A DNA stretch of 64,000 nucleotides from NCBI GenBank assembly GCA_030430205.1, contig JAUIGE010000001.1:248001-312000 (forward strand). Reading direction: 5' to 3'. Shown in pieces: positions 1-64,000 of the stretch (within the stretch, counting starts at the first letter, position 1; the number at the start of each line of letters is the position of its first letter). A program made the position numbers and the translations under genes. This DNA comes from Bacteroidia bacterium. GTDB lineage: Bacteria; Bacteroidota; Bacteroidia; J057. The notes under the pieces are model-generated. The model did not search any database, was not told where the DNA came from, and worked only from the letters and a program-made list of their open reading frames with translations.

Positions 1-180
1 AAAGACCTTCATGAAACCCTCATGGAGCACATCCCTTGCTTCTTCCCTATCAGAAGCATAACGCATACATACCGCCATCATGCTACCATAATAGCGCTCG
101 TACAAGAGTTTCTGCTGTGTGCGGTCCTGCCTTATACAGCCATGTACGACTTCTTCTTCATTGTACTTTGGTGCTCCCAT
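1..180 (-). CDS. ECF-type RNA polymerase sigma factor, N-terminal part (cut by window edge)
   Basis: The minus strand from the ATG at 180 stays open to base 1, giving 60 codons. The peptide begins MGAPKYNEEEVVHGCI and continues with QKLLYERYYGSMMAVCMRY and a REEARDVLHEGFMKVF segment. This is the layout of sigma-70 region 2 in ECF sigma factors: the helix that contacts core polymerase, followed by the -10 recognition helix. The rest of region 2 and region 4 lie outside the window. ECF factors direct polymerase to envelope-stress or nutrient-uptake genes; which genes this one serves cannot be told. The family assignment is fairly secure. The start is less sure, because the frame stays open a little further upstream. 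Confidence 0.75.
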   Translation of the reverse strand, partial: MGAPKYNEEEVVHGCIRQDRTQQKLLYERYYGSMMAVCMRYASDREEARDVLHEGFMKVF

Positions 181-392
181 TGGATCGTTTTTAAAAACGC
201 CCCTTGTTTCGTAAGGGTTGCTTTGGGTTGTACTTTAAATGAGCCATTCGATATCAGCCTAAAATTTCTTACCTTTTTAATCCACCTCTTGATTTTTTCG
301 AAAAAATGTAAAACTATCATTCAAGAATAATATTTGGCCCGTAATTTGTCCTTAGGTAAGCAACGTGTAATTTTCCTCCCATTAGTATTCCA

Positions 393-863
393 ATGAAAAG
401 ATTCCATTTCTTACCTGATTTAAAACTTGCTGCCATTGCTGTTCTGTTGTTGACAGCAGCTGTTGCAGTCTGTTTTAGCCCCAAATCCCGGTCAGATCTG
501 CCGCCGACAGCCTTGCAGATAGTGGATAACCATGATATCCTGCATGTAGGCAAAGGCCAACCTGCCGGAGCGTCATCCCAATATATAAATGAAAACGCGA
601 AAGTGACGATCTTTATTCGTGAAGATCAGCCTTCTCTTCAACTCAGGTACAACCTCCCTGGCACCCATGCCATCACTTTGAGGTTGTACGATCAAAGCGG
701 CTCTCTACAGCATATTGAAAAGCTCATGAATGTTTATGAAGGCATGGAACGCGCTTTGGACCTGACTCATTTAGAGGAAGGCAACTATCGCTTACAGCTA
801 AGTACTGAAAAAGGGACCTCTTTTTCACAGGAAATTGCGTTGCATACCCACAAGCAGATGTGA
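393..863 (+). CDS. Small secreted protein with T9SS-like C-terminal sorting domain
   Basis: 156 residues. An N-terminal hydrophobic stretch (about residues 10-28, LAAIAVLLLTAAVAVCF) looks like a signal peptide or membrane anchor. The C-terminal 75 residues (about 80-150) have the beta-rich pattern of Bacteroidota sorting and DUF3244-like tails: ITLRLYDQSGSLQ, then a GxYRLQLSTEKG strand pair. The T9SS machinery recognises such tails at the outer membrane. There is almost no cargo between signal and tail, so the protein may be a small surface or periplasmic beta-sandwich rather than an enzyme carrier. It converges on the HEAT-like gene with an 11-base gap. A perfect 14-base dyad (TTTTTTCGAAAAAA, 293-306) lies upstream. 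Function unknown. Confidence 0.6.
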   Translation: MKRFHFLPDLKLAAIAVLLLTAAVAVCFSPKSRSDLPPTALQIVDNHDILHVGKGQPAGASSQYINENAKVTIFIREDQPSLQLRYNLPGTHAITLRLYDQSGSLQHIEKLMNVYEGMERALDLTHLEEGNYRLQLSTEKGTSFSQEIALHTHKQM

Positions 864-874
864 TTTTTGGAAGC

Positions 875-1390
875 CTAGCCTTTCTTCAGCCTCTTGATCA
901 CCCGTTTTCCGCGTGATTTATACCCCGCCGAACCCCAATCCATCTGAGCTTCTATCACAGCAACAACTTCATCCCGCAACTCTGGATAAGGCATAGCAAT
1001 ATTTGCTGCGACATCCATGCTAAAAATGCGAAGAGCTACGGCTTTGGCAGGGGAAGCGATCCAGGCAAGTGCCAGGTCATATAACTCTCCCTCTATCTCT
1101 TCTGGAATTTTTATGAAACCCAGACTTCTAATCAAAGCCCGATGCACAGCATCATGTTTCTCTTTGCGCAGCAAAGGCAGGACATCACCAAAGTACGGCT
1201 CCATCAAAGCGGGATTGCTTTCCAGGGTATAGGACAAAACCCAGGCTGCCCGCTGAGGAATGGGAGGGGTTCCCTCCCGGATAAGTTTCCACAAATCATC
1301 AAATAGTTGCTTATCGCCCACTATCTGTGAGCTAAGGGCCATGGTATGCATTTTAGCATGCCTTTTGAGCAATTCCTGTTCGAGATTCAT
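875..1390 (-). CDS. HEAT-repeat-like helical protein
   Basis: 171 residues, no signal peptide or membrane segment, so probably cytoplasmic. The sequence is almost entirely helical and has paired amphipathic helices typical of HEAT/ARM repeats: PQRAAWVLSYTLESNP at about 45-60, AVHRALIRSLGFIKIP at about 80-95, and KAVALRIFSMDVAANIA at about 115-132. The C-terminus is strongly basic (SRGKRVIKRLKKG). HEAT-type repeats mostly form protein-binding scaffolds. Nothing here points to a partner, and the gene stands between two secreted-protein genes without clear operon links. Family call tentative, function unknown. Confidence 0.55.
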   Translation of the reverse strand: MNLEQELLKRHAKMHTMALSSQIVGDKQLFDDLWKLIREGTPPIPQRAAWVLSYTLESNPALMEPYFGDVLPLLRKEKHDAVHRALIRSLGFIKIPEEIEGELYDLALAWIASPAKAVALRIFSMDVAANIAMPYPELRDEVVAVIEAQMDWGSAGYKSRGKRVIKRLKKG

Positions 1391-1431
1391 GGAGGAAAGT
1401 CTATGGGATGATGGATGGCGCTTATGCCATT

Positions 1432-1875
1432 TTACTCATACTGATACCGAAGCGTTGAACCGCTGTTAAATCCTTCTATATCCAGCACAATTTCTGAATA
1501 ATTGGTATCTCTCAGGCCTAACAGGCTGAATCTAAGCGTGGTATCTATGGCTGCTTCGCAAGCATCCTGATCATCAAAAGAAAGGACAAGCGGGGCTACA
1601 GGTGGTGCCGATTCATTTAAAGCCCCAATGTATATCAGGTCAAAATTTGCCGTCCCACACCCTCCTGCATAGTTGACCACTATTTCGAGACAATTGGAAT
1701 CAATCACAGCGCTTTTAAACTGAAAGGCGTCTCTCGGTGCTGTCAGAAAGCTATTTCTGCCTATAAGGAGAGTATCACAAGGATCTGCTGCCGGAACAGG
1801 CTCGTCATCCGGAGTACAGGCAAAAAAGAAAAGAAGGCTAAGTAGGCCCAAAAGGCTGATTAGATGCGTTTTCAT
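1432..1875 (-). CDS. Lipoprotein of unknown function
   Basis: 147 residues. The N-terminus is a lipoprotein signal: basic MKTH, a leucine/phenylalanine-rich core, then FFFAC with the lipid-attachment cysteine at residue 20. An acidic TPDDEPVP linker follows, typical of surface-exposed Bacteroidota lipoproteins. The mature part has four cysteines (near residues 33, 61, 72 and 105), which may pair, and a beta-rich pattern. No enzyme motif is seen. It lies 42 bases downstream of the HEAT-like gene's start on the same strand, so the two may be cotranscribed with this gene first. Function unknown. Confidence 0.6.
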   Translation of the reverse strand: MKTHLISLLGLLSLLFFFACTPDDEPVPAADPCDTLLIGRNSFLTAPRDAFQFKSAVIDSNCLEIVVNYAGGCGTANFDLIYIGALNESAPPVAPLVLSFDDQDACEAAIDTTLRFSLLGLRDTNYSEIVLDIEGFNSGSTLRYQYE

Positions 1876-1942
1876 TGATGTTGTTTTAGGTTAAAACGAT
1901 GGTTTTAAAGAATACGGCAAGGCGGTCAAAAACGCTGCATAC

Positions 1943-3211
1943 TCAGCTGATCAGGATTTGAACAAATCGCCAAACGTCCTCATAGGAATTGTACAAAGGC
2001 ACGGGGGCCATTCGGATCACATTGGGTTCGCGCCAATCGGTTATGACACCCTGCTCCATCAGTTTGTTGAACAAAGCCTTGCCATCCTTCAGGGTGAGCA
2101 ATGAAAGCTGAGCACCTCTCTGCGCGGGCTCGCTGGGCGTAATGACCTGAATAGGTACCTGCTCGTAGACATCAGCCAGGAGGTACTCCAGGTAAGCTGT
2201 GAGTTTGAGGCTCTTGGCGCGCAGCGCCTCCATCCCGACTTCGTCGAAGATCGCGAGCGAAGCTCGCAGAGAAGCCATCGACAGGATGGGCGCATTGCTG
2301 AGCTGCCAGCTCTCCGCTCCTGCTATCGGACGAAATTCTGATTCCATCAGGAAGCGACGCTCCTTGTCATGGCCCCACCAACCCGCGAAGCGCGGGCGAT
2401 CCGTATCCTGCGCGAAGCGCTCATGCACAAAAAGCCCCGCCACAGAGCCGGGACCGGCATTACAATATTTATAATGGCACCAGGCGGCGAAGTCTACGCC
2501 CCAGTCGTGCAGCTTAAGCGGCACATTGCCGACTGCGTGCGCCAGGTCAAAGCCGACGATACAGCCTTTGGCATGGCCAGCCTGAACGATTTTTTCCATC
2601 TCAAAGAGCTGGCCGGTATAGTAATTCATGCCCCCAAACATGATGGTGGCGATGCTATCGCCTTCCCGAGCGATCATATCGAGGATGTCCTCGGTCCGCA
2701 CCGTATATTCCCCTTCACGCGGCTTCATTTTGATAACAGCATCTTTCGGGTCAAAGCCGTGAAATTTTGCCTGCGAATCCATCGCATAGTGATCGGAAGG
2801 GAAAGCATCCGCTTCCATCAAAATCTTGTACCTCGTAGCCGTAGGCCGGTAAAACGAGACCATCAACAGATGGAGATTGTTGGTGAGGGAACCCATCACC
2901 ACGGCTTCTCCGGCCTGTGCGCCGACGAGGCGAGAGACAGATTCCGTCAGGAATTCGTGATAGGGCATCCAGGGATTGCGGGCATGAAAATGCCCTTCGA
3001 CGCCAAATTTCGCCCAATCATCCAGTTCTGTCATCACGTAGTCACGTGTGCTTTGGGGCTGGAGGCCCAGCGAGTTACCGGTGAAGTAGAGAAATGGCTC
3101 GCCATTTTTTTGCGCAGGCAAGTGAAATCGCTCCCGATAGGAGCGTAATTGATCCTGTGCGTCGAGCTGTCTTGCGAATTGTAAGGTATTGGTAAATGGA
3201 ATCGGTGGCAT
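1943..3211 (-). CDS. kynU: Kynureninase
   Basis: 422 residues, the usual kynureninase length. This PLP enzyme cleaves L-kynurenine to anthranilate and alanine (and 3-hydroxykynurenine to 3-hydroxyanthranilate) in tryptophan breakdown or NAD synthesis. Visible family marks: YFTGNSLGLQP near residue 42, the FHARNPWMPYH loop at 75-85, FDLAHAVGNVP with Asp222 and His225 contacting PLP, and the Schiff-base lysine, Lys248, in CHYKYCNAGPG. It is the last gene of a tight minus-strand run (polyprenyl synthase, SWIM protein, kynU), only 4 bases after the SWIM gene, so it is probably translated from the same message. No other kynurenine-pathway gene lies in this window. Confidence 0.95.
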   Translation of the reverse strand: MPPIPFTNTLQFARQLDAQDQLRSYRERFHLPAQKNGEPFLYFTGNSLGLQPQSTRDYVMTELDDWAKFGVEGHFHARNPWMPYHEFLTESVSRLVGAQAGEAVVMGSLTNNLHLLMVSFYRPTATRYKILMEADAFPSDHYAMDSQAKFHGFDPKDAVIKMKPREGEYTVRTEDILDMIAREGDSIATIMFGGMNYYTGQLFEMEKIVQAGHAKGCIVGFDLAHAVGNVPLKLHDWGVDFAAWCHYKYCNAGPGSVAGLFVHERFAQDTDRPRFAGWWGHDKERRFLMESEFRPIAGAESWQLSNAPILSMASLRASLAIFDEVGMEALRAKSLKLTAYLEYLLADVYEQVPIQVITPSEPAQRGAQLSLLTLKDGKALFNKLMEQGVITDWREPNVIRMAPVPLYNSYEDVWRFVQILIS

Positions 3212-3215
3212 ATAT

Positions 3216-3950
3216 TTATTTTTTCAGATTCTCTTCTGTAAGCCCATAGCCTTGCAGCCGTATGTGCAAAAACCGCCTGGGAACATCTTCTTTCGCTATT
3301 TGCGTCAATATCTGTCCCCAATCAGCGAGCACAAAGGTAAGGGCATCTTCTTTTTTTTGAAATGATCCTTCATACTTTCTCCAGCGATCGAAAATGAGGG
3401 TAATCATTTCTTTGGCGAGGGAGGTGGGCAAAGAATGCGAGACAAGGAATGCCAAAAGAAGATTTTCCCCCTGCTGCCATTTTTTCCAAAAACCGGATTC
3501 ATAGGTGGCTAGCAGGATTTTCAGGCTATCCAAAGGGTGCTTTTGTGCCAGTCGCAACTGCATTTTTTCGACAAGGAAATCCGCCTCTTTCCTTTTCAGA
3601 ATTTGTGCCCGGATATCCTGAATATTTTCAAAGCTAAGTAAGCCTGGCTGCGAGGAGTTTTTATCTGTGAGCTGATATTCCCCTGCGGAAATGGCAAGCC
3701 CAACGGCAATGATATGCTTGCAAAAACCTCCCTGCTCATAAGGGCAATTGCAGATGGCCTGCAATTTTTCTTCCCCGACATCGATTCCTACTTTGTAGGG
3801 AACCATGGAACTGCCTTTTACCTCTGCCTCAAAGATATCGCCCCGCCTGTAGATGCTGAGGATCGTTTTTTTTTGTTCAAAAGCTATTTTACCCCTTTCA
3901 AAAACCTGGGGCAGGCTGCCGGAAACAAACAGATTCTCCAAATTTTTCAT
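3216..3950 (-). CDS. SWIM zinc-finger domain protein
   Basis: 244 residues. A SWIM finger (CxCx(n)CxH) is plain in the N-terminal third: Cys67, Cys69, Cys77 and His79 in AICNCPYEQGGFCKHI. SWIM domains bind zinc and serve in protein or nucleic-acid binding, often in proteins linked to SNF2 helicases or recombination factors. The remaining 150 residues are helical and charged, without a known catalytic motif. The gene sits between the polyprenyl synthase (11-base gap) and kynureninase (4-base gap), which implies cotranscription but gives no clear functional link. Domain call secure, role unknown. Confidence 0.8.
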   Translation of the reverse strand: MKNLENLFVSGSLPQVFERGKIAFEQKKTILSIYRRGDIFEAEVKGSSMVPYKVGIDVGEEKLQAICNCPYEQGGFCKHIIAVGLAISAGEYQLTDKNSSQPGLLSFENIQDIRAQILKRKEADFLVEKMQLRLAQKHPLDSLKILLATYESGFWKKWQQGENLLLAFLVSHSLPTSLAKEMITLIFDRWRKYEGSFQKKEDALTFVLADWGQILTQIAKEDVPRRFLHIRLQGYGLTEENLKK

Positions 3951-3961
3951 TTCCCAGGCGC

Positions 3962-4936
3962 TTATTTTTTTCGCTCAATCGAATAAGCCATCAACTCCAG
4001 CATAGACGTTTTGGCAGGAGAATCTGGAAAATAATCCAGCAACTCGCGCGCTTCGGCGATGTATTCATGCATGACTTTTTGGGAGTAGGTAATGCCTCCA
4101 TTGTCTTTGACATAGGCGATCAGGTAGGCAACCTTTTCCTTGTTCTCATTGTGGTTTTTCACAATGTTGACGAGGCGTCGGCGCTCGCGCCAGCTGGATT
4201 TATTGAGGACATGGATGAGGGGGAGCGTCATTTTGCGCTCTTTGATGTCGATGGCGAGGGGCTTGCCGATGTCATCGGTGCCGTAGTCGAGCAGGTCATC
4301 TTTGATCTGAAAGGCGAGGCCCATCTTCTCGCCAAACATGCGCATGCGCTCGATCAACTCTGCATCCGTACTGGCGCTGGCAGCGCCAGTGGCGCAGCAG
4401 GAAGCCATCAGCGAAGCTGTTTTTTGGCGGATGATGTCGATGTAGACGGCTTCGTCTATATTGAGCAAACGGGATTTTTCCATTTGCAACAATTCGCCTT
4501 CAGACATCAGCCTGACTGCTTCTGAGACGATGCGCAGCAGTTTGTCGTCATTGTGTTCCAACGCCATCAGCATACCTCTTGAAAGCAAAAAATCTCCCAC
4601 CAGCACGGAGATTTTGTTTTTCCAAAGTGCATTGATGGAGAAAAAGCCGCGGCGTTCGTCGGAGTCATCCACGACATCGTCGTGGACAAGGCTGGCCGTG
4701 TGGAGCAGCTCCACCAAAGCCGCACCTCTATAGGTGCTGGGGTTGATACCGCCACAGATATTTGCGCTGAACAGCACCAGCATCGGGCGGAGTTGCTTGC
4801 CTTTTCGCTTGATGAGGTAGCGCGTGACCCGGTCCAATAGCGCAACATCGCTGCGCATGGAGGATCGAAAGTACTTTTCGAAGTACACTAGCTCATCGGC
4901 GATAGGCGCCTGGATTTCTTTGAGTGCATTGCTCAT
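3962..4936 (-). CDS. All-trans polyprenyl diphosphate synthase (octaprenyl/heptaprenyl type)
   Basis: 324 residues, the typical length of long-chain trans-prenyltransferases. These condense isopentenyl diphosphate onto an allylic diphosphate to make the side chain of menaquinone or ubiquinone. Both aspartate-rich motifs that bind magnesium and substrate are present: DDVVDD at 86-91 and DDLLD at 213-217. Also seen are GKQLRP (46-51) and LLHTASLVHDD. The residue pattern before the first motif suits long-chain products; exact chain length cannot be read from sequence. First gene of the run leading into the SWIM protein and kynureninase. In this phylum the product most likely becomes the menaquinone tail (inference). 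Confidence 0.9.
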   Translation of the reverse strand: MSNALKEIQAPIADELVYFEKYFRSSMRSDVALLDRVTRYLIKRKGKQLRPMLVLFSANICGGINPSTYRGAALVELLHTASLVHDDVVDDSDERRGFFSINALWKNKISVLVGDFLLSRGMLMALEHNDDKLLRIVSEAVRLMSEGELLQMEKSRLLNIDEAVYIDIIRQKTASLMASCCATGAASASTDAELIERMRMFGEKMGLAFQIKDDLLDYGTDDIGKPLAIDIKERKMTLPLIHVLNKSSWRERRRLVNIVKNHNENKEKVAYLIAYVKDNGGITYSQKVMHEYIAEARELLDYFPDSPAKTSMLELMAYSIERKK

Positions 4937-4970
4937 CTTCCCGGCGAAGTTACTAATATTCCCGTTTTAT

Positions 4971-5340
4971 TTATCCGCACCATATTTCTATTCGCTTTTC
5001 AATTTCAGCTTGTGGAAGTCTTTGATTCAGCGATTTCAGCTTCCTGATTTTTTCACAAGCGTCTGATGGAAGAATGATTTTCTCCGATAAAAGTTTATCT
5101 AAAATCCATAATATTCCATGTACTTCAATTCCTGCTTTTTGCGTTGTTCTTCGCAATTTCCTATCCCCTGTTAACAGAATGGCCTGGTTTTGCTCTGCGA
5201 GGAACCAAACAGAGCAATCCTGAATAGAAAACAAAATCTGATGTTTTGAATTTCAAAGGAAGCTGAAAAAGTTGATCTAATATGGATAATTCAACACAAT
5301 CGATGAGAATATTCGCATCCTGGATAGCGACAATTTTCAT
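4971..5340 (-). pseudogene. PIN-domain nuclease (toxin-like), disrupted by internal deletion/frameshift
   Basis: An ATG at 5340 begins MKIVAIQDANILIDCVEL, the first PIN strand with its acidic metal ligand, and runs to about FKTSDFV. The reading frame is then lost. The C-terminal PIN half (SIQDCSVWFLAEQN, then LLTGDRKLRRTT, then LNQRLP and IEKRIEIWCG) continues in another frame from about 5234 to the stop at 4971. Intact relatives carry roughly 40-50 more residues between these halves, so a deletion with frameshift is the likely cause. The ATG abuts the TAA of the XRE-ImmA gene upstream, so the two were one operon. Such pairing suggests a former toxin with its regulator. The C-terminal piece alone lacks the first acidic ligands. 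Confidence 0.7.
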
Positions 5341-6396
5341 TTAGATTAGGGTAAAAATAGTTTTCATAGAGCTTAGACTCTGGTTGGCTAGAGAAGCTGC
5401 TTTACTTAGGGTAATTAACTCTTCTGCCAGGGCCTTGTATAATAACTGATCGAATCGGTATGCTTTTTCTTCTCCAAGATATTTACCAAAATCTTCTTCT
5501 TTACGATGTTGTTCGCTTTGATTTCTCCATTGCCAAAAACGCTTTACTACTCCATCAGGAAATATATCAAGGTCCCTGGCACGATAGACTATGGCTGCCA
5601 AAGAGATTCCATAATACTCTTTAATAGGGATGAGTTCCAAAAGGCTGATTTTGCTTCTTTTTATACCTAATTCTTTCAAAATCACTTTCTGAGGTAACAG
5701 CATGGCACCTGCAAAACGATTGCAGGCTTTTTCTATAAACTTATGGGTGCTATCCTTTGGAAAAACCAAAAGCAAATGACCGAGTTCGTGAAGTGCAGTA
5801 AAGCGCTTGCGTAAATTGTCAAAATTTCCATTGATCACAATCACAGGAATATTGTCATTTACCCAGGTACTCAATCCATCAAATTGGAGGTTGGTCTTGC
5901 TTTCAATCACTTTAATTCCCTGACTTTCCAGCATCTCCAAAATATTAGGAATGGGATTAAGACCCAATTGCCATGCATCAAGTAAGCAGACTGCTGCAGC
6001 CTCAACATCCTCCAGATTCGAAATAATCTTATTGTATAGTGGGTTTGAAAAGGATGCTTGTATTCCTAAATAATTTTCCAATTCTAAATAAGGTTCCAAT
6101 TTATCCTGTATACTGGTTTTTATTGCTTCCAGCTTCTGCCCTTTTAAAGATGCTCGTTTCCTAAAATCGACCTGGCCCAAAGGAGTAACAATGGGTCTAA
6201 AGAAAAAATCCACTGGCTTTTCAAGAACCTTAGCCAATGATATCAGCGTGGTACTTTCAGGTTTTTTCTTTCCGTTTTCATATTGACTGATAGCTTGCTT
6301 TGAGACGCCAATCGCGTCAGCCAGGACTTGCTGAGTGAATCCTTTTTGTAACCGGGCAGACTTTATTCTAAAGGAAAAAAGAGATAAAACTTCCAT
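5341..6396 (-). CDS. XRE-family regulator fused to an ImmA/IrrE-type metallopeptidase (COG2856)
   Basis: 351 residues. Residues 8-62 form a helix-turn-helix of the XRE/Cro type (RLQKGFTQQVLADAIGVSKQ, then ISQYENGKKKPE). The C-terminal half is an IrrE/ImmA zincin with HELGH at 203-207 and a downstream glutamate in the EKACNRFAGAMLLP segment (about 222-235) as likely third ligand. In this family the peptidase cleaves a repressor, or the fused HTH protein acts as the antitoxin/regulator of a neighbouring toxin. Here the neighbour is a PIN gene that starts one base after this stop codon but is now broken. A short dyad (TTGGTTTACCAA, 6407-6418) lies 11 bases before the start and may be its own operator. 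Confidence 0.85.
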   Translation of the reverse strand: MEVLSLFSFRIKSARLQKGFTQQVLADAIGVSKQAISQYENGKKKPESTTLISLAKVLEKPVDFFFRPIVTPLGQVDFRKRASLKGQKLEAIKTSIQDKLEPYLELENYLGIQASFSNPLYNKIISNLEDVEAAAVCLLDAWQLGLNPIPNILEMLESQGIKVIESKTNLQFDGLSTWVNDNIPVIVINGNFDNLRKRFTALHELGHLLLVFPKDSTHKFIEKACNRFAGAMLLPQKVILKELGIKRSKISLLELIPIKEYYGISLAAIVYRARDLDIFPDGVVKRFWQWRNQSEQHRKEEDFGKYLGEEKAYRFDQLLYKALAEELITLSKAASLANQSLSSMKTIFTLI

Positions 6397-6406
6397 ATCG
6401 CATTTT

Positions 6407-6418
6407 TTGGTTTACCAA
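6407..6418. promoter_or_regulatory. Candidate operator upstream of XRE-ImmA gene
   Basis: TTGGTTTACCAA: 5-base arms TTGGT/ACCAA around a TT centre, ending 11 bases before the start codon at 6396. An AT-rich tract with a TATACGATTTATATA partial dyad follows further upstream. Position and symmetry suit autoregulation by the encoded HTH protein; this is inference. Confidence 0.35.
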
Positions 6419-6609
6419 TATACGATTTATATACAAAAAGTTAACCGGGTTTATTTTTTATCATCTTCCAGAAAATTTTAAGCCATATCCGTTTTCTCCG
6501 TTCTTTCAGACAGAAGTCACTAATCAACAGGCATAATTAACTGCTCATGCGCCCGCTTCATTAATAGGCAGTCCTTTTTTCGGAAATTGACATAATTAGA
6601 ACTCCCGCC

Positions 6610-9600
6610 ATGACGAGAATTGTTGTAACATTCCTGTTTTTTCTTTCGCCCTTATCACTTTTGGCCACTCACATTGTAGGAGCTGAACTTTTTTATGCCT
6701 GTACCAATTCCACCACCCATACCTATGAGCTGACGCTCAAGATGTATCGCGACTGCGACAATGGACAGGCAGCTTTTGACAATCCCATCGTCTTGTTTGT
6801 CTTTGATGGCGCCAATGACTCCCTGGTGCAAACCATCAATATCCCGAAACCATTTTTGACACCCGAGATTCGTCCTACGAATTGGGATAGCTGCGTCGGC
6901 AGGCCTTATGATATTTGTGTGGAAGAAGGCGTTTATCGAACGACCATCACCCTCCTGCCGCGGCCCGGCGGCTATAACCTGGGCTGGGCCCGTTGCTGTC
7001 GCAACCAAGCCATCACCAATCTGGCTGTGCCCCTGGGCGAAGGTGCTACCTTTCTGGCCCATGTGCCGGATCCCGGCCTGGCCGTCTGCAATTCCATGCC
7101 GGTTTTCAATCAATTTCCACCTATTTTCCTTTGTGCCAACCAACCTTTCAATTTCGATCATTCGGCTACTGATCCCGATGGGGACTCTCTCGTCTATGCG
7201 ATTGTAAATCCTTATACAGGTCTTGATTTGTTGGGAAATGGCGCAGGCAACCCCACACAGAATCCTTCTGCTCCGCCTCCGGTCGTTGACCTGACCAACC
7301 TACTCGGACCTCCGCCCTACCAGACGGTTACGTATGCACCGGGCTACAGCTGGTCTGATCCTTTTGGGTCCGGCAACTTTGTGATCAATTCGCAGACAGG
7401 ATTTATCACCGTTACGCCCTATCAGACGGGAATTTTCGTCTTTGCCATTTCGGTATTTGAATACCGAAATGGCGTCCTGATCAGCGAAAATCGCCGCGAT
7501 TTCCAGATACATATCCTCAACTGCCTTCCGCAGGGTGCTCCGCCCCAGATCGTGCATGACCTCAGCGCGCTGAGACATAGCGGCGATACCGTTTTTGTTT
7601 CGGCAGAAGAAGCCTTCTGCTTCCCCGTCGCTGTCACGGACAGCAATGCGCTGGATACATTGACAGCCTATACTGTCAGTACAGCCTTTGGAAATGGCAC
7701 TTTTACGCCGCCTCACGCTACTTTCAACTGGACAGGCCTCAACCCCATTACGGGGCAAGTCTGCTGGCAACCGTCCTGTGTATATGTGAATCAGACGATT
7801 CCGCTGGTTATTGGTGCTTTTGATGTGGGGGATTGCCCCAATATTGCCGATGTCTTTGACACGGTCTATGTGCACATTGATTTGCCGCCCAATATTCCGC
7901 CTGTCGTAACGACCAATTTAAGCGGATTGAATACGATTGGCGATACCATCATCGTCAAGGCTGAAGACAATTTGTGCTTTACTTTTGCCGTGACAGATGT
8001 CAATGCCCGTGATACGCTACGGGCCTTTCCCGCCAGCCCCGTTTTCAACGGGGCCAATCCCCCCAGCTTTAGCTGGACAGGCATCAATCCTGTCCAGGGG
8101 CAGATTTGCTGGACACCCAGCTGCCAGTATGCCGGGCAGGTGATTCCGCTCACCATCGGTGGGCAGGATGAGAGCAGTTGTAACCGCACTGCTTTTGCCT
8201 ACAAAACCGTCTATGTAAAAATCGTGGTCCCACCCAATGCGGGCCCGGCCATTACGAGCAATCTATCAGGCCTGACGGTAAATGGCGACAGCATTTTTGT
8301 CTTTGCGACAGATTCGCTTTGCTTTACTTTCAATATCTCTGATCCCAACATCATCGATACGCTTCAGGCCTATCCGATCAGTCCTATTTTTGGGGCGGCG
8401 GATCCGCCGGATTTTAGCTGGATTGGCACCAATCCGATTCAGGGGCAGATCTGCTGGCAACCCGGTTGCCAATATGTCGGGCAAGTGATTCCCCTGATCT
8501 ATGGTGGACGCGATGATGCGCTGTGTAACAGCTGGAAAAACGTACAGGACACCGTCTATGTAGTGGTGAAAATCCCCCCCAACCGACCGCCTCAGGCGCA
8601 ACACACTTTCGGCGGACTGCCGAGGGTGGTGGGTGATACCATCATAGCCGATGCAGGAGATCGTTTTTGTTATCGAATAGACTTTTCCGATATAGATACA
8701 GGCGACAGCCTGAGGATACGGGCGATAAGCCCCATTTTTACCACCGGCGCTCCCCTGCCTACGATCCAGACCGTAGGCGTCAACCCCACAGTCGTACAGG
8801 TATGCTGGGAGCCGGGATGTTCCTATCAGGGACAATTGATTCCGATGGTTATTTCCGCTACAGATAATGGGAAATGCAATACCAGCTTCACGGTTTTTGA
8901 TACCGTTTGGATCAAAATCAGCTCGCCCGGCACTTTACCTCCGATCATCAAAACCTTTTTGCAGGGAAATACAGTGGTTGGAGATACCGTCTATATAGAC
9001 GTGAAGGATAGTGCCTGTTATGATTTTATTGTCATTGATAAAACCTTTGATAACGGCATACAGGCGACTTTTTCCTTTCAGGATTTGAGTGGAAGGCAGT
9101 TAGGTTTTGGTACCTACAGCCTGCATTATCGGAATGATACCATCTTTGGTCGCGTCTGCTTCAAGCCGCCCTGTGTTACGGGCGGAAAAATGTACAAAAA
9201 CGTCATCACAGGCATTGACAATGCCTCCTGCCCACCCTTTTCGCAGACTGAAAAGATCATTTATATCAAGGTAAATACAGACTTTCTGGCCGATGCCGGT
9301 GCTGATATTGGCTACTGTGAAGGCAGCGGCGGCGGCCAGCTCAGCGTCACGCCCCTGGGCGGGCGTGGGCCTTATACCTATCATTGGGGATGTAACAATC
9401 CTCCCAACTGCGGCCTCGGCAATCCTTATGCCCAGACGACCCTGGCCAACCCCAGCAAGACGACAAGCTATCACGTTCAGATCACTGATGCCGACGGCTG
9501 CACCAGCGAAATAGATTCGATCACCGTCCGCGTTATCGCCCGCCCCATCGTCGATGCGGGTCCGGATGTGTATCTCTGCGAAGGTGCCCCCGGCATCTTT

Positions 9601-11565
9601 ATGAAACCGCGTATCCTCAATCCCAATGAGGCAAGAGGCCCCTACCGATACCAATGGAGCCCCGGCAAAGGCCTGATCAATCCAACCATTTACAACACCT
9701 ACGCCAACCCAGACACCACCACCATCTATACGCTGGTGGTCACTTCAGCCAATGGCTGCTCCAGTTTCAATACGACCCTGGACTCTTTGAGTACCATGGT
9801 GATCAACCGCGTGAGTACTCCCCGGGCAGATGCCGGGCCAGATGTGCACATCTGCTATGGAGATTCAGCTCAGTTGCTGGGCTCTGCCCAGGGATCACAT
9901 CCGCCATTCACTTATGAATGGACGCCTGCCATCGGCATGAATCACCCCAACTTCCATGCGCCCAAAACCAGTCCGAACCAGACATTCACCTACTTTCTTG
10001 TAGCCTTTTCTCAGGGCTGCCCCAGCCCCGCGGACTCCGTCCGCGTGATCGTGCACACCCTGCCTACGGCAGAGCCAGGATCAAAAAAAGCCATCTGTCT
10101 GAGAGACAGCGTGAAACTTCCCGGCATAGCCGGGGGAGATCTGGCATCCGACTATCGCTACCGATGGTCGCCAGCTCATGGCCTCAGCCATGCCCATATC
10201 GCGCAACCCAAGGCTTCGCCCGATACTACCACCGACTATGTGCTGGATGCAACCTCCATATATGGCTGTGGCACAGTGCCTTACAAAGTCAATGTGCGGG
10301 TAAAACCCACGCCCATCGCAGATGCGGGGCCGGATGATTTCATCTGTAGAGGAGATACGGCACAGCTATCGGCCAGCCATACCATGGGCGGTGAGCCTGC
10401 CAGTGGCACAACTGTTTTTTACTCCTGGAAAAAAATGGATGGCCTTCGGGATTTATATATTACCAATCCATTTGTTAACCCGCTGAACAGCACCAGCTAT
10501 GTGGTTAGCACTTCTTATGAGGGCTGTACAACGACAGACTCTGTCGTCATCGAAGTTTTCAATGCGATTGACAACCGTGTGATCACGGCAGATACAAATC
10601 ATATTTGTAGCGGGGATTCGATCCAGCTTTTCGCCTACGGCGGATCAGGGGCAGCGACTTATCGCTGGACGCCCGCACAGGCTGTAAGTGACGCCAGCGT
10701 CCAGAATCCCTGGATACATCCAGATCAGACGACTAGCTATACCGTCTTCATTGAAGAAGGAAAATGCAGTGCTTTTGACAGCATTTCCATCCAGGTGACG
10801 CCTACTCCTGAGGCTGTCTTTTTGCATACCCACTTATCGGGTTGTGTGCCGCTGGAAGTCGGCTTCCAGGCGACCGATCCGCATGCGATCGCTTATGTGT
10901 GGGATTTTGGCGATGGCTCGCCGATCCAAAACGGGCAAAGCCCGGTGCATCTCTTTCAGCAGGAAGGGAGCTATCAGCTCACCTTCAGCGCCATAGGCGC
11001 TTCGGGTTGCGAGTCGACGGACTCGTCGAGGGTGGTGACGGTTGGTGCAGCCGTGACGGCTGCTTTTCAAGCGGAGCCCGGCACGGATGTGCCGCTCTAC
11101 CTGCCCGAAGCGGAAGTCCGCTTTCTGAATCTTTCCGTCGGTGCCCAAAGCTGGCTTTGGGACTTTGGCGATGGGGCGGGCAGCTATGCGCAGCATCCTG
11201 TGCATCTTTTTGACCAGGCAGGAAAATACACGGTCATGCTCATCGCCACAGACGAATACGGCTGCTCGGATACCGCCACGATGGCGCCTTTCCTTATTGA
11301 AAGCCCCGACCTCTTTATCCCAAATGTCTTTTCCCCCAATCATGACGGTATCAATGATGTCTTTGGGGTAGAATATAGCGGCAATGCCGATTTCCATTTG
11401 CAGATTTTCAATCGCTGGGGGCAGAATATTTTTGAATCGCAAAGTCCATTGGAGCAGTGGGCCGGGCGCGGCAGTCGAGGCGAGGAGCTGAGCGCTGGGG
11501 TTTATTATTATGTGTTGAAGGTGGGAGAAAAGGAATTTAAGGGGAATGTGACGATGTTGAGGTAA
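6610..11565 (+). CDS. Giant multidomain surface protein with type B T9SS (CHU_C/gliding-type) C-terminal domain
   Basis: 1651 residues, signal peptide at 1-19 (ending LSLLATHIVGAEL). After a Bacteroidota-specific N-terminal domain (about 20-300, ending in cadherin-like text QPFNFDHSATDPDGDSLVYA) come about five tandem Ig/cadherin-like repeats of roughly 115 residues (starts near 310, 430, 544, 660 and 777), each with a GDT/GDS strand and paired cysteines. Next are about six SprB-like repeats with DAGPDxxxCxGD openings (near 895, 981, 1074, 1154, 1237 and 1330), two PKD domains with WDFGDG (about 1398-1480 and 1480-1560), and the gliding-type C-terminal domain from about 1563 (IPNVFSPNHDGINDVF, then FNRWGQ and GVYYYVLK). 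It should be exported by T9SS and anchored at the cell surface as an adhesin or matrix protein. Confidence 0.9.
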   Translation: MTRIVVTFLFFLSPLSLLATHIVGAELFYACTNSTTHTYELTLKMYRDCDNGQAAFDNPIVLFVFDGANDSLVQTINIPKPFLTPEIRPTNWDSCVGRPYDICVEEGVYRTTITLLPRPGGYNLGWARCCRNQAITNLAVPLGEGATFLAHVPDPGLAVCNSMPVFNQFPPIFLCANQPFNFDHSATDPDGDSLVYAIVNPYTGLDLLGNGAGNPTQNPSAPPPVVDLTNLLGPPPYQTVTYAPGYSWSDPFGSGNFVINSQTGFITVTPYQTGIFVFAISVFEYRNGVLISENRRDFQIHILNCLPQGAPPQIVHDLSALRHSGDTVFVSAEEAFCFPVAVTDSNALDTLTAYTVSTAFGNGTFTPPHATFNWTGLNPITGQVCWQPSCVYVNQTIPLVIGAFDVGDCPNIADVFDTVYVHIDLPPNIPPVVTTNLSGLNTIGDTIIVKAEDNLCFTFAVTDVNARDTLRAFPASPVFNGANPPSFSWTGINPVQGQICWTPSCQYAGQVIPLTIGGQDESSCNRTAFAYKTVYVKIVVPPNAGPAITSNLSGLTVNGDSIFVFATDSLCFTFNISDPNIIDTLQAYPISPIFGAADPPDFSWIGTNPIQGQICWQPGCQYVGQVIPLIYGGRDDALCNSWKNVQDTVYVVVKIPPNRPPQAQHTFGGLPRVVGDTIIADAGDRFCYRIDFSDIDTGDSLRIRAISPIFTTGAPLPTIQTVGVNPTVVQVCWEPGCSYQGQLIPMVISATDNGKCNTSFTVFDTVWIKISSPGTLPPIIKTFLQGNTVVGDTVYIDVKDSACYDFIVIDKTFDNGIQATFSFQDLSGRQLGFGTYSLHYRNDTIFGRVCFKPPCVTGGKMYKNVITGIDNASCPPFSQTEKIIYIKVNTDFLADAGADIGYCEGSGGGQLSVTPLGGRGPYTYHWGCNNPPNCGLGNPYAQTTLANPSKTTSYHVQITDADGCTSEIDSITVRVIARPIVDAGPDVYLCEGAPGIFMKPRILNPNEARGPYRYQWSPGKGLINPTIYNTYANPDTTTIYTLVVTSANGCSSFNTTLDSLSTMVINRVSTPRADAGPDVHICYGDSAQLLGSAQGSHPPFTYEWTPAIGMNHPNFHAPKTSPNQTFTYFLVAFSQGCPSPADSVRVIVHTLPTAEPGSKKAICLRDSVKLPGIAGGDLASDYRYRWSPAHGLSHAHIAQPKASPDTTTDYVLDATSIYGCGTVPYKVNVRVKPTPIADAGPDDFICRGDTAQLSASHTMGGEPASGTTVFYSWKKMDGLRDLYITNPFVNPLNSTSYVVSTSYEGCTTTDSVVIEVFNAIDNRVITADTNHICSGDSIQLFAYGGSGAATYRWTPAQAVSDASVQNPWIHPDQTTSYTVFIEEGKCSAFDSISIQVTPTPEAVFLHTHLSGCVPLEVGFQATDPHAIAYVWDFGDGSPIQNGQSPVHLFQQEGSYQLTFSAIGASGCESTDSSRVVTVGAAVTAAFQAEPGTDVPLYLPEAEVRFLNLSVGAQSWLWDFGDGAGSYAQHPVHLFDQAGKYTVMLIATDEYGCSDTATMAPFLIESPDLFIPNVFSPNHDGINDVFGVEYSGNADFHLQIFNRWGQNIFESQSPLEQWAGRGSRGEELSAGVYYYVLKVGEKEFKGNVTMLR

Positions 11566-11572
11566 AATTTCA

Positions 11573-11596
11573 ATTTACTCAATGTATTGAGTAAAT
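11573..11596. promoter_or_regulatory. Perfect palindrome in front of DUF4143 ATPase
   Basis: Arms ATTTACTCAA and TTGAGTAAAT (10 bases, perfect) flank a TGTA centre. The site begins 8 bases after the stop of the giant surface-protein gene and ends 8 bases before the ATPase ATG at 11605. There is no U-tract, so it is a poor terminator. An operator or a hairpin in the leader is more likely. The second DUF4143 ATPase gene (21590) has a longer palindrome of different sequence at the same place. Confidence 0.6.
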
Positions 11597-11604
11597 AGTA
11601 AAAC

Positions 11605-12786
11605 ATGTATCAACGTTCTCATTATCAAATACTTGAAGACAGGATAAAAGAGCCTCGCAGGTCTATCCATGTCATTCTTGGCCCTCGTCAGGTTGGAAAA
11701 ACTACTTTGGTCAGGCAATTTCTGAAAAATTATTCTGGAGCATATCACTATGTTTCAGCCGATGCAGTTCCCAATGCAGAGGTTGTATGGCTGAAGCAGC
11801 AATGGGAGCTTGCCCGCTTACATTATTCCAGAAGCAAGGACGACTTTTTACTGGTAATAGATGAAGTGCAAAAGCTGTCAAACTGGAGTGAGATGGTGAA
11901 AGCACTCTGGGATGAAGACACTTTTGAGGAAAGGAATATTAAGGTGGTGCTTTTGGGTTCTTCCCGCCTTCTCTTGCAAAGAGAGTTAAAATACTCGAGC
12001 ATCTCTGAGTTTCAAACTCTTTACATGAACTATTGGACCTTTAGTGAAATGCAAGAATCTTTTCAGTGGACTCCTGAGCAATATATCTGGTTTGGTGGTT
12101 ATCCAGGTTCTGTGCATTTGATTGAAAACGAAGAACGCTGGAAACAATACGTTTTGCATTCGCTCATCGAAAGCAGTATTTCCAAAGACGTTTTGATGCT
12201 GAGCCGGATTGATAAGCCCATGCTGATGAAGCAGCTATTCGAATTGGGAAGCCTGTATTCCGGGCAGATTCTGGCGCTGAATAAAATTTTGGGACAACTG
12301 CATGATGCAGGAAATACCACTACGCTTTCGCATTATTTGAACTTACTGGATTCAGCTGCGCTTTTGGCAGGCTTGCAAAAATATTCGCAGGGAATCATCC
12401 GCCAAAGGGCCTCCAGCCCTAAATTTCAGGTGTACAACACCGCCTTGCTCAGCGCGCAAAGCCCTGATACTTTCGAACAAGTTCGCAAGAACTTACCCCA
12501 ATGGGGCCGCTGGATTGAGTCGGCGATTGGTGCGCATCTGATCAATCATAGCCATGAAGGAGGCTACCAATTGCAATATTGGCGGGAGCGAAATGACGAA
12601 GTAGATTTTGTTATTTCCAAAGGAAATCGTGTGGTAGCCTTAGAAATCAAAAGCGGAAAAGGACGTCTCACGTCAGGGATGAAGGCATTTAACCACAAAT
12701 ACCCTGACGCAAAAGTCCTTTTGATATCCGATTCCAGCCTTCGGTGGCAGGATTTTCTCAAAATCAATCCACTGGATTTATTTTAG
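11605..12786 (+). CDS. AAA/ORC-like ATPase with DUF4143 C-terminal nuclease-like domain (copy 1)
   Basis: 393 residues. Walker A GPRQVGKT lies at 26-33 and Walker B FLLVIDE at 81-87, with the LGSSRLLL sensor strand after it. The C-terminal DUF4143 part holds a PD-(D/E)XK-like core, DEVDFVISKGN followed by ALEIKSGKG (about 331-353), which suggests a nuclease fold. The family is very common in Bacteroidota and archaea, usually in many copies per genome. Its function is not established; links to mobile DNA or conflict systems have been suggested. The gene stands alone between a surface-protein gene and a convergent symporter gene (3-base gap), with its own palindrome upstream. A paralogue is at 21590. 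Confidence 0.85.
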   Translation: MYQRSHYQILEDRIKEPRRSIHVILGPRQVGKTTLVRQFLKNYSGAYHYVSADAVPNAEVVWLKQQWELARLHYSRSKDDFLLVIDEVQKLSNWSEMVKALWDEDTFEERNIKVVLLGSSRLLLQRELKYSSISEFQTLYMNYWTFSEMQESFQWTPEQYIWFGGYPGSVHLIENEERWKQYVLHSLIESSISKDVLMLSRIDKPMLMKQLFELGSLYSGQILALNKILGQLHDAGNTTTLSHYLNLLDSAALLAGLQKYSQGIIRQRASSPKFQVYNTALLSAQSPDTFEQVRKNLPQWGRWIESAIGAHLINHSHEGGYQLQYWRERNDEVDFVISKGNRVVALEIKSGKGRLTSGMKAFNHKYPDAKVLLISDSSLRWQDFLKINPLDLF

Positions 12787-12789
12787 CCT

Positions 12790-14601
12790 CTACCCTTCAA
12801 TCATATCCTTCCCCACCTGAATCTTAATGTCTTCCCCTTGCGACTTCCCGATCGCTGCTGCGATCATCAGGTTGCCATTGATATTGATGGTGGTGCGGCA
12901 CATGTCGAGGATACGGTCGAGGCCGAAGATGAGGGCGATGCCCGCTTCCGGTACGCCTATGCTGCTGAGTACGAGGGCCAGCGTGATCATACCCGCTCCC
13001 GGCACGCCTGCGGCGCCGACCGATGCCAGCGTAGCTGTCAGGACGATGGTCATTTGCGATGCAAAATCCAGCTCGATGCTGTAGACCTGGGCGATGAAAA
13101 TCGCCGCTACTGCCTGGTACAAGGCCGTTCCGTCCATGTTGACGGTCGCGCCGAGCGGCAGCACAAAGCTGCTGACTTCGCGTGAAACGCCCAGATTTTT
13201 TTCTGCTACATTCATACTCAGGGGCAGCGTCGCGCTACTTGAAGAGGTACTGAAACCGAAGATTAGGGCTTCTTTCACCGCCCGGATAAAGAGGATAGGG
13301 CTCTGCTTCAGGTAAAAATAGATGACTGTCAGGTGCGTCAGGATAACATGCAGCAGCAAGCCTGCCACCACGATCAGGGCATATTTTACCAGCAATACCA
13401 AGACATCCAGCCCCAGCGTGGCGACCACATCGACCATCAGGGCAAAGACGCCATAAGGCGCCGTTTCCATGGCGAGCGTCACCATCTTGATGACGGCATC
13501 GTTGAGGCCGTCGAAGGCCCGAATGAGCGGTTCCGCCTTGGAGGCGGGTATGAGGGTCATACAGATTCCCAGAAAAAGGGCGAAAAAGATGACGCCCAGC
13601 ATCTCGCCGTCGGCGATATCTTTAAAGGGATTGAGCGGCACCATGCGCACAAAAAGGTCCGTTACCTTTTTAAACTGGCTTTGCTCCTTCATCTCATCGG
13701 CTTTCGCAGTTTTGGCATTTGCCTCACTTTCGTACTGCTCGATGAGCTGCTGTTTTTTGTCCTCCGGCAAGCCCTTGCCGGGATTGCCAAGATTGGCGAC
13801 CCCCAGCCCGATCAGCACGGCGATCGCCGTGGTAATCATGAAAAATCCGAAGGATTTCAGGCCCAGGCTTCCCACTTTGCGGATGTCGCCCAGCCCGGCA
13901 GCTCCCAAAATCAGGGATACCAATACCAGCGGAACGACCAGCATTTTGATCAGGCGGATGAAAATATCCCCAATCGGCTTAAGGTAGGTCGTGAAGCGCG
14001 CCCAGCCATACTTATTTTTGAATTCTGCCTGACTGATTTTCCCATTGCCGTTTTTATCCAATTCTTTAAAAACGGCCTTTGCCCGAAGAGTAGGCGGCGC
14101 ATAAGCCAAAAACTCCTGTTTCGTTAATTTCGAATCCTGCTCCTGATCGATTTTGGCAAACTCCTCCTGAACCGCCACCAAAATGGCGCGGCTGGTATTG
14201 TATTCTGCTGCTGTCACGATTAAATCCTCATCTCCATCCATTCTCAAAAAATCCGCATGACCAAGCCCCGCCTTACTCATCAAGGCCTCTTCCCAGGCCA
14301 GCGTCTGGCTGGAATCCAGGTCCATAGCGCCAAAATCAGGCGGTAATTTCAGCAAGACACTCTTGCTGCCAACATACTCATCACGGGTGATGATCTGGTC
14401 ATTGTTGCGGTCCAGAACGATGAAGTCCTGGATTTCAGGACTCAAAGCCTGGGCATTTTTTTCAAACTCCTGATAGGTGATAAACTCGCTGCTATCCGTA
14501 TCCCAGGCAGCAAATTTTTCCTTATCAAAAATGATGTTAAACAAATAGCCCACGATGATTCCCGCGAGCATACCGATCAGAATTTTTGTGTAGAGTTTCA
14601 T
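12790..14601 (-). CDS. Dicarboxylate/amino acid:cation symporter (DAACS) with a six-EF-hand insert between TM1 and TM2
   Basis: 603 residues against about 420 for the glutamate/aspartate symporter family. TM1 (4-26, ILIGMLAGIIVGYLFNI) is followed not by the usual short loop but by about 180 residues holding six EF-hand loops: 34-45 DTDSSEFITYQE, 64-75, 94-105, 122-133, 152-163 and 182-193 DKNGNGKISQAE. Their spacing is 30, 30, 28, 30 and 30, and each has acidic or polar residues at positions 1, 3 and 5 and Glu at 12. TM2 then begins near 208 (KPIGDIFIRLIKMLVVPLV). Transport hallmarks are intact: the serine-rich STSSSSATLP (451-460), NMDGTA (488-493) and DRILDMCRTTININGN (562-577). By family topology the insert faces the periplasm, so calcium gating is a fair inference. 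Confidence 0.9.
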   Translation of the reverse strand: MKLYTKILIGMLAGIIVGYLFNIIFDKEKFAAWDTDSSEFITYQEFEKNAQALSPEIQDFIVLDRNNDQIITRDEYVGSKSVLLKLPPDFGAMDLDSSQTLAWEEALMSKAGLGHADFLRMDGDEDLIVTAAEYNTSRAILVAVQEEFAKIDQEQDSKLTKQEFLAYAPPTLRAKAVFKELDKNGNGKISQAEFKNKYGWARFTTYLKPIGDIFIRLIKMLVVPLVLVSLILGAAGLGDIRKVGSLGLKSFGFFMITTAIAVLIGLGVANLGNPGKGLPEDKKQQLIEQYESEANAKTAKADEMKEQSQFKKVTDLFVRMVPLNPFKDIADGEMLGVIFFALFLGICMTLIPASKAEPLIRAFDGLNDAVIKMVTLAMETAPYGVFALMVDVVATLGLDVLVLLVKYALIVVAGLLLHVILTHLTVIYFYLKQSPILFIRAVKEALIFGFSTSSSSATLPLSMNVAEKNLGVSREVSSFVLPLGATVNMDGTALYQAVAAIFIAQVYSIELDFASQMTIVLTATLASVGAAGVPGAGMITLALVLSSIGVPEAGIALIFGLDRILDMCRTTININGNLMIAAAIGKSQGEDIKIQVGKDMIEG

Positions 14602-14778
14602 GAGTCAGATGTGATAGATTCAGACCGTAGTTTAACAAAATTTAGCCTTTAGTAAAAAAGGCCTTCAAAAAAGGGGGATGTTTCCCATTCCCACCTTCAT
14701 GTTAATCTACTGCACCTTCCAGTAAATCCGGGCCACCAACAAGTTCTCTACCGGGTCATGAGTTTCAAAAAATGAAAC

Positions 14779-17016
14779 CTATTCCCCCAATCTCTTCCCC
14801 AGACTTCCCATATAAATATCTTTGAAGTCCTCGATGTCACCGAGATACTCTCCGTCAATCTCTACCCTGCCGGAAGTCACGGTGCCCAGGACGAGGACTT
14901 CCACGCCAAACTCGGAAGCAACTTCCAGAAACTCCTCCTCATAGCGGGGATCGACAGTCACGATGGCGCGTCCTCCGGCTTCGCCATAGAGGAAAGCATC
15001 CTCGCGAATCTCGACGGGCGTCTCGATCACAAAGCCCATATTATTGGGAAAGGCACTTTCCAGCAAAGTGATGGCAGCACCGCCATCGGATACATCATGT
15101 GCAGAGTAGATCAGTTCCTGATCGATCAGTTTGAGCAGGGCTTTCTGCAATTTATGCTCATCCTCCAGGTTGAGGTAGGGAGCCGGGCTGTGCTTGATGC
15201 CACGGTAGTGGTAGAGATAGTCAGAGCAGCCGAGGTCTTCGACCATTCTGCCCATCTGATAGATCACATGGCCTTTCTTGCGAAAGTTCATGGACATTTT
15301 TTTGTTGAAAGCATCTTCAATCAATCCCACCATACCGATGGTAGGGGTGGGGAAGACAGAGCCTCCGCTTTCAGATTGGTTGTAAAAACTCACATTACCA
15401 CCGGTAACTGGCGTGCCGAATTTTTCGCAGGCTTTTTTCATGCCACGTATCGCTCCGGCAAACTGCCAGTAAACTTCGGGCTTGTAAGGATTGCCGAAAT
15501 TGAGGCAGTTGGTGACGCCTATGGGCGTACCGCCACTGCAAACGATGTTGCGGGCAGCTTCAGCTACAGCCAGGGCACAGCCCTGCTCGGGATCTGCATG
15601 CACATAGCGCGGATTGCAATCCGCTGTCACCACCACGGCCTGCTCACGGCCGATGATCCGCACGACGGCGGCGTCGGAAGGATCATTGGTGGACATATTG
15701 GAGGTGCCCACCATGGAGTCGTACTGCTCTGTCACCCATCGCTTGGAAGCGATGGAAGGCAGCGCAAGCAGGAAGTCGATGACTTCCAGGTGCTCTTCAC
15801 CGGTAGCCTCCGGCACTTTGGAAAGCTTAAATTTCTGAATTTCTTTCAGGTAAGCAGGCTCTTTTTGCTCACGCACATAGACAGGCGCGCCGCCTCCCAG
15901 GACGAGAGACTCTGCGGGAATCTCAGCGATCAACTCGCCTTTGTGAAAATAGCGGAGCATGCCCCCATCAGTCACCGTAGCGATCTGCTCGCAATGCACA
16001 TCCCACTTTTTGCATATATCTATGATCTCCTGCTCGCGGCCTTTTTTCACTACAAAAAGCATACGTTCCTGAGATTCAGAGAGCAGGATTTCCCATGCTT
16101 CCATATTCTCCTGGCGGGTAGGAATCTTGTCAAGGTCTACGTCCATACCGGCATTGCCTTTGGCGGCCATCTCGGAAGTAGAGCAGGTGATCCCTGCGGC
16201 TCCCATATCCTGCACGCCTACGAGTGCGCCGGTCTCTATACATTCGAGCGTGGCTTCCAGCAGGAGTTTTTCCTCAAAAGGGTCGCCTACCTGCACAGAA
16301 GGCAATTTGCTTTCCGAATCCTCGCCTATATCCTCCGAAGCGAATGTCGCTCCATGGATGCCGTCTGTTCCGGTGGAAGAGCCGATGATAAAAACAGGGT
16401 TTCCGGCACCTTCAGCGATCGCAGAGGCTGTTTTACCCACTTCGACTATGCCTACACTCATCGCATTGACGAGCGGATTGATATTGTAGCAGGGATCGAA
16501 GAAGACTTCCCCGCCGACGGTAGGCACGCCAAAGGCGTTGCCATAATTGCCGATGCCGCGCACGACACCTTTGAGCAGGTGTTGTGTTTTGGGCAGGCTG
16601 AGGTCTCCGAAGCGGAGAGAATTGAGCGCGGCGATAGGGCGCGCGCCCATGGAAAATATATCGCGGTGGATACCGCCGACCCCCGTGGCCGCGCCCTGGT
16701 AGGGCTCGATGGCGGAGGGGTGGTTATGAGATTCTATTTTGAAAGCGACGGCCAGGCCGTCTCCGATGTCCATCAGGCCCGCATTCTCTTCGCCTGCTTC
16801 GGCGAGCACACGCTCACCTTTTTTGGGCAGGGTCTTGAGTTGCAGGATGGAGTTTTTATAGGAGCAGTGCTCACTCCACATCACGGAGTAAATGCTGATC
16901 TCGGTGAAGTTGGGTGTGCGGCCCAGCACTTCTTTGATTTTATCAAATTCATCCGCTGAAATGCCCAGTTTGGCAGCGATCTCTGCGGTGACGGGGGTGC
17001 TTACTTGATTGCTCAT
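14779..17016 (-). CDS. purL: Phosphoribosylformylglycinamidine synthase subunit PurL
   Basis: 745 residues, the small PurL form that works with separate PurQ (glutaminase) and PurS subunits. It makes formylglycinamidine ribonucleotide from FGAR, ATP and ammonia in purine synthesis. Motifs seen: SVMWSEHCSYKNS (about 43-55), AFKIESHNHPSAIEPYQGAA (about 91-110) for ATP/FGAR binding, GVGGIHRDIFSMGARPIA, VGVQDMGAAGIT near 266, and a second-half GGNVSFYNQ motif. purQ and purS are not in this window. A Bacteroidota -7 box (TATCTTTG) lies about 50 bases upstream at 17066-17073. A long antisense reading frame over this gene is only a shadow. Confidence 0.97.
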   Translation of the reverse strand: MSNQVSTPVTAEIAAKLGISADEFDKIKEVLGRTPNFTEISIYSVMWSEHCSYKNSILQLKTLPKKGERVLAEAGEENAGLMDIGDGLAVAFKIESHNHPSAIEPYQGAATGVGGIHRDIFSMGARPIAALNSLRFGDLSLPKTQHLLKGVVRGIGNYGNAFGVPTVGGEVFFDPCYNINPLVNAMSVGIVEVGKTASAIAEGAGNPVFIIGSSTGTDGIHGATFASEDIGEDSESKLPSVQVGDPFEEKLLLEATLECIETGALVGVQDMGAAGITCSTSEMAAKGNAGMDVDLDKIPTRQENMEAWEILLSESQERMLFVVKKGREQEIIDICKKWDVHCEQIATVTDGGMLRYFHKGELIAEIPAESLVLGGGAPVYVREQKEPAYLKEIQKFKLSKVPEATGEEHLEVIDFLLALPSIASKRWVTEQYDSMVGTSNMSTNDPSDAAVVRIIGREQAVVVTADCNPRYVHADPEQGCALAVAEAARNIVCSGGTPIGVTNCLNFGNPYKPEVYWQFAGAIRGMKKACEKFGTPVTGGNVSFYNQSESGGSVFPTPTIGMVGLIEDAFNKKMSMNFRKKGHVIYQMGRMVEDLGCSDYLYHYRGIKHSPAPYLNLEDEHKLQKALLKLIDQELIYSAHDVSDGGAAITLLESAFPNNMGFVIETPVEIREDAFLYGEAGGRAIVTVDPRYEEEFLEVASEFGVEVLVLGTVTSGRVEIDGEYLGDIEDFKDIYMGSLGKRLGE

Positions 17017-17065
17017 AATTGCTATTTTTGTCCAAAAAGCTTGTGCCTTGGCTGGAAAGAAGGCG

Positions 17066-17073
17066 CAAAGATA
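17066..17073 (-). promoter_or_regulatory. -7 box of a purL promoter
   Basis: On the minus strand this reads TATCTTTG, a full match to the Bacteroidota -7 consensus TAnnTTTG, and would give a leader of roughly 45 bases before the purL ATG. No clear TTTG -33 element is seen at the usual 19-21 base distance, so the call is moderate. Confidence 0.4.
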
Positions 17074-17185
17074 CGAGCTATGGGGGTAAAATGGAATTTT
17101 TTTTGTGCGCGAAGGCTTGCCCCCCGGCTATTGCCTCCCAGCACAATTTTCCTGATATTGCCTATCCAATCTGCAACGCATCACT

Positions 17186-19903
17186 ATGCCTGGCTCCACA
17201 GACAAATCTCTGATCCACCGCATACCGAAAGAAATCAGCTCGCTTCAGCGGGGGGATAACCACCTTTTTGTGATCGGAATCAACGCCTACCGGCAGCTGG
17301 GAAAGCTGGAAAATGCCGTGCGCGATGCGCAGGCTTTCCGGGATGTGCTGCTGGAGCGCTATCGCTTTGAGGCATCGCATGTGACTGAGCTATATGATGC
17401 GCAGGCCAATCGCCGCAATATCATGCGTGAGCTAAGGGGCCTGGTAGGAGAACTCAAGCCAGAAGACAGCCTGATCATCTATTTTTCGGGCCATGGGCAC
17501 TTTGACCCGGTCCTGCAAGAAGGTCATTGGGTGCCGGTGGATGCGACCTATGACGTCATAGATGACTACATCCCTTACAACTTCCTGCAGCAGATCGCCC
17601 GCGCCATTCCGGCGCGCCATCTGCTGATGATCGTGGACTCCTGCTACTCAGGAGCGGTGCTGGTGCGGGAAAGAGATGCCGTCAAAGAGCGCTTTGAGCG
17701 CGACCCATCTCGCTGGCTGATCGCCTCCGGCCGCAATGAAGTTGTGCCTGACGGCAGCCTGATCGACAGGAACCACAGCCCTTTTGCCAAAGAGCTGCTC
17801 GATCTGCTCAGGAACTACAGCGAGGAAGGGCTGACGACCCAAATGCTGATCGCCCGTCTGACGGAAAACGTCAGCTACAATTCTAAGCAGACACCCATTG
17901 GGCAGGCCCTGCAGGCGGTAGGACACCAGGGAGGACAGTTTGTCTTTTATCCCCGCAAAAACGAGGCCCGGGACTGGGCCACTGCTCAACAAACAAATAC
18001 CGTCGCAGCCTACAGCCAGTTCCTGCAAAGCTATCCGCAAAGTGCGCATGCAGATGAGGCCGCCTGGCAGCTAGCCAGCCTCCAACACACCAAATCGGCT
18101 TATCGTCAATACATTGACCACGGCGGCAATCAAGTACAGGAAGCCATCCAGCGACTCGGCAGCATAGAAGAAAAAGAAAAATTCGAGCGGGCAAAACGCA
18201 AAGGAGAATCTGCTTTGCTGAAGTTCATGGTGGACTTCCCACAGAGTGACTTCCGGGCTCAGGCCCAGGCGGAGATCGCGCGCATCCGCGCACGGGAGCG
18301 CGAGCCCGAAGCCTTGCGCGACAGGCAGGATGGCGGGACGAAGGAAGCCCGTGCGCGCAAAGCGCCCGAGCAACAGGCGCAGGAGCGCCAACAAGCCAAA
18401 GAAGAAGCGCTCAGACGGAAAGAAGAGAAGCGCGCAGCCGCGGTCCCCTTATTGCAGCGCCCGCCTGTACGCTATGGGCTGATCGGCTTGCCGATCCTGA
18501 TCCTGCTCATTTGGGGAATCCCAAAACTTAGGGGTAGTAAAACAAACCCGGCTGATTGGCAAACATATAGCCGGCTGATTCAGAAAGCCGATAGCACATT
18601 CCAGGTAGGCAGAAATACACATGATCTCAAAACGGTCGAACATGCCAGAAACCTCTACACAGAAGCAAAAAGGCTAACCGATAGTCCCAAACCGAAAGAA
18701 CGCATACAGGCAGTCAACAAATGGGTCAGAACATATAATGATTCCCTGAAAAAACCAGTTGCCACGGCTCCCCAAACCAATGGTCTCGAAAGGACGGGCA
18801 CAGAAGACATACCATCCCAAGACCCTGTTCAATTGCTGATCGAACAAGGTTACCGCATCGTGTCCAACTGGCACCAGGAGGTCGCCATCTATGAAAAAGG
18901 TAGCAGCAACAAAGTGATGGGCCTCGTGAATAAAGACGCCCAACTCCTCGGCACCCCCTACTACAAAGTAGAAGAGCTCGCCAATGGTTACGCCATCTTT
19001 CACAAAGGCGGCAAGCGCGGCTACCTGGACCTGCAAGGCAAGGAGGTGGTCGCAGCGCGCTTCGATGCTGCCTGGCCCTTCGACCGCTCCGGACAGGCCA
19101 AGGTGAAGGAGGGAAGCAAGACCTTTTATATCAATACTTCAGGTGTATGTGTGAAGGGTTGTGAGGAGGCTGTGGCTGCTACAACACCTACCCCTATAGA
19201 TCAGATCCCCATTCCAAAGATGAAGCGGATTGCAGGAGGGACTTTTTTGATGGGAGATACCAACAGCAGCCCAGAAGATGAAAAGCCTGTGCATAAAGTG
19301 ACAGTCAACTCTTTTGAAATAGGCGTATATGAGGTAACACAAAAAGAATGGAAAGCCGTTATGGGCAGCAACCCCAGCTATTTCAAATGCGACAACTGTC
19401 CGGTCGAATTGGTGTCATGGGATAATGTGCAAAAATACATCCGCAAACTCAATCAGTTAACAAGCTCGAACTTCCGCCTCCCCACCGAAGCCGAGTGGGA
19501 ATACGCCGCAGGCGGTGGCATGATAGACCGCAACAGTGATGGCAGCCGCAAATACACCTTCGCAGGCGGCGATAACCTGGACAGTTACGGCTGGAATAAG
19601 AGCAACAGCGGCAGCAAAACCCATCCCATAGGTCAGAAGCGCCCCAATGGGCTGGGGCTCTATGATATGTCCGGTAATGTATGGGAGTGGTGCCAGGACT
19701 GGTACGGTTCGGACTACTATTCGACTTGCAATTCTCTGGGGACGGTTTCTAACCCCCAAGGGCCGAATTCTAGTACGGGCCGGGTACTACGGGGGGGTAG
19801 CTGGGACAGCGGCGCCTTCTTCTACCGTGTTGCCGATCGCTACGGCATCAGCCCCGACCACCGCAACAGCGATTATGGCTTTCGCCTGGCCAGGACCCTT
19901 TAA
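17186..19903 (+). CDS. Membrane-anchored caspase-like protein with WG-type repeats and a C-terminal FGE/C-type-lectin-like domain (putative DGR target)
   Basis: 905 residues. The N-terminal caspase (C14) domain (about 22-260) has the dyad His103 in YFSGHGHFD and Cys153 in VDSCYSG. A helical TPR-like part (about 265-385) and a Gln/Arg/Glu-rich coiled stretch lead to one membrane segment (about 431-449, LIGLPILILLIWG). Basic residues precede it and no signal peptide exists, so the caspase should be cytoplasmic and the rest periplasmic. WG-like repeats follow (about 545-650), then an FGE-sulfatase/SUMF1-type domain (672-905: MKRIAGGTFLMGD, RLPTEAEWEYA, SGNVWEWCQDWYG). It lacks the paired cysteines of true formylglycine-generating enzyme, so it is probably a binding fold. 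The tail from about 865 looks like the variable region of a diversity-generating retroelement. Confidence 0.85.
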   Translation: MPGSTDKSLIHRIPKEISSLQRGDNHLFVIGINAYRQLGKLENAVRDAQAFRDVLLERYRFEASHVTELYDAQANRRNIMRELRGLVGELKPEDSLIIYFSGHGHFDPVLQEGHWVPVDATYDVIDDYIPYNFLQQIARAIPARHLLMIVDSCYSGAVLVRERDAVKERFERDPSRWLIASGRNEVVPDGSLIDRNHSPFAKELLDLLRNYSEEGLTTQMLIARLTENVSYNSKQTPIGQALQAVGHQGGQFVFYPRKNEARDWATAQQTNTVAAYSQFLQSYPQSAHADEAAWQLASLQHTKSAYRQYIDHGGNQVQEAIQRLGSIEEKEKFERAKRKGESALLKFMVDFPQSDFRAQAQAEIARIRAREREPEALRDRQDGGTKEARARKAPEQQAQERQQAKEEALRRKEEKRAAAVPLLQRPPVRYGLIGLPILILLIWGIPKLRGSKTNPADWQTYSRLIQKADSTFQVGRNTHDLKTVEHARNLYTEAKRLTDSPKPKERIQAVNKWVRTYNDSLKKPVATAPQTNGLERTGTEDIPSQDPVQLLIEQGYRIVSNWHQEVAIYEKGSSNKVMGLVNKDAQLLGTPYYKVEELANGYAIFHKGGKRGYLDLQGKEVVAARFDAAWPFDRSGQAKVKEGSKTFYINTSGVCVKGCEEAVAATTPTPIDQIPIPKMKRIAGGTFLMGDTNSSPEDEKPVHKVTVNSFEIGVYEVTQKEWKAVMGSNPSYFKCDNCPVELVSWDNVQKYIRKLNQLTSSNFRLPTEAEWEYAAGGGMIDRNSDGSRKYTFAGGDNLDSYGWNKSNSGSKTHPIGQKRPNGLGLYDMSGNVWEWCQDWYGSDYYSTCNSLGTVSNPQGPNSSTGRVLRGGSWDSGAFFYRVADRYGISPDHRNSDYGFRLARTL
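19779..19890 (+). other. Putative variable region (VR) of a diversity-generating retroelement target
   Basis: The segment encodes RVLRGGSWDSGAFFYRVADR, then YGISPDHRNSDYGFRLA, at the place in the C-type-lectin fold where retroelement-diversified proteins vary. The 17 codons at the typical variable positions (D, S, G, F, F, Y, D, Y, G, I, S, D, H, N, S, D, Y) all end in C or T, as expected if they derive from AAC/AAT codons of a template repeat by adenine-specific mutagenesis. The framework residues (RGGSW, R-V-A-R, P, R, GFRLA) fit known targets. Neither a template repeat nor a reverse transcriptase was found in this window. Confidence 0.5.
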
Positions 19904-19956
19904 CTTTTATTTCTCGCCTTTTTACCTTTTTCCTTTTTACACCCCCCGTCCTAGAC

Positions 19957-20010
19957 GCCCCCCTCAGGAAGGGGGCTGACGTGTTACATGAGGCGCTTTG
20001 CGCCTTTTCT
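19957..20010 (+). terminator. Hairpins after the caspase gene, including a Rho-independent-type terminator
   Basis: Two stems follow the stop codon. The first is GCCCCC/GGGGGC with an 8-base loop (19957-19976) and no T-run. The second is AGGCGC-TTT-GCGCCT followed by TTTCTTGT (19991-20010), a compact terminator. A GC-rich hairpin just after the variable region also recalls structures near the 3' end of retroelement targets (inference). From 20011 to 20143 no gene or further element was recognised. Confidence 0.6.
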
Positions 20011-20143
20011 TGTCAACGCACCGCGTACAACCACCCGTAGCGGGATTTGGCAACGAATAATTGTTGCCGTGCGAATCAACCCATGAGATACAACTTGTAT
20101 CCTTGAAAATGGAAACCCAGCCTTTCAATTTTCAAGGGAAATA

Positions 20144-20557
20144 TCACTTCTTCCCACTCAAATGCTCAATAAGCAACTCTTTTTCCTTGATGATTTGCTC
20201 CAATAGCTCTACTTCTCGCTCTAGCGAAGTGATCCGCTGTGTGAGAAGGTTTGTTTGTTCGACACTGTTACCGTATGCAGCTTGAGGTTCCTGAATACTG
20301 AGCGTATATCCACTTTTGTTTCTGTATTCCGTCTGAAAATCTTCTCCTAAATCTCCTTCCCCCAAAATAAGCCAATAAGGATTAAGCTGCGGGTATTGCC
20401 TCACGATTTGCTGGATGAGCTTAAAGCCCGGAGAACCACCTCTATTTATTAGGTTGCTAATAGTCTGTGGTTTGGCTCCTAATTTTTGCGCGAAGGCCCT
20501 TTGGTTCCCTTCACAAGTCAAGGCGATAAGGTATTTGATTCTTTGGTCAATTGTCAT
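20144..20557 (-). CDS. XRE-family HTH repressor-like protein with C-terminal coiled coil
   Basis: 137 residues from the ATG at 20557 (a TTG one codon earlier is less likely). Residues 5-60 carry a helix-turn-helix: IKYLIALTCEGNQRAFAQKL, then GAKPQTISNLINRGGSPGF. PYWLILGEGD follows, a phrase typical of phage-repressor-like XRE proteins of Bacteroidota. The last 45 residues form a leucine-heptad coiled coil (LLTQRITSLEREVELLEQII), probably for dimerisation. It is transcribed away from xisH across a 135-base spacer that contains a dyad (20590-20622) fitting an operator. It may control xisHI; no lysogeny genes are near. Confidence 0.8.
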   Translation of the reverse strand: MTIDQRIKYLIALTCEGNQRAFAQKLGAKPQTISNLINRGGSPGFKLIQQIVRQYPQLNPYWLILGEGDLGEDFQTEYRNKSGYTLSIQEPQAAYGNSVEQTNLLTQRITSLEREVELLEQIIKEKELLIEHLSGKK

Positions 20558-20589
20558 CAATAAGCAGAATTGAAAAATTCACACACTTT

Positions 20590-20622
20590 TACACAAAAGT
20601 TTATTTTGTAAATTTTTGTGTA
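20590..20622. promoter_or_regulatory. Candidate operator between XRE gene and xisH
   Basis: Perfect 9-base inverted repeat TACACAAAA/TTTTGTGTA with a 15-base spacer, in the divergent AT-rich spacer. A related half-site (ACACACTTTTACAC) overlaps its left arm. It begins 33 bases from the XRE start and ends 73 bases before the xisH start, so a bound repressor could act on both promoters. Confidence 0.4.
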
Positions 20623-20695
20623 TATTTTTACTTTATTCTATCTTCATATCTCAGATGAATAGTAAATACAGTGGCATAAAATAACTATATTTAAG

Positions 20696-21109
20696 ATGGC
20701 TAAAGACTATTTTCATGAACTTGTTAAAGAAGCATTGATCAAAGAAGGTTGGCTTATTACCCATGATCCCCTTTCATTAAAGGAATGGGACCCAAAATGG
20801 GAAATAGATCTCGGAGCAGAGAAGATAATTGCAGCAGAAAAAGAAAGTGAAAAAATAGCAGTTGAAGTAAAGTCTTTTTTGAATGAGTCTTTTGCTTATG
20901 AATTTCATGCAGCCTTAGGCCAATATATCAATTACAAACTGGGCCTGGGGCAGATAGACATCAATAGAAAACTATTTCTGGCAGTACCATTAGAAGTTTG
21001 GGAAACAGAGTTTCAGCGTAAAGGCATCCAATTTTCAGTAAACAACCTGAACATCAGATTGATCGTGTACAATACAGAAACCAAAGAAATCGAAAAATGG
21101 ATACAGTAA
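20696..21109 (+). CDS. xisH: XisH family protein
   Basis: 137 residues. The sequence matches the XisH family from its start (AKDYFHELVKEALIKEGW, then ITHDPLSL) through the core IDLGAEKIIAAEKESEKIAVEVKSF, with an E-x-K pair after an upstream Asp, as in PD-(D/E)XK nuclease folds, to the end (RLIVYNTETKEIEKWIQ). In heterocyst-forming cyanobacteria XisH and XisI are needed for excision of the fdxN element with recombinase XisF. Most homologues occur with no such element, in many copies, and their function is unresolved. Here xisI overlaps by 13 bases and no recombinase is nearby. The pair is unusual outside cyanobacteria and may have moved in horizontally. Confidence 0.85.
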   Translation: MAKDYFHELVKEALIKEGWLITHDPLSLKEWDPKWEIDLGAEKIIAAEKESEKIAVEVKSFLNESFAYEFHAALGQYINYKLGLGQIDINRKLFLAVPLEVWETEFQRKGIQFSVNNLNIRLIVYNTETKEIEKWIQ

Positions 21110-21456
21110 TTTCAAAAATCGAGCAACATACACAGATCGTTTCCCAATACTTGCGTGATTTGGCAGAGGAAAAGAATAATGCTTTAGGTAATGAAATGAC
21201 CTATCAGGCAGTGGTGGATGCTGAGCAAAAGCACTTTTTACTGATCCAAATGGGGTGGCAAGAGCATGCGTTTTTGTATTCCGTTTTAATCCACCTGGAT
21301 ATTCACCCTGAAACAGGCAACATCTGGATTCAGCAAAATAATACGGAAATCCTGGTAGCTCAGGAAATGGGAGAAATGGGAATTCCCAAAACCCATTTTG
21401 TGCTGGGGTTTCGGCCGGAGCATCTGCGGGTACATTCGGACTATGCGGTGGCATGA
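21097..21456 (+). CDS. xisI: XisI family protein
   Basis: 119 residues, typical XisI length. Family marks: an N-terminal helix (ISKIEQHTQIVSQYL), then QAVVDAEQKHFLLIQMGW, and the sequence HLDIHPETGNIWIQQNNTE with the downstream FVLGFRPEHLRVHSDYAVA ending common to the family. It overlaps xisH by 13 bases and is very probably its partner. XisI proteins are small alpha/beta proteins thought to act with XisH; no enzymatic motif is evident. After the stop, a 133-base gap holds the palindrome of the next gene. Confidence 0.85.
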   Translation: MDTVISKIEQHTQIVSQYLRDLAEEKNNALGNEMTYQAVVDAEQKHFLLIQMGWQEHAFLYSVLIHLDIHPETGNIWIQQNNTEILVAQEMGEMGIPKTHFVLGFRPEHLRVHSDYAVA

Positions 21457-21533
21457 TCTCTTATTCCCCTCAAGGAGCCTAATCCTCGCACACATCTTTT
21501 TGGGAATTATTCAACACCCGCAGGCGACATATT

Positions 21534-21572
21534 TTTGTCCAAATTAAAAATACAGTTTTTAATTTGGACAAA
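21534..21572. promoter_or_regulatory. Perfect 17-base inverted repeat in front of DUF4143 ATPase copy 2
   Basis: Arms 21534-21550 (TTTGTCCAAATTAAAAA) and 21556-21572 (TTTTTAATTTGGACAAA) are perfect reverse complements around TACAG. The site ends 17 bases before the ATG at 21590. A TTG near 21535-21537 and a TAATTTGG near 21560 could be promoter elements, so the palindrome would overlap the promoter. It is placed like the palindrome before the first DUF4143 gene but shares no sequence with it. Confidence 0.65.
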
Positions 21573-21589
21573 TTTGCATATTTTTCAAT

Positions 21590-22753
21590 ATGATTAGTCG
21601 TCATCTATCTCAACAAATCCGAAATGCCGCACAACAAATGCCAGTGATCAGTGTGACTGGCCCGAGGCAATCGGGGAAAACCACTTTGTGTAAAGGATTA
21701 TTCCCTGACTATTTTTATGCAAATCTTGAAAATCCTGAAACAAGGAATTTTGCCATTGAGGATCCTCAGAAATTTTTACAGCAAGGTGAAAAAGGGATGG
21801 TCATAGATGAAGCCCAATATGCCCCCGAACTTTTTTCCTATATCCAGGCGAAGGTAGATGAAACTGGAAATAATGGTGAATATATCCTCAGTGGTTCCCA
21901 AAACTTCCTGTTTATGGAAAAAATCAGCCAAAGTTTGGCGGGCAGAGTTGCTGTTTTTCACCTGTTGCCTTTTTCACTGGAAGAGCTTAAACCAACTTCT
22001 CATAAACCCGAAAGCCCTTATGATTACATTTTGACAGGCGGATACCCCCGCATTTATGACCAGGAAGTAGACCTGAATATTTTTTTCCCATCTTATGTGC
22101 AAACCTATGTCGAAAGAGATGTCAGGCAGCTGATTAATGTTGGAGATTTAGATCAGTTTCAACTTTTTACCCGAATATGTGCAGGCAGGGTTGGACAATT
22201 ATTCAATCAAAGTGCAATTTCAAACGAAACGGGCCTCAGTCAACCCACAGCAAAAAGATGGCTCTCCCTTCTCCAAACCAGTTTTATAGCCTACACCCTG
22301 CCTCCCTATTTTCGAAATTTTAACAAACGTCTGACCAAGACCCCCAAAATGTATTTTTATGATACAGGCCTGGCCTGCTATTTATTAGGAATCAGGACCG
22401 TACAAGAATTAGAAACGCACTATGCGAGAGGCGCTTTGTTTGAGAACTTTGTGATAAATGAAGTGATGAAATTTTTCCAAAATAGAGGAGAGAATCAACC
22501 TTTATACTATTGGCGTGATAAAACCGGGCATGAGGTTGACTTAGTGGTAGATATTGGTGGTAAGATGTATCCTTTCGAAATAAAAAGCGGGCAAACGATT
22601 CAATCAGCATTTTTCAAAAACCTGTCATTTTTTAACCGAATTGCAGAAAATGATCCAGAATTGTCGACAATCATCTATGGGGGAGAAACGAGCCAAAATC
22701 GCTCTAAGGGCAACCTAAGAAGTTGGCGGGAGATCATGGATGGGAGGTGGTAA
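21590..22753 (+). CDS. AAA/ORC-like ATPase with DUF4143 C-terminal nuclease-like domain (copy 2)
   Basis: 387 residues. Walker A GPRQSGKT at 24-31, Walker B MVIDEAQ at 70-76, a SGSQNFLFM sensor strand, a YVERDVRQLINVGDLDQF segment and a winged-helix-like AISNETGLSQPTAKRWLS region at the middle. The C-terminal core GHEVDLVVDIGG followed by FEIKSGQTI (about 308-335) is PD-(D/E)XK-like. It is only distantly related to copy 1 at 11605 (different subfamily wording throughout) but has the same domain order. Function of the family is unestablished. It ends 58 bases before the sulfatase gene and closes an island with caspase, XRE and xisHI. Confidence 0.87.
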   Translation: MISRHLSQQIRNAAQQMPVISVTGPRQSGKTTLCKGLFPDYFYANLENPETRNFAIEDPQKFLQQGEKGMVIDEAQYAPELFSYIQAKVDETGNNGEYILSGSQNFLFMEKISQSLAGRVAVFHLLPFSLEELKPTSHKPESPYDYILTGGYPRIYDQEVDLNIFFPSYVQTYVERDVRQLINVGDLDQFQLFTRICAGRVGQLFNQSAISNETGLSQPTAKRWLSLLQTSFIAYTLPPYFRNFNKRLTKTPKMYFYDTGLACYLLGIRTVQELETHYARGALFENFVINEVMKFFQNRGENQPLYYWRDKTGHEVDLVVDIGGKMYPFEIKSGQTIQSAFFKNLSFFNRIAENDPELSTIIYGGETSQNRSKGNLRSWREIMDGRW

Positions 22754-22811
22754 GACGTAGAACGAGCCTGCCAGATTTACAGCGATGATCAGATACGTAT
22801 TTGTTTAAATC

Positions 22812-24485
22812 ATGAAAAAAATCCACCTCATCCCCCTCCTGTTTCTCCTGGCAGCCTGCGCGCAGCAGCCCCGGGACATCCGCCCCAACATCCTCCTGAT
22901 CGTCGCCGACGATCTCGGCTATACAGACCTCGGCTGCTACGGCAGCGAGATACGCACCCCCAACCTGGATGCGCTGGCGCAGCAGGGCATCAGAAATACT
23001 TCTTTCTGTACGGCACCGACCTGCTCGCCTACGCGGGCGATGCTGCTCACCGGTGTGGACAACCACCGCGCAGGTTTGGGCACCATGCATGGCGACGGGG
23101 CCCCCAATCAGGAAGGCCAGCCCGGCTATGAGGGCTACCTGAATCAGCAGGTGGTGAGCCTGCCTCAACTGCTGCAGGATGCAGGCTATTTTACAGCCAT
23201 GGCTGGCAAGTGGCATTTGGGATCGGCGGACGGACAACGTCCGCAGCAAAGGGGCTTTAGCCGTTCTTACGGCTTGATTCCCGGCGGTGGTGGGCACTTT
23301 TCGGATATGCAGCCGCTGGTTGCGGCTCAGGGGAAAAAGGGATATTATGCGGAAGATGATTTGACATTGGATACGCTGCCTCCGGGCTTTTACAGCAGTA
23401 AAAATTATACGGAGAAACTCATCCAATACCTGCATGAAAGCAAGCAGTCGGGCAAGCCCTTCTTTGGCTTTTTGGCCTTGACTTCGCCCCACTGGCCTTT
23501 GCAGGTTCCTGATGCTTACCTGGATTTGTATAAAGGTCGATATGACGAAGGCTATGAGGCACTTGCCGTCGCAAGGTTCAAACGCGCCCAGGAAAAGGGA
23601 GCCATCCCTGCCAATGCCCAACTCCCTCCGCTCGCGCCCAATGTGATGCCCTGGGACAGCCTGAGCGAAGAAGAAAAGCAAGTTGAAGCCAGAAGCATGG
23701 AAATCTATGCCGCCATGGTCGAGCGCATGGATTTTCATATCGGCAGGCTGATCGCTCAGCTGAAAGAGATGGACGAATATGACAATACGCTGATCATTTT
23801 CCATTCAGACAATGGAGCAGAAGGCAACTCCATCATGGGCTATGCCGGAACCGGCGAATGGGTGGACACGACTTTTGACAATTCGCTGGAGAATATCGGC
23901 AGGCCGAATTCCTATGTGCAGCAAGGGCCCGGATGGGCGCATGTGAGTGCTTTGCCTTTTTCCTGGTACAAAGCCTTTGCCACGGAAGGCGGCGTAAGAG
24001 CGCCTTCGATCATCGTGCACCACCAGCTGCCGCTTCCGGCAGGAAGCTGGAATCATCAGTTTCTGTCCGTGATGGACATCGCCCCAACTGCGCTGGAACT
24101 TGCCGGTGTCCGGCACCCGGACAGCATCTATGAGGGACGCAGCATTTTTCCCATGAATGGAAGCTCTATGTTAAGCTGGCTGAATGGCAAGGCCCCTTTT
24201 GTGCATCTGCCGGATGCGGCGCATGGCTGGGAGCTATTCGGGCGCAGAGGCCTGCGCAAAGGCGAGTGGAAATTGGGGTGGATGGAATCCCCCTATGGAC
24301 AGAGCGAGTGGCAGCTTTATAATCTGCGGGAAGACATTGCGGAGCAATATGACCTGGCTGCGGAGCAGGAGGAAAAGCTCGAAGAGCTTGTGGCGGATTG
24401 GGAGGAATATGTCAAATCAGTAGACCTGATCATCCCTTCTGAACCCACAGCCTATGGCTCAGAGGACTATTGGCGGGATAATTGA
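22812..24485 (+). CDS. Arylsulfatase-type sulfatase lipoprotein (family S1)
   Basis: 557 residues. A lipoprotein signal ends in LLAAC with Cys16. The sulfatase signature Cys71-Ser-Pro-Thr-Arg75 is the site where formylglycine is made, so a formylglycine-generating enzyme or anaerobic maturase must act on it. Metal-binding Asp33-Asp34 (VADDLGYTD), GKWHLG (about 136-141) and HSDNGAEG (about 333-340) complete the S1 active site. It hydrolyses sulfate esters of carbohydrates or aryl compounds; the real substrate cannot be read. No SusC/D or glycoside hydrolase genes are near, so it is not in an obvious polysaccharide locus. Confidence 0.92.
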   Translation: MKKIHLIPLLFLLAACAQQPRDIRPNILLIVADDLGYTDLGCYGSEIRTPNLDALAQQGIRNTSFCTAPTCSPTRAMLLTGVDNHRAGLGTMHGDGAPNQEGQPGYEGYLNQQVVSLPQLLQDAGYFTAMAGKWHLGSADGQRPQQRGFSRSYGLIPGGGGHFSDMQPLVAAQGKKGYYAEDDLTLDTLPPGFYSSKNYTEKLIQYLHESKQSGKPFFGFLALTSPHWPLQVPDAYLDLYKGRYDEGYEALAVARFKRAQEKGAIPANAQLPPLAPNVMPWDSLSEEEKQVEARSMEIYAAMVERMDFHIGRLIAQLKEMDEYDNTLIIFHSDNGAEGNSIMGYAGTGEWVDTTFDNSLENIGRPNSYVQQGPGWAHVSALPFSWYKAFATEGGVRAPSIIVHHQLPLPAGSWNHQFLSVMDIAPTALELAGVRHPDSIYEGRSIFPMNGSSMLSWLNGKAPFVHLPDAAHGWELFGRRGLRKGEWKLGWMESPYGQSEWQLYNLREDIAEQYDLAAEQEEKLEELVADWEEYVKSVDLIIPSEPTAYGSEDYWRDN

Positions 24486-24548
24486 TTTTTTGAAAAGAAG
24501 CCGGTTACTTTTTCTATTTTCAGGACATTACCATTAAAACTATTTTCA

Positions 24549-24573
24549 TAAAATATTGATAGTCAATATTTTA
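24549..24573. other. Perfect 11-base inverted repeat before the M4 protease gene
   Basis: TAAAATATTGA and TCAATATTTTA around TAG. It sits 64 bases after the sulfatase stop and 96 before the protease start. It could be a weak AT-type terminator for the sulfatase or an operator for the protease. The 182-base gap holds nothing else recognisable. Confidence 0.4.
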
Positions 24574-24668
24574 AAAAGAAAAAACATTGCATTTTTCGAT
24601 AAAAATTACTACTATTCATTTCGAAGAAAGCTAGTCCAATCGCTATTTTTTCACTCAACAAAAATCTC

Positions 24669-27600
24669 ATGAAACATCCTATCCTCATCCGGAGCCTTGC
24701 TCTCCTTTCTCTTTTGTTATTACATTTTGGCCTAAGCCAACCTCTGCACGCCCAAAATCTACAGCCGGAATATTCCGGCGAACAAGCTGCCGAGCGCATC
24801 CCCGGTGCGCGCTACTATCTCGAAGGGAAAAACACCCCTTTCCCTGCTGCTGTCATTTTTAATGCAAATCAAACCGTCTCTCACGCCCATTTTTTCAACT
24901 GGTTGAAAAGACAGGTCGCTTATAGCTACAACATTGATTTCATGTTGTTGAGCGAAAAAGAAAGTGAACTGGGTTTCACCCAATTCCGATATGTGCAGAC
25001 CTATCAGGGTGTGCCCATTGATGGCACGGTATATAACCTGCAAGTGAGAAGCGGTCAGGTAACCGCCTTCAACGGTGTAGCCCTGGACGCCGCCAGCCTC
25101 GATATCCGTCAGTCTCTGACGGAGGAGCAGGCCTTGCAGCGCGGCCTCTCTTACATCGGTGCAAAAATCTATATGTGGGAGCAGCCACATTGGGAAAAAG
25201 CACTTCAGGAAGATAAAAATGATCCGCAGGCGACTTACTATCCCACTGGCCAGCTTTGTTTTATGCCTACCCCGCCTCAGGAAGGAAAAGATATGCAGTA
25301 TCTGCTATGCTACCGATTTGACATACACGCGGCCAGTCCCTGGTCTATTAAGCGCATCTATGTAGATGCCCATAGTGGCGAAATCCGCAATGACCTTCCC
25401 ATGGAATCCAACTGCGAAGTTGCCAGTGTTAATACCATCTTTAATGGTAACAGAAGCATTAGAACTGAAAAATATACAGCAAATGATTTCCGCCTTCGTG
25501 ATGACTGCCAGGGTTCCAAAATGCGCGTAAGAGACTGGAACAGTACTACCACGACCAACAATGCTGTTGAAATCGAAAATACCGATAACCTCTGGACTAA
25601 TACCAATGAGCGCTTTGGTGGCTCTGTCCTTTGGGCTACCAAAAGGTCTTACAGGTATTTTAAAGTGATACATACACGAGATTCCTATGATGATGCAAAT
25701 GGTAATGTAAATGGTTTTATCAATGCTGTCTTTGGTTGCGGGACAAATTGCTCAACTACGAACAATGCCTCTATGTCATTTAGTGGGGGTACCATGAAAG
25801 TTGGCTTGGGTTCTTCCGGCACACTTGCCAATTCCTATGGCACGCTGGATATCATAGGCCATGAGTATACCCATGCTGTCACCGGCGCTACTTCTGCGCT
25901 GGTCTATGAGCGGGAATCCGGCGCACTCAATGAGTCATTCAGTGATATCTTCGCTGAAGTGATTGAAAACTGGGCACTAGGCTCCAATGACTGGCTGCTC
26001 GGAAGCGAGCGGACCAACGGTGAGATCCGTGACATGACCAATCCCAAAAACAAAAGTCAACCGGACACCTATTTGGGCACCAACTGGGTATCTACGACCC
26101 CTGCTACCTGCAATGTAGCCAATGACGAATGTGGTGTACACACCAACAGCGGGGTACAGAACTTCTGGTTTTACCTCCTTTCAGAAGGAGGCACAGGGAC
26201 CAATGACAATGGAGACGAATATTGCGTCAACGGCATTGGCATAGCCAAAGCCAGAACCATCGCCTATCAAAATCTGATCACCCTTACCCCCAATGATGGC
26301 TACAGCGCTGCACGTGCAGGCTCTATCATCGCAGTAGAGAATATCTATGGAGCCTGCTCCGAGGAGGCCATCCAGGTCCGCAATGCATGGCATGCGGTAG
26401 GCGTGGGCGCTGCCGGTCAGCCGATTGGCGAAAGCGCTACTACTTCTGCCGTCTGCTCTGATGAATTCTTCAACCTGAATTTTCAGGACTACATTAAAAA
26501 TGATGTCACTGCAAGCTTCCAGTGGTCTTTTACCTACAATGCAATAAATTTCGCTGGTTCCTCCAGCAGCATCAACTATGCCCTGACCAACTGGACCTCT
26601 TCCACGGTTAACGTAGCTATCACTGTTACCCCCACCAGCAATGCAACCGGCTGCGATGGCCCCGCTTTCACCCTCACCCAACCCGTCTATCCGGAGCCTC
26701 ATTCCTCCGACGATCTGCAGATCGTCTGCTCCGAAACCCAGCTGAACATCAGCCTGCAAGCCGTACTCAACGCCAATGGCAATGGCCTGAGCAGCAGCTT
26801 TATGTGGAAAGCAGACAGCAAAGCAGCCGTTACAGGAGAAACTACCAGTTGGCAGAATACATCCACAATTGATGATTATCTGGTAAACACCACCCTATCC
26901 AATAAAACTGTCATTTACCGGGTCGTCGCAACCAGTTTGGATCATGGGTGTGAAGGTGATGAGTTTCTGGTGAAAGTACGTGTCAAGCCGCGCTATTACC
27001 CGAACTTCGAACTGCCCAATCAGGGCTGTAATGACGGAAAAGTCAACCTGGCAGATTGGGTATCTGATCCGAATGGAAAGGCAACCGCTTATACCTTCTA
27101 TGATGAAGATCCGCTCGCCAATCCTTTTGCCGCTCCGCTTGGCACCGTCTCCGCCACCAACGGTGTCGTTAATAGCATCATCTACAACCCCGGCAATCAT
27201 GTGATTGTCACCCTGCATCATTCGATCCAGACCTATTGGGTGCAGTCCAGTGTACCTAACGGATGCCCCGGGACGACCTCCTCTGATATTTACATCCCGT
27301 CACTTATCTCTCATGTCAATCCTGTTGGAAATGTAGTGGTCAATGACGGAGACCCTGTCAACGTCAATTTTACGGGGAGCAATATGAGCATGGCCTTTTG
27401 GCAAAATCTGAATGCTGCTTCTATCGGTCTGATTGGAAATGCAGGGATAGGTAACCTTTCCTTTACAGCAGACAACCCAGGTCCTTCTCCGGTAACGGCA
27501 CAGATGCGTGTCACTTCTTTCTATGAAAACTGCTGGGGCAATATGGAGACCTTTAACATCACCGTAAATCCTGCTCCTGCTCCCCGCATCGGCCGCAGTA

Positions 27601-28127
27601 ATGAGTTGGCGCTCAATGCCTTTAAGGTCAATGAACATGATGTGAAGCTGCAATGGAATATCAGGTATGAACATCTCCTGACACATTTTGTGGTAGAGAA
27701 AAAGCTGGAAAATGGAGAATTTGAAAGCATCGCTACGATCTCAGCACTCGGTCTGGAAGGCAGCTATACCTACCTCGATCAGGACGGCATGAGCAACCTC
27801 ACGACCTACCGCATCAAGCTGGTCCATGAAGATGGCCGCGCCATCTGGAGTGATGAGGTAGAAGTCCTCTTTGACTTCTATGAAAATGACCGCTTTGCGG
27901 TCTTCCCCAATCCCAACACAGGACGATTCGTCCTGAAGGCGCTCTTCCCGCTCGAATCGAGCTGGAACTGGCAAATCGTAGATTTGACGGGACGCAGCCT
28001 GGATCAGGGGAGCTTGTACCAAAATGAAATGGGCTTAGATATCACACATTTGCCCTCGGGCATATATCACCTGATCCTGACAGATCAGGCGGGAAGGAGG
28101 TATCTGAATCGCGTGATGAAGAAATAG
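24669..28127 (+). CDS. Thermolysin-type (M4) metalloprotease with T9SS type A sorting domain
   Basis: 1152 residues. Signal peptide 1-28 (ends PLHAQ), FTP/PepSY-type propeptide (about 45-240), then an M4 catalytic domain with HEYTH at 398-402, the third zinc ligand Glu422 in NESFSDIF, and His491 (HTNSG), matching the thermolysin proton donor. After about residue 590 come Ig/fibronectin-like modules with paired cysteines (CSDEFFNLNFQDY and CSETQLNISLQ). The C-terminus is a type A sorting domain: FAVFPNPNTGRFVLKA, DLTGRSLDQG and LPSGIYHLILT. It is predicted to be secreted by T9SS and processed. Likely role: extracellular protein breakdown for nutrition. A perfect bidirectional terminator follows. 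Confidence 0.93.
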   Translation: MKHPILIRSLALLSLLLLHFGLSQPLHAQNLQPEYSGEQAAERIPGARYYLEGKNTPFPAAVIFNANQTVSHAHFFNWLKRQVAYSYNIDFMLLSEKESELGFTQFRYVQTYQGVPIDGTVYNLQVRSGQVTAFNGVALDAASLDIRQSLTEEQALQRGLSYIGAKIYMWEQPHWEKALQEDKNDPQATYYPTGQLCFMPTPPQEGKDMQYLLCYRFDIHAASPWSIKRIYVDAHSGEIRNDLPMESNCEVASVNTIFNGNRSIRTEKYTANDFRLRDDCQGSKMRVRDWNSTTTTNNAVEIENTDNLWTNTNERFGGSVLWATKRSYRYFKVIHTRDSYDDANGNVNGFINAVFGCGTNCSTTNNASMSFSGGTMKVGLGSSGTLANSYGTLDIIGHEYTHAVTGATSALVYERESGALNESFSDIFAEVIENWALGSNDWLLGSERTNGEIRDMTNPKNKSQPDTYLGTNWVSTTPATCNVANDECGVHTNSGVQNFWFYLLSEGGTGTNDNGDEYCVNGIGIAKARTIAYQNLITLTPNDGYSAARAGSIIAVENIYGACSEEAIQVRNAWHAVGVGAAGQPIGESATTSAVCSDEFFNLNFQDYIKNDVTASFQWSFTYNAINFAGSSSSINYALTNWTSSTVNVAITVTPTSNATGCDGPAFTLTQPVYPEPHSSDDLQIVCSETQLNISLQAVLNANGNGLSSSFMWKADSKAAVTGETTSWQNTSTIDDYLVNTTLSNKTVIYRVVATSLDHGCEGDEFLVKVRVKPRYYPNFELPNQGCNDGKVNLADWVSDPNGKATAYTFYDEDPLANPFAAPLGTVSATNGVVNSIIYNPGNHVIVTLHHSIQTYWVQSSVPNGCPGTTSSDIYIPSLISHVNPVGNVVVNDGDPVNVNFTGSNMSMAFWQNLNAASIGLIGNAGIGNLSFTADNPGPSPVTAQMRVTSFYENCWGNMETFNITVNPAPAPRIGRSNELALNAFKVNEHDVKLQWNIRYEHLLTHFVVEKKLENGEFESIATISALGLEGSYTYLDQDGMSNLTTYRIKLVHEDGRAIWSDEVEVLFDFYENDRFAVFPNPNTGRFVLKALFPLESSWNWQIVDLTGRSLDQGSLYQNEMGLDITHLPSGIYHLILTDQAGRRYLNRVMKK

Positions 28128-28132
28128 TCGCC

Positions 28133-28175
28133 AAAATTAAAAAGCCCGCGTCTTGGACGCGGGCTTTTTAATTTT
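28133..28175. terminator. Bidirectional Rho-independent terminator
   Basis: A perfect 20-base inverted repeat (28133-28152 and 28156-28175) with a TTG loop, GC core AGCCCGCGTC/GACGCGGGCT and A/T-rich outer arms. It lies between the M4 protease stop and the convergent MoxR stop, so it serves both strands. Its last bases touch the MoxR stop codon region. Confidence 0.9.
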
Positions 28176-29222
28176 TCACCTCGGCACTTCAAGCCCTTCT
28201 ACAAGCTTCGTGACGATGTCAAGCGAGGTTGCCCCTTCCATCTCCTTCTCAGGCGTCAGGATGATCCTGTGCTGGATCACGGCAGGCGCGACATACTGAA
28301 TGTCTTCAGGTGTCACAAATTCACGTCCTCGCATGGCTGCGATAGCCTTGGCGGTAGACATGATATTGATAGAGGCGCGCGGAGAAGCGCCCAGAAAGAG
28401 GTCGGGATTGTTGCGGGTGGCGTGAATGAGTTTCACGATATAGAAGACCAGTTTCTGGTCTATGTGAACCTTGCGTACCATCTGTTGAAAAGCCACGATA
28501 TCCGCAGCTGTCATGACTGGTTGAATCACACTCAGGTCGTTCAGATTTCCTCTTTCGTGAAAGCTGCTGAGGATTTTCACCTCCTCTTCCAGATCAGGAT
28601 AGTCCACTTCTATTTTGAATAAAAAGCGGTCAAGCTGTGCCTCCGGAAGGCGGTAGGTGCCTTCCTGCTCTATGGGGTTTTGGGTAGCCACCACCATAAA
28701 TGGCGGAGCCATTTGCCTCGTCTCACCATCAATGGTGATCTGCTTTTCTTCCATCACCTCAAAAAGCGCTGACTGCGTTTTGGCGGGGGCCCGGTTGATC
28801 TCGTCTATCAGGACGAGATTGGAAAAGATAGGTCCCGGACGGAATTCAAATTCCGTCGTTTGGGTATTAAAAACCGATGTGCCCAGCACATCGGAAGGCA
28901 TCAGGTCGGGGGTAAATTGTATGCGGCTGAAGCCGACATCAAGCGTACGTGCCAGCAGCTTGGCTGCCAGGGTTTTGGCGAGGCCCGGCACACCTTCTAT
29001 CAGGATATGGCCTTCGGCCAGCATCGCTGCTATCATGAGGTTGACCATGCGGTCCTGCCCTACCATGATGAGCGCCATCTCATCGCGTACACGCTCCACA
29101 GCATCAGCCAGTTTTTTATAGGGAGATTCTTTCGCCTGAGGAGAATAAGGGTTTTTCTCCAGGTTGACAGAAGATTTTTCTTCTACTTCTTCGGGATTGG
29201 GGTTTGACGGAAATTCGTTCAT
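28176..29222 (-). CDS. MoxR-family AAA+ ATPase
   Basis: 348 residues. Walker A GVPGLAKT (about 79-86), Walker B LVLIDEINRAP (about 140-150), sensor 1 VVATQNP, and the arginine-finger region with EAQLDRFLFKIEVDYP are all present. The C-terminal lid has GASPRASINIMSTAKA. MoxR proteins are chaperone-like ATPases that mature or remodel partner proteins, usually with a DUF58 and von Willebrand factor A proteins. Here it is last in a minus-strand run behind DUF4350 and DUF4129 membrane proteins; the DUF58 gene that often follows is absent. The N-terminal 40 residues are charged and disordered-looking. Confidence 0.93.
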   Translation of the reverse strand: MNEFPSNPNPEEVEEKSSVNLEKNPYSPQAKESPYKKLADAVERVRDEMALIMVGQDRMVNLMIAAMLAEGHILIEGVPGLAKTLAAKLLARTLDVGFSRIQFTPDLMPSDVLGTSVFNTQTTEFEFRPGPIFSNLVLIDEINRAPAKTQSALFEVMEEKQITIDGETRQMAPPFMVVATQNPIEQEGTYRLPEAQLDRFLFKIEVDYPDLEEEVKILSSFHERGNLNDLSVIQPVMTAADIVAFQQMVRKVHIDQKLVFYIVKLIHATRNNPDLFLGASPRASINIMSTAKAIAAMRGREFVTPEDIQYVAPAVIQHRIILTPEKEMEGATSLDIVTKLVEGLEVPR

Positions 29223-29276
29223 GTGTTAGTGGATTCGTAGGTTCTGCTTACTTGTACTCAAATTTCGTACTTTCTT

Positions 29277-30518
29277 TTACCTGGGGCTTCTCTCATAGAA
29301 GTCATCTATCATTTGGTTGAGTTCAACCAGGCGCTCTTCTGTAATACTGGGTTGTTTTTTCACTTTCAGAATCAGGTTGAAAAGTGCGCGCAAATCACCT
29401 TCATCTATATTGGATTTTCCAGAAAGACTGTGCACAAAGTCCAGGTCTATCTGGTGCGTTTTCAGGAAATACCGGGACCGAATATACTCCAGGAAAACTT
29501 TTATCTTTTTCTCAGCTATGTTTTTGTGGTTTTGGCTTTGGAAATACAGGCGACCAATGGTTTGCACAAAATCAACCGTCAGGTTGGGATGCGGCTTCAC
29601 GATAGGGATGATACGCTGCTTGCGTTTGCGCTCAATGAATACAAACAGAATCAGCGAAAAAAGCCCCAGATACCAGGCCCAGGCGAGCTCTGGCTCGCCC
29701 AAAATATAGCTCAGGTCTCCTGAGCCGCCACCCTGAGTCGCCAGCGAACGCTGGAACTCCACTTTATAATATTCATCCCACAGGATGTTGCTCTCCGGCG
29801 GAATCAGCGAAAAAGTTTTCGCAATGAAGTCATGGTGGTTGTTATACAACAAATGATAATTTGTCAACAAATAAGGCGCACTGCACAGCACAAAGCTGCC
29901 ATCCCCCCAGGGAATGCGGATAAGGTTGGCAAAGCCCTCATTGTTGTATGCCAGCACCTCCGTGCGGTTGCTGTCAAGCTGCGAGAAAAAGGACTTCATA
30001 TTGCTCGCAAAAAAGTTGTAGCCTGCACTATCTGCCAGGCTCGGATCGAAAAAATTGGACCTGTTGCTGTCCGCTTCTTCTTCCGCTCTTATCCTGCTGA
30101 AGGATAAAAAAGAGGTGCGGCCACTAAAGCCCAGGCTATCCGCCAGAAAAGGCGAGAAGCTTTCCGCCGCGATCAGCGCATGGTTGCCTTCGTCAACAAA
30201 TTCCAGCAATTTATCAGTATCCACACGGTCGATCTGAAAGCTGTTATTGATAACAATGTAAGCCGTTTCCTCCCAGAAAAAGGTGTCAGAGAGACTTAGG
30301 TAAGTAGATTTTTGGATGGTTTGTATTTCGCTCTCAGGAAAAATATCTCTCAGCCTATCGAAAATCAACTGGGTGCCAAAAGGACGATCGTGCTGATTGG
30401 AAAAGGAAGGAGACCAACTCATATTTCGGCCTTTGACAGTCTTGCTGGATTGCACCATAAAGTACAAGACAAGCAGCAATGCCACAAGAGCCAGGTATAT
30501 GATATTCTCTCGTTTCAT
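29277..30518 (-). CDS. DUF4350 domain-containing membrane protein
   Basis: 413 residues. One membrane segment near the N-terminus (about 5-22, IIYLALVALLLVLYFMV), a periplasmic GATase-like alpha/beta region (about 40-270, with RPFGTQLIFDRLRDIFP and LLEFVDEGNHALIAAE), a second membrane segment (about 285-305) and a basic cytoplasmic tail. DUF4350 proteins sit beside MoxR ATPases in many bacteria and may be clients or regulators in envelope maintenance. It lies 2 bases downstream of the DUF4129 gene and 54 bases before moxR, so cotranscription is likely. Biochemical function unknown. Confidence 0.8.
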   Translation of the reverse strand: MKRENIIYLALVALLLVLYFMVQSSKTVKGRNMSWSPSFSNQHDRPFGTQLIFDRLRDIFPESEIQTIQKSTYLSLSDTFFWEETAYIVINNSFQIDRVDTDKLLEFVDEGNHALIAAESFSPFLADSLGFSGRTSFLSFSRIRAEEEADSNRSNFFDPSLADSAGYNFFASNMKSFFSQLDSNRTEVLAYNNEGFANLIRIPWGDGSFVLCSAPYLLTNYHLLYNNHHDFIAKTFSLIPPESNILWDEYYKVEFQRSLATQGGGSGDLSYILGEPELAWAWYLGLFSLILFVFIERKRKQRIIPIVKPHPNLTVDFVQTIGRLYFQSQNHKNIAEKKIKVFLEYIRSRYFLKTHQIDLDFVHSLSGKSNIDEGDLRALFNLILKVKKQPSITEERLVELNQMIDDFYERSPR

Positions 30519-30520
30519 GC

Positions 30521-31297
30521 TTAGAGGGCTACTTTTTGTTGAAAGCTTTGAAAGGTTTTTTCCATGGCGTCAAAACCTTTTTCGTCAATTTCATAATCCC
30601 CATACCAGACATACTCATAGCTGAGGGTGAGATCGGCAAACTCTTCGCGAAAGCGCGACAGCCGCAGCTCTCCCAGGTAATCCTGGTTGGTTTTGTTGAT
30701 CTTCCAGCGGATATGTCCCGCTGTGGTCAGGATCTTGAGTGTCTCCAGAAAAACCAGGCGCACCGCGCTGCGGTAATCGCCCTGCTGCCGGGCCTGATTT
30801 ATCAGGCCTTCAAAATCCAGGGATTCCAGATTGGGTCCCAGGTCTTCAAAGTTGACCGGGATTTCCATCGCTTTTTTCACAAAAAGACCACGGACATCTA
30901 TCTTCAGGAAGGTGATGATAAAAAACAGCAAGCCAAAGATTCCCAATAGGTAAAGCAACATTTCTGCAAAGCTGAATCCCAATACGCGGTCTTTGAGGAT
31001 AAAATCCCAAAAGCTGTTGTTGGCGCGGTTCTCAGCGCCGGCATTGTTGCGTTTGTGCTGACTCAGCTTATCTCTGTCATAGAGATAGGTAGGGTCATCC
31101 ACCAGCGCTTTGCGCTTTTCTTCATCAAAGGAGCGAACGTTGATAGTGGGGTCACTTTGTTGGGCCCGGCCAGGGAGGAAGGCAAGGGATAAAAACAGCA
31201 AGAGGAAAAAGGGTAAAATCACGCCCTTTTTTCCCCCTTCTCCGAAGAAGAGAAGGGGGAGGGTAAGGGAGAAATAATATTTTTTCCGATCAGTCAT
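30521..31297 (-). CDS. DUF4129 domain-containing membrane protein
   Basis: 258 residues. Signal-like hydrophobic stretch at about 25-42 (ILPFFLLLFLSLAFLPG), second membrane segment at about 110-130, and a cytoplasmic DUF4129 tail (about 170-240: DYRSAVRLVFLETLKIL, then DYLGEL and YEYVWYGDYEID). The start ATG overlaps the upstream stop as TAATG, implying translational coupling. Residues about 8-26 (SLTLPLLFFGEGGKKGV) precede the natural signal peptide and are encoded by a palindromic element (31233-31259) apparently inserted near the start codon. DUF4129 proteins occur with MoxR/transglutaminase-like systems; role unknown. Confidence 0.8.
   Translation of the reverse strand: MTDRKKYYFSLTLPLLFFGEGGKKGVILPFFLLLFLSLAFLPGRAQQSDPTINVRSFDEEKRKALVDDPTYLYDRDKLSQHKRNNAGAENRANNSFWDFILKDRVLGFSFAEMLLYLLGIFGLLFFIITFLKIDVRGLFVKKAMEIPVNFEDLGPNLESLDFEGLINQARQQGDYRSAVRLVFLETLKILTTAGHIRWKINKTNQDYLGELRLSRFREEFADLTLSYEYVWYGDYEIDEKGFDAMEKTFQSFQQKVAL
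31233..31259. repeat. Palindromic element inside the start of the DUF4129 gene
   Basis: Arms CCCCCTTCTC (31233-31242) and GAGAAGGGGG (31250-31259), 7-base loop, extended by weaker pairing outside. The peptide it encodes (LFFGEGGKKG) does not fit a signal peptide and separates the start from it. C/T-rich palindromes of this look are commonly dispersed in Bacteroidota genomes; whether others exist here needs a genome search. Confidence 0.5.
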
Positions 31298-32253
31298 TAT
31301 TTAGCAAAAGGATTGTCAGAAACATCTCCACCGATATCATCTATGCGGGAGGCTGAATCAGGGCCAGCGCCGGTAATATTGAAATACTGCAAGGCAGCTG
31401 CCGTGCTGAATACCGCATAGATCAATGCGCCTAAAACCGCTGAGGCAAATGTCCAGATCAAGGTAATAATCGCAAGTCCACCGCCTCCAAAGGCAAAAAT
31501 GGACCCTACCAACCCCAGAACCAGAGATACCCCCAAGGCAATCAGGCCCAATACGACAAACAGACCAAAAGTCTGCCACCAATGCCCTTTGATGAGGCGG
31601 TATCCTTTGCGGATAGCGTTGACGTTATTGGGGCCTTCATACATGCGGGTAAAAAAGTTAAATACCAGAGGCAAGGCCATATATATAATAAAACAGACCA
31701 GGCCGATTCCCAAAATGGCCGCAAGAGCGCCACTATTAAGCACGCCTACCGCAAGAGCCACGAGAAGGGCACCAGCGATATAAATCCCCAGGATAAGCAA
31801 GCCTTGCAGGAGGCTCAAACCGAGATAAGGCAGCGCATGCTTCATGACATCCTCTTTCATCTCCTGCGTGTCAAGCACTCCGGTTTGGGTTTGGCCATAG
31901 CGAATGATGAAGCTATTCACCACCGCTGACCTCACCACACTGATAGCGATGGCTACCAGCACAGATATCAGGACCAATCCGGTAGAAGCTCCTGCATTAT
32001 TCATCATCATATCAAGTAACATGCGCTGAGCGTCTTCGGGATTTTGTATAAACTCCATAGGATTGAAATCGCCAAAGGCGCTTTTCATAAACCAAACAGA
32101 GAGAATCGCCGAAATCAGAATCAGCGGTCCCACAAAGATCACAATGGCTTTCAGCAAGGGAACGGCATTCCAGGCCACAAAACGGATAGAATCCTGTAGC
32201 AGGTCGCCAAAGTCGCGCTTCCGGTAAATGTCAATTAATTTTTCAGTACTCAT
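31297..32253 (-). CDS. Multi-pass membrane protein of the MoxR cluster (paralogue 1)
   Basis: 318 residues with about six membrane segments (for example 33-55 LLKAIVIFVGPLILISAILSV-type start, 90-115, 150-175, 180-205, 228-255 and 265-295). It is similar in layout and wording to the next gene upstream (32293): both begin with a short basic region containing FGDxxxDS and then VPLLKAIVIFVGPL or IPLTKAVVIFVGPL. They are likely products of a duplication. The glycerophosphodiester phosphodiesterase-type membrane domain is a possible relative. No catalytic motif. Its stop overlaps the start of DUF4129 by one base; the gap to the paralogue is 39 bases. Confidence 0.75.
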   Translation of the reverse strand: MSTEKLIDIYRKRDFGDLLQDSIRFVAWNAVPLLKAIVIFVGPLILISAILSVWFMKSAFGDFNPMEFIQNPEDAQRMLLDMMMNNAGASTGLVLISVLVAIAISVVRSAVVNSFIIRYGQTQTGVLDTQEMKEDVMKHALPYLGLSLLQGLLILGIYIAGALLVALAVGVLNSGALAAILGIGLVCFIIYMALPLVFNFFTRMYEGPNNVNAIRKGYRLIKGHWWQTFGLFVVLGLIALGVSLVLGLVGSIFAFGGGGLAIITLIWTFASAVLGALIYAVFSTAAALQYFNITGAGPDSASRIDDIGGDVSDNPFAK

Positions 32254-32292
32254 AATTTATGATGTTAAATGAAAGGTTTGGACAATTGGAAT

Positions 32293-33225
32293 TCAAATTA
32301 CAGAATCCTCGGGATTTTTCCCGATTTGATCAATGAGATCTTCGGCAGAAGAAAACCGCAGCGGCGCGTCCGACAAATTGAAATATTGGAGGGCAGCTGC
32401 AGCCCAGAACATGGCCAGAAAGGCTGTGTACAAAAGCACCATTACCATGAAAGAAAGCGCAGAGGAAAAGATAATGACAAGGACATAATTGCCCATAATA
32501 GAACCCAAAGCAGTGCCTATTACTTTTGCCAGGAAACTCAGGAGAACCAGGCTCACAACGTTAAAAATCGCCAGTACCAGGTAAAGCCCAAAGGTCTGCC
32601 ACCAACTGACGTTCACAAGCTCAAATGAGCGAGAGATGGCATTCCAGACGCCTCCGCCTTCATTCATGCGGATGATATCCGAAAAGGACGTAGATACCCC
32701 CAGGTACAAAATGCCCAAACCTAAAACCAATAGGATCGGGCCCGGAGGGTCCAGCCAGACCATCCCCAATGTAAAAAGGAAATATACGCCTCCTCTTATG
32801 GCGGCTATCCCTAAGAAGTGCCAAAAATGCTGCTTGATGTCTGCCCAGATATCCAGGCGATTTACCTGTCCATCTGCCGACTCTCCATAGCGGAGCAGAA
32901 AGCTGTTGAGCACCAGATACAACACAAGCCCCATGGCAAATCCTGACAACAGCATCAAAATACCGCCTCCAAACAACAGGCTGCTGAAGTAGCCGGACAA
33001 AATACCACCTCCCTTGGGTTGCAGAAAATTTGTTCCGCCCAGGCTCACGCCACTGAAAGCAACAAGGGCAATACAAATGATGTAAACCAACATGAGTGGC
33101 CCTACAAAAATCACCACCGCTTTCGTCAGGGGAATAATATTCCGAAAAACGAGGCTCAGGGTATCGCCAAATACATCACCAAATTTTCGGTAATAATCTA
33201 CCTTAACATTAACCTTGGAACTCAT
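32293..33225 (-). CDS. Multi-pass membrane protein of the MoxR cluster (paralogue 2)
   Basis: 310 residues, about six membrane segments. N-terminal FGDVFGDTLSLVFRN, then TKAVVIFVGPLMLVYIIC, parallels the gene at 31297, supporting duplication. A glycine-rich loop (GTNFLQPKGGGILSGYFSSL) lies after TM1, where the paralogue has a longer charged loop. Its start overlaps the end of the SpoIIM-like gene by 17 bases, so it follows directly in the same transcript. Function unknown. Its place between SpoIIM-like and DUF4129 proteins suggests one membrane complex. Confidence 0.75.
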   Translation of the reverse strand: MSSKVNVKVDYYRKFGDVFGDTLSLVFRNIIPLTKAVVIFVGPLMLVYIICIALVAFSGVSLGGTNFLQPKGGGILSGYFSSLLFGGGILMLLSGFAMGLVLYLVLNSFLLRYGESADGQVNRLDIWADIKQHFWHFLGIAAIRGGVYFLFTLGMVWLDPPGPILLVLGLGILYLGVSTSFSDIIRMNEGGGVWNAISRSFELVNVSWWQTFGLYLVLAIFNVVSLVLLSFLAKVIGTALGSIMGNYVLVIIFSSALSFMVMVLLYTAFLAMFWAAAALQYFNLSDAPLRFSSAEDLIDQIGKNPEDSVI

Positions 33226-34204
33226 ATCCTTTTTTAACTATGTAAAGGGGATAAAGGACAAAATACCACACGATCAAAGCAGCAGAGCACAATACGATCA
33301 GTGCATTGAGGATCAGAGGCATGCCTGTCAGGCGGGTGATATAAGACTCAAAAAAGGCGGCAGCCATGATGATGGGTATCAAGCCAAACATCAGTTTGAT
33401 GCCGTTTTTGGCGGCCTGTGTGATGGCGTATCTGCGCGTATGGGTTTTGGGAAACCAGATGCTGTTGCCCAGGGCGATGCCGGCACCGCCGGCAAGGATC
33501 AGCGCTGAGATCTCCAGCGTCCCATGTATGTACACGATGCGGATCGCATCAAAGGCGACATCCTGCGTATAAAATAGCGTGAAAAAACTGCCGATCATCA
33601 CTCCATGAGGAAAGATCCCCATGACCAGTCCCGGCACTTTCCAGATCGCACCGATGGTGAAAAATATGCCCGCCACAAAGGTGAAGAAAGCCACAAAGAG
33701 GTTATTCAGACCAATCCGGACAAACATCGAGAAGGATGGTGCATCCTTATAAACTGCCGTTGGATCGCCATTAGAAACATTTTCTATCGTCATATTCACA
33801 TAGCCGTCGCCCATCGCATCCCGGATAAAACCAAAGTCCATCACAGAGGAAAAAATACCGATGATAAAACCGAAAGTGAAAATCAGAAAGGAATACAATA
33901 TGGGCCGATGAAGCTCATGTACGATGAGCGGAAGTTCATGTGTCCAAAAGGTGACGATCCGGCTGCGTTTTTGCTTTTTATTTTTGTAAATGGCCAGATG
34001 CGTTCGCGCCGCAAGACCGTTGAGGTATTTGACGGTTTGGCTTTTGGGATAAAAAGTGCGGGCATAGGCCAGGTCATCGGTGAGCTGTATATACAGCTCC
34101 GCCAGTCGATCCGGGTCGATATTTTTGTTGGTCTCGTCTAAGAGCGATTGCTCGTACTCGCGCCAGCGGTCTTTATTTTTTCGTAAAAATGCGGGCTCTC
34201 TCAT
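33209..34204 (-). CDS. Stage II sporulation protein M-like (SpoIIM/DUF95) membrane protein
   Basis: 331 residues. Soluble helical N-terminus (1-95) with LAELYIQLTDDLAYARTFYP, typical of the family, then about six membrane segments with the SpoIIM core (IGLNNLFVAFFTFVAGIFFT, then PHGVMIGSFF and YIHGTLEISALILAGGAGI, with the family HG...E signature). In Bacillus SpoIIM joins the engulfment machinery, but in non-sporulating Bacteroidota this family sits with MoxR and RDD genes and must have another envelope role. First gene of the six-gene minus-strand operon; the RDD gene is divergent 107 bases away. Confidence 0.88.
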   Translation of the reverse strand: MREPAFLRKNKDRWREYEQSLLDETNKNIDPDRLAELYIQLTDDLAYARTFYPKSQTVKYLNGLAARTHLAIYKNKKQKRSRIVTFWTHELPLIVHELHRPILYSFLIFTFGFIIGIFSSVMDFGFIRDAMGDGYVNMTIENVSNGDPTAVYKDAPSFSMFVRIGLNNLFVAFFTFVAGIFFTIGAIWKVPGLVMGIFPHGVMIGSFFTLFYTQDVAFDAIRIVYIHGTLEISALILAGGAGIALGNSIWFPKTHTRRYAITQAAKNGIKLMFGLIPIIMAAAFFESYITRLTGMPLILNALIVLCSAALIVWYFVLYPLYIVKKGYEFQG

Positions 34205-34311
34205 GAAGGGAAAAGCTGATTATTGTGTGAGCTATGGATTTGTATGTATTTTGCATAAAGTATTAACCCCAATTGCATTTCAAAGTAAACAAAAAATCCT
34301 AATTCGCATAG

Positions 34312-35076
34312 ATGAATACCATTGTCATCCCCACGACCCAAAATATCGAACTGGAATACCCCATAGCCAATCTGGGTGATCGCATCCTCGCGACTTTGCT
34401 GGACTGGCTCGTCTTGTTGGCTTATTGGCTTTTGTTAAATACGATTTTTGATCTTTTGCCATGGCCTCCCTTTATGGGTTCTCCTATGCGCGATTATATT
34501 ACAGCGACCGATCGCCTGGCCTATCTTCCGATCATGCTTTATCCCTTGCTCATGGAGCTTTTTTTCAATGGCCAAAGCCTGGGAAAATATGCCCTGAAGA
34601 TTCGTGTCGTGCGCCTCGACGGGCAGCCACCGAGCACGGCTGACTACTTCAGCCGCTGGATGTTTCGCATCATTGACATCATATTGCTGCCTTTTATTCC
34701 GGGCATAGTTGCCATTATTTCTATTGCTGTGAGCAAAAATGGCCAACGCCTGGGCGACATCGTGGCGCATACCACGGTCATCAAACTCAAACTTGTCACC
34801 CATTTTGCTGACACCATTTTTGTAGATACGGCCGAAAGCCATGAAGTAAAATTTCCAGAAATCAGCCGCCTTTCCGACCGCGATGTGTCTATTCTGAAAG
34901 AAGTCCTCGACGCAGGCCTTCGCTCCAACAATCCCGACCTCCTGCTCAAGTTGAGTGATAAGGTAAAAGCCGTCGCCGGCATAGAAAGCTCCCTTTCGCC
35001 TCACGACTTTCTGCAAACGGTATTAGCAGACTACAACCACGTTTTTGGTCATGACGCTGTCCGTTCCAAAAAATAA
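34312..35076 (+). CDS. RDD family membrane protein
   Basis: 254 residues. The RDD domain fills residues 15-160: LGDRILATLLDWLVLLAYW at TM1 with the arginine-aspartate pattern, a second segment near 70-90, and a third near 120-145 (RIIDIILLPFIPGIVAII), ending in the common AVSKNGQRLGDIVAHTTVIK. A soluble tail of about 90 residues follows (PEISRLSDRDVSILKEVLDA). RDD proteins have been linked to cation exchange or act as accessory membrane proteins. The divergent placement next to the SpoIIM-like operon is conserved in Bacteroidota and indicates a shared process. It overlaps nothing; the peptidase gene starts 46 bases later. Confidence 0.88.
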   Translation: MNTIVIPTTQNIELEYPIANLGDRILATLLDWLVLLAYWLLLNTIFDLLPWPPFMGSPMRDYITATDRLAYLPIMLYPLLMELFFNGQSLGKYALKIRVVRLDGQPPSTADYFSRWMFRIIDIILLPFIPGIVAIISIAVSKNGQRLGDIVAHTTVIKLKLVTHFADTIFVDTAESHEVKFPEISRLSDRDVSILKEVLDAGLRSNNPDLLLKLSDKVKAVAGIESSLSPHDFLQTVLADYNHVFGHDAVRSKK

Positions 35077-35122
35077 ACCACCTTGCCTCATGGCTTCTTT
35101 TCTACCTTTAATTCTACCAGAA

Positions 35123-37600
35123 ATGAACTCAAAAATTTTTATCACCTCCTTCTTGATAAGCTTATTTATGACGTTTCAGCATGACATCCTTGCTCAGGAA
35201 GCCACCAGCTACCAAATGCCGGTATCTGCTATCGCAGATTTGGTGGATGCGCCCAGCTCTCCGGGCACCAGCCTCTCTCCTGACGGAAACTCACTTCTGC
35301 TCCTCCACCGTCCCAGTCTCCCTTCCATAGAAGAAGTCGCCCAGCCAGAGCTCCGCCTCGCAGGCCTGCGCATCAACCCCCGCAACAACGGCCCCAGCCG
35401 CTCCGGCTCTTTCAATAAAATGGAGATCCAATCCATTTCTCAACCCCAAAATATTCGCCCCATCACCGGCCTTCCTGAAAATCCACGAATAGAAAATGTA
35501 AGCTGGTCACCCCAAGGCAAACATATCGGATTCACGATCAGCGTGGAGAAAGGTATAGAACTTTGGATCGCTGATATGGAGCAGGCAAAAGCCAGGAGAT
35601 TAGGCACATATTATGTAAACGACGCCATGGGCGGTGCCCCTTTTCGCTGGTTGGACAATGAAACCCTTGTCTATAAAGCCATCAGCAGCAACCCCAATCA
35701 GCCTTTATGCAAAGAAAGAGAAAGCTACCCTCAGGAAAATCTGGTTCCCCAGGGGCCCGTCATCCAGGAAAATAATGGCAAAACTGCCGCGGTACGCACC
35801 TATCAGGACCTGCTTCAAAATCCTCATGACGAGGCTGTCTTTTCATATTATGTTGCTGCGCAATTGATGCGCATAGACCTCGCCGGCAACAGCCGGAATC
35901 TAGGCCCATCAGGCTTGATCCGAAGCTTCAGTTCCTCGCCCGACGGGCAGTATGTGATCGTAGAACGGCTCGAAAAGCCTTTTTCCTATATCGTCCCCTA
36001 CAGCCGTTTTCCCTATCAGGTAGAGATGTATAGCCGCGATGGCCAGCTGAAGACACAGGTCGCCAATATTCCCCTGGCCGACAATATCCCCAAAGGATTT
36101 GGTGCGGTACGTACCGGCCCGCGCAATTTTCAATGGCGAAGTGACAAGCCTGCGACCCTCGCATGGGTAGAGGCTTTGGATGGAGGAGATCCCTCCGCAG
36201 AAGTACCGCATCGCGATCAACTATATACATGGGATGCGCCTTTCGAAGGAAAAGCCCGTGAGGGCATCAAGTGCAGCCTGCGCATGGGAGGAGTTGATTG
36301 GGGCAATGATCAGCTGGCTGTGGTTTCTGAATTTTGGTGGAAAACGCGACAAGTGATTGTCAGCAAATTTGATCCTTCAAATATGGAGGCGGGCAAAAGC
36401 ACGCTTTTTGACTACTCCTATGAAGATCGCTACAACGATCCGGGTTCCTTTGAAACACATAGCAATGCCTACGGCAGAGAGGTATTGCTGATGGATAAAA
36501 AAGGCAAAAGCCTTTTTCTGACAGGTGCGGGAGCCTCTCCCGAAGGCAATCGTCCTTTTGTCGATCGTTATGATCTGAAAAGTGGAAAGACCGAGCGGCT
36601 ATGGCGCTCTGAAGCGCCTTATTATGAAAGCCCTATCGCTATCATGGACGCTGACAAGCAGATCTTGCTCACAGGCAGGGAGTCACAGGAAGAAACCCGC
36701 AATATCTTCCTGAGGGATGTGAAAAAAGGGGAAATGAAAGCCATCACCTCCTTTGAAAACCCATATCCCCAGATGAAGATGGTCAGCAAAGAGCTGATTC
36801 GATATGAGCGAAAAGATGGCTTACCGCTGACAGGTACGCTTTACCTTCCCCCCAATTATGACAAAGAGAAAGATGGACCTTTGCCGGTTTTGCTGTGGGC
36901 ATATCCTGAGGAGTACAAAAGCGCAGATGCTGCGGGACAGGTGAGCGGTTCGCCTCACCGTTTTACACGCGTTTACTGGGGATCTCCGATCCTTTGGGTA
37001 ATGCGCGGCTATGCCGTGCTGGATGATCCCGGTATGCCGATTATCGGCGAGGGCGATAAAGAACCCAACGACAGTTTCCGCGAGCAGCTGGTGGCCAATG
37101 CAGAAGCTGCCATTGACAAACTTGTAGAGATGGGCGTGGGAGACCGCGACCGCATCGCCGTAGGCGGTCACTCCTATGGCGCTTTTATGACAGCCAACCT
37201 GCTGGCACACTCTGACTTATTTGCTGCGGGCATTGCCCGCTCGGGGGCCTATAACCGTACGCTCACGCCATTTGGCTTCCAGGCCGAAGAGCGCACCTTT
37301 TGGGAAGCAAAAGACATCTACCTCGACATGTCGCCTTTTACCTATGCCGACCAGATCAAAGAGCCTCTGCTCATGATCCACGGCGAAGCCGACAACAATT
37401 CCGGCACTTATCCCATGCAAAGCACACGTTTTTATAGTGCGCTGAAAGGGCATGGGGCTACCGTCAGGCTTGTCATGCTTCCCCATGAAAGCCACGGATA
37501 CCGTGCCCGGGAGTCAGTCATGCACATGCTTTGGGAGATGGATAGCTGGCTGGAAAGGCATGTTAAGAATGGGGAGGCGAGAGGCGAGGGGCGGGATTAG
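35123..37600 (+). CDS. S9-family serine peptidase, glutamyl endopeptidase (plastid CGEP-like) type
   Basis: 825 residues from the ATG at 35123, chosen because it starts a good signal peptide (MNSKIFITSFLISLFMTF, cleavage near ILAQ); upstream in-frame starts overlap the RDD gene. A beta-propeller (about 40-560) precedes an alpha/beta-hydrolase domain with Ser684 in GGHSYGAF, Asp757 in GEADNNSG and His791 in HESHGY. Phrases such as PELRLAGLRINPR, VRTYQDLL and YSFIVPYSRFPYQVE match the chloroplast glutamyl endopeptidase group rather than prolyl oligopeptidase. It is predicted periplasmic, trimming peptides after Glu. The last residues (GEARGEGRD) are encoded by a GA-rich tandem repeat, so the original C-terminus has been altered. 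Confidence 0.9.
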   Translation: MNSKIFITSFLISLFMTFQHDILAQEATSYQMPVSAIADLVDAPSSPGTSLSPDGNSLLLLHRPSLPSIEEVAQPELRLAGLRINPRNNGPSRSGSFNKMEIQSISQPQNIRPITGLPENPRIENVSWSPQGKHIGFTISVEKGIELWIADMEQAKARRLGTYYVNDAMGGAPFRWLDNETLVYKAISSNPNQPLCKERESYPQENLVPQGPVIQENNGKTAAVRTYQDLLQNPHDEAVFSYYVAAQLMRIDLAGNSRNLGPSGLIRSFSSSPDGQYVIVERLEKPFSYIVPYSRFPYQVEMYSRDGQLKTQVANIPLADNIPKGFGAVRTGPRNFQWRSDKPATLAWVEALDGGDPSAEVPHRDQLYTWDAPFEGKAREGIKCSLRMGGVDWGNDQLAVVSEFWWKTRQVIVSKFDPSNMEAGKSTLFDYSYEDRYNDPGSFETHSNAYGREVLLMDKKGKSLFLTGAGASPEGNRPFVDRYDLKSGKTERLWRSEAPYYESPIAIMDADKQILLTGRESQEETRNIFLRDVKKGEMKAITSFENPYPQMKMVSKELIRYERKDGLPLTGTLYLPPNYDKEKDGPLPVLLWAYPEEYKSADAAGQVSGSPHRFTRVYWGSPILWVMRGYAVLDDPGMPIIGEGDKEPNDSFREQLVANAEAAIDKLVEMGVGDRDRIAVGGHSYGAFMTANLLAHSDLFAAGIARSGAYNRTLTPFGFQAEERTFWEAKDIYLDMSPFTYADQIKEPLLMIHGEADNNSGTYPMQSTRFYSALKGHGATVRLVMLPHESHGYRARESVMHMLWEMDSWLERHVKNGEARGEGRD

Positions 37601-37668
37601 AGAGGCGAGAAGAGAGAGGAGAGAGGAGAGAGGAGAGAAGAGAGAAGAGAGAAGAGAGAAGAGAAGAA
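37571..37668 (+). repeat. GA-rich tandem repeat
   Basis: Purine-only tract built of GAGAGGC- and AGAGAGA-type units, about 98 bases, running from the end of the peptidase reading frame to just before the TonB-domain gene. Its first 30 bases encode the peptidase tail. Such slippage-prone tracts can change length and so shift the stop codon. Confidence 0.8.
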
Positions 37669-37684
37669 CGAAAAACGATATCCT

Positions 37685-38125
37685 ATGAATCAAAAGAAAA
37701 AAACTTTTCTCCATAAGCCCTTTTATCCGGGTGGAAATGAAGCCATGGATGCTTTCATTAAAGAGCAGTTGCAATATCCGGAGGCAGCGCTGAAGGCCCG
37801 AAAGGAGGGAAGTATCAAGGTGAAATTGACCATGGACCACAAAGGAAAAATCCTGGATGCCGAGGCTGTTAACAGCCTCGGCTTTGGCCTGGATGAAGAG
37901 GCTGTTCGGGTGGTGAAATTGCTGCATTTCAAAGTGGCTAAAAACCACAGAGTCAAAGTGACCTTTCACAAGGAGTTAAATATTCACTTCCATTTACCTC
38001 CCCAAAAACCCAAACAGCCGGAACAGGCGCAAAGCACCCAAATCCAGTACACATATACCGAGGCCAAAAGCCCGCTTACTTCTCAAAAGAAAAGCTATTC
38101 ATACCAAATCCCCATGGGGGATTAA
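37685..38125 (+). CDS. TonB C-terminal-domain-like protein without membrane anchor
   Basis: 146 residues. Residues 13-95 follow the TonB C-terminal fold: KPFYPGGNEAMDAFIKEQL, YPEAALKARKEGSIKVKLTM, then a DAEAVNSLGFGLDEEAVRVV helix and a final strand. The usual N-terminal membrane helix and proline-rich spacer of TonB are missing, so it cannot span the periplasm as an energy transducer. No signal peptide either. The tail (100-146) is Gln/Pro/Lys-rich and low-complexity. It may be a cytoplasmic adaptor or a degenerate duplicate; neighbours give no clue. Confidence 0.65.
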   Translation: MNQKKKTFLHKPFYPGGNEAMDAFIKEQLQYPEAALKARKEGSIKVKLTMDHKGKILDAEAVNSLGFGLDEEAVRVVKLLHFKVAKNHRVKVTFHKELNIHFHLPPQKPKQPEQAQSTQIQYTYTEAKSPLTSQKKSYSYQIPMGD

Positions 38126-38201
38126 AATTACCTAAACTCTTAGTTATAACTACCGTATCATCACAAGCCTAAACCTGTACTAACGAACTCAAAACCTACC
38201 C

Positions 38202-39017
38202 TTGAAGCGTCTCCGAAAAATAATTTTAAGAAGCCTACTTGCCCTGCTTTTGCTGGGTGGAGTCGTACTTGGTTTGTACTACCAAAAACATCCCAACATC
38301 GTTCGATGCTTCCTGATTTCGGTTTCTGACTTTGATAAAGAAGGCCCCAACGTCTATGTAAGCCGAGAGACGCCGATGGAAGTCCGCAATCTGCTATGGC
38401 ATATTATTGACAGAGCCAGGGACCGAAATGTCCGTTTTTGGGGAGAATGGAAAAACCAGCCGATCATCATCTATTGTCATAATCAGGCAGATTTTGCCCG
38501 CTATGGTTCCGGCACGCCAGGCGTCGCCTACCTCAATCCCACCCAATGCTTCATTGTCATCGGGCCTGACGGCTTGCGTACCGATATCATGAGCCATGAG
38601 ATGTGCCATGTCGAGTTATTTCAGCGCATCGGTTGGCTGGCCAGCGAGTTTGAAAAACCCGCCTGGTTTGACGAGGGCCTTGCCCTCATGCTGGATTATC
38701 GTTATGCGAAACGGGAAGAGAAAACGCGCTATTTCGGTTTTTTGATAGACTGGGATCGCAGCCTTCGCAGCGGCTCCTCCTATGTGGAGCTCGATGAGCT
38801 CCAAAAGCTGGAGGGATTCTCCCAGGGCGACCTCCGCCGCAAAGTTTTTGCATACCTCACAGCAGGGAAAGAAGTTTCCCGCTGGCTTGAAATCGTGGGC
38901 AAAGAGGGCTTATTGGAATTCACTGAAAAACTGAAGCAGGGCGCACGGTTTTTAGAGGTCTATGCTCAAATTGAACAAGTCTATCTTGACAAAAACAAGA
39001 CGGAGAAGCTTGATTAG
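38202..39017 (+). CDS. Membrane-anchored gluzincin-like (peptidase MA-type) protein
   Basis: 271 residues from a TTG start (MKRLRKIILRS), the only start that keeps the basic N-terminus and the membrane helix (about 11-28). The soluble part carries a zincin motif HEMCH (about 131-135) followed by PAWFDEGLALML (about 154-165), whose glutamate is the expected third zinc ligand, the arrangement of the M1/MA clan peptidases. A strand-rich region precedes it. Location: periplasm, anchored to the inner membrane. Substrate unknown. Converges on the adenosyltransferase gene with a 10-base gap. Confidence 0.65.
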   Translation: MKRLRKIILRSLLALLLLGGVVLGLYYQKHPNIVRCFLISVSDFDKEGPNVYVSRETPMEVRNLLWHIIDRARDRNVRFWGEWKNQPIIIYCHNQADFARYGSGTPGVAYLNPTQCFIVIGPDGLRTDIMSHEMCHVELFQRIGWLASEFEKPAWFDEGLALMLDYRYAKREEKTRYFGFLIDWDRSLRSGSSYVELDELQKLEGFSQGDLRRKVFAYLTAGKEVSRWLEIVGKEGLLEFTEKLKQGARFLEVYAQIEQVYLDKNKTEKLD

Positions 39018-39027
39018 CAAATCAAGT

Positions 39028-39570
39028 TTATTTCCAAATAATCTCCCCTGCTCCGCTTTCCTTGCTGGCAAATCTTGCTACCATGAATAGCCAATCGGAA
39101 AGGCGATTGAGGTAGGTGACAATGTGTGGATCGAGCTCCGTTTGCTCACTCAGTTCAACCACGCGTCTTTCGGCCCGGCGGCAGATCGTGCGCGCCACAT
39201 GTGCCCAGGCATTGGCGGGATGGCCACCAGGGAGCACAAAATTTTGGAGGGGATCCAGCTGCGCATTGAGCGCATCAATGGAAGCTTCCAGCTTCAATAT
39301 CTCCTCCTCTTGAAGAGGAGGCAGTTGAAAGTGGGATTTCTCTGGATCATTGGCCAGAATGGACCCAATCGAAAACAGGTTGTTTTGCACTTCCCGCATA
39401 AGCGGGAAAAGGGATTGAAGGACTTTTTGCTCTCCGAGCATTCCTATATTGGCATTCAGTTCATCTACTGTGCCATAGGCTTCTATTCGAAGATGATATT
39501 TAGGAACACGTGTGCCACCCAAAAGGGAGGTTTTTCCTTTATCACCCGTCTTGGTATATATTTTTGCCAC
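39028..39570 (-). CDS. Cob(I)yrinic acid a,c-diamide adenosyltransferase, PduO type
   Basis: 180 residues, the normal length. It transfers adenosyl from ATP to cob(I)alamin to give coenzyme B12. The N-terminal ATP-binding motif is TKTGDKGKTSLLGGTRVPK (5-23), followed by EAYGTVDELNANIG, and the C-terminal RTICRRAERRVVEL (about 136-149) with YLNRLSDWLFMVAR. It lies 2 bases after the SPOR-type gene on the same strand, so the two are probably coupled. B12-dependent enzymes such as methylmalonyl-CoA mutase are not in the window. Confidence 0.95.
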   Translation of the reverse strand: MAKIYTKTGDKGKTSLLGGTRVPKYHLRIEAYGTVDELNANIGMLGEQKVLQSLFPLMREVQNNLFSIGSILANDPEKSHFQLPPLQEEEILKLEASIDALNAQLDPLQNFVLPGGHPANAWAHVARTICRRAERRVVELSEQTELDPHIVTYLNRLSDWLFMVARFASKESGAGEIIWK

Positions 39571-39572
39571 GG

Positions 39573-40226
39573 TTAGTAGTTTCCGCCTTGCTTATCTAAA
39601 TAAGCTTTGGCCTCATCCATGCTGGCCCGTACCCCATCGATGTAAGGCACAATCCAGGCGTCTTTTACGCCCATTTTGCGCAATTCGTCGCGGAACCCAC
39701 CAGCTTCATCATAGGTACGGAAGCTGCCAATCACATATTTATTAAATCCATCGGCGCGCTCGACGATCACGTCTTGTGCTTCTGCCGGGGGGTTATCCAT
39801 TTCATAAAAAACGAAAGCGCCAATTTGAATGCCATAAATCAAACCTGTCCGGATGCCCATCTCGGCTACTTTCCGTTCAGTTTTGTATGCTGCTTCAAGC
39901 TTGGCATAGTCATTTCTGGTTTTTTGCAATTCTCCTTCCAACTGAATCACAGCCCATCTCAGGCTATCAACCAGATTTTTTCCGCCTGTCGCACCTCCCC
40001 CACCGGTATTGAGTTGTTCTACCAGTTTTTTGTTCCTTTCCTTCAGATCTTTAATTTGATTTTGGTAATTTTCAAATTCCGCTTTTAAAGCGAGGGGCTT
40101 TTTCACATAGCCTTTGGCCTTACTTTTCCAAAACTTTTGAGTTTCCTTGTCTGTTTGAGCGTTGAGCATCGGACTTAGGAAAAGCATACCTAGGGTGAAG
40201 CAAAACAATAATTTAGCGGTTTTCAT
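39573..40226 (-). CDS. Secreted coiled-coil protein with SPOR-like C-terminal domain
   Basis: 217 residues. Signal peptide 1-23 (ends LNAQ). A coiled-coil region (about 40-130: ENYQNQIKDLKERNKKLVEQ and EGELQKTRNDYAKLEAAY) is interrupted by a glycine-rich GGGGATGG linker. The C-terminal part (about 130-205) has a SPOR-like pattern: GIQIGAFVFYEMD, then FNKYVIGSFRTYDEAGGFRD and VKDAWIVPYIDG. SPOR domains bind peptidoglycan glycan strands lacking stem peptides, commonly at division sites. Likely a periplasmic cell-wall-binding factor. It is the first gene of a pair with the cobalamin adenosyltransferase. Confidence 0.75.
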   Translation of the reverse strand: MKTAKLLFCFTLGMLFLSPMLNAQTDKETQKFWKSKAKGYVKKPLALKAEFENYQNQIKDLKERNKKLVEQLNTGGGGATGGKNLVDSLRWAVIQLEGELQKTRNDYAKLEAAYKTERKVAEMGIRTGLIYGIQIGAFVFYEMDNPPAEAQDVIVERADGFNKYVIGSFRTYDEAGGFRDELRKMGVKDAWIVPYIDGVRASMDEAKAYLDKQGGNY

Positions 40227-40374
40227 TGTCCTTTTACGATTATCTGGTTAATTATAGAGCAAGTAAAATGATGTCCCTAACCCACTTTTTGGTTTTGTGT
40301 TCTTTGTGTTACTAGCTGAAATATAGCGGAAAGTTAATTATTTTTTGTTAAGGTTGAAAGAAATCGTTAAAGGG

Positions 40375-40405
40375 TTGTAATTAGCTGGCAATACGGTTAC
40401 TTTTG
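40375..40405 (+). promoter_or_regulatory. Bacteroidota-type promoter of mdh
   Basis: TTG at 40375-40377 (-33), 20-base spacer, TACTTTTG at 40398-40405 (-7, full match to TAnnTTTG). Transcription would start near 40412, giving a leader of about 60 bases before the malate dehydrogenase ATG at 40472. A GCATGC-rich dyad (about 40415-40430) lies in this leader. Confidence 0.6.
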
Positions 40406-40471
40406 CCCGCAAAAGCATGCGGCATGCATGTCTTTCATTTTTCGCAATAAACAACCTTAAAAATACTGTTC

Positions 40472-41407
40472 ATGGGAAAAGTTACTGTAATCGGTGCCGG
40501 AAACGTTGGGGCAACTGCCGCCGAAAATATCGCCCGCGCCGAAGTTACCAATGAAGTGATTCTGCTCGATATCAAAGAAAACTTTGCTGAAGGCAAAGCC
40601 CTGGACCAATGGCAGACCTCTCCGGTAAACTATTTCAACACACGCATCACGGGCACAACCAACGACTACAGCAAAACAGCAGGTTCTGATGTAGTGGTCA
40701 TTACTTCTGGCGTACCCCGCCGCCCAGGCATGAGCCGCGATGACCTGATCGCTACCAATGCCAAAATCGTGAAAACGGTAACAGAAAACGTTATCAAGCA
40801 CTCCCCAAATGCAATTTTGGTGATTGTATCCAACCCATTGGATGTGATGACTTACCAAGCTTATGTCACTTCCAGGTTTCCTTCTACCCGTGTGATCGGC
40901 ATGGCGGGTATCCTCGATACCGCTCGCTACCGCGCTTTCCTGGCTGAGAAGCTTAATGTTTCTCCCAAAGATATCCAGGCAGTACTGATGGGTGGACATG
41001 GCGATACCATGGTTCCCCTACCTCGCTATACCACCGTTTCAGGTATCCCTGTGACAGAGTTTCTCGATGACGAGACCCTTGAGGCCATCATTGACCGCAC
41101 CAAAAAAGGTGGAGGAGAGATTGTCAATCTGCTGGGTACCTCAGGATGGTATGCACCGGGTGCTGCTGCTGCTCAGATGGTCGTTGCGATCCTTCGCGAT
41201 AGCAAACGTATCTTCCCATGCTGTGTTTACCTCAATGGCGAATACGGCATCAAAGACCTCTACCTGGGCGCGCCCGTTAAACTTGGCCGCAATGGCGTAG
41301 AAGAAATCATCGAACTCAAATTGAATGATGCAGAGAAAGCACTCCTCAAAGAGTCTGCCGACGCTGTCCGCGAAGTTGTGGACGCCTTGAAAGCCATGGC
41401 TGTCTGA
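40472..41407 (+). CDS. mdh: Malate dehydrogenase (LDH-like type)
   Basis: 311 residues. NAD-dependent interconversion of malate and oxaloacetate in the TCA cycle. The Rossmann motif VIGAGNVGATAA (5-16) and an Asp at the end of the second strand (LLDI) indicate NAD. GVPRRPGMSRDDL (80-92) has the two arginines of malate rather than lactate dehydrogenases, and GGHGDTMVPL (about 173-182) holds the catalytic histidine. A well-formed promoter stands upstream. The stop is 5 bases from the convergent stop of the periplasmic-binding-protein gene. Confidence 0.96.
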   Translation: MGKVTVIGAGNVGATAAENIARAEVTNEVILLDIKENFAEGKALDQWQTSPVNYFNTRITGTTNDYSKTAGSDVVVITSGVPRRPGMSRDDLIATNAKIVKTVTENVIKHSPNAILVIVSNPLDVMTYQAYVTSRFPSTRVIGMAGILDTARYRAFLAEKLNVSPKDIQAVLMGGHGDTMVPLPRYTTVSGIPVTEFLDDETLEAIIDRTKKGGGEIVNLLGTSGWYAPGAAAAQMVVAILRDSKRIFPCCVYLNGEYGIKDLYLGAPVKLGRNGVEEIIELKLNDAEKALLKESADAVREVVDALKAMAV

Positions 41408-41412
41408 TTTGC

Positions 41413-43242
41413 TTAGAATCTGTTCACCTTTAGCTTGCCAGTCGGGACATACTGCATGATATGCAGCAGTTGGTTGTCATTCTTGTGAGAGAAATAGACA
41501 TCCTGGTGGATGCCCCGATGGATGCCATAATTGCGGATAAAATCCGCAATTGAAATGCCATTCCTGTAATCATAGCGGTCAAGCAATTGGAGCAAATACA
41601 TGCCCAGGTCATAGCCCTGAATTGCATATTCAGAAGGAGGGGCCTGGTATAAGCGCAAATATTCATTGTAAAAGGACTGGTACTGAAGGCTATCGCTATA
41701 GGGCGTATACGAGGTGGTATAAACCACCTGGTAGCGCGAAAGAAGTTCTTTATCAATCGCTCCATAGCTCCCCCATGCGGGGCCTCCCATGACACGGGCA
41801 GTGATGCCGACATACTGCATCTCGCTGATTATCAGGCCACAAGTCTCCTCATTGGAGATCGGAATATAAAATCCATCTATCTGCTGCCCCTTGAGGTTGC
41901 GGACATAGTCCAGCACCTGTTTTTTGGCGTTGGTAAACTGTGAATCAATGGGCACGAGAATCACTTCTCCGCCCAGCGTATCAAAAGCCGCACTAAAAGT
42001 GCGGATAAGCTGGTCGGTGACACGGCGGCCGTCTGTCCAGACGGCAACTCTGTTCAAGCGAAGCTTGTAGCGGGCATATTCAGCCATGCGTTGTGCATGG
42101 GTGTTGACAGAGGAATGATGCAGGAAAAGCTGATGTTTATCTGCTATCGGAACTGTCGGGCTGAAAGGCACCATCTGTGGGATTCCACGTCGCTCACTCC
42201 AATCTGAGAGTTGCAGAGATTGCGTATTGAACACCTCTCCAATCAGCATATCAGGATAAAACGACTCCAGTTCTCTCAACTGAGTAGCGATGCGGAGGCT
42301 ATCTCGCTGAGTATCAAATACTTTCAGAAACAGTTTTTTGCGGGAATAAGGCTCGAAGTCAGAAACTGCTTTCTGAAAGCCTTCATAAAACTCCAAAGCA
42401 ATTTTGCTTTTGGGAGGAATATCCGTCAGCCCGCTATTCACTTCATTCAGAAAAAGCGGCAGAAAAAGCGCGAGCTTCGTTACATTCGGTTCGTAATAAT
42501 GGAGGACTTCCCTTTCATTAAACAAAGCCAGAAGAAAGTAGGATTCCTTTCCGCCCTTCAGCACATAATTATTATAAATCCTGCGGGCATCTTCCTCTTT
42601 TCCCTCCTGCACCCGACGGTAACAAATGGCTTCTATAAATAAAGGCTGGTATGAATATGGGGCTTTTGCATAATAATCTTCGACCACATAATTGGGCAAT
42701 TTGAAAAATAAATATTCTTTCAAGGCCTCTTGTGCGTCTCTGACAATATCAAAACGAGGAGATCGGTTGATCAGAAAAAACAGGTCATCCAGCCCCAGGC
42801 GCTGCTTGGTCACCTCATAATCACGCAAAAGGCAAAGCGCCTTGTGGTATATCGCATCATCGAGATAGCGCGAGCCAGCATAGTTCAGGATGATCTGATC
42901 GAAACGCTGGCTCGCCATATAATTATCTCCCAGGAAATAATAGGCCTGCCCTGACAAAAACACTGCCGCTGTGGTCATTTGATTGAAGGGCAATAGGATA
43001 GCCGACTCAAAGGCGCGGGCTGCCTGGGGGAAATCTTTTCGTTCCAAAAATATTTTCCCTAAAGAAACCAGCTCATTGGCTTTGGCATCCATGGGCACAT
43101 AGCCTTCGCTGTTGTTAAAATCAGATTGAACCTGGCCAGGGCTCGAAACGGGTGGCGTATAAGGGCCATCAACAAAACTTTGGGCACTTACCAACTGCCA
43201 ACAAATACATCCCAGGAAGAGTAGAAAGACGTTTTTTCTCAT
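41413..43242 (-). CDS. Secreted TPR plus periplasmic-binding-fold protein (LpoA/ABC substrate-binding-like)
   Basis: 609 residues from the ATG at 43242, chosen because it begins a clean signal peptide (MRKNVFLLFLGCICWQLVSA); in-frame starts upstream add an unlikely leader. An N-terminal tetratricopeptide part (about 45-230: LGKIFLERKDFPQAARAFES, then AVFLSGQAYYFLGDNYMASQ) precedes a type I periplasmic-binding fold (about 260-600: VAVWTDGRRVTDQLIRTF, then DGFYIPISNEETCGLIIS). This is the layout of LpoA, the activator of penicillin-binding protein 1A, and of LppC-like proteins. A role in peptidoglycan synthesis is plausible but not proven; a ligand sensor is an alternative. Confidence 0.72.
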   Translation of the reverse strand: MRKNVFLLFLGCICWQLVSAQSFVDGPYTPPVSSPGQVQSDFNNSEGYVPMDAKANELVSLGKIFLERKDFPQAARAFESAILLPFNQMTTAAVFLSGQAYYFLGDNYMASQRFDQIILNYAGSRYLDDAIYHKALCLLRDYEVTKQRLGLDDLFFLINRSPRFDIVRDAQEALKEYLFFKLPNYVVEDYYAKAPYSYQPLFIEAICYRRVQEGKEEDARRIYNNYVLKGGKESYFLLALFNEREVLHYYEPNVTKLALFLPLFLNEVNSGLTDIPPKSKIALEFYEGFQKAVSDFEPYSRKKLFLKVFDTQRDSLRIATQLRELESFYPDMLIGEVFNTQSLQLSDWSERRGIPQMVPFSPTVPIADKHQLFLHHSSVNTHAQRMAEYARYKLRLNRVAVWTDGRRVTDQLIRTFSAAFDTLGGEVILVPIDSQFTNAKKQVLDYVRNLKGQQIDGFYIPISNEETCGLIISEMQYVGITARVMGGPAWGSYGAIDKELLSRYQVVYTTSYTPYSDSLQYQSFYNEYLRLYQAPPSEYAIQGYDLGMYLLQLLDRYDYRNGISIADFIRNYGIHRGIHQDVYFSHKNDNQLLHIMQYVPTGKLKVNRF

Positions 43243-43371
43243 AATCATAGATATTCCAGGCGCTGTTTGCTCTAAGATAACGAAAATTAATTGGCAAATA
43301 AGCAGATCAGCAGATTTGCAGATGTTTCGGACCATTTACTCATCTCCGAATCAGCTCATCTGCTCATCAGA

Positions 43372-44895
43372 TTATTCCCACTCAATGGTAGCTGGTGGCT
43401 TGGAACTGATGTCGTATACGACCCTGTTCACGCCTTTCACCTGGTTGATGATGCGGTTGGAGACTTCCCCCAGGAAGTCATAGGGCAGTCGGGACCAGTC
43501 GGCAGTCATGCCGTCACGGCTGCCTACGGCACGCAAGGCTACGACATTTTCGTAGGTCCGCTCATCTCCCATCACCCCTACCGATGAAACGGGAAGCAGC
43601 ACGGCAAAGGCTTGCCATACTTCGTCATAGAGTTCTTTTTCCTTCAACGAATCAATAAAAATAGCATCGACCTCCTGAAGCAGGGCTACTTTTTCAGGCG
43701 TCACATCACTTAGGATGCGAATGGCCAGGCCTGGCCCCGGGAAGGGGTGCCGGCCCACAAAATCGTGGCTGAGGCCGAGGTCATAGCCCACCTCACGGAC
43801 TTCGTCCTTGAAGAGATTGCGAAGAGGCTCCACCACCTTGAGGTGCATCTTCTCGGGAAGGCCGCCCACATTGTGGTGCGACTTGATCGTGACCGAGGGT
43901 CCGGCCACAGATACCGACTCGATGACGTCGGGATAGATGGTGCCTTGCGCCAAAAAGGTGGCGCCTTTTATTTTATCCGCCTCTTCCTGAAATACTTCAA
44001 TGAAAATGCGGCCTATAATCTTGCGTTTTGTCTCCGGATCTGTCACCTCTGCCAGCTCTCCCCAAAATCTCTCTTTTGCATTTACCCCGATCACATTCAG
44101 ACCGAGTTGCTCATATTGTGTCAAAACCTGCTCGTATTCATTTTTCCGCAGCAAGCCATTATCCACAAAAATGCAGGTCAGCTGATCTCCGATCGCCTTG
44201 TGAATCAGGCTCGCGGCTACGGTGGAGTCTACCCCGCCCGAAAGGCCGCAGATCACTTTGGCATCACCTACCCGCTCACGGACTTCAGCTACGGTGCTTT
44301 CGATAAAAGCGGCAGGCGTCCAGTCGGGCTTCAGTTTGCATACCTCAAACAAAAAGTTGCGGACGATCTGTCCGCCTTCCAGGCTGTGGGTCACCTCCGG
44401 GTGAAACTGTAGCGCATAGACCGGCAGGCTATCATGCTGAAAGGCAGCGACTTCCACGGTCTCGGTACTACCGATCAGGTGATATCCCTGCGGCAGCTGG
44501 GTGATGGTATCACCATGGCTCATCCAGACCTGCGAAGCAGGGGTGACAGACTTGAAAAGCGGGCTTTTCTCTGTCGCGTTGAAGTGAGCGCGGCCATACT
44601 CGCGCATTTCCGAACGGGCCACCTGGCCCGATTGCTTTTTGGCGAGCAACTGTGCGCCATAGCACACCGCCAGGACGGGCACCTTCCCAATGATGCTATC
44701 CAGCGCAAAGTCAGGAGCATCCTCCTGATTGACCGAGCAGGGACTGCCCGAGAGGATAACACCACCAATATCTTCTTTTACCTCCACCCCACGGTGAAAG
44801 GGCACAATCTCACAGAACACATGCTGCTCGCGCACGCGCCGGGCAATAAGCTGGGTATATTGCGATCCAAAATCGACGATAATGACTTTTTTCAT
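43372..44895 (-). CDS. guaA: GMP synthase (glutamine-hydrolysing)
   Basis: 507 residues. Converts XMP to GMP with glutamine and ATP. Class I amidotransferase domain (1-190) with nucleophile Cys78 in AVCYGAQLL and the FHPEV histidine near 165; ATP pyrophosphatase domain with [11 protein letters not shown] (about 218-228); C-terminal dimerisation domain ending in [17 protein letters not shown], which is invariant in the family. A TACTTTTG box ends only 4 bases before the ATG, so the message may be almost leaderless. Divergent from the macro-domain gene. Confidence 0.97.
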
Positions 44896-44899
44896 CGCG

Positions 44900-44907
44900 C
44901 AAAAGTA
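44900..44907 (-). promoter_or_regulatory. -7 box of a guaA promoter, nearly leaderless
   Basis: Minus strand TACTTTTG, full match to TAnnTTTG, followed by CGCG and the guaA ATG. Expected transcription start falls at or next to the start codon. The -33 element is not clear. Confidence 0.4.
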
Positions 44908-44930
44908 GGAAAAATTGCGGTTATTTAGGT

Positions 44931-45530
44931 ATGAAACTCATACTTGCTGATATACACGAACCCCTTACCCTGGCATGGACAAAATTTTTCTCCGAATGCG
45001 GGAACGTTAGCGTGCATCATGGGTCCATTTTTGAATTAGATTGCGATGCCATTGTAAGTCCGGCCAATTCGTTTGGATTTATGGATGGAGGGCTTGATCT
45101 ATTGATTTCCAGGTATTTGGGATGGCATGTACAGGAAAGGCTTCAGGAAATAATCAAAACAAAATATCATGGCGAACTATTAGTCGGGCAGGCAGAAATT
45201 GTTGAGACAAGCCATGAAAAAATCCCTTATCTGATATCAGCACCCACTATGCGGGTTCCTAAGAAAATCATAAAAACTGTCAATGCTTTTCTCGCTACAC
45301 GGGCAATTCTTTTATTGGTGAAATATGGAAAAATGCCCGATGGGAAGGCCATTTCAGACATTGTCCAAACCATCGCCATTCCTGGCCTGGGAACTGGCGT
45401 AGGTGAGCTTCCTCCTTCTATCTGCGCAAGGCAGATGCGGATGGCTTATGATGAAATTGTATTGGGCAAATATGCATTTCCAAATTCCTGGCGCGAGGCT
45501 CAGGCAGGGCATGTGTTTTTGGGAGGATAG
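44931..45530 (+). CDS. Macro-domain protein
   Basis: 199 residues. Macro domains bind ADP-ribose and may remove it from proteins or nucleic acids. Visible: the first strand [16 protein letters not shown], then [18 protein letters not shown] (about 42-59) with the Asn and the Gly-rich loop that cup the ribose, and [20 protein letters not shown] (about 151-170) as the second glycine loop. No extra domains. It is divergent from guaA by 35 bases. It could act on ADP-ribosylated products or process ADP-ribose 1-phosphate; no toxin is adjacent. Confidence 0.85.
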
Positions 45531-45537
45531 TTATTTC

Positions 45538-45554
45538 TATCGTTAACAACGATA
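45538..45554. other. Small perfect hairpin after the macro-domain gene
   Basis: TATCGTT-AAC-AACGATA, 7-base arms, 8 bases after the macro-gene stop. There is no T-run on the plus strand, so it is a weak terminator at most. Confidence 0.3.
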
Positions 45555-45593
45555 AAACCCAAAAGATGGGAGGCAATTAAATCAGAGATGTTC

Positions 45594-45601
45594 TACTTTT
45601 G
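45594..45601 (+). promoter_or_regulatory. -7 box before oligopeptidase B gene
   Basis: TACTTTTG, full match to TAnnTTTG, 18 bases before the ATG at 45620. No TTTG at the -33 position. It argues for the ATG at 45620 and against the upstream TTG at 45599, which overlaps the box. Confidence 0.4.
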
Positions 45602-45619
45602 GGGAAAGAAAAATTCAAC

Positions 45620-47659
45620 ATGAATCCCCCCATTGCAAAAGCCATCCCTCACAAGCTCGAAAAGCATGGCCACGTCCGCATGGACGAATATTATTGGCTA
45701 AGAGAAAAAGAAAATCCAGAAGTCATCGCATACCTGGAGGCGGAAAACGCCTATAAGGAGGCAAAGCTTTCCCATACAAAAGCGCTTCAGGATAGCCTTT
45801 TTGAAGAAATGAAAGGCCGCATCAAAAAAGATGACAGCTCCGTTCCCTTTCAGCTGGATGATTATTTCTATTATTCACGCTTCGAAACAGGAAAGGAATA
45901 TCCTATTCATTGCAGGAAAAAAGACAGCCTGGATCAGGCGGAACAAATCCTCCTGGATGTGAATGTCCTGGCCGAAGGCAAGGATTACTGTGCAGCTACA
46001 GGTGGCACGAATGTGAGCCCCGATCATCGCTATCTGCTCTATGGAACAGACTACGTCAGTCGACGCATATATACCCTCTATATCAAGGATTTAGAGACGG
46101 GCGAATTGCTGGACGATGTCATTCCCGACGTTACGGGTAATGCAGTTTGGGCGGCAGATAAGCGCACGATTTTTTACTCCAAACAGGACCCTGAAACACT
46201 TCGATCCTATCAGATTTACCGCCATGTCATCGGCACAGATCCGGCAGGCGATGAGCTGATCTTCCAGGAAGATGACGACACTTTTCGGACTTATGTCTAT
46301 CAGACAAAATCGAAAAAGTACATCGCCATTTTTTGCAGCAGTACCCTAACGAATGAAGTGCAAATTCTGGAATCCAGTAAGCCTGAAGGCGATTTTCGCA
46401 TGTTTTTGCCCCGAGAGCGCGGCCATGAGTATAGCGTGGATCACGCCGGTGGGCACTTCTACATCCATACCAACTGGGATGCGAAAAACTTCCGGCTGAT
46501 GCGTTGCGGAGAGGAGCAGACAGATAAAAAACTATGGGAAGAAGTGATTCCCCATCGGGAAGATGTACTCCTGGAAGGCCTGGAATTGTTCCGGCATTAT
46601 ATGGTTTTGGACGAAAGAAAAGGAGGTCTCAACCATATTCGCATCATGCCCCAGTCAGGGAAAGAGCACTACCTTCCTTTTGAGGAAGCCGCCTATATGG
46701 CCGGAACGGGATACAATCCCGCCTATGAAAGCGAATGGCTTCGCTTCAGCTACCAGTCCATGACGACGCCTGCCTCGGTCTATGACTACAATATGCGCAC
46801 AGGCGAAAAAATCCTGCAAAAAGAGCAGGAAGTCCTGGGCGATTTTGATAAATCGGACTACCGGACAGCACGCATTTTTGCCACGTCAAAAGATGGCGTT
46901 CAGGTCCCGATCTCCATCGTATATCACAAAAACACGCCCATAGACGGAAAAGCGCCGCTTTTGCTCTATGGTTATGGTTCTTATGGCTATAGCATGGATG
47001 CCTATTTCAGCACCAACCGGCTGAGTCTGCTGGACAGGGGATTTGTTTTTGCCATCGCGCATATCCGTGGAGGGGAGGAAATGGGCCGTGCCTGGTATGA
47101 TGATGGGCGCATGCTCAATAAAAAAAATACTTTCATTGATTTCATCGCCTGCGGCGAGCACCTGGTGCAAAGCGGCTATTGCGCCGCCGAAAAACTCTAC
47201 GCCATGGGCGGAAGTGCCGGAGGCCTGCTGATGGGCGCCATCATCAATATGAAGCCTGAAATGTGGGCGGGTATCGTCGCCGCCGTGCCTTTCGTAGATG
47301 TGGTCACGACCATGCTCGACGACAGCATCCCCCTCACCACGGGTGAGTACGACGAGTGGGGCAACCCCCATGAGAAAGTCTATTACGATTATATCCTCTC
47401 CTATTCGCCTTATGATCAGGTAGAAGCCAAAGCTTATCCGCCTATGCTGGTCACGACCGGCCTGCATGACTCACAGGTTCAGTATTGGGAACCAGCCAAG
47501 TGGGTCGCCCGGCTGCGCAAGTTGAAGACGGATAAGCATATCCTGCTCCTCCATACCAATATGGAGGCAGGCCATGGCGGCAAATCCGGGCGCTTTGAAG
47601 CCCTGCATGAGATCGCGATGGAATATGCGTTTCTGTTGGATTTGGATGAACGGAAGTAA
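45620..47659 (+). CDS. ptrB: Oligopeptidase B (S9A prolyl oligopeptidase family)
   Basis: 679 residues from the ATG at 45620. Oligopeptidase B cleaves short peptides after Arg or Lys in the cytoplasm; no signal peptide is present. The N-terminal AKAIPHKLEKHGHVRMDEYYWLRE opening is diagnostic (quoted in part). A beta-propeller spans about 70-400, and the catalytic domain holds Ser532 (GGSAGGLL), Asp617 (GLHDSQVQY) and His652 (GHGGKSGRFE). The phrase HIRGGEEMGRAWYDDG near 480 is typical of the family. It converges on the hydrolase gene with 7 bases between. Confidence 0.93.
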   Translation: MNPPIAKAIPHKLEKHGHVRMDEYYWLREKENPEVIAYLEAENAYKEAKLSHTKALQDSLFEEMKGRIKKDDSSVPFQLDDYFYYSRFETGKEYPIHCRKKDSLDQAEQILLDVNVLAEGKDYCAATGGTNVSPDHRYLLYGTDYVSRRIYTLYIKDLETGELLDDVIPDVTGNAVWAADKRTIFYSKQDPETLRSYQIYRHVIGTDPAGDELIFQEDDDTFRTYVYQTKSKKYIAIFCSSTLTNEVQILESSKPEGDFRMFLPRERGHEYSVDHAGGHFYIHTNWDAKNFRLMRCGEEQTDKKLWEEVIPHREDVLLEGLELFRHYMVLDERKGGLNHIRIMPQSGKEHYLPFEEAAYMAGTGYNPAYESEWLRFSYQSMTTPASVYDYNMRTGEKILQKEQEVLGDFDKSDYRTARIFATSKDGVQVPISIVYHKNTPIDGKAPLLLYGYGSYGYSMDAYFSTNRLSLLDRGFVFAIAHIRGGEEMGRAWYDDGRMLNKKNTFIDFIACGEHLVQSGYCAAEKLYAMGGSAGGLLMGAIINMKPEMWAGIVAAVPFVDVVTTMLDDSIPLTTGEYDEWGNPHEKVYYDYILSYSPYDQVEAKAYPPMLVTTGLHDSQVQYWEPAKWVARLRKLKTDKHILLLHTNMEAGHGGKSGRFEALHEIAMEYAFLLDLDERK

Positions 47660-47666
47660 TCCCTTC

Positions 47667-48347
47667 CTATATGAATGCGCGAATTCTTCGCGCCAATTCC
47701 TCCTGATCGACTTGCTCGATCGGGTGTTTGAATGCGGGAATATGGGCAAATTGCCCCAAAGGTAAAGCGGCTGCGGCCGCGCGGGACTCCGCTTCGCTGA
47801 CCATATTATCGGCTTCGCCGCGCTGGATGAGGCAAGGAATCCGGATATCCGCAAGGGCGGTATCGTCCAGACTGGGCGAATCGCCCAGGGCGATCATCAT
47901 TGCAGCTGTGGCATGCAGGACTTCCTGCCAATCGGCAGGCGCGTGGCGCGCTTGCAGCGCGGCGGCAAATTGAGGCACCTTCTCCGCAATTTTTGCGGGA
48001 TTGAGCATGCGGCTCTCCTGAGCCGCGGACTCGGGATTCCAGGCGAATTTGGTGCCCAAAGTGACGATTTTGCTGATCAGGCCTGGCTGTTGGCTGGCAA
48101 GTTTGAGCGCGACATAGCCGCCCATGCTGTAACCAAAAACAGCTGTTCCCTGCAGTTTTTCCGTCTCGATCCAGCCCTTCAACTCCTGCGCAAACCATTC
48201 AATGGAAAAAGGCGAATCCAGAGGTCTTCCTCCATGACCTGAAAAGTTGAAGCTATGGACTCTGTGCGTTGTACCCAGCAAATCGCTGAGTTTTTCAAAT
48301 TGAGCTTTGCTACCCAAAGCACCGTGAAGAAGTATGATTTTTTTCAT
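47667..48347 (-). CDS. Alpha/beta-fold hydrolase
   Basis: 226 residues from the ATG at 48347 (MKKIILLHGALGSK); an upstream TTG adds four residues. HG oxyanion motif at 8-9, nucleophile elbow GYSMGG (about 79-84), acid in the QRGEADNMV strand near 170 and a late histidine in IPAFKHPIEQV (about 205-215). This is the MhpC/MenH-like small esterase or hydrolase layout. No menaquinone genes are adjacent, so MenH is only one option. Substrate unknown. The FtsH-like gene lies 24 bases upstream on the same strand. Confidence 0.85.
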   Translation of the reverse strand: MKKIILLHGALGSKAQFEKLSDLLGTTHRVHSFNFSGHGGRPLDSPFSIEWFAQELKGWIETEKLQGTAVFGYSMGGYVALKLASQQPGLISKIVTLGTKFAWNPESAAQESRMLNPAKIAEKVPQFAAALQARHAPADWQEVLHATAAMMIALGDSPSLDDTALADIRIPCLIQRGEADNMVSEAESRAAAAALPLGQFAHIPAFKHPIEQVDQEELARRIRAFI

Positions 48348-48371
48348 AAGAAGTGGCAATTGGTTTAATGT

Positions 48372-50408
48372 TCAAATTTCGCCCTCTTCAAATTCATTCA
48401 ATTGAGCCAGGACGCGATCTTTGAAGCGAAAATATGCTTTGGGTTCGATAAAATCTTCCGTTTTTACCCACGCTTCCACGCTGTATTTCTTGACAAATTT
48501 ACCGATGGTCGCCTTATCCATACTGGAATGTTCTGTCAGGTAGGCCGCCATGCGCAGCATCAGTTGTTTGTTGCGTTTGAGGATATCCTCAGCTGTAGAC
48601 AATCCCTCACGGATAAGCCTGAGTGCAGCTTTTTCGTATTTCGGTTTATGAAAAAAGGCTTCGTTGTAGTCGTTATCCGCGGCGCGGATATAGATGGGGT
48701 CATCGCCCATGGCGTAGTATTTTACGGCTTCGATGGCCAACTCAGAGGCATCTTCGATGTCCTGGCTGACGCCGGTAGAAGTCTCCTCATCTCCGAAGAT
48801 GAGGCGCTCGGCGGCGTAGCCGCCCAGGCTGATAGCGATCTCCTTGCGAAGCAATTCCTTGGTCATCATGCCGCGAGGCATGCGCACCTGGCAAAAGCCA
48901 TGGGAAGTGCTGTCTGCCGTGCGGGTAACGATTTTTTCGGGCAGTATGCGCGTTGTAAGTGCTGCCAGTATGGCATGGCCGGATTCATGAACGGCTGTAT
49001 AGGCCTGGCGGTCGTCGTTTTTGGATTTGCGTAGCAAATTGACCCGGAGCTTTACCGGATAACTCACCAGCTCCTGGCTGCGGTTCCACTCATCTATATA
49101 GGTGAAGACGTACTTTTCATCCTCATAGTCCCAAATCAGCTTTTTCACCTTCAACTCTTTTTCCAAAATTTCACATACAACCCGGCTGACATTTGACTCT
49201 ATCTGGTTGCTGATCGTGGTCAAAAGGGGCCGCGCACCCTGAGTTGGAAAAACTCCTTCCTCATAGATAAGCTGTTTTACCGCTTCTGAAAATTCGAAAA
49301 CGAGGCCAAATTTCTTTTGGACAAAAGTATTGATCCGCTTGAGTTGCATCCCAATCAACTGGCGGTAGCCTTCAGATGTAAAAGCTGAATAAATCAGGTG
49401 ATTGTTGCCCAAACGGGCGATTTGTTCATTGCGAAAGCGCTTTTGCAGCGCTTTTTTGATATGCCCGATTTTGATTTTGAGGGTGTCTTTATAAAATTCA
49501 TCAGCACTGATGTCAGGATTGATGTTTTTACTCATGTAAAAAGCTTCGTCCAGGTTACCCACAACAAAGACGAGGCTTCGGGAGAGGTCCATCAATTTGA
49601 GGGAGCCTTCCTGAAAGATGGATTCCAATACAAATCCGGAGAGCTCTTCCAGTGTCATGGCTTTGATGGCATTTATCAAATCCGCACGCGTAGCAAAGCG
49701 ATCCGAAGTCAGGGCAAAAAGCCCCCCTGTAAAGTTATCAGATACCAGAAAATTGGCCTTGGCTTTGCCTTTCCCTTTATCCCAATAAGAAAAAGTAAAG
49801 CCTTTGAAGATATCCTGAAAAGCATCCAGGCCATTCACCACTTTGCCATTTTCGATGGCTACTCCTGCCATGATGCATTGGTTGAGCAGTTCGTAGGCTC
49901 GGTAGCCCATTTTGATATAATGCTGGCTGGGCAGACCATTGTAGAAAAACTTCCCTGAATCGAGCAGATCCCAGATGATCCGCAATTTGTCCTGCTCGAT
50001 CTCTCCTCCCGTCTCATTGAGGCTTTTGGCAAATTGAAATTCATCCAGGCAAAGGATCACTTCTTTTTCATGAAAATGTGTCAAATCTTCATAAATAATG
50101 CTTTTTAAGCCATATTCTGCCTTGCTCCCAAACTCCCCCATATCAAAATGCAGATACGACTTTTCAAATGACAAGAGCTCCACGAGTCGGTGTACCAAAG
50201 CCGTTTTGCCAGTACCTGTCATGCCCCAAAGGTTGATCACGGTGGGGCGCATTTGAGCTTCGGGAAAAAGATACCAGGGCGAAATCAGGGTGATGATTTC
50301 ACTGATGATGCTATCCAGTCCGACAAATTCCAATTTCAAACTTTCGGCTGTATGCTCCAATACAGCTTTTCTGCTGAGAATCTGTTGTTTTAAGTTTTGG
50401 TTATTCAT
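48372..50408 (-). CDS. Soluble ATP-dependent protease: Clp-type AAA+ module fused to FtsH-type M41 zinc peptidase
   Basis: 678 residues from the ATG at 50408 (MNNQNLKQQ); earlier in-frame starts add a leader without support. Walker A GMTGTGKT at 62-69, then a FDMGEFGS strand, and Walker B EVILCLDEFQ. The small AAA subdomain has the Clp/Hsp100 signature GVFPTQGARPL (about 390-400) followed by ISNQIESNVSR, as in the second ring of ClpA/ClpB rather than FtsH. The C-terminal part is an M41 peptidase: HESGH at 474-478 and SQDIEDASELA with the downstream acidic ligand. No membrane segments are present, unlike FtsH. The combination suggests a self-contained cytoplasmic protease. The hydrolase gene lies just downstream. 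Confidence 0.85.
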   Translation of the reverse strand: MNNQNLKQQILSRKAVLEHTAESLKLEFVGLDSIISEIITLISPWYLFPEAQMRPTVINLWGMTGTGKTALVHRLVELLSFEKSYLHFDMGEFGSKAEYGLKSIIYEDLTHFHEKEVILCLDEFQFAKSLNETGGEIEQDKLRIIWDLLDSGKFFYNGLPSQHYIKMGYRAYELLNQCIMAGVAIENGKVVNGLDAFQDIFKGFTFSYWDKGKGKAKANFLVSDNFTGGLFALTSDRFATRADLINAIKAMTLEELSGFVLESIFQEGSLKLMDLSRSLVFVVGNLDEAFYMSKNINPDISADEFYKDTLKIKIGHIKKALQKRFRNEQIARLGNNHLIYSAFTSEGYRQLIGMQLKRINTFVQKKFGLVFEFSEAVKQLIYEEGVFPTQGARPLLTTISNQIESNVSRVVCEILEKELKVKKLIWDYEDEKYVFTYIDEWNRSQELVSYPVKLRVNLLRKSKNDDRQAYTAVHESGHAILAALTTRILPEKIVTRTADSTSHGFCQVRMPRGMMTKELLRKEIAISLGGYAAERLIFGDEETSTGVSQDIEDASELAIEAVKYYAMGDDPIYIRAADNDYNEAFFHKPKYEKAALRLIREGLSTAEDILKRNKQLMLRMAAYLTEHSSMDKATIGKFVKKYSVEAWVKTEDFIEPKAYFRFKDRVLAQLNEFEEGEI

Positions 50409-50581
50409 GAAAAAGAGTTCCTGAACGCTGATACTCACCATCATGTTAAAGCTGCATACTGCCGACAATTTACTGCCAACTACATGAGCTAACCATTTGA
50501 TCGGTTAGGTGAGTGGAAAAATGATGTGTAGGGGAAACGTTTGAAGTACGCAAAAGGTACGAGAGGGCGAAGTAGAAGTTG

Positions 50582-51286
50582 CTACTTATTGCTTTTTCGC
50601 AGGATATTTTCTGCAATGTAGATATCTTCCGGGGTGGTGAGTTTCAGGTTGTCATAGCTTCCCTGAGCGATGACGACATTTCCTCCCAATGCTTCGAAGA
50701 GGCTTGCATCATCTGTAAAATCATCATGGGGGCGCTGGTTATATGCCCACAATAATTTTCCTAACTGGAAAGTCTGGGGCGTTTGCACATGCAAAAAGCG
50801 GGAACGCTCCACAGCCCGGCTGCCTTCGGCAGTGATTTCTCTTACCGAGGATTTGACCGGCACGCAGCAAACAGCTCCGCCATGCTCCTCTGCCTTGGAA
50901 TATACCTCGGCCAGCATTTCGCGGGTGACAAAGGGCCTTACAGCATCATGGATGGCTACTACACAATTGTCGGGATCGTCGAGCCATTCTTCCAGCTTGG
51001 CCAGCCCATTGTATACAGAACTTGTTCTTTCCACTCCGCCGGCACAGCATTTTATACGCTCTATCAATTCTTCTTCTGAGAAATAATGCATGGCCAGGTC
51101 TTCCCACAGTTTTGCGGACTCTGCATGCAATACCAGGACAATCTTCATATTCTCATCGAAGTCCAGAAACTTACCTAAGGTATGGACAATCACAGGTACA
51201 CCACTCAATGGCAAGAATTGCTTGGGCAATTTTGTCTTCATACGGGTGCCGGTTCCCCCTGCAACGATAATAGCTGCTTTTTGCAT
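50582..51286 (-). CDS. ispD: 2-C-methyl-D-erythritol 4-phosphate cytidylyltransferase
   Basis: 234 residues. Third step of the MEP isoprenoid pathway, joining CTP and methylerythritol phosphate. AAIIVAGGTGTRMKTKLPKQ (4-23) is the nucleotide-binding loop, AIHDAVRPFV (about 112-121) the metal/CTP site, and VQTPQTFQ with DDASLFEALG the product-binding region. Products feed the polyprenyl synthase encoded at 3962. It stands alone, divergent from the aldo/keto reductase gene. Confidence 0.95.
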   Translation of the reverse strand: MQKAAIIVAGGTGTRMKTKLPKQFLPLSGVPVIVHTLGKFLDFDENMKIVLVLHAESAKLWEDLAMHYFSEEELIERIKCCAGGVERTSSVYNGLAKLEEWLDDPDNCVVAIHDAVRPFVTREMLAEVYSKAEEHGGAVCCVPVKSSVREITAEGSRAVERSRFLHVQTPQTFQLGKLLWAYNQRPHDDFTDDASLFEALGGNVVIAQGSYDNLKLTTPEDIYIAENILRKSNK

Positions 51287-51355
51287 AGTTCATGCAATAT
51301 AGGGTAAAATTGAAGAAATTGAGGAACTTTGGAATCGAGAAAATGAGAAAATGAC

Positions 51356-52252
51356 ATGCGCTATTATCAACTTGGCCAATCTGATCTTATAATCAGTGAT
51401 ATTTCTATGGGATGTATGTCTTTGGGAGAAGACCACCGGGAAAATGCCCGGATCATTCATAGAGCCTGCGATGAAGGGATCAATTATTTTGATACAGCAG
51501 ACCTCTACGATCAGGGCTTTAATGAAAAAACCGTTGGCAGAGCCCTACAGGACCGCCGCAGTGCGATCATCCTGGCAAGCAAAGTGGGCAATCGCTGGAA
51601 GTCAGATGGCAGTGGCTGGGATTGGGTTCCCAGAAAAGCATACATCAAAAAGGCCGTTTTTGGCAGCTTGCGGCGTTTGCGCACACACTATATTGATTTG
51701 TATCAATTGCATGGCGGTACGCTGGAGGATCCCATAGATGAGGTAATCGAAGCCTTCGAAGAGCTAAAAACTGCCGGGCATATCCGCTATTATGGCATTT
51801 CATCCATTCGCCCCAATGTCATCCGGGAGTATGTAGAGAGGAGCAATCTCACTTCTGTGATGATGCAATACAACCTGCTCGACAGGCGGCCAGAGGAAAG
51901 CTGTTTGCCTTTGTTGAAAAAAAAGAAGGTGGGTGTGGTTGCAAGAGGGGGCCTGGCGAAGGGTTTGTTAGCGGGAAAAGCGGTCAGGTCTTACCTGGAT
52001 CATGATCCAGCTGCAGTGCAGCAGGCGCTGGAGAAAATGCAGGCGCTCGCGCCTGACCAGCATAGCCTGGGGCAGGCTGCCCTTAAATTTGCAAGTGCGC
52101 ATGCTGCGATCACATCTGTCGCCGTAGGCGCCAGCAAGGTAGAGCAGCTTGTCGAAGCTGCCACGGCCGGGGAGTTACCGGATTTTGATCCGGGGGCTTT
52201 GGCTGCGCTGCGCGCAGCGGTACCCGCTCACTTTTACCAAAAGCATCGGTAG
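51356..52252 (+). CDS. Aldo/keto reductase
   Basis: 298 residues, a (beta/alpha)8 NADPH-dependent oxidoreductase. The catalytic tetrad is present: Asp in NYFDTADLY, Tyr four residues on, Lys in ILASKVGNRW and His in YQLHGG. The cofactor-binding end contains VAVGASKVEQL. Wording near the start (GCMSLGEDHRENARII) is close to general stress/L-glyceraldehyde-type reductases, but the substrate cannot be assigned. A short tandem repeat follows the stop. Confidence 0.92.
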   Translation: MRYYQLGQSDLIISDISMGCMSLGEDHRENARIIHRACDEGINYFDTADLYDQGFNEKTVGRALQDRRSAIILASKVGNRWKSDGSGWDWVPRKAYIKKAVFGSLRRLRTHYIDLYQLHGGTLEDPIDEVIEAFEELKTAGHIRYYGISSIRPNVIREYVERSNLTSVMMQYNLLDRRPEESCLPLLKKKKVGVVARGGLAKGLLAGKAVRSYLDHDPAAVQQALEKMQALAPDQHSLGQAALKFASAHAAITSVAVGASKVEQLVEAATAGELPDFDPGALAALRAAVPAHFYQKHR

Positions 52253-52260
52253 GGCAGTGA

Positions 52261-52288
52261 GCAGTTTGCAGTGGGCAGTTTGCAGTGG
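52261..52288 (+). repeat. 14-base direct repeat, two exact copies
   Basis: GCAGTTTGCAGTGG repeated twice without spacer in the 50-base gap between two convergent genes, preceded by a partial GCAGTGA unit. Likely a simple slippage-derived repeat; no function seen. Confidence 0.8.
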
Positions 52289-52302
52289 GTTGTTTTACTC
52301 CT

Positions 52303-53085
52303 TTAGGATCTGGGCAAAGGCTCAGGTCCGGGTCTGTCTATGGGTTGCTGGGGTTGTGGCTGGGGTTTGGGTTTGCGTTTTTTCTTCATCCGCTCATCTT
52401 CTCCTATCTGAAAAGTCAACCCCACAAAAACCTGTAGCAGGTCAGAGTTGCGCGCGTACGCATTGTCATATTCCAAAAATCCATTATCGAAACTCACACT
52501 TCCGAGGTCTACATACCGGGCAGAAGTGCTAAAGGACTGAGATACCCGTGTATCCAAATAAACATGCGGCCTGACCCGAATCTGAACTCCTCCTGCCGCG
52601 CCATAATAACCTGCCAGCTTACTTGTCAACCAATCGACATCATCCCTGTCACTGTCCCAATCATTGGTGGCATAGGTTGTCAGGGTAGAAAAAAAGAGGC
52701 GACTGCCAGCAAATACATCTCCATAAAACCTGATGCCTGCCTTGATGGTCGTTGCGCGCAAAAACATATGCCCTCCGGAAGATTGGTTGGTCACATGAAA
52801 TTTGTACTCTTCGAAGGGAAAGGGTGAATTAAACCGCTCGGTTCCGCTTTGGATATAGTCCCAATGGAAACCGTACTGAAAGTTCAGGAGAAAGCGGGGA
52901 ATGGCTTCTTTGGAAGTAAAATCCATGGCAAATCCTCCGCCAGGCCGATAGTTTTCAAATGAAAACGCATCAAATGGCTGAGCATAGGTGGGGCCTATGC
53001 TAAAATAGGATTGCGCAACGGACTTTTGCAGTCCCGCTTGGGTGATTAATACAAGGGAAATAAGGAGAGTAAAATAGCTTTTCAT
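52303..53085 (-). CDS. Outer-membrane beta-barrel-like protein
   Basis: 260 residues from the ATG at 53085 (MKSYFTLLISLVLITQA signal peptide, cleavage near SVAQ). The mature part alternates hydrophobic and aromatic residues in strands (FLLNFQYGFHWDYI, HMFLRATTIKAGIRFYG, VYLDTRVSQSFSTSARY) and ends the barrel with LLQVFVGLTFQIG. A basic and proline/glutamine-rich tail (about 232-260) then extends past the barrel, which is unusual because barrels normally end at the last strand. An eight-strand OmpA/OmpW-size barrel is likely. No ligand or partner is evident. Confidence 0.7.
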   Translation of the reverse strand: MKSYFTLLISLVLITQAGLQKSVAQSYFSIGPTYAQPFDAFSFENYRPGGGFAMDFTSKEAIPRFLLNFQYGFHWDYIQSGTERFNSPFPFEEYKFHVTNQSSGGHMFLRATTIKAGIRFYGDVFAGSRLFFSTLTTYATNDWDSDRDDVDWLTSKLAGYYGAAGGVQIRVRPHVYLDTRVSQSFSTSARYVDLGSVSFDNGFLEYDNAYARNSDLLQVFVGLTFQIGEDERMKKKRKPKPQPQPQQPIDRPGPEPLPRS

Positions 53086-53211
53086 GTTGGGCGGCAAGTT
53101 TGAATGTGATGCAACAAATAAAAAAGGAAATGAATACTCTTTCCCATACTTACCAACCGATCCAAGGTGTGATTTAGGATAAAATTAGGGTTAATCTGCG
53201 GCTAATGCAAA

Positions 53212-53574
53212 TTAAATAGCCTCTTCCAAAAGGGCATTTTTAGCTGCTTCAACCACTTTTTTGGCGTTTCCTACAAAAATCTGATCATCTAAAATGATCA
53301 CCGGTCGCTTCAAAAAAGTGTACTCTTCCAGTATGTATCGTCTATAATCTTCTTCTGTCAACTTCATTTTGTTCAATCCCATAGCCCGATACTTCATCGC
53401 GCGGCGACTAAACAGTGCCTCGTAGCTACCGGCTCTCTTTTTCATTTCTTCAATTTCATCGGGTTGAATTCCCAGAGATTTGATTTCCCGCATTTCGAAT
53501 TCGGGGCCGACTTGTAGTTCTTTCAGGATTGCCTGACAGGTAGTGCAGTTACCCAGGTGAAATATTTTTTTCAT
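53212..53574 (-). CDS. ArsC/Spx-family thioredoxin-fold protein
   Basis: 120 residues from the ATG at 53574 (MKKIFHLGNCTTCQAIL). The redox motif CTTC (Cys10, Cys13) sits at the start of the first helix, as in arsenate reductase and Spx-like proteins. FLKRPVIILDDQIFVGNAKK (about 86-105) matches the Arg-Pro strand of ArsC. Arsenate reduction is possible but no ars genes are near, and many ArsC-like proteins in Bacteroidota have other roles. Alternative upstream starts add 24 residues without family support. Confidence 0.8.
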   Translation of the reverse strand: MKKIFHLGNCTTCQAILKELQVGPEFEMREIKSLGIQPDEIEEMKKRAGSYEALFSRRAMKYRAMGLNKMKLTEEDYRRYILEEYTFLKRPVIILDDQIFVGNAKKVVEAAKNALLEEAI

Positions 53575-53720
53575 GTATACTTTTTTGGCAAAGAACCGCT
53601 CTTTAAGGCAAATGTTCAACATAGCTATTGCCCCATAGATACTCATTAAAAATTAATGCGAGCATCTCCTTACAGCCTTAACTCTTCAAAAAGCCCTTCG
53701 AGCCTCGAATAAACCGAATT

Positions 53721-53760
53721 AAACAAAAAATCCCTGCAGCTAAAATAGCTATACAGGGAT
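53721..53760 (-). terminator. Terminator of the 53812-54144 gene
   Basis: On the minus strand: stem ATCCCTG/CAGGGAT with an inner AGCTA/TAGCT stem (53730-53760), followed by TTTTTTGTTT (53721-53730). It lies 52 bases after the stop codon. Confidence 0.75.
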
Positions 53761-53811
53761 GAAGTTCCACTTGTTTACCCGAAAATCTATCTCTCTTTCG
53801 TTTGGAATCTC

Positions 53812-54144
53812 TTATTTCATGCTGAGTTCATAGGAGGCTCCCGGACAGGGATGTTCTACCGGAAAGCGTTTTACCCAGAGGGTATCCTGTTTTTCCTCAA
53901 TCTCAATTTTACCGCTTTGGTATTCTTTGACAATCCATAGATGGTCAATGCAATACATATGCTTCGCGTCCAGCGTTGAGACACACAAAACATCTTTTTG
54001 GTTAGTTTGAGACTGTTTGATCAGAGGATCGGGAAGAAGAGGATTCTCTTCCTGGGAAGGCGATTGCTGGTCTGCTGGCTGAATGACAAAAGACAGGCAC
54101 ATCGCCAGGCTGGCTAATGCAATAAGGATTTTCATGGGGCGCAT
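53812..54144 (-). CDS. Small secreted protein of unknown function
   Basis: 110 residues. Signal peptide about 1-23 (MKILIALASLAMCLSFVI from the second Met). The mature protein has a polar Gln/Pro/Ser spacer (PADQQSPSQEENPLLPDP), then a beta-rich part with DVLCVSTLDAKHMYCIDHLW and CPGASYEL, three cysteines in all. Start could be either ATG (54144 or 54135). A good terminator follows. No family recognised. Confidence 0.5.
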   Translation of the reverse strand: MRPMKILIALASLAMCLSFVIQPADQQSPSQEENPLLPDPLIKQSQTNQKDVLCVSTLDAKHMYCIDHLWIVKEYQSGKIEIEEKQDTLWVKRFPVEHPCPGASYELSMK

Positions 54145-54220
54145 TCTGTTTGAAAATTACAAGAGTTTTCATGCTAGGGTATAATTGACTGTTGGCCGGG
54201 GCAGTCTCCTTTTGCTTCTC

Positions 54221-54254
54221 CTCCTACTTCTCAAGAGCAAGTGAGAAGTAGGAG
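54221..54254. other. Perfect 13-base inverted repeat
   Basis: CTCCTACTTCTCA (54221-54233) and TGAGAAGTAGGAG (54242-54254) with an 8-base loop. It lies in the 245-base gap between the lytic-transglycosylase gene and the small secreted-protein gene, and has no T-run. It may be a regulatory or dispersed element. Apart from it and a terminator-like stem at 54360-54385, this gap shows nothing. Confidence 0.5.
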
Positions 54255-54359
54255 TATGAAACAAAGTGTGAATGAGACTTTCCGTATGCTTGACAAGTAC
54301 AAATCTAGCATAAGAAAAAAAACTTTTTAGACGGATTGCCTATAATTTCTTACAGGTTC

Positions 54360-54385
54360 AAAAGGGAAGATGGCTCTTCCCTTTT
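54360..54385 (-). terminator. Terminator-like hairpin after the lytic-transglycosylase gene
   Basis: Perfect 10-base stem AAAAGGGAAG (54360-54369)/CTTCCCTTTT (54376-54385) with loop ATGGCT, 4 bases past the minus-strand stop. The T-run is inside the stem, as in many A/T-armed terminators of this phylum. Confidence 0.6.
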
Positions 54386-54389
54386 TCTT

Positions 54390-55265
54390 TTAGCTATTCT
54401 TGTTATCCGTCATATAAGCGGTAGGGAAAATACGTTGCATACGCTTGTCAATATCACTTACAGTCACGCGACCATCACTGTTCTCATCAAGACCAATATT
54501 GAGTTTGTATTTGCGGGAAGGGTTGGCATAGAGTGTATAGCAATAATCTCCTTCCAAAGCTTTGGGATACAATATAGCCAGATAAAGATCTGTCAACGAC
54601 TCAAAGCCTCTATAGCGTTTTCTTACACTATCCAGGTATTTGTAGACATATTCCAACTGGTCTACATGTGCCAAGCCTTTCAACTCAGCGATGGTAACGC
54701 CCAGTTCCTCCGCTGTTTCAGGCATCCACTGGATAAGCCCTACAGCCCCGCTGCCACGATGATTCATTACAGATGCGTCAAATTTTGACTCAGAATACAT
54801 CACAGCCATCAGCCATTCAGGAGGAACCCCCAATTCTTCTGCGACATCGCGCACCTTGGTTTCAAAACTCAGGGCATCTGCCACATGCTGACTTGCTTTG
54901 TCGATCAAATACAGGGAAGGAACGTCTTCGATGATTTCGCCTGTAATAGGCATACTTATGGTGTTACTTCCTGTCTTTACCAATGAAAAGGTAAAGATGT
55001 TGGTCAGAATCACGACCAGGCCGATCAGGCTGATGGTCCTGAAATTGACAGGTACATACTGGGGCGCAGACTTAACCATGGTGAAACCCCGCGCCTGCTG
55101 ATAGCTTTCTTTGGGTCCAAAAATTTGCATAACTCTTTGCTTGATTTGCTGAAAATGAAAAAAAGTAATTTCGACTAACTTCATCAGCAATAATACTAAT
55201 AAAATTAGATTTTCCAAACCAAGAACGACCGTTTTGCTAATTTTTTTGGCTGAACTGTATTCCAT
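54390..55265 (-). CDS. Membrane-anchored lytic transglycosylase-like protein with a C-terminal EF-hand loop
   Basis: 291 residues. Two hydrophobic segments (about 18-38 and 77-97) flank a basic loop. The SLT domain covers about 135-245: catalytic Glu159 in MYSESKFDAS, then GSGAVGLIQWMPETA (172-185) and YPKALEGDYCYTLY. It would cleave peptidoglycan between MurNAc and GlcNAc. At 260-271 DENSDGRVTVSD is a canonical EF-hand calcium loop, single, like a dockerin half. A calcium requirement or a docking role is inferred. Monocistronic by its surroundings. Confidence 0.8.
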   Translation of the reverse strand: MEYSSAKKISKTVVLGLENLILLVLLLMKLVEITFFHFQQIKQRVMQIFGPKESYQQARGFTMVKSAPQYVPVNFRTISLIGLVVILTNIFTFSLVKTGSNTISMPITGEIIEDVPSLYLIDKASQHVADALSFETKVRDVAEELGVPPEWLMAVMYSESKFDASVMNHRGSGAVGLIQWMPETAEELGVTIAELKGLAHVDQLEYVYKYLDSVRKRYRGFESLTDLYLAILYPKALEGDYCYTLYANPSRKYKLNIGLDENSDGRVTVSDIDKRMQRIFPTAYMTDNKNS

Positions 55266-55399
55266 TGCTAAAAAAAATGCTTGTTTATGCTAATATACAT
55301 CCTTTCACCAAACGCGGAAATACCTAACTTACGTTATGTTGAATAGTACTTGCAAGGAGGCGTTTTCCATTTTTGTATGCCTACATAGACTTACTGTAC

Positions 55400-57217
55400 A
55401 TGAAATATTTTCTTAATTTACTACTTATCAGCCTATTATCCCCCTGTTTACAGGGGCAAATTCTGCAACCTGCCTCCCTGCAACTGCCAAATGGCTATAG
55501 CCAGGAGCAAGTGAAAGCTGCCATTATCCTTCATTTTCCCCAAAGCCAGTTTGCTGAAAGTGGCCTGAGGCTATTTGATTTTCATCAAACGCCCGGGGGG
55601 CAATATTGGACCTTTCGGCAGACTTTTCGCGGCAAACCCATTTACCAGGCAAGCGTCAAGGCAAAAGTAAATACAGACGGGCGGGTCCCTTTTTTCATGA
55701 ATTCTCTGTATGAAAAAAACCTTAGCGCAGCTCCTGAAAAGGATCGTTTTGTCCTAACGGACATGGGAATCCGTGTTTTACTCCTCAAGCGGATGCCCGC
55801 TTTTAGCCATCATCTAGAAGCCGTATGGCTTCCTGAAGGAAAGCAGCTTAGAGCGGCTTATCTCGTCCAAAGTTATGCCCACCATAGCACAGAAAGCTAT
55901 GAACTGCTGATCGATGCTGCCACCGGAACAGAACTGCAACGCCTTGACATCACAGCCTATCACCGCCATCAAACGATGGCAGATACGACAGGCCAGGGGC
56001 GCGTTTTTCGCCCCAATCCCTGCACAGCCGCAGGCGTGCCTTATGGCACCCTTTTCTCCAACAATGACGATATGCATCTACCGATCTTTGAGGCTTATAT
56101 GGACACCATCCTTTTGAAAGACCTGAATTATCAAAATGGTCAATTTTTGCTGGAAGGCCCCTATGTGAGGCTGATGGAGTTTTCTATTCCCAATGTGCCG
56201 CCCGTGAGCAGCAGTGATGGAAACTTCTTTTTCAAACGCGACCAAACGGGTTTTGAGGATGTGATGGCCTATTACCATATAGATACATTTCAGCGCTATG
56301 TGCAATCGCTGGGCTATACCGACTTGTACTCAACTACGCCCATTCAGGTAGATGCCCATGGCGCAGCAGGCAACGACCAATCCAGCTTCAGCACCAATGG
56401 CCGCATCCAGTACGGCACCAATTACGGCGCAAGCAATGAGCATGTCGATGATGCAGAAGATGCAGATGTGATCATCCATGAATATGGCCATGCGCTCTCG
56501 CATGCAGCCGCGCCGGGTACGCGTGGCGGCAACCAGCGGATCGGGCTGGATGAGGGCTATTGCGATTATTTCGCAGCGGCTTATAGTTACGATATTCGCC
56601 CGGACTATGGCTGGGCGCAGGTTTTCAACTGGGACGGCCACAATGAATTTTGGGAAGGCCGGTATGCAGATTCGGAGCAAAAATTTTCATCTACTGGCCT
56701 GGGAAAATACGATTATGCAGAAGTATGGTCTTCTGCTATGATGCGGCTGCGCCAGGACATCGGTGCCACCGAATGTGATCGCCTGCAACTGGAGATTCTC
56801 TATGGCAGTGCGCAAAACATGACCTTCTTTGATGCATATCAACTGCTTCTACATGCAGATACAGCGCTTTTTGCGGGTATTCATAGCCCTCAAATCACTT
56901 TTCGCTTTTGCGAAATTGAAGTCGTAACAGGCGACGCCTGTAAGGGATTGGCGCTTGAGCCGGGCCTTTTACAGAAAGCCTGGACGGCACAGTATGTCAC
57001 GGGCGAATGCCTTTATATCAAATGGAATGAGGATTCGCTTTTTCCCTCCCAAAACAAAAGCTTCCAACTGACAAATGCGCTGGGACAGCTTATCGGCAAA
57101 AAGACTATTCAGGGGGGAAATTTGCTTTCTTTTTCTTCCCTACCCAGCGGGCTGTATATCATTAGCCTGTATGAAGGAGGAAATCTATTGGAAAGCCGGA
57201 AGGTAGTAGTTTGGTAA
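55400..57217 (+). CDS. Secreted gluzincin metalloprotease with T9SS type A sorting domain
   Basis: 605 residues from the ATG at 55400 (MKYFLNLLLISLLSPCLQG signal peptide); an upstream TTG adds nine unlikely residues. An FTP-like propeptide (about 25-190: YSQEQVKAAIILHFPQSQF, then YWTFRQTFRGKPIYQASVK) precedes a catalytic domain with HEYGH at 360-364 and the third ligand Glu385 in LDEGYCDYFAA, as in M4/M36-type proteases. The end (ALGQLIGKKTIQGG, LPSGLYIISLYEGG, ESRKVVVW) is a type A sorting domain. Predicted extracellular protease, and the second such T9SS cargo after the gene at 24669. Confidence 0.85.
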   Translation: MKYFLNLLLISLLSPCLQGQILQPASLQLPNGYSQEQVKAAIILHFPQSQFAESGLRLFDFHQTPGGQYWTFRQTFRGKPIYQASVKAKVNTDGRVPFFMNSLYEKNLSAAPEKDRFVLTDMGIRVLLLKRMPAFSHHLEAVWLPEGKQLRAAYLVQSYAHHSTESYELLIDAATGTELQRLDITAYHRHQTMADTTGQGRVFRPNPCTAAGVPYGTLFSNNDDMHLPIFEAYMDTILLKDLNYQNGQFLLEGPYVRLMEFSIPNVPPVSSSDGNFFFKRDQTGFEDVMAYYHIDTFQRYVQSLGYTDLYSTTPIQVDAHGAAGNDQSSFSTNGRIQYGTNYGASNEHVDDAEDADVIIHEYGHALSHAAAPGTRGGNQRIGLDEGYCDYFAAAYSYDIRPDYGWAQVFNWDGHNEFWEGRYADSEQKFSSTGLGKYDYAEVWSSAMMRLRQDIGATECDRLQLEILYGSAQNMTFFDAYQLLLHADTALFAGIHSPQITFRFCEIEVVTGDACKGLALEPGLLQKAWTAQYVTGECLYIKWNEDSLFPSQNKSFQLTNALGQLIGKKTIQGGNLLSFSSLPSGLYIISLYEGGNLLESRKVVVW

Positions 57218-57224
57218 AAATTTC

Positions 57225-57232
57225 TATTTTTG
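57225..57232 (+). promoter_or_regulatory. -7 box before fabI
   Basis: TATTTTTG, full match to TAnnTTTG, 54 bases before the fabI ATG. A TTTG lies only 11 bases upstream, too close for -33, so only the -7 element is supported. Confidence 0.35.
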
Positions 57233-57286
57233 CGCCCAACCAGGTTCAATTAAATCAAACTCTCAACCGATCAAAGGATCTTTTTT

Positions 57287-58102
57287 ATGGCAAACAATCT
57301 ACTCAAAGGTAAAAAAGGCATCATCTTCGGTGCATTGGATTCTAACTCTATCGCATGGAAAGTGGCGGAAGCAGCACATGCTGAGGGAGCCCAAATCATG
57401 CTCACCAATGCAGCCGTAGCGCTTCGCATGGGCGAAATCAATGTTTTGGCTGAAAAAATCGGCGCGCAGGTAATTCCTGCCGATGCGACTTCCATGGAAG
57501 AGTTGGGCGCGCTGCTCGACGCTGCTGAAGCAGAATTTGGCAAAATTGACTTTGTGCTGCATTCCATCGGCATGTCGCCCAATGTGCGCAAGAAGCGCGC
57601 ATATACCGATCTCCACTACGATTGGCTGGGCAAGACATTTGATGTCTCAGCTATTTCTTTCCACAAAATCATGCAGCTGCTGTACCAGCGCGATTTGATG
57701 AATGAATGGGGATCCATCCTGGCGCTTACCTATGTGGCTGCGCAGCGGACTTTCAGCGAGTACAATGATATGGCCGATGCCAAAGCATTGCTGGAGTCAT
57801 TTGCGCGCAGTTTTGGCTATCATTTTGGTAAAAAGAGCCATGTGCGTGTAAATACCATTTCTCAATCACCGACCCCTACTACCGCAGGTACTGGTGTAGC
57901 AGGCTTTGACAAAATGCTTTCCTATGGCGAACTGATGTCACCTCTTGGCAATGCCACAGCAGATGATTGCGCGAAGTATTGCGTCATGATGTTTTCAGAC
58001 TATACCAAACGCATCACCATGCAGAACCTATTCAATGATGGAGGATTCTCCAGCATGGGCATCTCTGCCGATATGTTTGAGCATTTTAATCCTGAAGGAT
58101 AG
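57287..58102 (+). CDS. fabI: Enoyl-[acyl-carrier-protein] reductase (NADH)
   Basis: 271 residues. Last reduction in each round of fatty-acid elongation. A short-chain dehydrogenase fold with the FabI-type cofactor loop GALDSNSIAWKVA (15-27), HSIGMSP (92-98) and the catalytic pair Tyr159 and Lys166 in EYNDMADAKALLE. NTISQSPTPTTAGTG near 198 is the substrate-loop region. Triclosan-type FabI inhibitors act on this family. The gap to the next gene is filled entirely by heptad repeats. Confidence 0.95.
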   Translation: MANNLLKGKKGIIFGALDSNSIAWKVAEAAHAEGAQIMLTNAAVALRMGEINVLAEKIGAQVIPADATSMEELGALLDAAEAEFGKIDFVLHSIGMSPNVRKKRAYTDLHYDWLGKTFDVSAISFHKIMQLLYQRDLMNEWGSILALTYVAAQRTFSEYNDMADAKALLESFARSFGYHFGKKSHVRVNTISQSPTPTTAGTGVAGFDKMLSYGELMSPLGNATADDCAKYCVMMFSDYTKRITMQNLFNDGGFSSMGISADMFEHFNPEG

Positions 58103-58104
58103 CA

Positions 58105-58213
58105 GGGTTTTGGGTTTTGGGTTTCGAGTTTTGGGTTTCGGGTTTTGGGTTTCGAGTTTCGGGTTTTGGGTTTTGGGTTTTTCACTCGGAACCCGAAACT
58201 CAAAACCCGAAAC
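58105..58213. repeat. Telomere-like heptad tandem repeat with inverted arm
   Basis: Ten consecutive 7-base units of the form TTTYGRG (TTTTGGG, TTTCGAG, TTTCGGG) from 58108 to 58177, then a short spacer and the complementary motif AACCCGAAACTCAAAACCC from about 58190. The two parts can pair into a long hairpin. It occupies the whole gap between fabI and the convergent gene, so it may also serve as a terminator. Confidence 0.85.
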
Positions 58214-59380
58214 TTACTTTTCTTCTTCAAGCCTCACCTTGCGTATGGCTGCGTCCAAAGAAATTTCATTGCGATCATAGGCCTGTAGCACTTCTGCTTT
58301 GATCGAAAAATTTACCTCCCGCTTTTCCTCACAATCAGAACATGATGGAACGATCAAGCCTACCGTAAGCAATTCATTTGGCTCAAGGTTGCGCAGGGTC
58401 CTGCCATAGGATACCATGATCCGTGGAACTTCCTCTCTGAATTTTTTCACCAAAGATTCAGCATCTTCGACAGCTTTTTTCCTCCCTGAATCATCCAATA
58501 ACAATTTCCCTTTACTGGCTTCATTGCTCCTCCTGGGGGTTTGAGCGATGATCGTAAATGTACTGCCATATTTCCCCGCCCAATACACATCATAATTTAC
58601 CCCCAGGCCTTCCAGCACTTTCATATCGACTTTTGCAGCGGGAAAGGAAAAAAACTCACCTTCCGATGCCTGAAAATCATTCCGGTGCGCTTTTTCGATT
58701 TCATACAATCGCTCGCTCAGGATTTTGCCAAATACCCGAAACTCCAACTGGTTTTTTTCCTCCTTTTGCTCGCTGTGAAATGATACTTTTTCCTGAAAAG
58801 CAGTGGGAGACAATTTTCCGCTTCGAAGCGAGCGAATGTCTTCCATTTTGGCAGAAGCAGAAATAAGCCCCTGATAAGAAGTGCCGCTGCTTGCGAGAGC
58901 CCCTCTCACCTGCCCCCTGTAAAAGGTCACTGCATTTTGCTGGCTTTGCCCATCATAGACCACCATGACTTTTTCGTCAGCCTGTAGCTCTCCTGCCAAA
59001 TCACCATACTGCTGCAGGAAAAACCGGAGGTTCTTTTCAATGGTTTTTTCTGCACTATCAGGGGAAGAAACATGGCCATAGATCGTCCCAGGCGTAGCAA
59101 GAGCAGAAGGGCTGCTTACCAAAAGAGGCTCACTTCCAGCCCGGGCCCGGCTAAGCTGAAGGGCCGGAGGGGCATATAAAATGATCCCAAAACCCGGCTG
59201 GTAGCGCGCTTCCTGGTTATTGCTGCGAAAGCGAAGGCCGGAAACATCAATGCCAGATTGAAACAATTCATGCAGTATCTCATTCATCACATGCATGTCC
59301 TGCTCCATCCGTGCAGAAGGCGCGGTGGACTGAGCAAGGCTGAGGGATAGTAGGAGGGGAATAATAAGTATGTACTTCAT
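58214..59380 (-). CDS. Secreted protein of unknown function in a sigma/anti-sigma operon
   Basis: 388 residues. Signal peptide 1-17 (MKYILIIPLLLSLSLAQS). The rest is a soluble mix of strands and charged helices with no recognised domain; two similar parts (YGDLAGELQADEKVMVVYDG and DVYWAGKYGSTFTIIAQTPR) suggest paired beta-sheets with a substrate-like strand. A CSDCEEKREV segment near 346 holds a CxxC pair. It overlaps the anti-sigma gene by 4 bases and is third in the operon after sigma and anti-sigma, so it may be the envelope sensor or effector of that system. Confidence 0.65.
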   Translation of the reverse strand: MKYILIIPLLLSLSLAQSTAPSARMEQDMHVMNEILHELFQSGIDVSGLRFRSNNQEARYQPGFGIILYAPPALQLSRARAGSEPLLVSSPSALATPGTIYGHVSSPDSAEKTIEKNLRFFLQQYGDLAGELQADEKVMVVYDGQSQQNAVTFYRGQVRGALASSGTSYQGLISASAKMEDIRSLRSGKLSPTAFQEKVSFHSEQKEEKNQLEFRVFGKILSERLYEIEKAHRNDFQASEGEFFSFPAAKVDMKVLEGLGVNYDVYWAGKYGSTFTIIAQTPRRSNEASKGKLLLDDSGRKKAVEDAESLVKKFREEVPRIMVSYGRTLRNLEPNELLTVGLIVPSCSDCEEKREVNFSIKAEVLQAYDRNEISLDAAIRKVRLEEEK

Positions 59381-60132
59381 GGGGATAGGTTAAAAATGTG
59401 AGAAATTTCAGTGCGGAGAAAATCTGTTTCAACCTGCTGAAAGGAAGCCTGCTGAATCAATTCATTCAAGGTATATTCAATGAGTTCGAGATCTTCTTCG
59501 CGTTGCTGCTGAATATGGAAACTGTACTGATCGAGCAAAGCCATCAGTTGGTCTGCCTGCTTTTGTTCAGCCTGTTGAAAGAACGATAGGAAGCTTTGCT
59601 TTGTCTCGGCCAGGAGGGCATAGCGTATAGCAGCAAGCTGCTTCGGATCCAGCCTGGCGGCTTCAGGCTGATGCTCACGCATGCGCTGCATGCGCTCTTC
59701 CAGCACGCAAAGCGTGCCTTCCAGCTCATCCTGACTCGCCAGGAGTTCCTCCTGCCAGCTTGTGTCTGGCTCCGGCTGCGCCACAGGCGCAGCAAAGCCC
59801 ACGACAAGCTGCTTGTCGTGAATCGCCATCTGCAAGCCGGACATACGTCCGGCAAATAGCAGCAGCGCAAGAGCTGCTGCCACACGCAACCCGCGCGAAC
59901 CCAGCCACTGCTGCGCCAGCGATGGCTGGGCCGGAGGAGAAATGATCAAAGGCGGAAGCCTTTCCGCCTCGCCTGCGGCTGTTTGCAGGCAGCCACGAGC
60001 CTGCCGGAGCTGCATCAGCTCTGCACTTAGCGCAGCGTCCTGCGCCAGGCGAGATTCCAGCTCCTGCTTTTGAGCTTCGTCCAACTCATCGTAGAGGTAG
60101 GACATCAGGATATCGATATCTTGTTTGTTCAT
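59377..60132 (-). CDS. Anti-sigma factor-like transmembrane protein
   Basis: 251 residues. The cytoplasmic N-terminus (1-75: DILMSYLYDELDEAQKQELE, then RLAQDAALSAELMQLR) has the zinc-free anti-sigma helix pattern common in this phylum. One membrane segment at about 83-103 (RVAAALALLLFAGRMSGLQM) and a periplasmic helical domain (about 125-245, Gln/Glu-rich). The start overlaps the sigma gene stop by 4 bases, a typical sigma/anti-sigma arrangement. It should hold the sigma factor at the membrane until an envelope signal acts on its periplasmic part. Confidence 0.75.
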   Translation of the reverse strand: MNKQDIDILMSYLYDELDEAQKQELESRLAQDAALSAELMQLRQARGCLQTAAGEAERLPPLIISPPAQPSLAQQWLGSRGLRVAAALALLLFAGRMSGLQMAIHDKQLVVGFAAPVAQPEPDTSWQEELLASQDELEGTLCVLEERMQRMREHQPEAARLDPKQLAAIRYALLAETKQSFLSFFQQAEQKQADQLMALLDQYSFHIQQQREEDLELIEYTLNELIQQASFQQVETDFLRTEISHIFNLSP

Positions 60133-60734
60133 CGTAGAAAGAGCTTATGCGCCTTTTTCAGCTCTATTTGCTTGCTCAAAGCTTTGAGGCCGTAATAGAG
60201 GCGCGATTTAACGGTATTTTCAGAAAGCTCCAGGATCTCGGCGATCTCGCGAAATTTGAGGCCTTCATATTCTTTCAAAAGGATAACCAGGCGTTGGTTT
60301 TCGGGCAGGCGCTGCAGCGCCTGCTGGACAATGGTTTTCAGCTCGCTGCCAGCGAGGCTGTCGTGGGGGCCTGGCTCCGGGCTTGCCATCTCGGCCTGCT
60401 GATGCAGGGCATCAGAACTTAGCCAGCTGGCTGGCATTACTTTGCGGCGGCGGTGCCGCCGCTCTTCCTCGCGACAGCAGTTGGTCGCGATCTGATATAG
60501 CCAGGAGCGAAAAGCCTGCGGCTCTTTGAGGGTGTGCAGCTTTGCCTGCACAGCCACGAAACTGCGCTGCGTAGCTTCCTCCGCCAGGTTTTGGCTGGCC
60601 CCATTCAGTTGCCGACTGGCAAAATATTTATGGGCGTAGCCCCATATACTGCCATAAGATAGCTTGATCAGCTCCTCCAGCGCGGAGCGTTCCCCTGCTT
60701 TTGCCTGCAAAACGATATGTGACGGAATATTCAT
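60129..60734 (-). CDS. ECF RNA polymerase sigma factor
   Basis: 201 residues. Region 2 (about 12-95: AGERSALEELIKLSYGSIWG, EEATQRSFVAVQAKL and FRSWLYQIATNCCREEERRH) and region 4 (about 135-190: ALQRLPENQRLVILLKEYEG, LKFREIAEILELSENTVKSR) are separated by an acidic linker. It leads a three-gene operon whose members overlap by 4 bases each. Target promoters are probably those of envelope genes, including its own. The intergenic element at 60776-60865 lies directly upstream. Confidence 0.92.
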   Translation of the reverse strand: MNIPSHIVLQAKAGERSALEELIKLSYGSIWGYAHKYFASRQLNGASQNLAEEATQRSFVAVQAKLHTLKEPQAFRSWLYQIATNCCREEERRHRRRKVMPASWLSSDALHQQAEMASPEPGPHDSLAGSELKTIVQQALQRLPENQRLVILLKEYEGLKFREIAEILELSENTVKSRLYYGLKALSKQIELKKAHKLFLR

Positions 60735-60775
60735 TTCACCTCATGATGTAGGCAGTTGTCAAAAAGTTTTAATTT

Positions 60776-60865
60776 GACACAGATAAAAACAGATGGGACT
60801 GATTTACGCATGTCAACAAGCATCGTAATCCGTACAAATCAGTTAAACCTGTGTAAATCTGTGTC
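60776..60865. repeat. Cruciform-forming intergenic element
   Basis: Outer arms GACACAGAT (60776-60784) and ATCTGTGTC (60857-60865); inner arms ACTGATTT (60798-60805) and AAATCAGT (60836-60843). The ACAGAT/GATTTAC/TGTGTAAATCTGTG wording resembles intergenic repeats dispersed in Bacteroidota genomes. It fills most of the 152-base gap between divergent genes. Other copies cannot be checked here. Confidence 0.55.
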
Positions 60866-60886
60866 CCTTCCTTTCCCAAAAAAATT

Positions 60887-61945
60887 ATGAGCGATTCCTA
60901 TAAAAAAGGCCGTGGAGCCCAATACAATCCCGACAATCCCTACCTCAAACTCAGCCTGGATGCAGCTGATTGGGACGGGATCGATATCCCAGAAGAAGAT
61001 ATCCTACAGACCCAATACTTTTACGACCGCCCCAAAAAGGTCCTTAACAAAGTCACCAGCCCGGATATTCCCGGGGAATATTCTATCAATCCCTACCAGG
61101 GCTGTGAACATGGCTGCATCTACTGCTACGCCCGCAATACGCACCAATACTATGGCTTCAGCGCTGGATTGGATTTTGAAAGTAAAATTATTGTAAAAGA
61201 AAATGTAGCAGAGCTATTGGAAAAAGAGCTTCGGAAGAAAAGCCACAAGGCTTCACCCGTGATGTTTTCGGGGAATACGGACTGTTATCAGCCTGTGGAA
61301 CGAAAGCTCAGGCTCACCCGTGCCTGTCTGGAAGTTTTTGCAAAATACCGCCATCCGGTCAGTTTGATTACCAAAAACAGCCTGATCCTACGAGACCTGG
61401 ATGTCTTGCAGGATTTGGCAAAAGACAATCTGGTGCATGTGATGGTTACGATCACGACATTGGACGAGGGCCTGCGTCGGGTCATGGAGCCGCGCACTGT
61501 TTCGGGCAAGCAGCGGATCAAAGTAATCCAAACTTTGTCAGATCATGCTATCCCCACAGGTGTGATGGCTGCGCCCATGATTCCGGGTCTCAATGACCAT
61601 GAAGCGCCTGCGATTCTCAAAGCGGCAGCAGAGGCCGGGGCTCTGGCCTGCGGCTATACCATGGTGCGCCTCAATGGCGCTATTGGGGATATTTTTGCGG
61701 ATTGGATCCGGGCTAATTTCCCGGATCGGGCCGAAAAGGTGCTGAGACAAATCTCAGAAGTACATGGGGGAAGTCTCGGCGATAGCCGATTTGGGGCGCG
61801 TATGCGCGGCGAGGGGCCTTTTGCTGATGCAATCAGCGCGCTGTTTAAACTGGCGAAGCGCCAGTATTTTGCAGGGCGGCAGATGCCGCCCTATAATCTG
61901 CAGGCCTTCAGGCCTGGTGGAGGAAAACAGCTGGAGCTGTTTTGA
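60887..61945 (+). CDS. PA0069-family radical SAM protein (SPL-like)
   Basis: 352 residues. The radical SAM cluster motif is Cys73, Cys77 and Cys80 (GCEHGCIYCYARNTH), preceded by GEYSINPYQ, which is diagnostic for the PA0069/spore-photoproduct-lyase-like group. FSGNTDCYQPVE and SLITKNSLILRDLD follow in the TIM-barrel core, then AAPMIPGLNDHE. The natural substrate of this group is not established; nucleic-acid repair is suspected from relation to spore photoproduct lyase. Transcribed alone; a strong hairpin follows. Confidence 0.9.
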   Translation: MSDSYKKGRGAQYNPDNPYLKLSLDAADWDGIDIPEEDILQTQYFYDRPKKVLNKVTSPDIPGEYSINPYQGCEHGCIYCYARNTHQYYGFSAGLDFESKIIVKENVAELLEKELRKKSHKASPVMFSGNTDCYQPVERKLRLTRACLEVFAKYRHPVSLITKNSLILRDLDVLQDLAKDNLVHVMVTITTLDEGLRRVMEPRTVSGKQRIKVIQTLSDHAIPTGVMAAPMIPGLNDHEAPAILKAAAEAGALACGYTMVRLNGAIGDIFADWIRANFPDRAEKVLRQISEVHGGSLGDSRFGARMRGEGPFADAISALFKLAKRQYFAGRQMPPYNLQAFRPGGGKQLELF

Positions 61946-61969
61946 TATCCTGAAACCGAACCTAGCCTA

Positions 61970-62002
61970 AAACCGAACAGGTTTTGAAAACCTGTTCGGT
62001 TT
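61970..62002. terminator. Bidirectional terminator
   Basis: Perfect inverted repeat AAACCGAACAGGTTTT (61970-61985) and AAAACCTGTTCGGTTT (61987-62002), between convergent stops at 61945 and 62037. Extra CCGAAC/GTTCGG copies on both sides (61952-62018) show that the unit is locally repeated. Confidence 0.7.
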
Positions 62003-62036
62003 GGGAGGACGTTCGGTTTGGGAGGGGAAGCAAGTA

Positions 62037-62588
62037 TTACTTCCCTGATTTGCCAAAATTGGCGATATAAGCATCCAGGTTGGGATCGGTCTTATACACA
62101 TCGTTTTTGAAGTAATTCAACATGGCAAAAAGCTCTTTCTCAGGGCGATAGCCTGGGATAGCAGCTATTTTTTGCAAAGTCTCATCAAAGAAAACGGTGT
62201 GAGGATAAGACAAACGGTTATTCAACATCAGTGCGGCAAGCTCATGGTATCCACGGCGCCCATTGGCAACGTATTTGAAAGTTTGATCACCCAGGGTGAT
62301 GTCTTCCTTTTGCTCGGCATTAAACTTCACTGCGTAGAAGTTTTCGTTGATATAGGCTACGACGCTTGCTTTTTCATACGCATCCACATCCATTTTTTTA
62401 CACCAGCCGCACCAATCGGTGTATACATCCACGATTACTTTTTTGGGCTTGGTCATAGAAAGCTCGGCAGCCTCTTCCATGCTGATCCAATTGATATGCG
62501 TTTCCCCTTCGGGTTTATTCATAAAACCAAAAGAAGTAAGCAAAAGAAGGCCCAGGGCGATGGTACCAAAGATGAGTTTCGTTTTCAT
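62037..62588 (-). CDS. Secreted thioredoxin-family protein
   Basis: 183 residues. Signal peptide or anchor 1-22. Thioredoxin fold with CGWC at Cys60-Cys63 in VYTDWCGWCKKMD; a later NGRRGYHELAALML region takes the place of the usual cis-Pro strand, followed by LSYPHTVFFDE with the cis-proline. This is the DUF255/thioredoxin_7-like type common in periplasmic Bacteroidota proteins. It probably reduces or isomerises disulfides of exported proteins. Followed by a shared terminator. Confidence 0.85.
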   Translation of the reverse strand: MKTKLIFGTIALGLLLLTSFGFMNKPEGETHINWISMEEAAELSMTKPKKVIVDVYTDWCGWCKKMDVDAYEKASVVAYINENFYAVKFNAEQKEDITLGDQTFKYVANGRRGYHELAALMLNNRLSYPHTVFFDETLQKIAAIPGYRPEKELFAMLNYFKNDVYKTDPNLDAYIANFGKSGK

Positions 62589-62662
62589 AAAAAATATTTT
62601 CTAAACTTTTACAATTATAAAGACCTTTTCGAAAAGAGAATGTCTCATGTCTGACCCAAAAA

Positions 62663-63979
62663 TTATTCCTCTTTCAGGCGTTTTATCTTTGCGCCCAGCG
62701 CAATGAGGCGCTCTTCGATATTCTGATAGCCTCTGTCTATCTGCTCGATATTGTGGATGCGGGAGGTGCCTTTGGCGGATAAAGCTGCGATGAGCAGAGC
62801 CACGCCCGCCCGGATATCCGGGCTTGTCATCGAAATGCCGCGCAGCGGCTGCTGCCGCTCCAGTCCTATCACCGTAGCACGGTGCGGATCACAAAGGATG
62901 ATTTTGGCACCCATATCTATCAGTTTGTCCACAAAAAACAGGCGGCTTTCAAACATTTTTTGATGGATCAAAACAGAGCCTTTGCATTGGGTGGCCAATA
63001 CGAGGACCACACTCAATAAATCGGGCGTGAGGCCCGGCCAGGTATGGTCCTGCACGGTGAGTATACTGCCGTCTATAAAGGATTCTATTTCGCAGACATC
63101 CTGCTGATGCACGATGATATCGTTGTCTTCGACACTGAAGTTGACGCCCATCCTGCGGAAGGTTTCCGGGATGAGGCCGAGTTCTTTGAAATCGGTGTCC
63201 TTGATGCGGATGCTGCTCTGAGTCATCGCCGCCATGGCGATGAAGCTTCCCACTTCAATCATATCGGCCAACAGCCGATGGTCTGTGCCTCCGAGCGATT
63301 CTACGCCCTCAATTTTCAGCAAATTGCTGCCGATGCCTTCGATTTTCGCGCCCATCCTGCTGAGCATTTTGCAAAGTTGCTGCAGGTATGGCTCGCAGGC
63401 AGCATTGAAAATGGTGGTATGGCCCTCAGCCAGCACGGCTGCCATGACGATATTGGCCGTTCCTGTGACGGAGGCTTCATCGAGCAACATATATGTGCCC
63501 TTGAGTTTTTCTGTGCGGCTGACATGATACAGGCTATTTTCCTCATCATATCGGAAGCTGGCTCCGAGTTGCTGCATGCCCCAAAAGTGGGTATCCAGTC
63601 TGCGTCGGCCGATTTTGTCACCTCCTGGTCTCGAGATCAGAGCTGAGCCAAAACGCGTAAGCAGGGGCCCTACCAGCATGATAGAACCGCGCAGGCTACC
63701 GGCAAGGCGCCGAAATTCTTTTGTTTGCAGAAAATCCAGTTGGAGCTCATCAGCCTGAAAGGTGATTTTTCCGCCCCCATGGCGTGAGACTTTCACGCCC
63801 ATAGCTGCAAGTATATCTATCAGTTTATTGACATCCCGTATGTCGGGAATATTGCTGATCGTGACGGCTTCTGCTGTGAGAAGAACAGCGCTGATCACTT
63901 GTAGGGCTTCATTTTTAGCTCCCTGTGGCCGGATTTCGCCACTTAGGCGGTGGCCGCCTTTTACTTCAAAGTATTCCAT
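62663..63979 (-). CDS. murA: UDP-N-acetylglucosamine 1-carboxyvinyltransferase, Asp-type (fosfomycin-insensitive)
   Basis: 438 residues. First committed step of peptidoglycan synthesis: transfer of enolpyruvate from PEP to UDP-GlcNAc. Marks: GAKNEALQVISA (20-31, with the substrate-binding Lys22-Asn23), LRGSIMLVGPLLTRFG, and the loop SRPGGDKIGRRRLDTHF. In that loop the position of the usual catalytic Cys (Cys115 of E. coli) is Asp121. Such Asp enzymes are active but are not alkylated by fosfomycin. The start ATG lies 21 bases from the window end; upstream context is not visible. Confidence 0.95.
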   Translation of the reverse strand: MEYFEVKGGHRLSGEIRPQGAKNEALQVISAVLLTAEAVTISNIPDIRDVNKLIDILAAMGVKVSRHGGGKITFQADELQLDFLQTKEFRRLAGSLRGSIMLVGPLLTRFGSALISRPGGDKIGRRRLDTHFWGMQQLGASFRYDEENSLYHVSRTEKLKGTYMLLDEASVTGTANIVMAAVLAEGHTTIFNAACEPYLQQLCKMLSRMGAKIEGIGSNLLKIEGVESLGGTDHRLLADMIEVGSFIAMAAMTQSSIRIKDTDFKELGLIPETFRRMGVNFSVEDNDIIVHQQDVCEIESFIDGSILTVQDHTWPGLTPDLLSVVLVLATQCKGSVLIHQKMFESRLFFVDKLIDMGAKIILCDPHRATVIGLERQQPLRGISMTSPDIRAGVALLIAALSAKGTSRIHNIEQIDRGYQNIEERLIALGAKIKRLKEE

Positions 63980-64000
63980 AAAAGATTGGTTGGAGGGGGA

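Follow-up and report, generated by a model that had tools for sequence, protein, structure and literature searches.

Proteins in which a caspase-type domain accompanies a target of a diversity-generating retroelement (DGR), and target-like genes left over from such elements, have both been published already. The orthocaspase-CLec DGR variable proteins reported in cyanobacteria, together with their paralogs, carry an N-terminal caspase and a C-terminal C-type-lectin domain and lie dispersed from the reverse transcriptase (RT) (PMC7517822). DGR lectins and caspase-type effectors have been placed in conflict systems (PMC10907252, PMC7159879), and the DGR-diversified putative antigen sensors of multicellular bacteria pair a sensor lectin with a death-type effector (PMC10907252). 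Leftover targets, which have no RT of their own, are represented by Treponema denticola SP32 (PMC4891356) and Nostoc all3226 (PMC7517822), and HRDC partners of DGRs are likewise known in T. denticola (PMC4891356). The idea of a DGR lectin joined to a caspase is thus not new, as it has already been published (PMC10907252, PMC7159879, PMC7517822).

The caspase gene described here shares with the orthocaspase-CLec proteins its domain order and its distance from the RT, with the antigen sensors their lectin and effector logic, and with the leftover targets a target-like sequence lacking its own RT. It differs from the orthocaspase-CLec proteins in belonging to another phylum, in adding a membrane segment and a WG repeat, and in failing the template test set out below. 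The SP32 gene differs from its known template almost only at adenines, whereas the caspase tail does not do so against any template found. In contrast to the antigen sensors, the caspase gene has no adjoining STAND or MoxR/VMAP partner and is not a demonstrated target; in this genome and genus it is the real DGRs that stand next to LRR-Roc-COR genes, which carry a CHAT, TIR or caspase domain (cf. PMC10907252). The DGR variable protein TvpA of T. denticola (2y3c) has the same C-type-lectin/FGE fold, and its tail (RVLRGGSW...ISP..R.SD.GFRLA) aligns throughout with that of the caspase gene, but TvpA is one of a set of DGR targets that has a template of its own, and it carries no caspase, while for the caspase gene no template was found. 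We consider that the gene probably encodes a single-pass receptor whose tip is not being rewritten now, and which either is an ordinary sensor of fixed sequence or was once a DGR target and has decayed.

Domain layout of the caspase gene

The window, that is, the whole stretch of 64,000 nucleotides analysed, covers positions 248001-312000 of contig C14 in a genome of 7.24 Mb and 80 contigs. Most of the relatives found come from Bacteroidota, and to judge from them the family looks Saprospiraceae-like. The features of the gene are as follows:

17186..19903 (+): coding sequence, 905 aa, with the order caspase, helical linker, transmembrane (TM) segment, WG, FGE/C-type-lectin
17267..17899 (+): caspase (Peptidase_C14) domain, aa 28-238; Pfam, 63.9 bits
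17492-17494 and 17642-17644 (+): caspase dyad, H103 and C153; from residue positions and fold match
18473..18529 (+): single predicted membrane segment, aa 430-448, with a basic N-side flank; from hydropathy and charges
19019..19120 (+): WG repeat, aa 612-645; Pfam, 26.6 against a cut-off of 25.6
19214..19894 (+): FGE-sulfatase / C-type-lectin domain, aa 677-903, without the catalytic cysteine pair; Pfam, 165.6 bits, closest solved structure TvpA (2y3c)
19781..19885 (+): aa 866-900 (RVLRGGSW...GFR), the tail, with homology to the variable regions of DGRs
19805..19885 (+): 27 consecutive NNC/NNT codons, aa 874-900
19957..19976 (+): 6-bp GC hairpin (GCCCCCCTCAGGAAGGGGGC) 3' of the gene

An earlier note on this DNA, made from its letters alone, had read the gene as a membrane-anchored caspase with a tip putatively diversified by a retroelement, and its description of the protein was largely borne out. 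The open reading frame is real, and the His/Cys dyad lies at the residues claimed and within a caspase fold, as in family C14, with fold matches to metacaspase-4 (Z 21.3) and MALT1 (Z 21.2). The caspase protein also scores 78.4 bits against NF047832 (NCBIfam caspase, EACC1-associated), which is under the curated cut-off of 140. The one membrane segment with a basic N flank was recovered as the best hydrophobic window (mean 1.83), called from hydropathy and charge counts with no dedicated predictor; the 20 residues on its N side hold 7 K/R and 2 D/E, against 4 and 1 on its C side. As for the WG-like repeats, a single repeat exceeds the cut-off, so the plural was slightly generous.

The note had also described an FGE/C-type-lectin-like domain lacking the FGE cysteines, which agrees with what was found. 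The only cysteines of the domain are at 735, 738, 836 and 848, and since the tail (866-905) has none, the C-terminal catalytic pair of formylglycine-generating enzymes is absent. The domain matches TvpA over its length in both fold (Z 31.1, rmsd 1.8, 219 residues, 44% identity) and sequence, for which TvpA is also the nearest solved structure (E 5e-37); the runners-up in fold are PvdO (Z 27.4) and FGE enzymes (Z about 25-27). The structure model of the whole protein has a mean pLDDT of 70; its good parts are the caspase core and the FGE domain (the latter mostly >90), its poor parts the linker and the membrane region. In a tree of 91 FGE domains, the domain of the caspase gene sits at an open fork.

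Judging from this architecture, the N-terminus and a putative caspase-type protease would lie inside the cell, with a non-enzymatic, TvpA-like lectin domain in the periplasm, making the protein an inner-membrane receptor. A ligand might bind the lectin surface made by the last 40 residues and thereby cluster the receptor, and clustering could switch on the caspase and lead to cell damage, death or dormancy as a conflict or stress response. Caspase-FGE fusions are also present in the related genomes G001, G007 and G008, of which the last, from another genus of the family, keeps the caspase-TM-FGE order; the tails of all three are without the codon run, and thus the architecture is independent of a DGR.

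Templates and true targets in the same genome

The earlier note had proposed a search for a DGR RT and an Avd gene, and both are encoded in this genome, on contig C60. The RT (187999-188544), the one RT of DGR type identified in the genome, carries the motifs IGNLTSQ and YMDD, overlaps an HRDC gene and is flanked on each side by an FGE target, with a template (TR1) and an LRR-Roc-COR-CHAT gene in the same region (C60 186-193 kb, L021); it can be assigned to the DGR type because of its template-target pairs. A second template and target (TR3 and VR_C51) adjoin an LRR-Roc-COR-EAD11-TIR gene on contig C51 (L053), where no RT was found, and the single RT on C60 appears to act in trans for two templates. 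TR2, the third AAY-rich template (C60 20.6-21.1 kb; L054 6640-7086), faces away from the Avd gene beside it (NF033474, 100 bits, cut-off 80). Near TR2 and the Avd gene no RT was found, and a search of the genome yielded no target of TR2; together they look like what is left of a second DGR. TR2 also adjoins a short STAND/NACHT-type ORF. The AAY-template pattern retrieves exactly these three templates from the genome. The FGE genes served by the genome's DGR are others than the caspase gene and have templates of their own.

Two further RT matches were not counted as DGR RTs: that on contig C13, where DGR parts were not seen in the stretch read, and that on contig C31, which was without DGR parts in the stretch read and lies beside a Cas1-like gene. 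In L023 (4052-5602), a short RT fragment comes after a Cas1-like gene, with further CRISPR-like genes in the vicinity. In the sister genome G001, the same HRDC-type cassette stands beside an LRR-Roc-COR-caspase gene; the LRR-Roc-COR protein with a C-terminal caspase domain is encoded at L156 5254-8538 (-), directly beside that DGR.

The true pairs of the genome supply a yardstick, in that nearly all their differences fall on adenines and that two elements downstream are common to template and target. VR_C60a and VR_C60b differ from TR1 at 17/28 and 18/28 A sites, respectively, and at 0/77 non-A sites, and VR_C51 differs from TR3 at 18/28 A sites and 1/77 non-A sites. The shared elements are a homing sequence (IMH) of 17 nt, which matches directly in every true pair, both here and in G001, and an inverted element of 13-15 nt. 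In every HRDC-type template of the genus (L021 after 7169/9572/9858, L053, L156), the latter stretch directly follows the homing sequence, its reverse complement lies about 20 nt past the homing sequence of the template's own target, and changes in either one are matched in the other (CTCACAGGAAGGC, CTCACAGGAAT, CTCACGGGAATGC). The inverted element might let the template RNA pair with the sense strand of the target. Among the viral DGR pairs compared, none showed such an element.

By this yardstick, the caspase tip is a look-alike of a DGR target that can be told apart from the real targets in the same genome. Its tail differs from TR1 at 16/28 A sites and 26/77 non-A sites, from TR3 at 16/28 and 27/77, and from TR2, its best template at about 69% identity, at 17/31 and 16/74. 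TR2 was accordingly rejected as its cognate template, the 16/74 non-A differences comparing with 0-1/77 in true pairs. Ranked by closeness at non-A sites, the caspase tail is 2/102 among FGE tails for TR2, which hints at DGR ancestry, and 31-66 for the other templates. Enrichment of differences at A sites by itself proves nothing, since non-cognate FGE tails used as controls show the same. Neither the homing sequence nor the inverted element is present at the caspase gene. A hairpin or cruciform following the variable region is a further mark of DGR targets; the caspase gene is followed by the 6-bp GC hairpin at 19957-19976, which is without the inverted element that true targets have.

The near-copy of the tail with A at every differing position, for which the earlier note had advised a search, was not found in the genome either. 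"Same-or-A" patterns from both halves of the tail, allowing <=3 mismatches, retrieved from the genome the gene itself and one A-rich stretch (C60:75423), which was rejected as a chance match, and a pattern taken from the tail retrieved nothing from viral contigs. A BLAST search of the tail against the genome gave weak matches only; among them, that at C60:189791 (71%) pointed the way to TR1. The assembly is estimated at 100% completeness. Because it consists of 80 contigs, a short template could be missing. A loose published rule accepts remote targets at >50% identity to a template (PMC7517822); that rule would admit the caspase tail among the remote targets of TR2, but the adenine rule would not. 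The codon pattern and the DGR in the genome that the earlier reading called for are therefore there, while the diversification of the caspase tip is not supported for the present: the genome's templates are not its own, and it is very unlikely that the tail is diversified now.

The codon run and its possible origins

DGR targets carry NNY codons at their variable positions, and here the earlier note's claim of NNC/NNT codons held: codons 874-900 all end in C or T (27/27), the longest such run among 45,555 codons examined in this genome, where the next-longest are 22 and 21. Where the amino acid allows a choice, 16/16 codons in the tail end in C or T, as compared to 0.65 upstream, which is the highest of 114 FGE tails compared. 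Given the amino acids, the probability that all codons are NNY is 5e-4 with the usage of the genome and 1e-3 with that of the rest of the gene, and by conditional z-score the tail window ranks 80th of 41,705, with 79 windows higher. The codon pattern goes beyond chance, but moderately.

The reading that fares best, which we put at about an even chance, is that the tail was never a DGR target and belongs to an ordinary FGE/C-type-lectin sensor, the run arising from codon bias in a tail rich in aromatic residues, Asp, Ser and Asn. The caspase-FGE fusions of sister genomes, which lack the signature, agree with this, as does a conditional probability of no less than about 1e-3, with other windows of the genome scoring as high; on the other hand, the run is the longest in the 45,555 codons examined and falls exactly in the stretch that DGRs rewrite.

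Somewhat less probable, yet retained because of the codon run and the mild likeness to the orphan TR2, is descent from a former target. The tail would have been written from the Avd-type element (TR2 and Avd) and would have drifted after loss of the RT, its specificity then frozen. Besides the rank of the tail for TR2, TR2 itself is NNY at all codons of the 27-codon stretch but one, the exception differing by an A-to-T change, and leftover targets after DGR loss are published from Treponema denticola (PMC4891356) and Nostoc (PMC7517822). Against such descent, the core differs from TR2 at 11/53 non-A sites, while in the T. denticola leftover 2/21 changes lie off adenine (PMC4891356); the differences of the tail from TR2 are enriched at A sites (p 1e-3) no more strongly than those of unrelated FGE tails, and no homing sequence is common to tail and TR2. 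Were the tail a relic, DGR sensors at an active, an orphaned and a frozen stage would exist side by side in one genome, and a course of "diversify, select, freeze" would become testable. It seems to us rather unlikely that the membrane caspase carries a frozen, DGR-selected sensor whose tip came from an Avd-type DGR that has since broken down, with the orphan template and the Avd gene surviving on the same chromosome; were it true, hypermutation would have come first and fixation of the bacterial receptor second, much as an antibody specificity is retained.

It is highly improbable that the gene is an active remote target, rewritten in trans by the C60 RT from a template that the assembly lacks or that lies on a replicon not seen, for although remote targets are known (PMC7517822, PMC4891356) and this RT evidently served the TR3-VR_C51 pair on a contig where no RT was found, no template was found in an assembly of full estimated completeness, and the caspase gene lacks both downstream elements of the genome's targets.

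Separately, a third FGE gene (L021 12983-13780) keeps part of the homing sequence and has 24/77 non-A differences from TR1, and from its sequence it looks like a decayed DGR target.

Follow-up and report, generated by a model that had tools for sequence, protein, structure and literature searches.

The window examined here, a 64,000-nucleotide stretch of a Bacteroidia bacterium genome (contig JAUIGE010000001.1), carries on its minus strand a gene for a 678-aa protein in which an AAA+ ATPase and an M41 zinc peptidase share one chain. The open reading frame was confirmed and runs from an ATG at position 50408 to a stop codon at 48372 (Table 1). It begins 173 bp after ispD and ends 12 bp before a gene for an alpha/beta hydrolase on the same strand. 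At 0.463, its G+C content is typical of the window (z -0.75). A prophage origin is unsupported: ten neighbors were scanned, and the eight that have Pfam matches resemble chromosomal genes (prolyl oligopeptidase, GMP synthase, IspD, aldo/keto reductase, and others). Two genes past the alpha/beta hydrolase gene, and beside the prolyl oligopeptidase gene, is a macro-domain gene (44931-45530, plus strand; Pfam 2.4e-12). Macro domains can process the products of KptA-type RNA repair (PMC7824862).

The original prediction held that this single open reading frame combines a Clp-type AAA+ ring with an FtsH-type peptidase, and this is borne out by Pfam matches, by diagnostic motifs, and by full-length relatives. 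The two quoted motifs, GVFPTQGARPL and HESGH, are both present in the translation. The large AAA subdomain yields weak Pfam matches only (AAA_14 at 8.7e-5; AAA/PF00004 at 0.022, with 15.7 bits vs. a cut-off of 21.2). Likewise, the whole protein scores far under the NCBIfam cut-offs for both FtsH (TIGR01241; 59 vs. 600 bits) and ClpB (43 vs. 1232 bits). Among solved chains, none matches both halves by sequence, and the best stretches listed are either the peptidase of FtsH or YME1 or the D2 end of Clp proteins.

Table 1. Coordinates of the AAA+/M41 gene and its parts within the window
Feature	Position	Strand	Remarks
AAA+/M41 protein gene	48372..50408	-	678 aa; ATG start; stop codon included; alignments of relatives begin in the same N-terminal region
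Walker A GMTGTGKT, residues 62-69	50202..50225	-	K68 in 136/137 members; the 137th is truncated there
Walker B strand ending D122, E123 (then Q125)	50040..50057	-	D122 in 137/137; E123 in 136/137
Family-specific insert, residues 158-268	49605..49937	-	Between short strands 153-157 and 270-274 (AlphaFold2 model)
Sensor-1 motif GNLDE, residues 284-288	49545..49559	-	N285 and D287 in 137/137
Putative Arg finger R332 in FRNEQIARLGN	49413..49415	-	137/137; matches FRPEFLNR of Clp; phmmer alignment to ClpB
ClpB_D2-small, residues 346-411	49176..49373	-	Pfam PF10431, 9.7e-9, over cut-off
GARP sensor 2 (R393), inside ClpB_D2-small	49227-49238	-	R393 in 137/137
M41 zinc peptidase domain, residues 466-635	48504..49013	-	Pfam PF01434, 5.9e-20, over cut-off; hhalign to FtsH 99.8%
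Zinc site HESGH, residues 474-478	48975..48989	-	H474, E475, H478 in 137/137
D550, putative third zinc ligand	48759..48761	-	137/137; aligned to the Asp of YME1

The claim that the protein is soluble holds as well. No membrane segment was found in it (its Kyte-Doolittle means over 19 residues peak at 1.45), and 32 additional in-frame codons upstream of the ATG contribute nothing above that value. A membrane-anchored FtsH that had been misread through the choice of start codon is ruled out by the lack of a hydrophobic segment in those codons. An artifact of gene fusion or assembly is also ruled out, because many independent contigs carry full-length relatives with the same domain order. A search for such relatives in other Bacteroidota had been proposed as a check, and they were found in many genomes.

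Two halves with different kin

The AAA portion is most readily compared with the second ATPase domain (D2) of Hsp100 proteins. By hhalign, it matches the Hsp100 proteins encoded by its own genome at 98.0% (E 1.6e-13) across their D2, and it matches FtsH at 70% (E 4e-5) in the Walker region only. In a tree of 49 AAA cores, the family stands beside Hsp100 D2 (support 94/94) and FtsH lies elsewhere. Grouping of the AAA part with FtsH had been named as the outcome that would count against the original prediction, and a sister relationship to Hsp100 D2 was recovered instead. Forcing the family and FtsH into a single clade costs 14.4 log units and is not rejected by the AU test (p-AU 0.123), which leaves the tree alone not decisive.

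Structure prediction points the same way. The AlphaFold2 model of the window protein has a pLDDT of 92.3 and a pTM of 0.84, and its residues 1-450 align with the D2 domains of Skd3, ClpC, ClpB, and ClpA (Z 23-25 and rmsd 2.6-3.6 for the top rows); the best matches are to Skd3, ClpC, and ClpB, at a Z of about 24 and within a range of 22-25. Chains of FtsH align to the model across both halves with a Z of about 22 and an rmsd near 7, as expected for proteins that share a domain order but have a different motor. The same two groups, the Clp D2 type and FtsH, were returned by Foldseek. The structure alignment comprised 102 of the 137 members, at <72% mutual identity; it excluded loci from the genome searches as well as five members that were incomplete or of odd length. 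Overall, the AAA part groups with the D2 domains of ClpB and ClpC in the profile-profile comparison, the tree, and the fold searches alike. The label "Clp-type" thus stands on profile and predicted fold; it had originally rested on the small subdomain alone, and the large subdomain proves to be divergent and to carry an insert. As a separate observation, the window's genome has three Hsp100-type ATPase genes close together (G000:C5:103500-116500, L202-L204).

The insert ranges from 75 to 172 aa among the 137 members and has the lowest mean conservation in the protein. Judging from the alignment, it would interrupt the hairpin that precedes sensor 1 in Clp D2 and, by analogy with Clp proteins, it presumably lies near the pore. 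Clp proteins that feed ClpP carry a docking loop with the tripeptide [LIV]-G-[FL]. No such tripeptide is conserved in the family, and the best column reaches 37% of the 137 members, at an N-terminal VGL motif. The aromatic pore-loop residue that is typical of unfoldases has no fixed place, and 18 of the 137 members have no aromatic residue at positions 90-104.

The M41 portion has other relatives. It aligns with FtsH by hhalign at 99.8% (E 2.3e-28), and in a tree of 68 rows the family and FtsH form the two sides of one branch, with the family set apart from 32 FtsH M41 domains. This split indicates that the peptidase was not recently captured from the FtsH of the same genome, whose gene is the second M41 gene of that genome, is ordinary, and is located on another contig. 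Domain exchange, as originally proposed, is well supported by a Clp-D2-like AAA part (hhalign, tree, and fold) joined to an FtsH-like M41 part.

Residues expected to serve ATP hydrolysis and peptide cleavage are strongly preserved. K68, D122, E123, N285, R332, R393, H474, E475, H478, and D550 are kept wherever they are covered in 137 distinct proteins, with a single exception (E123D), and E534 is likewise present in all 137, bacterial and viral alike. These proteins derive from 85 bacterial and 66 viral loci after removal of two ordinary FtsH rows (L003, L014), three duplicates of genes from other loci (L032, L038, L078), and one broken copy (L037). Conservation of this extent rules out a degenerate peptidase. 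Judged by their residues, the ATPase and the peptidase are both intact on a single subunit, and the family is therefore predicted to carry out ATP-dependent proteolysis.

A patchy family in bacteria and very large phages

The distribution of full-length copies is very patchy. A search of 59 relatives yielded a single other copy, and a search of 394 further genomes from the phylum yielded five (E <= 1e-15), with one of these five broken, and no family member was found in the only genome of the same genus that was searched. In a broken copy (L037, G434:C77), the AAA and M41 parts are in different frames. A scan of genome_contigs returned 280 relatives, and the best 80 of these are nearly all titled Bacteroidota, along with a few Chlorobi or Ignavibacteria and two "Deltaproteobacteria" metagenome-assembled genomes (MAGs). 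The bacterial locus counts given below rest on these best 80 of 280 relatives together with the loci from the genome searches.

Viral contigs contributed 66 family loci. Twenty-two of the contigs are at least 200 kb long, and the largest reaches 548 kb. Of 36 viral records that were tested for a terminase gene, 16 carry one on the same contig, 11 of them over 200 kb, and so at least those records represent very large phages. By tblastn, the full protein is absent from 50,697 deposited phage records: P0001 gave matches to its M41 part in four records only, and a phage-type member gave none. The FtsH-like protein of jumbo phage MIJ3 (PMC6892783) was not picked up as a family member in that search. 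Among plasmids, 27 records were matched, none of them covering 80% of the query.

Two loci straddle the bacterial and viral sets. One is a 5-kb contig from a "Deltaproteobacteria" MAG (L071) that has four neighbor families in common with viral contigs L119-L122; it probably derives from a phage and was assigned to the MAG by binning. The other (L036/L038, G319:C66) is the only member from a bacterial genome that falls inside the phage clade, and might also be a phage contig; it is preceded by a gene for a multi-pass membrane protein and followed by one for a protein that, by eye, resembles phage tail collars.

Gene contexts of the family

Many bacterial members reside near genes for RNA repair or for WYL-type regulators. 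The RNA ligase RtcB is encoded in 21 of 85 bacterial loci and the release factor PrfH in 14. Dysgonomonas macrotermitis and Ohtaekwangia koreensis are examples of hosts in which rtcB adjoins the protease gene. In 11 loci, prfH immediately precedes the protease gene and has the same orientation; the two genes are -74 to 163 bp apart, and the distance is at most 10 bp in 8 of these 11 loci. KptA is encoded in six loci, in four of which it follows the protease at a distance of 1-2 bp, and RNA ligases of the RnlB/RnlC clusters are found in seven. A WYL regulator is present in 47 of the 85 loci and occupies the -1 position in 20. Also, a WYL gene lies within two genes in four of the five other full-length loci from the searches of relative and phylum genomes. 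These family names were confirmed with Pfam or NCBIfam for one representative of each neighbor family, and PrfH passes its curated cut-off. A gene of the DUF2779 family is near the protease in 9 of the 85 loci, and in three of them (L073, L074, L082) it comes immediately after the protease gene, at a distance of 50-87 bp.

The associations are concentrated close to the protease. When positions within three genes were compared with those 4-14 genes away, PrfH was counted 14 vs. 0 times, KptA 6 vs. 0, RtcB 19 vs. 7, and WYL 38 vs. 11, in a comparison that treats related loci as independent and whose p-values are for this reason too small. In the family tree, an RNA-repair context is found in 16 of 28 rows of the window's own clade and again in 7 of 10 rows of a separate clade from Dysgonomonas and Tannerella. 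Sixty-two of the 85 bacterial loci have no RNA-repair enzyme within six genes. Viewed from the other side, PrfH is encoded in 27 of 395 Bacteroidota genomes, with RtcB at 26 of those 27 loci, and the protease was found within about 1.5 kb of PrfH at none of the 27. The protease is thus an optional extra, present in a minority of rtcB-prfH operons.

The viral loci present a different set of neighbors. An RNA-repair context was recognized for 10 of 52 distinct viral members, mostly through Thg1 and RNA ligases, and a WYL gene was found beside none of the 66 viral loci. In eight of them (L129-L134, L155, L166), the -1 position is taken by a conserved 456-aa protein (phrog_2087) with an N-terminal hydrophobic stretch, which might be a partner. 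Another phage neighbor had been read as a peptidyl-tRNA hydrolase (PTH2) from a motif seen by eye; Pfam and NCBIfam returned nothing for it and PHROGs only the term "hydrolase," and this reading was dropped.

Around the window copy, no gene for RNA repair or for a WYL protein was found among the genes of the window. RtcB and a WYL protein are each encoded once in its genome, on contigs other than this one, and a search for PrfH gave nothing above the cut-off. The only rtcB gene of this genome (L187:6934-8900, contig C78) begins 17 bp after a gene that appears by eye to encode an HNH endonuclease, and not after prfH. Since the window copy stands apart from RNA-repair genes, the role proposed for it rests on its relatives.

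A proposed function and its alternatives

An AAA+ protease subunit of this make-up should form a hexamer, unfold protein, and feed the polypeptide into a peptidase chamber. On balance, we slightly favor the view that the family is a self-contained, cytosolic, ATP-dependent zinc protease that serves as the proteolytic arm of systems for RNA damage and ribosome rescue and of WYL-regulated stress systems. Six copies would probably assemble into a ring, and the motor of the Clp/Hsp100-D2 type would pull proteins through its pore into a chamber lined by M41 domains of the same chains. With the peptidase on the same chains, neither a ClpP partner nor a membrane would be needed. The family would act in stress systems that are set off by attack on RNA and translation, with a coupling to RNA repair that is suggested by gene order. 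Where rtcB and prfH lie upstream, the ligase would re-seal cut RNA and the release factor would free the jammed ribosome, sometimes with kptA placed after the protease gene. In other settings a WYL-type regulator adjoins the gene, and in giant phages RNA ligases and Thg1 are encoded nearby. The likeliest task would be to clear the protein side of the damage, which might be the freed unfinished chain, a damaged factor bound to the ribosome, or the attacking RNase.

Published work on the neighboring genes offers some hints regarding a more specific role. RtcB2-PrfH is reported to protect E. coli from colicin E3, which cuts the ribosome (PMC9223846). Furthermore, release by RFH, unlike that by tmRNA, would leave a product that is untagged for proteases (PMC1586002), and so a protease encoded in the same operon could fill this gap. 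We therefore offer, tentatively and as a scheme that could well be wrong, a tag-free proteolytic branch of ribosome rescue. An RNase toxin would jam the ribosome, PrfH would free the chain, RtcB (with KptA or other ligases) would mend the RNA, and the Clp-M41 ring would destroy the chain or the toxin. Giant phages might have taken up the ring to sustain translation against host defenses that cut RNA. If this scheme is true, one soluble protein does the job of tmRNA tagging plus ClpXP.

The diversity of settings also invites a plainer explanation, that the ring is a general, stand-alone protease for cytosolic quality control, a housekeeper like Lon or ClpXP whose neighbors are incidental and dependent on lineage. 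The window copy is an orphan in its position, and the 85 bacterial members differ in context (RNA repair for 23, WYL for 41, and other for 21), as would suit such a protein. Its model has no dedicated substrate-binding N domain, with the AAA core starting after two helices. We nevertheless consider this explanation unlikely. Housekeepers tend to be less patchy than a family with one full-length copy among 59 relatives, five (one of them broken) among 394 phylum genomes, and none found in the genome of the same genus, and the adjacent placement of PrfH and KptA with operon-like gaps also argues against it.

About equally improbable, in our estimation, is a part in anti-phage defense, in which a WYL-regulated ring would kill or arrest the cell by proteolysis upon sensing a phage, with the phage copies acting as counter-measures. 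The frequency of WYL genes (47 of 85 loci, 20 at -1) is consistent with this possibility, and WYL regulators are reported to co-localize with defense systems (PMC9122601). Among 122 scanned neighbors (of 130 listed, from 40 WYL loci) there are seven PDDEXK_4, two DUF2779, one McrBC, and one YhcG, and four of six members gave a weak PADLOC match to DolB of the Dodola system (best 1.9e-9). However, no known defense system was recognized as a partner in a scan that was not aimed at DolA, and WYL genes are rarely close in the RtcB-PrfH loci. Moreover, the neighbors found in phages are repair enzymes, with WYL at none of 66 viral loci. Finally, an inactive remnant or pure unfoldase, whose peptidase half is structural and whose ring only remodels its clients, is brought to mind by plant FtsHi proteins, which are reported to be inactive M41 relatives and whose motor complex is among the fold matches of the model, and is very improbable given H474, E475, H478, E534, and D550 in all 137 distinct bacterial and viral members.

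Comparison with known systems

Several published systems resemble parts of the proposed protease or of its surroundings. In two bacterial clades, the protease gene of family members is immediately preceded by the same two genes that form the RtcB2-PrfH ribosome-repair operon. The RFH-RtcB operon has been portrayed as a counter-conflict operon with a TPR protein, a Pol-beta NTase, and two charged proteins as accessories, a list that names no AAA protease (PMC6514570); the family protease was found at none of the 27 PrfH loci sampled from Bacteroidota. A description of RNA repair in jumbo phages does not name such a protease either (PMC7824862). The FtsH ternary conflict systems are different, with FtsH-type AAA domains alongside vWA-MoxR (PMC7159879). 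Neither a Clp-D2/M41 fusion nor a protease encoded in an rtcB-prfH operon was found described in titles, the beginnings of abstracts, and text passages; a prior mention is possible, most likely in a 2016 review of RNA repair.

DolB of Dodola is, like the family, a ClpB-like AAA protein, and its PADLOC model weakly matches the N-terminal AAA region (P0001, E 0.0025). However, this model of 375 positions gave no match anywhere in the peptidase half of P0001. The Hsp100/Clp proteins (D2 of ClpB and ClpC, and Skd3, the mitochondrial CLPB) share with the family D2-type large and small AAA subdomains, the GARP sensor 2, and an Arg finger in an FRxE-R context. The family differs from them in that it has only one AAA module, lacks both a Clp N domain and a conserved tripeptide for ClpP docking, and possesses its own fused peptidase and an insert of 75-172 aa before sensor 1. 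FtsH and the i-AAA and m-AAA proteases (MEROPS M41) share the M41 peptidase, marked by HExGH and an Asp further downstream and placed C-terminally on a subunit of an AAA+ ring; unlike theirs, the AAA part of the family is Clp-D2-like rather than classic AAA, and the family has no transmembrane segment.

The family can be regarded as an AAA+ protease that pairs motor and peptidase in a new way and whose gene surroundings hint at its job. The usual pairings among compartmental AAA+ proteases are Clp motors with ClpP, HslU with HslV, Lon with its own peptidase, and FtsH with M41 at the membrane. A soluble Clp-D2 motor joined to an FtsH peptidase, conserved in Bacteroidota and in viral contigs of very large size, extends this list by one, and suggests that M41 needs neither its own type of motor nor a membrane in order to work. 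The association with rtcB-prfH, kptA, thg1, and RNA ligases further leads to a testable proposal, that of a protease dedicated to RNA repair.
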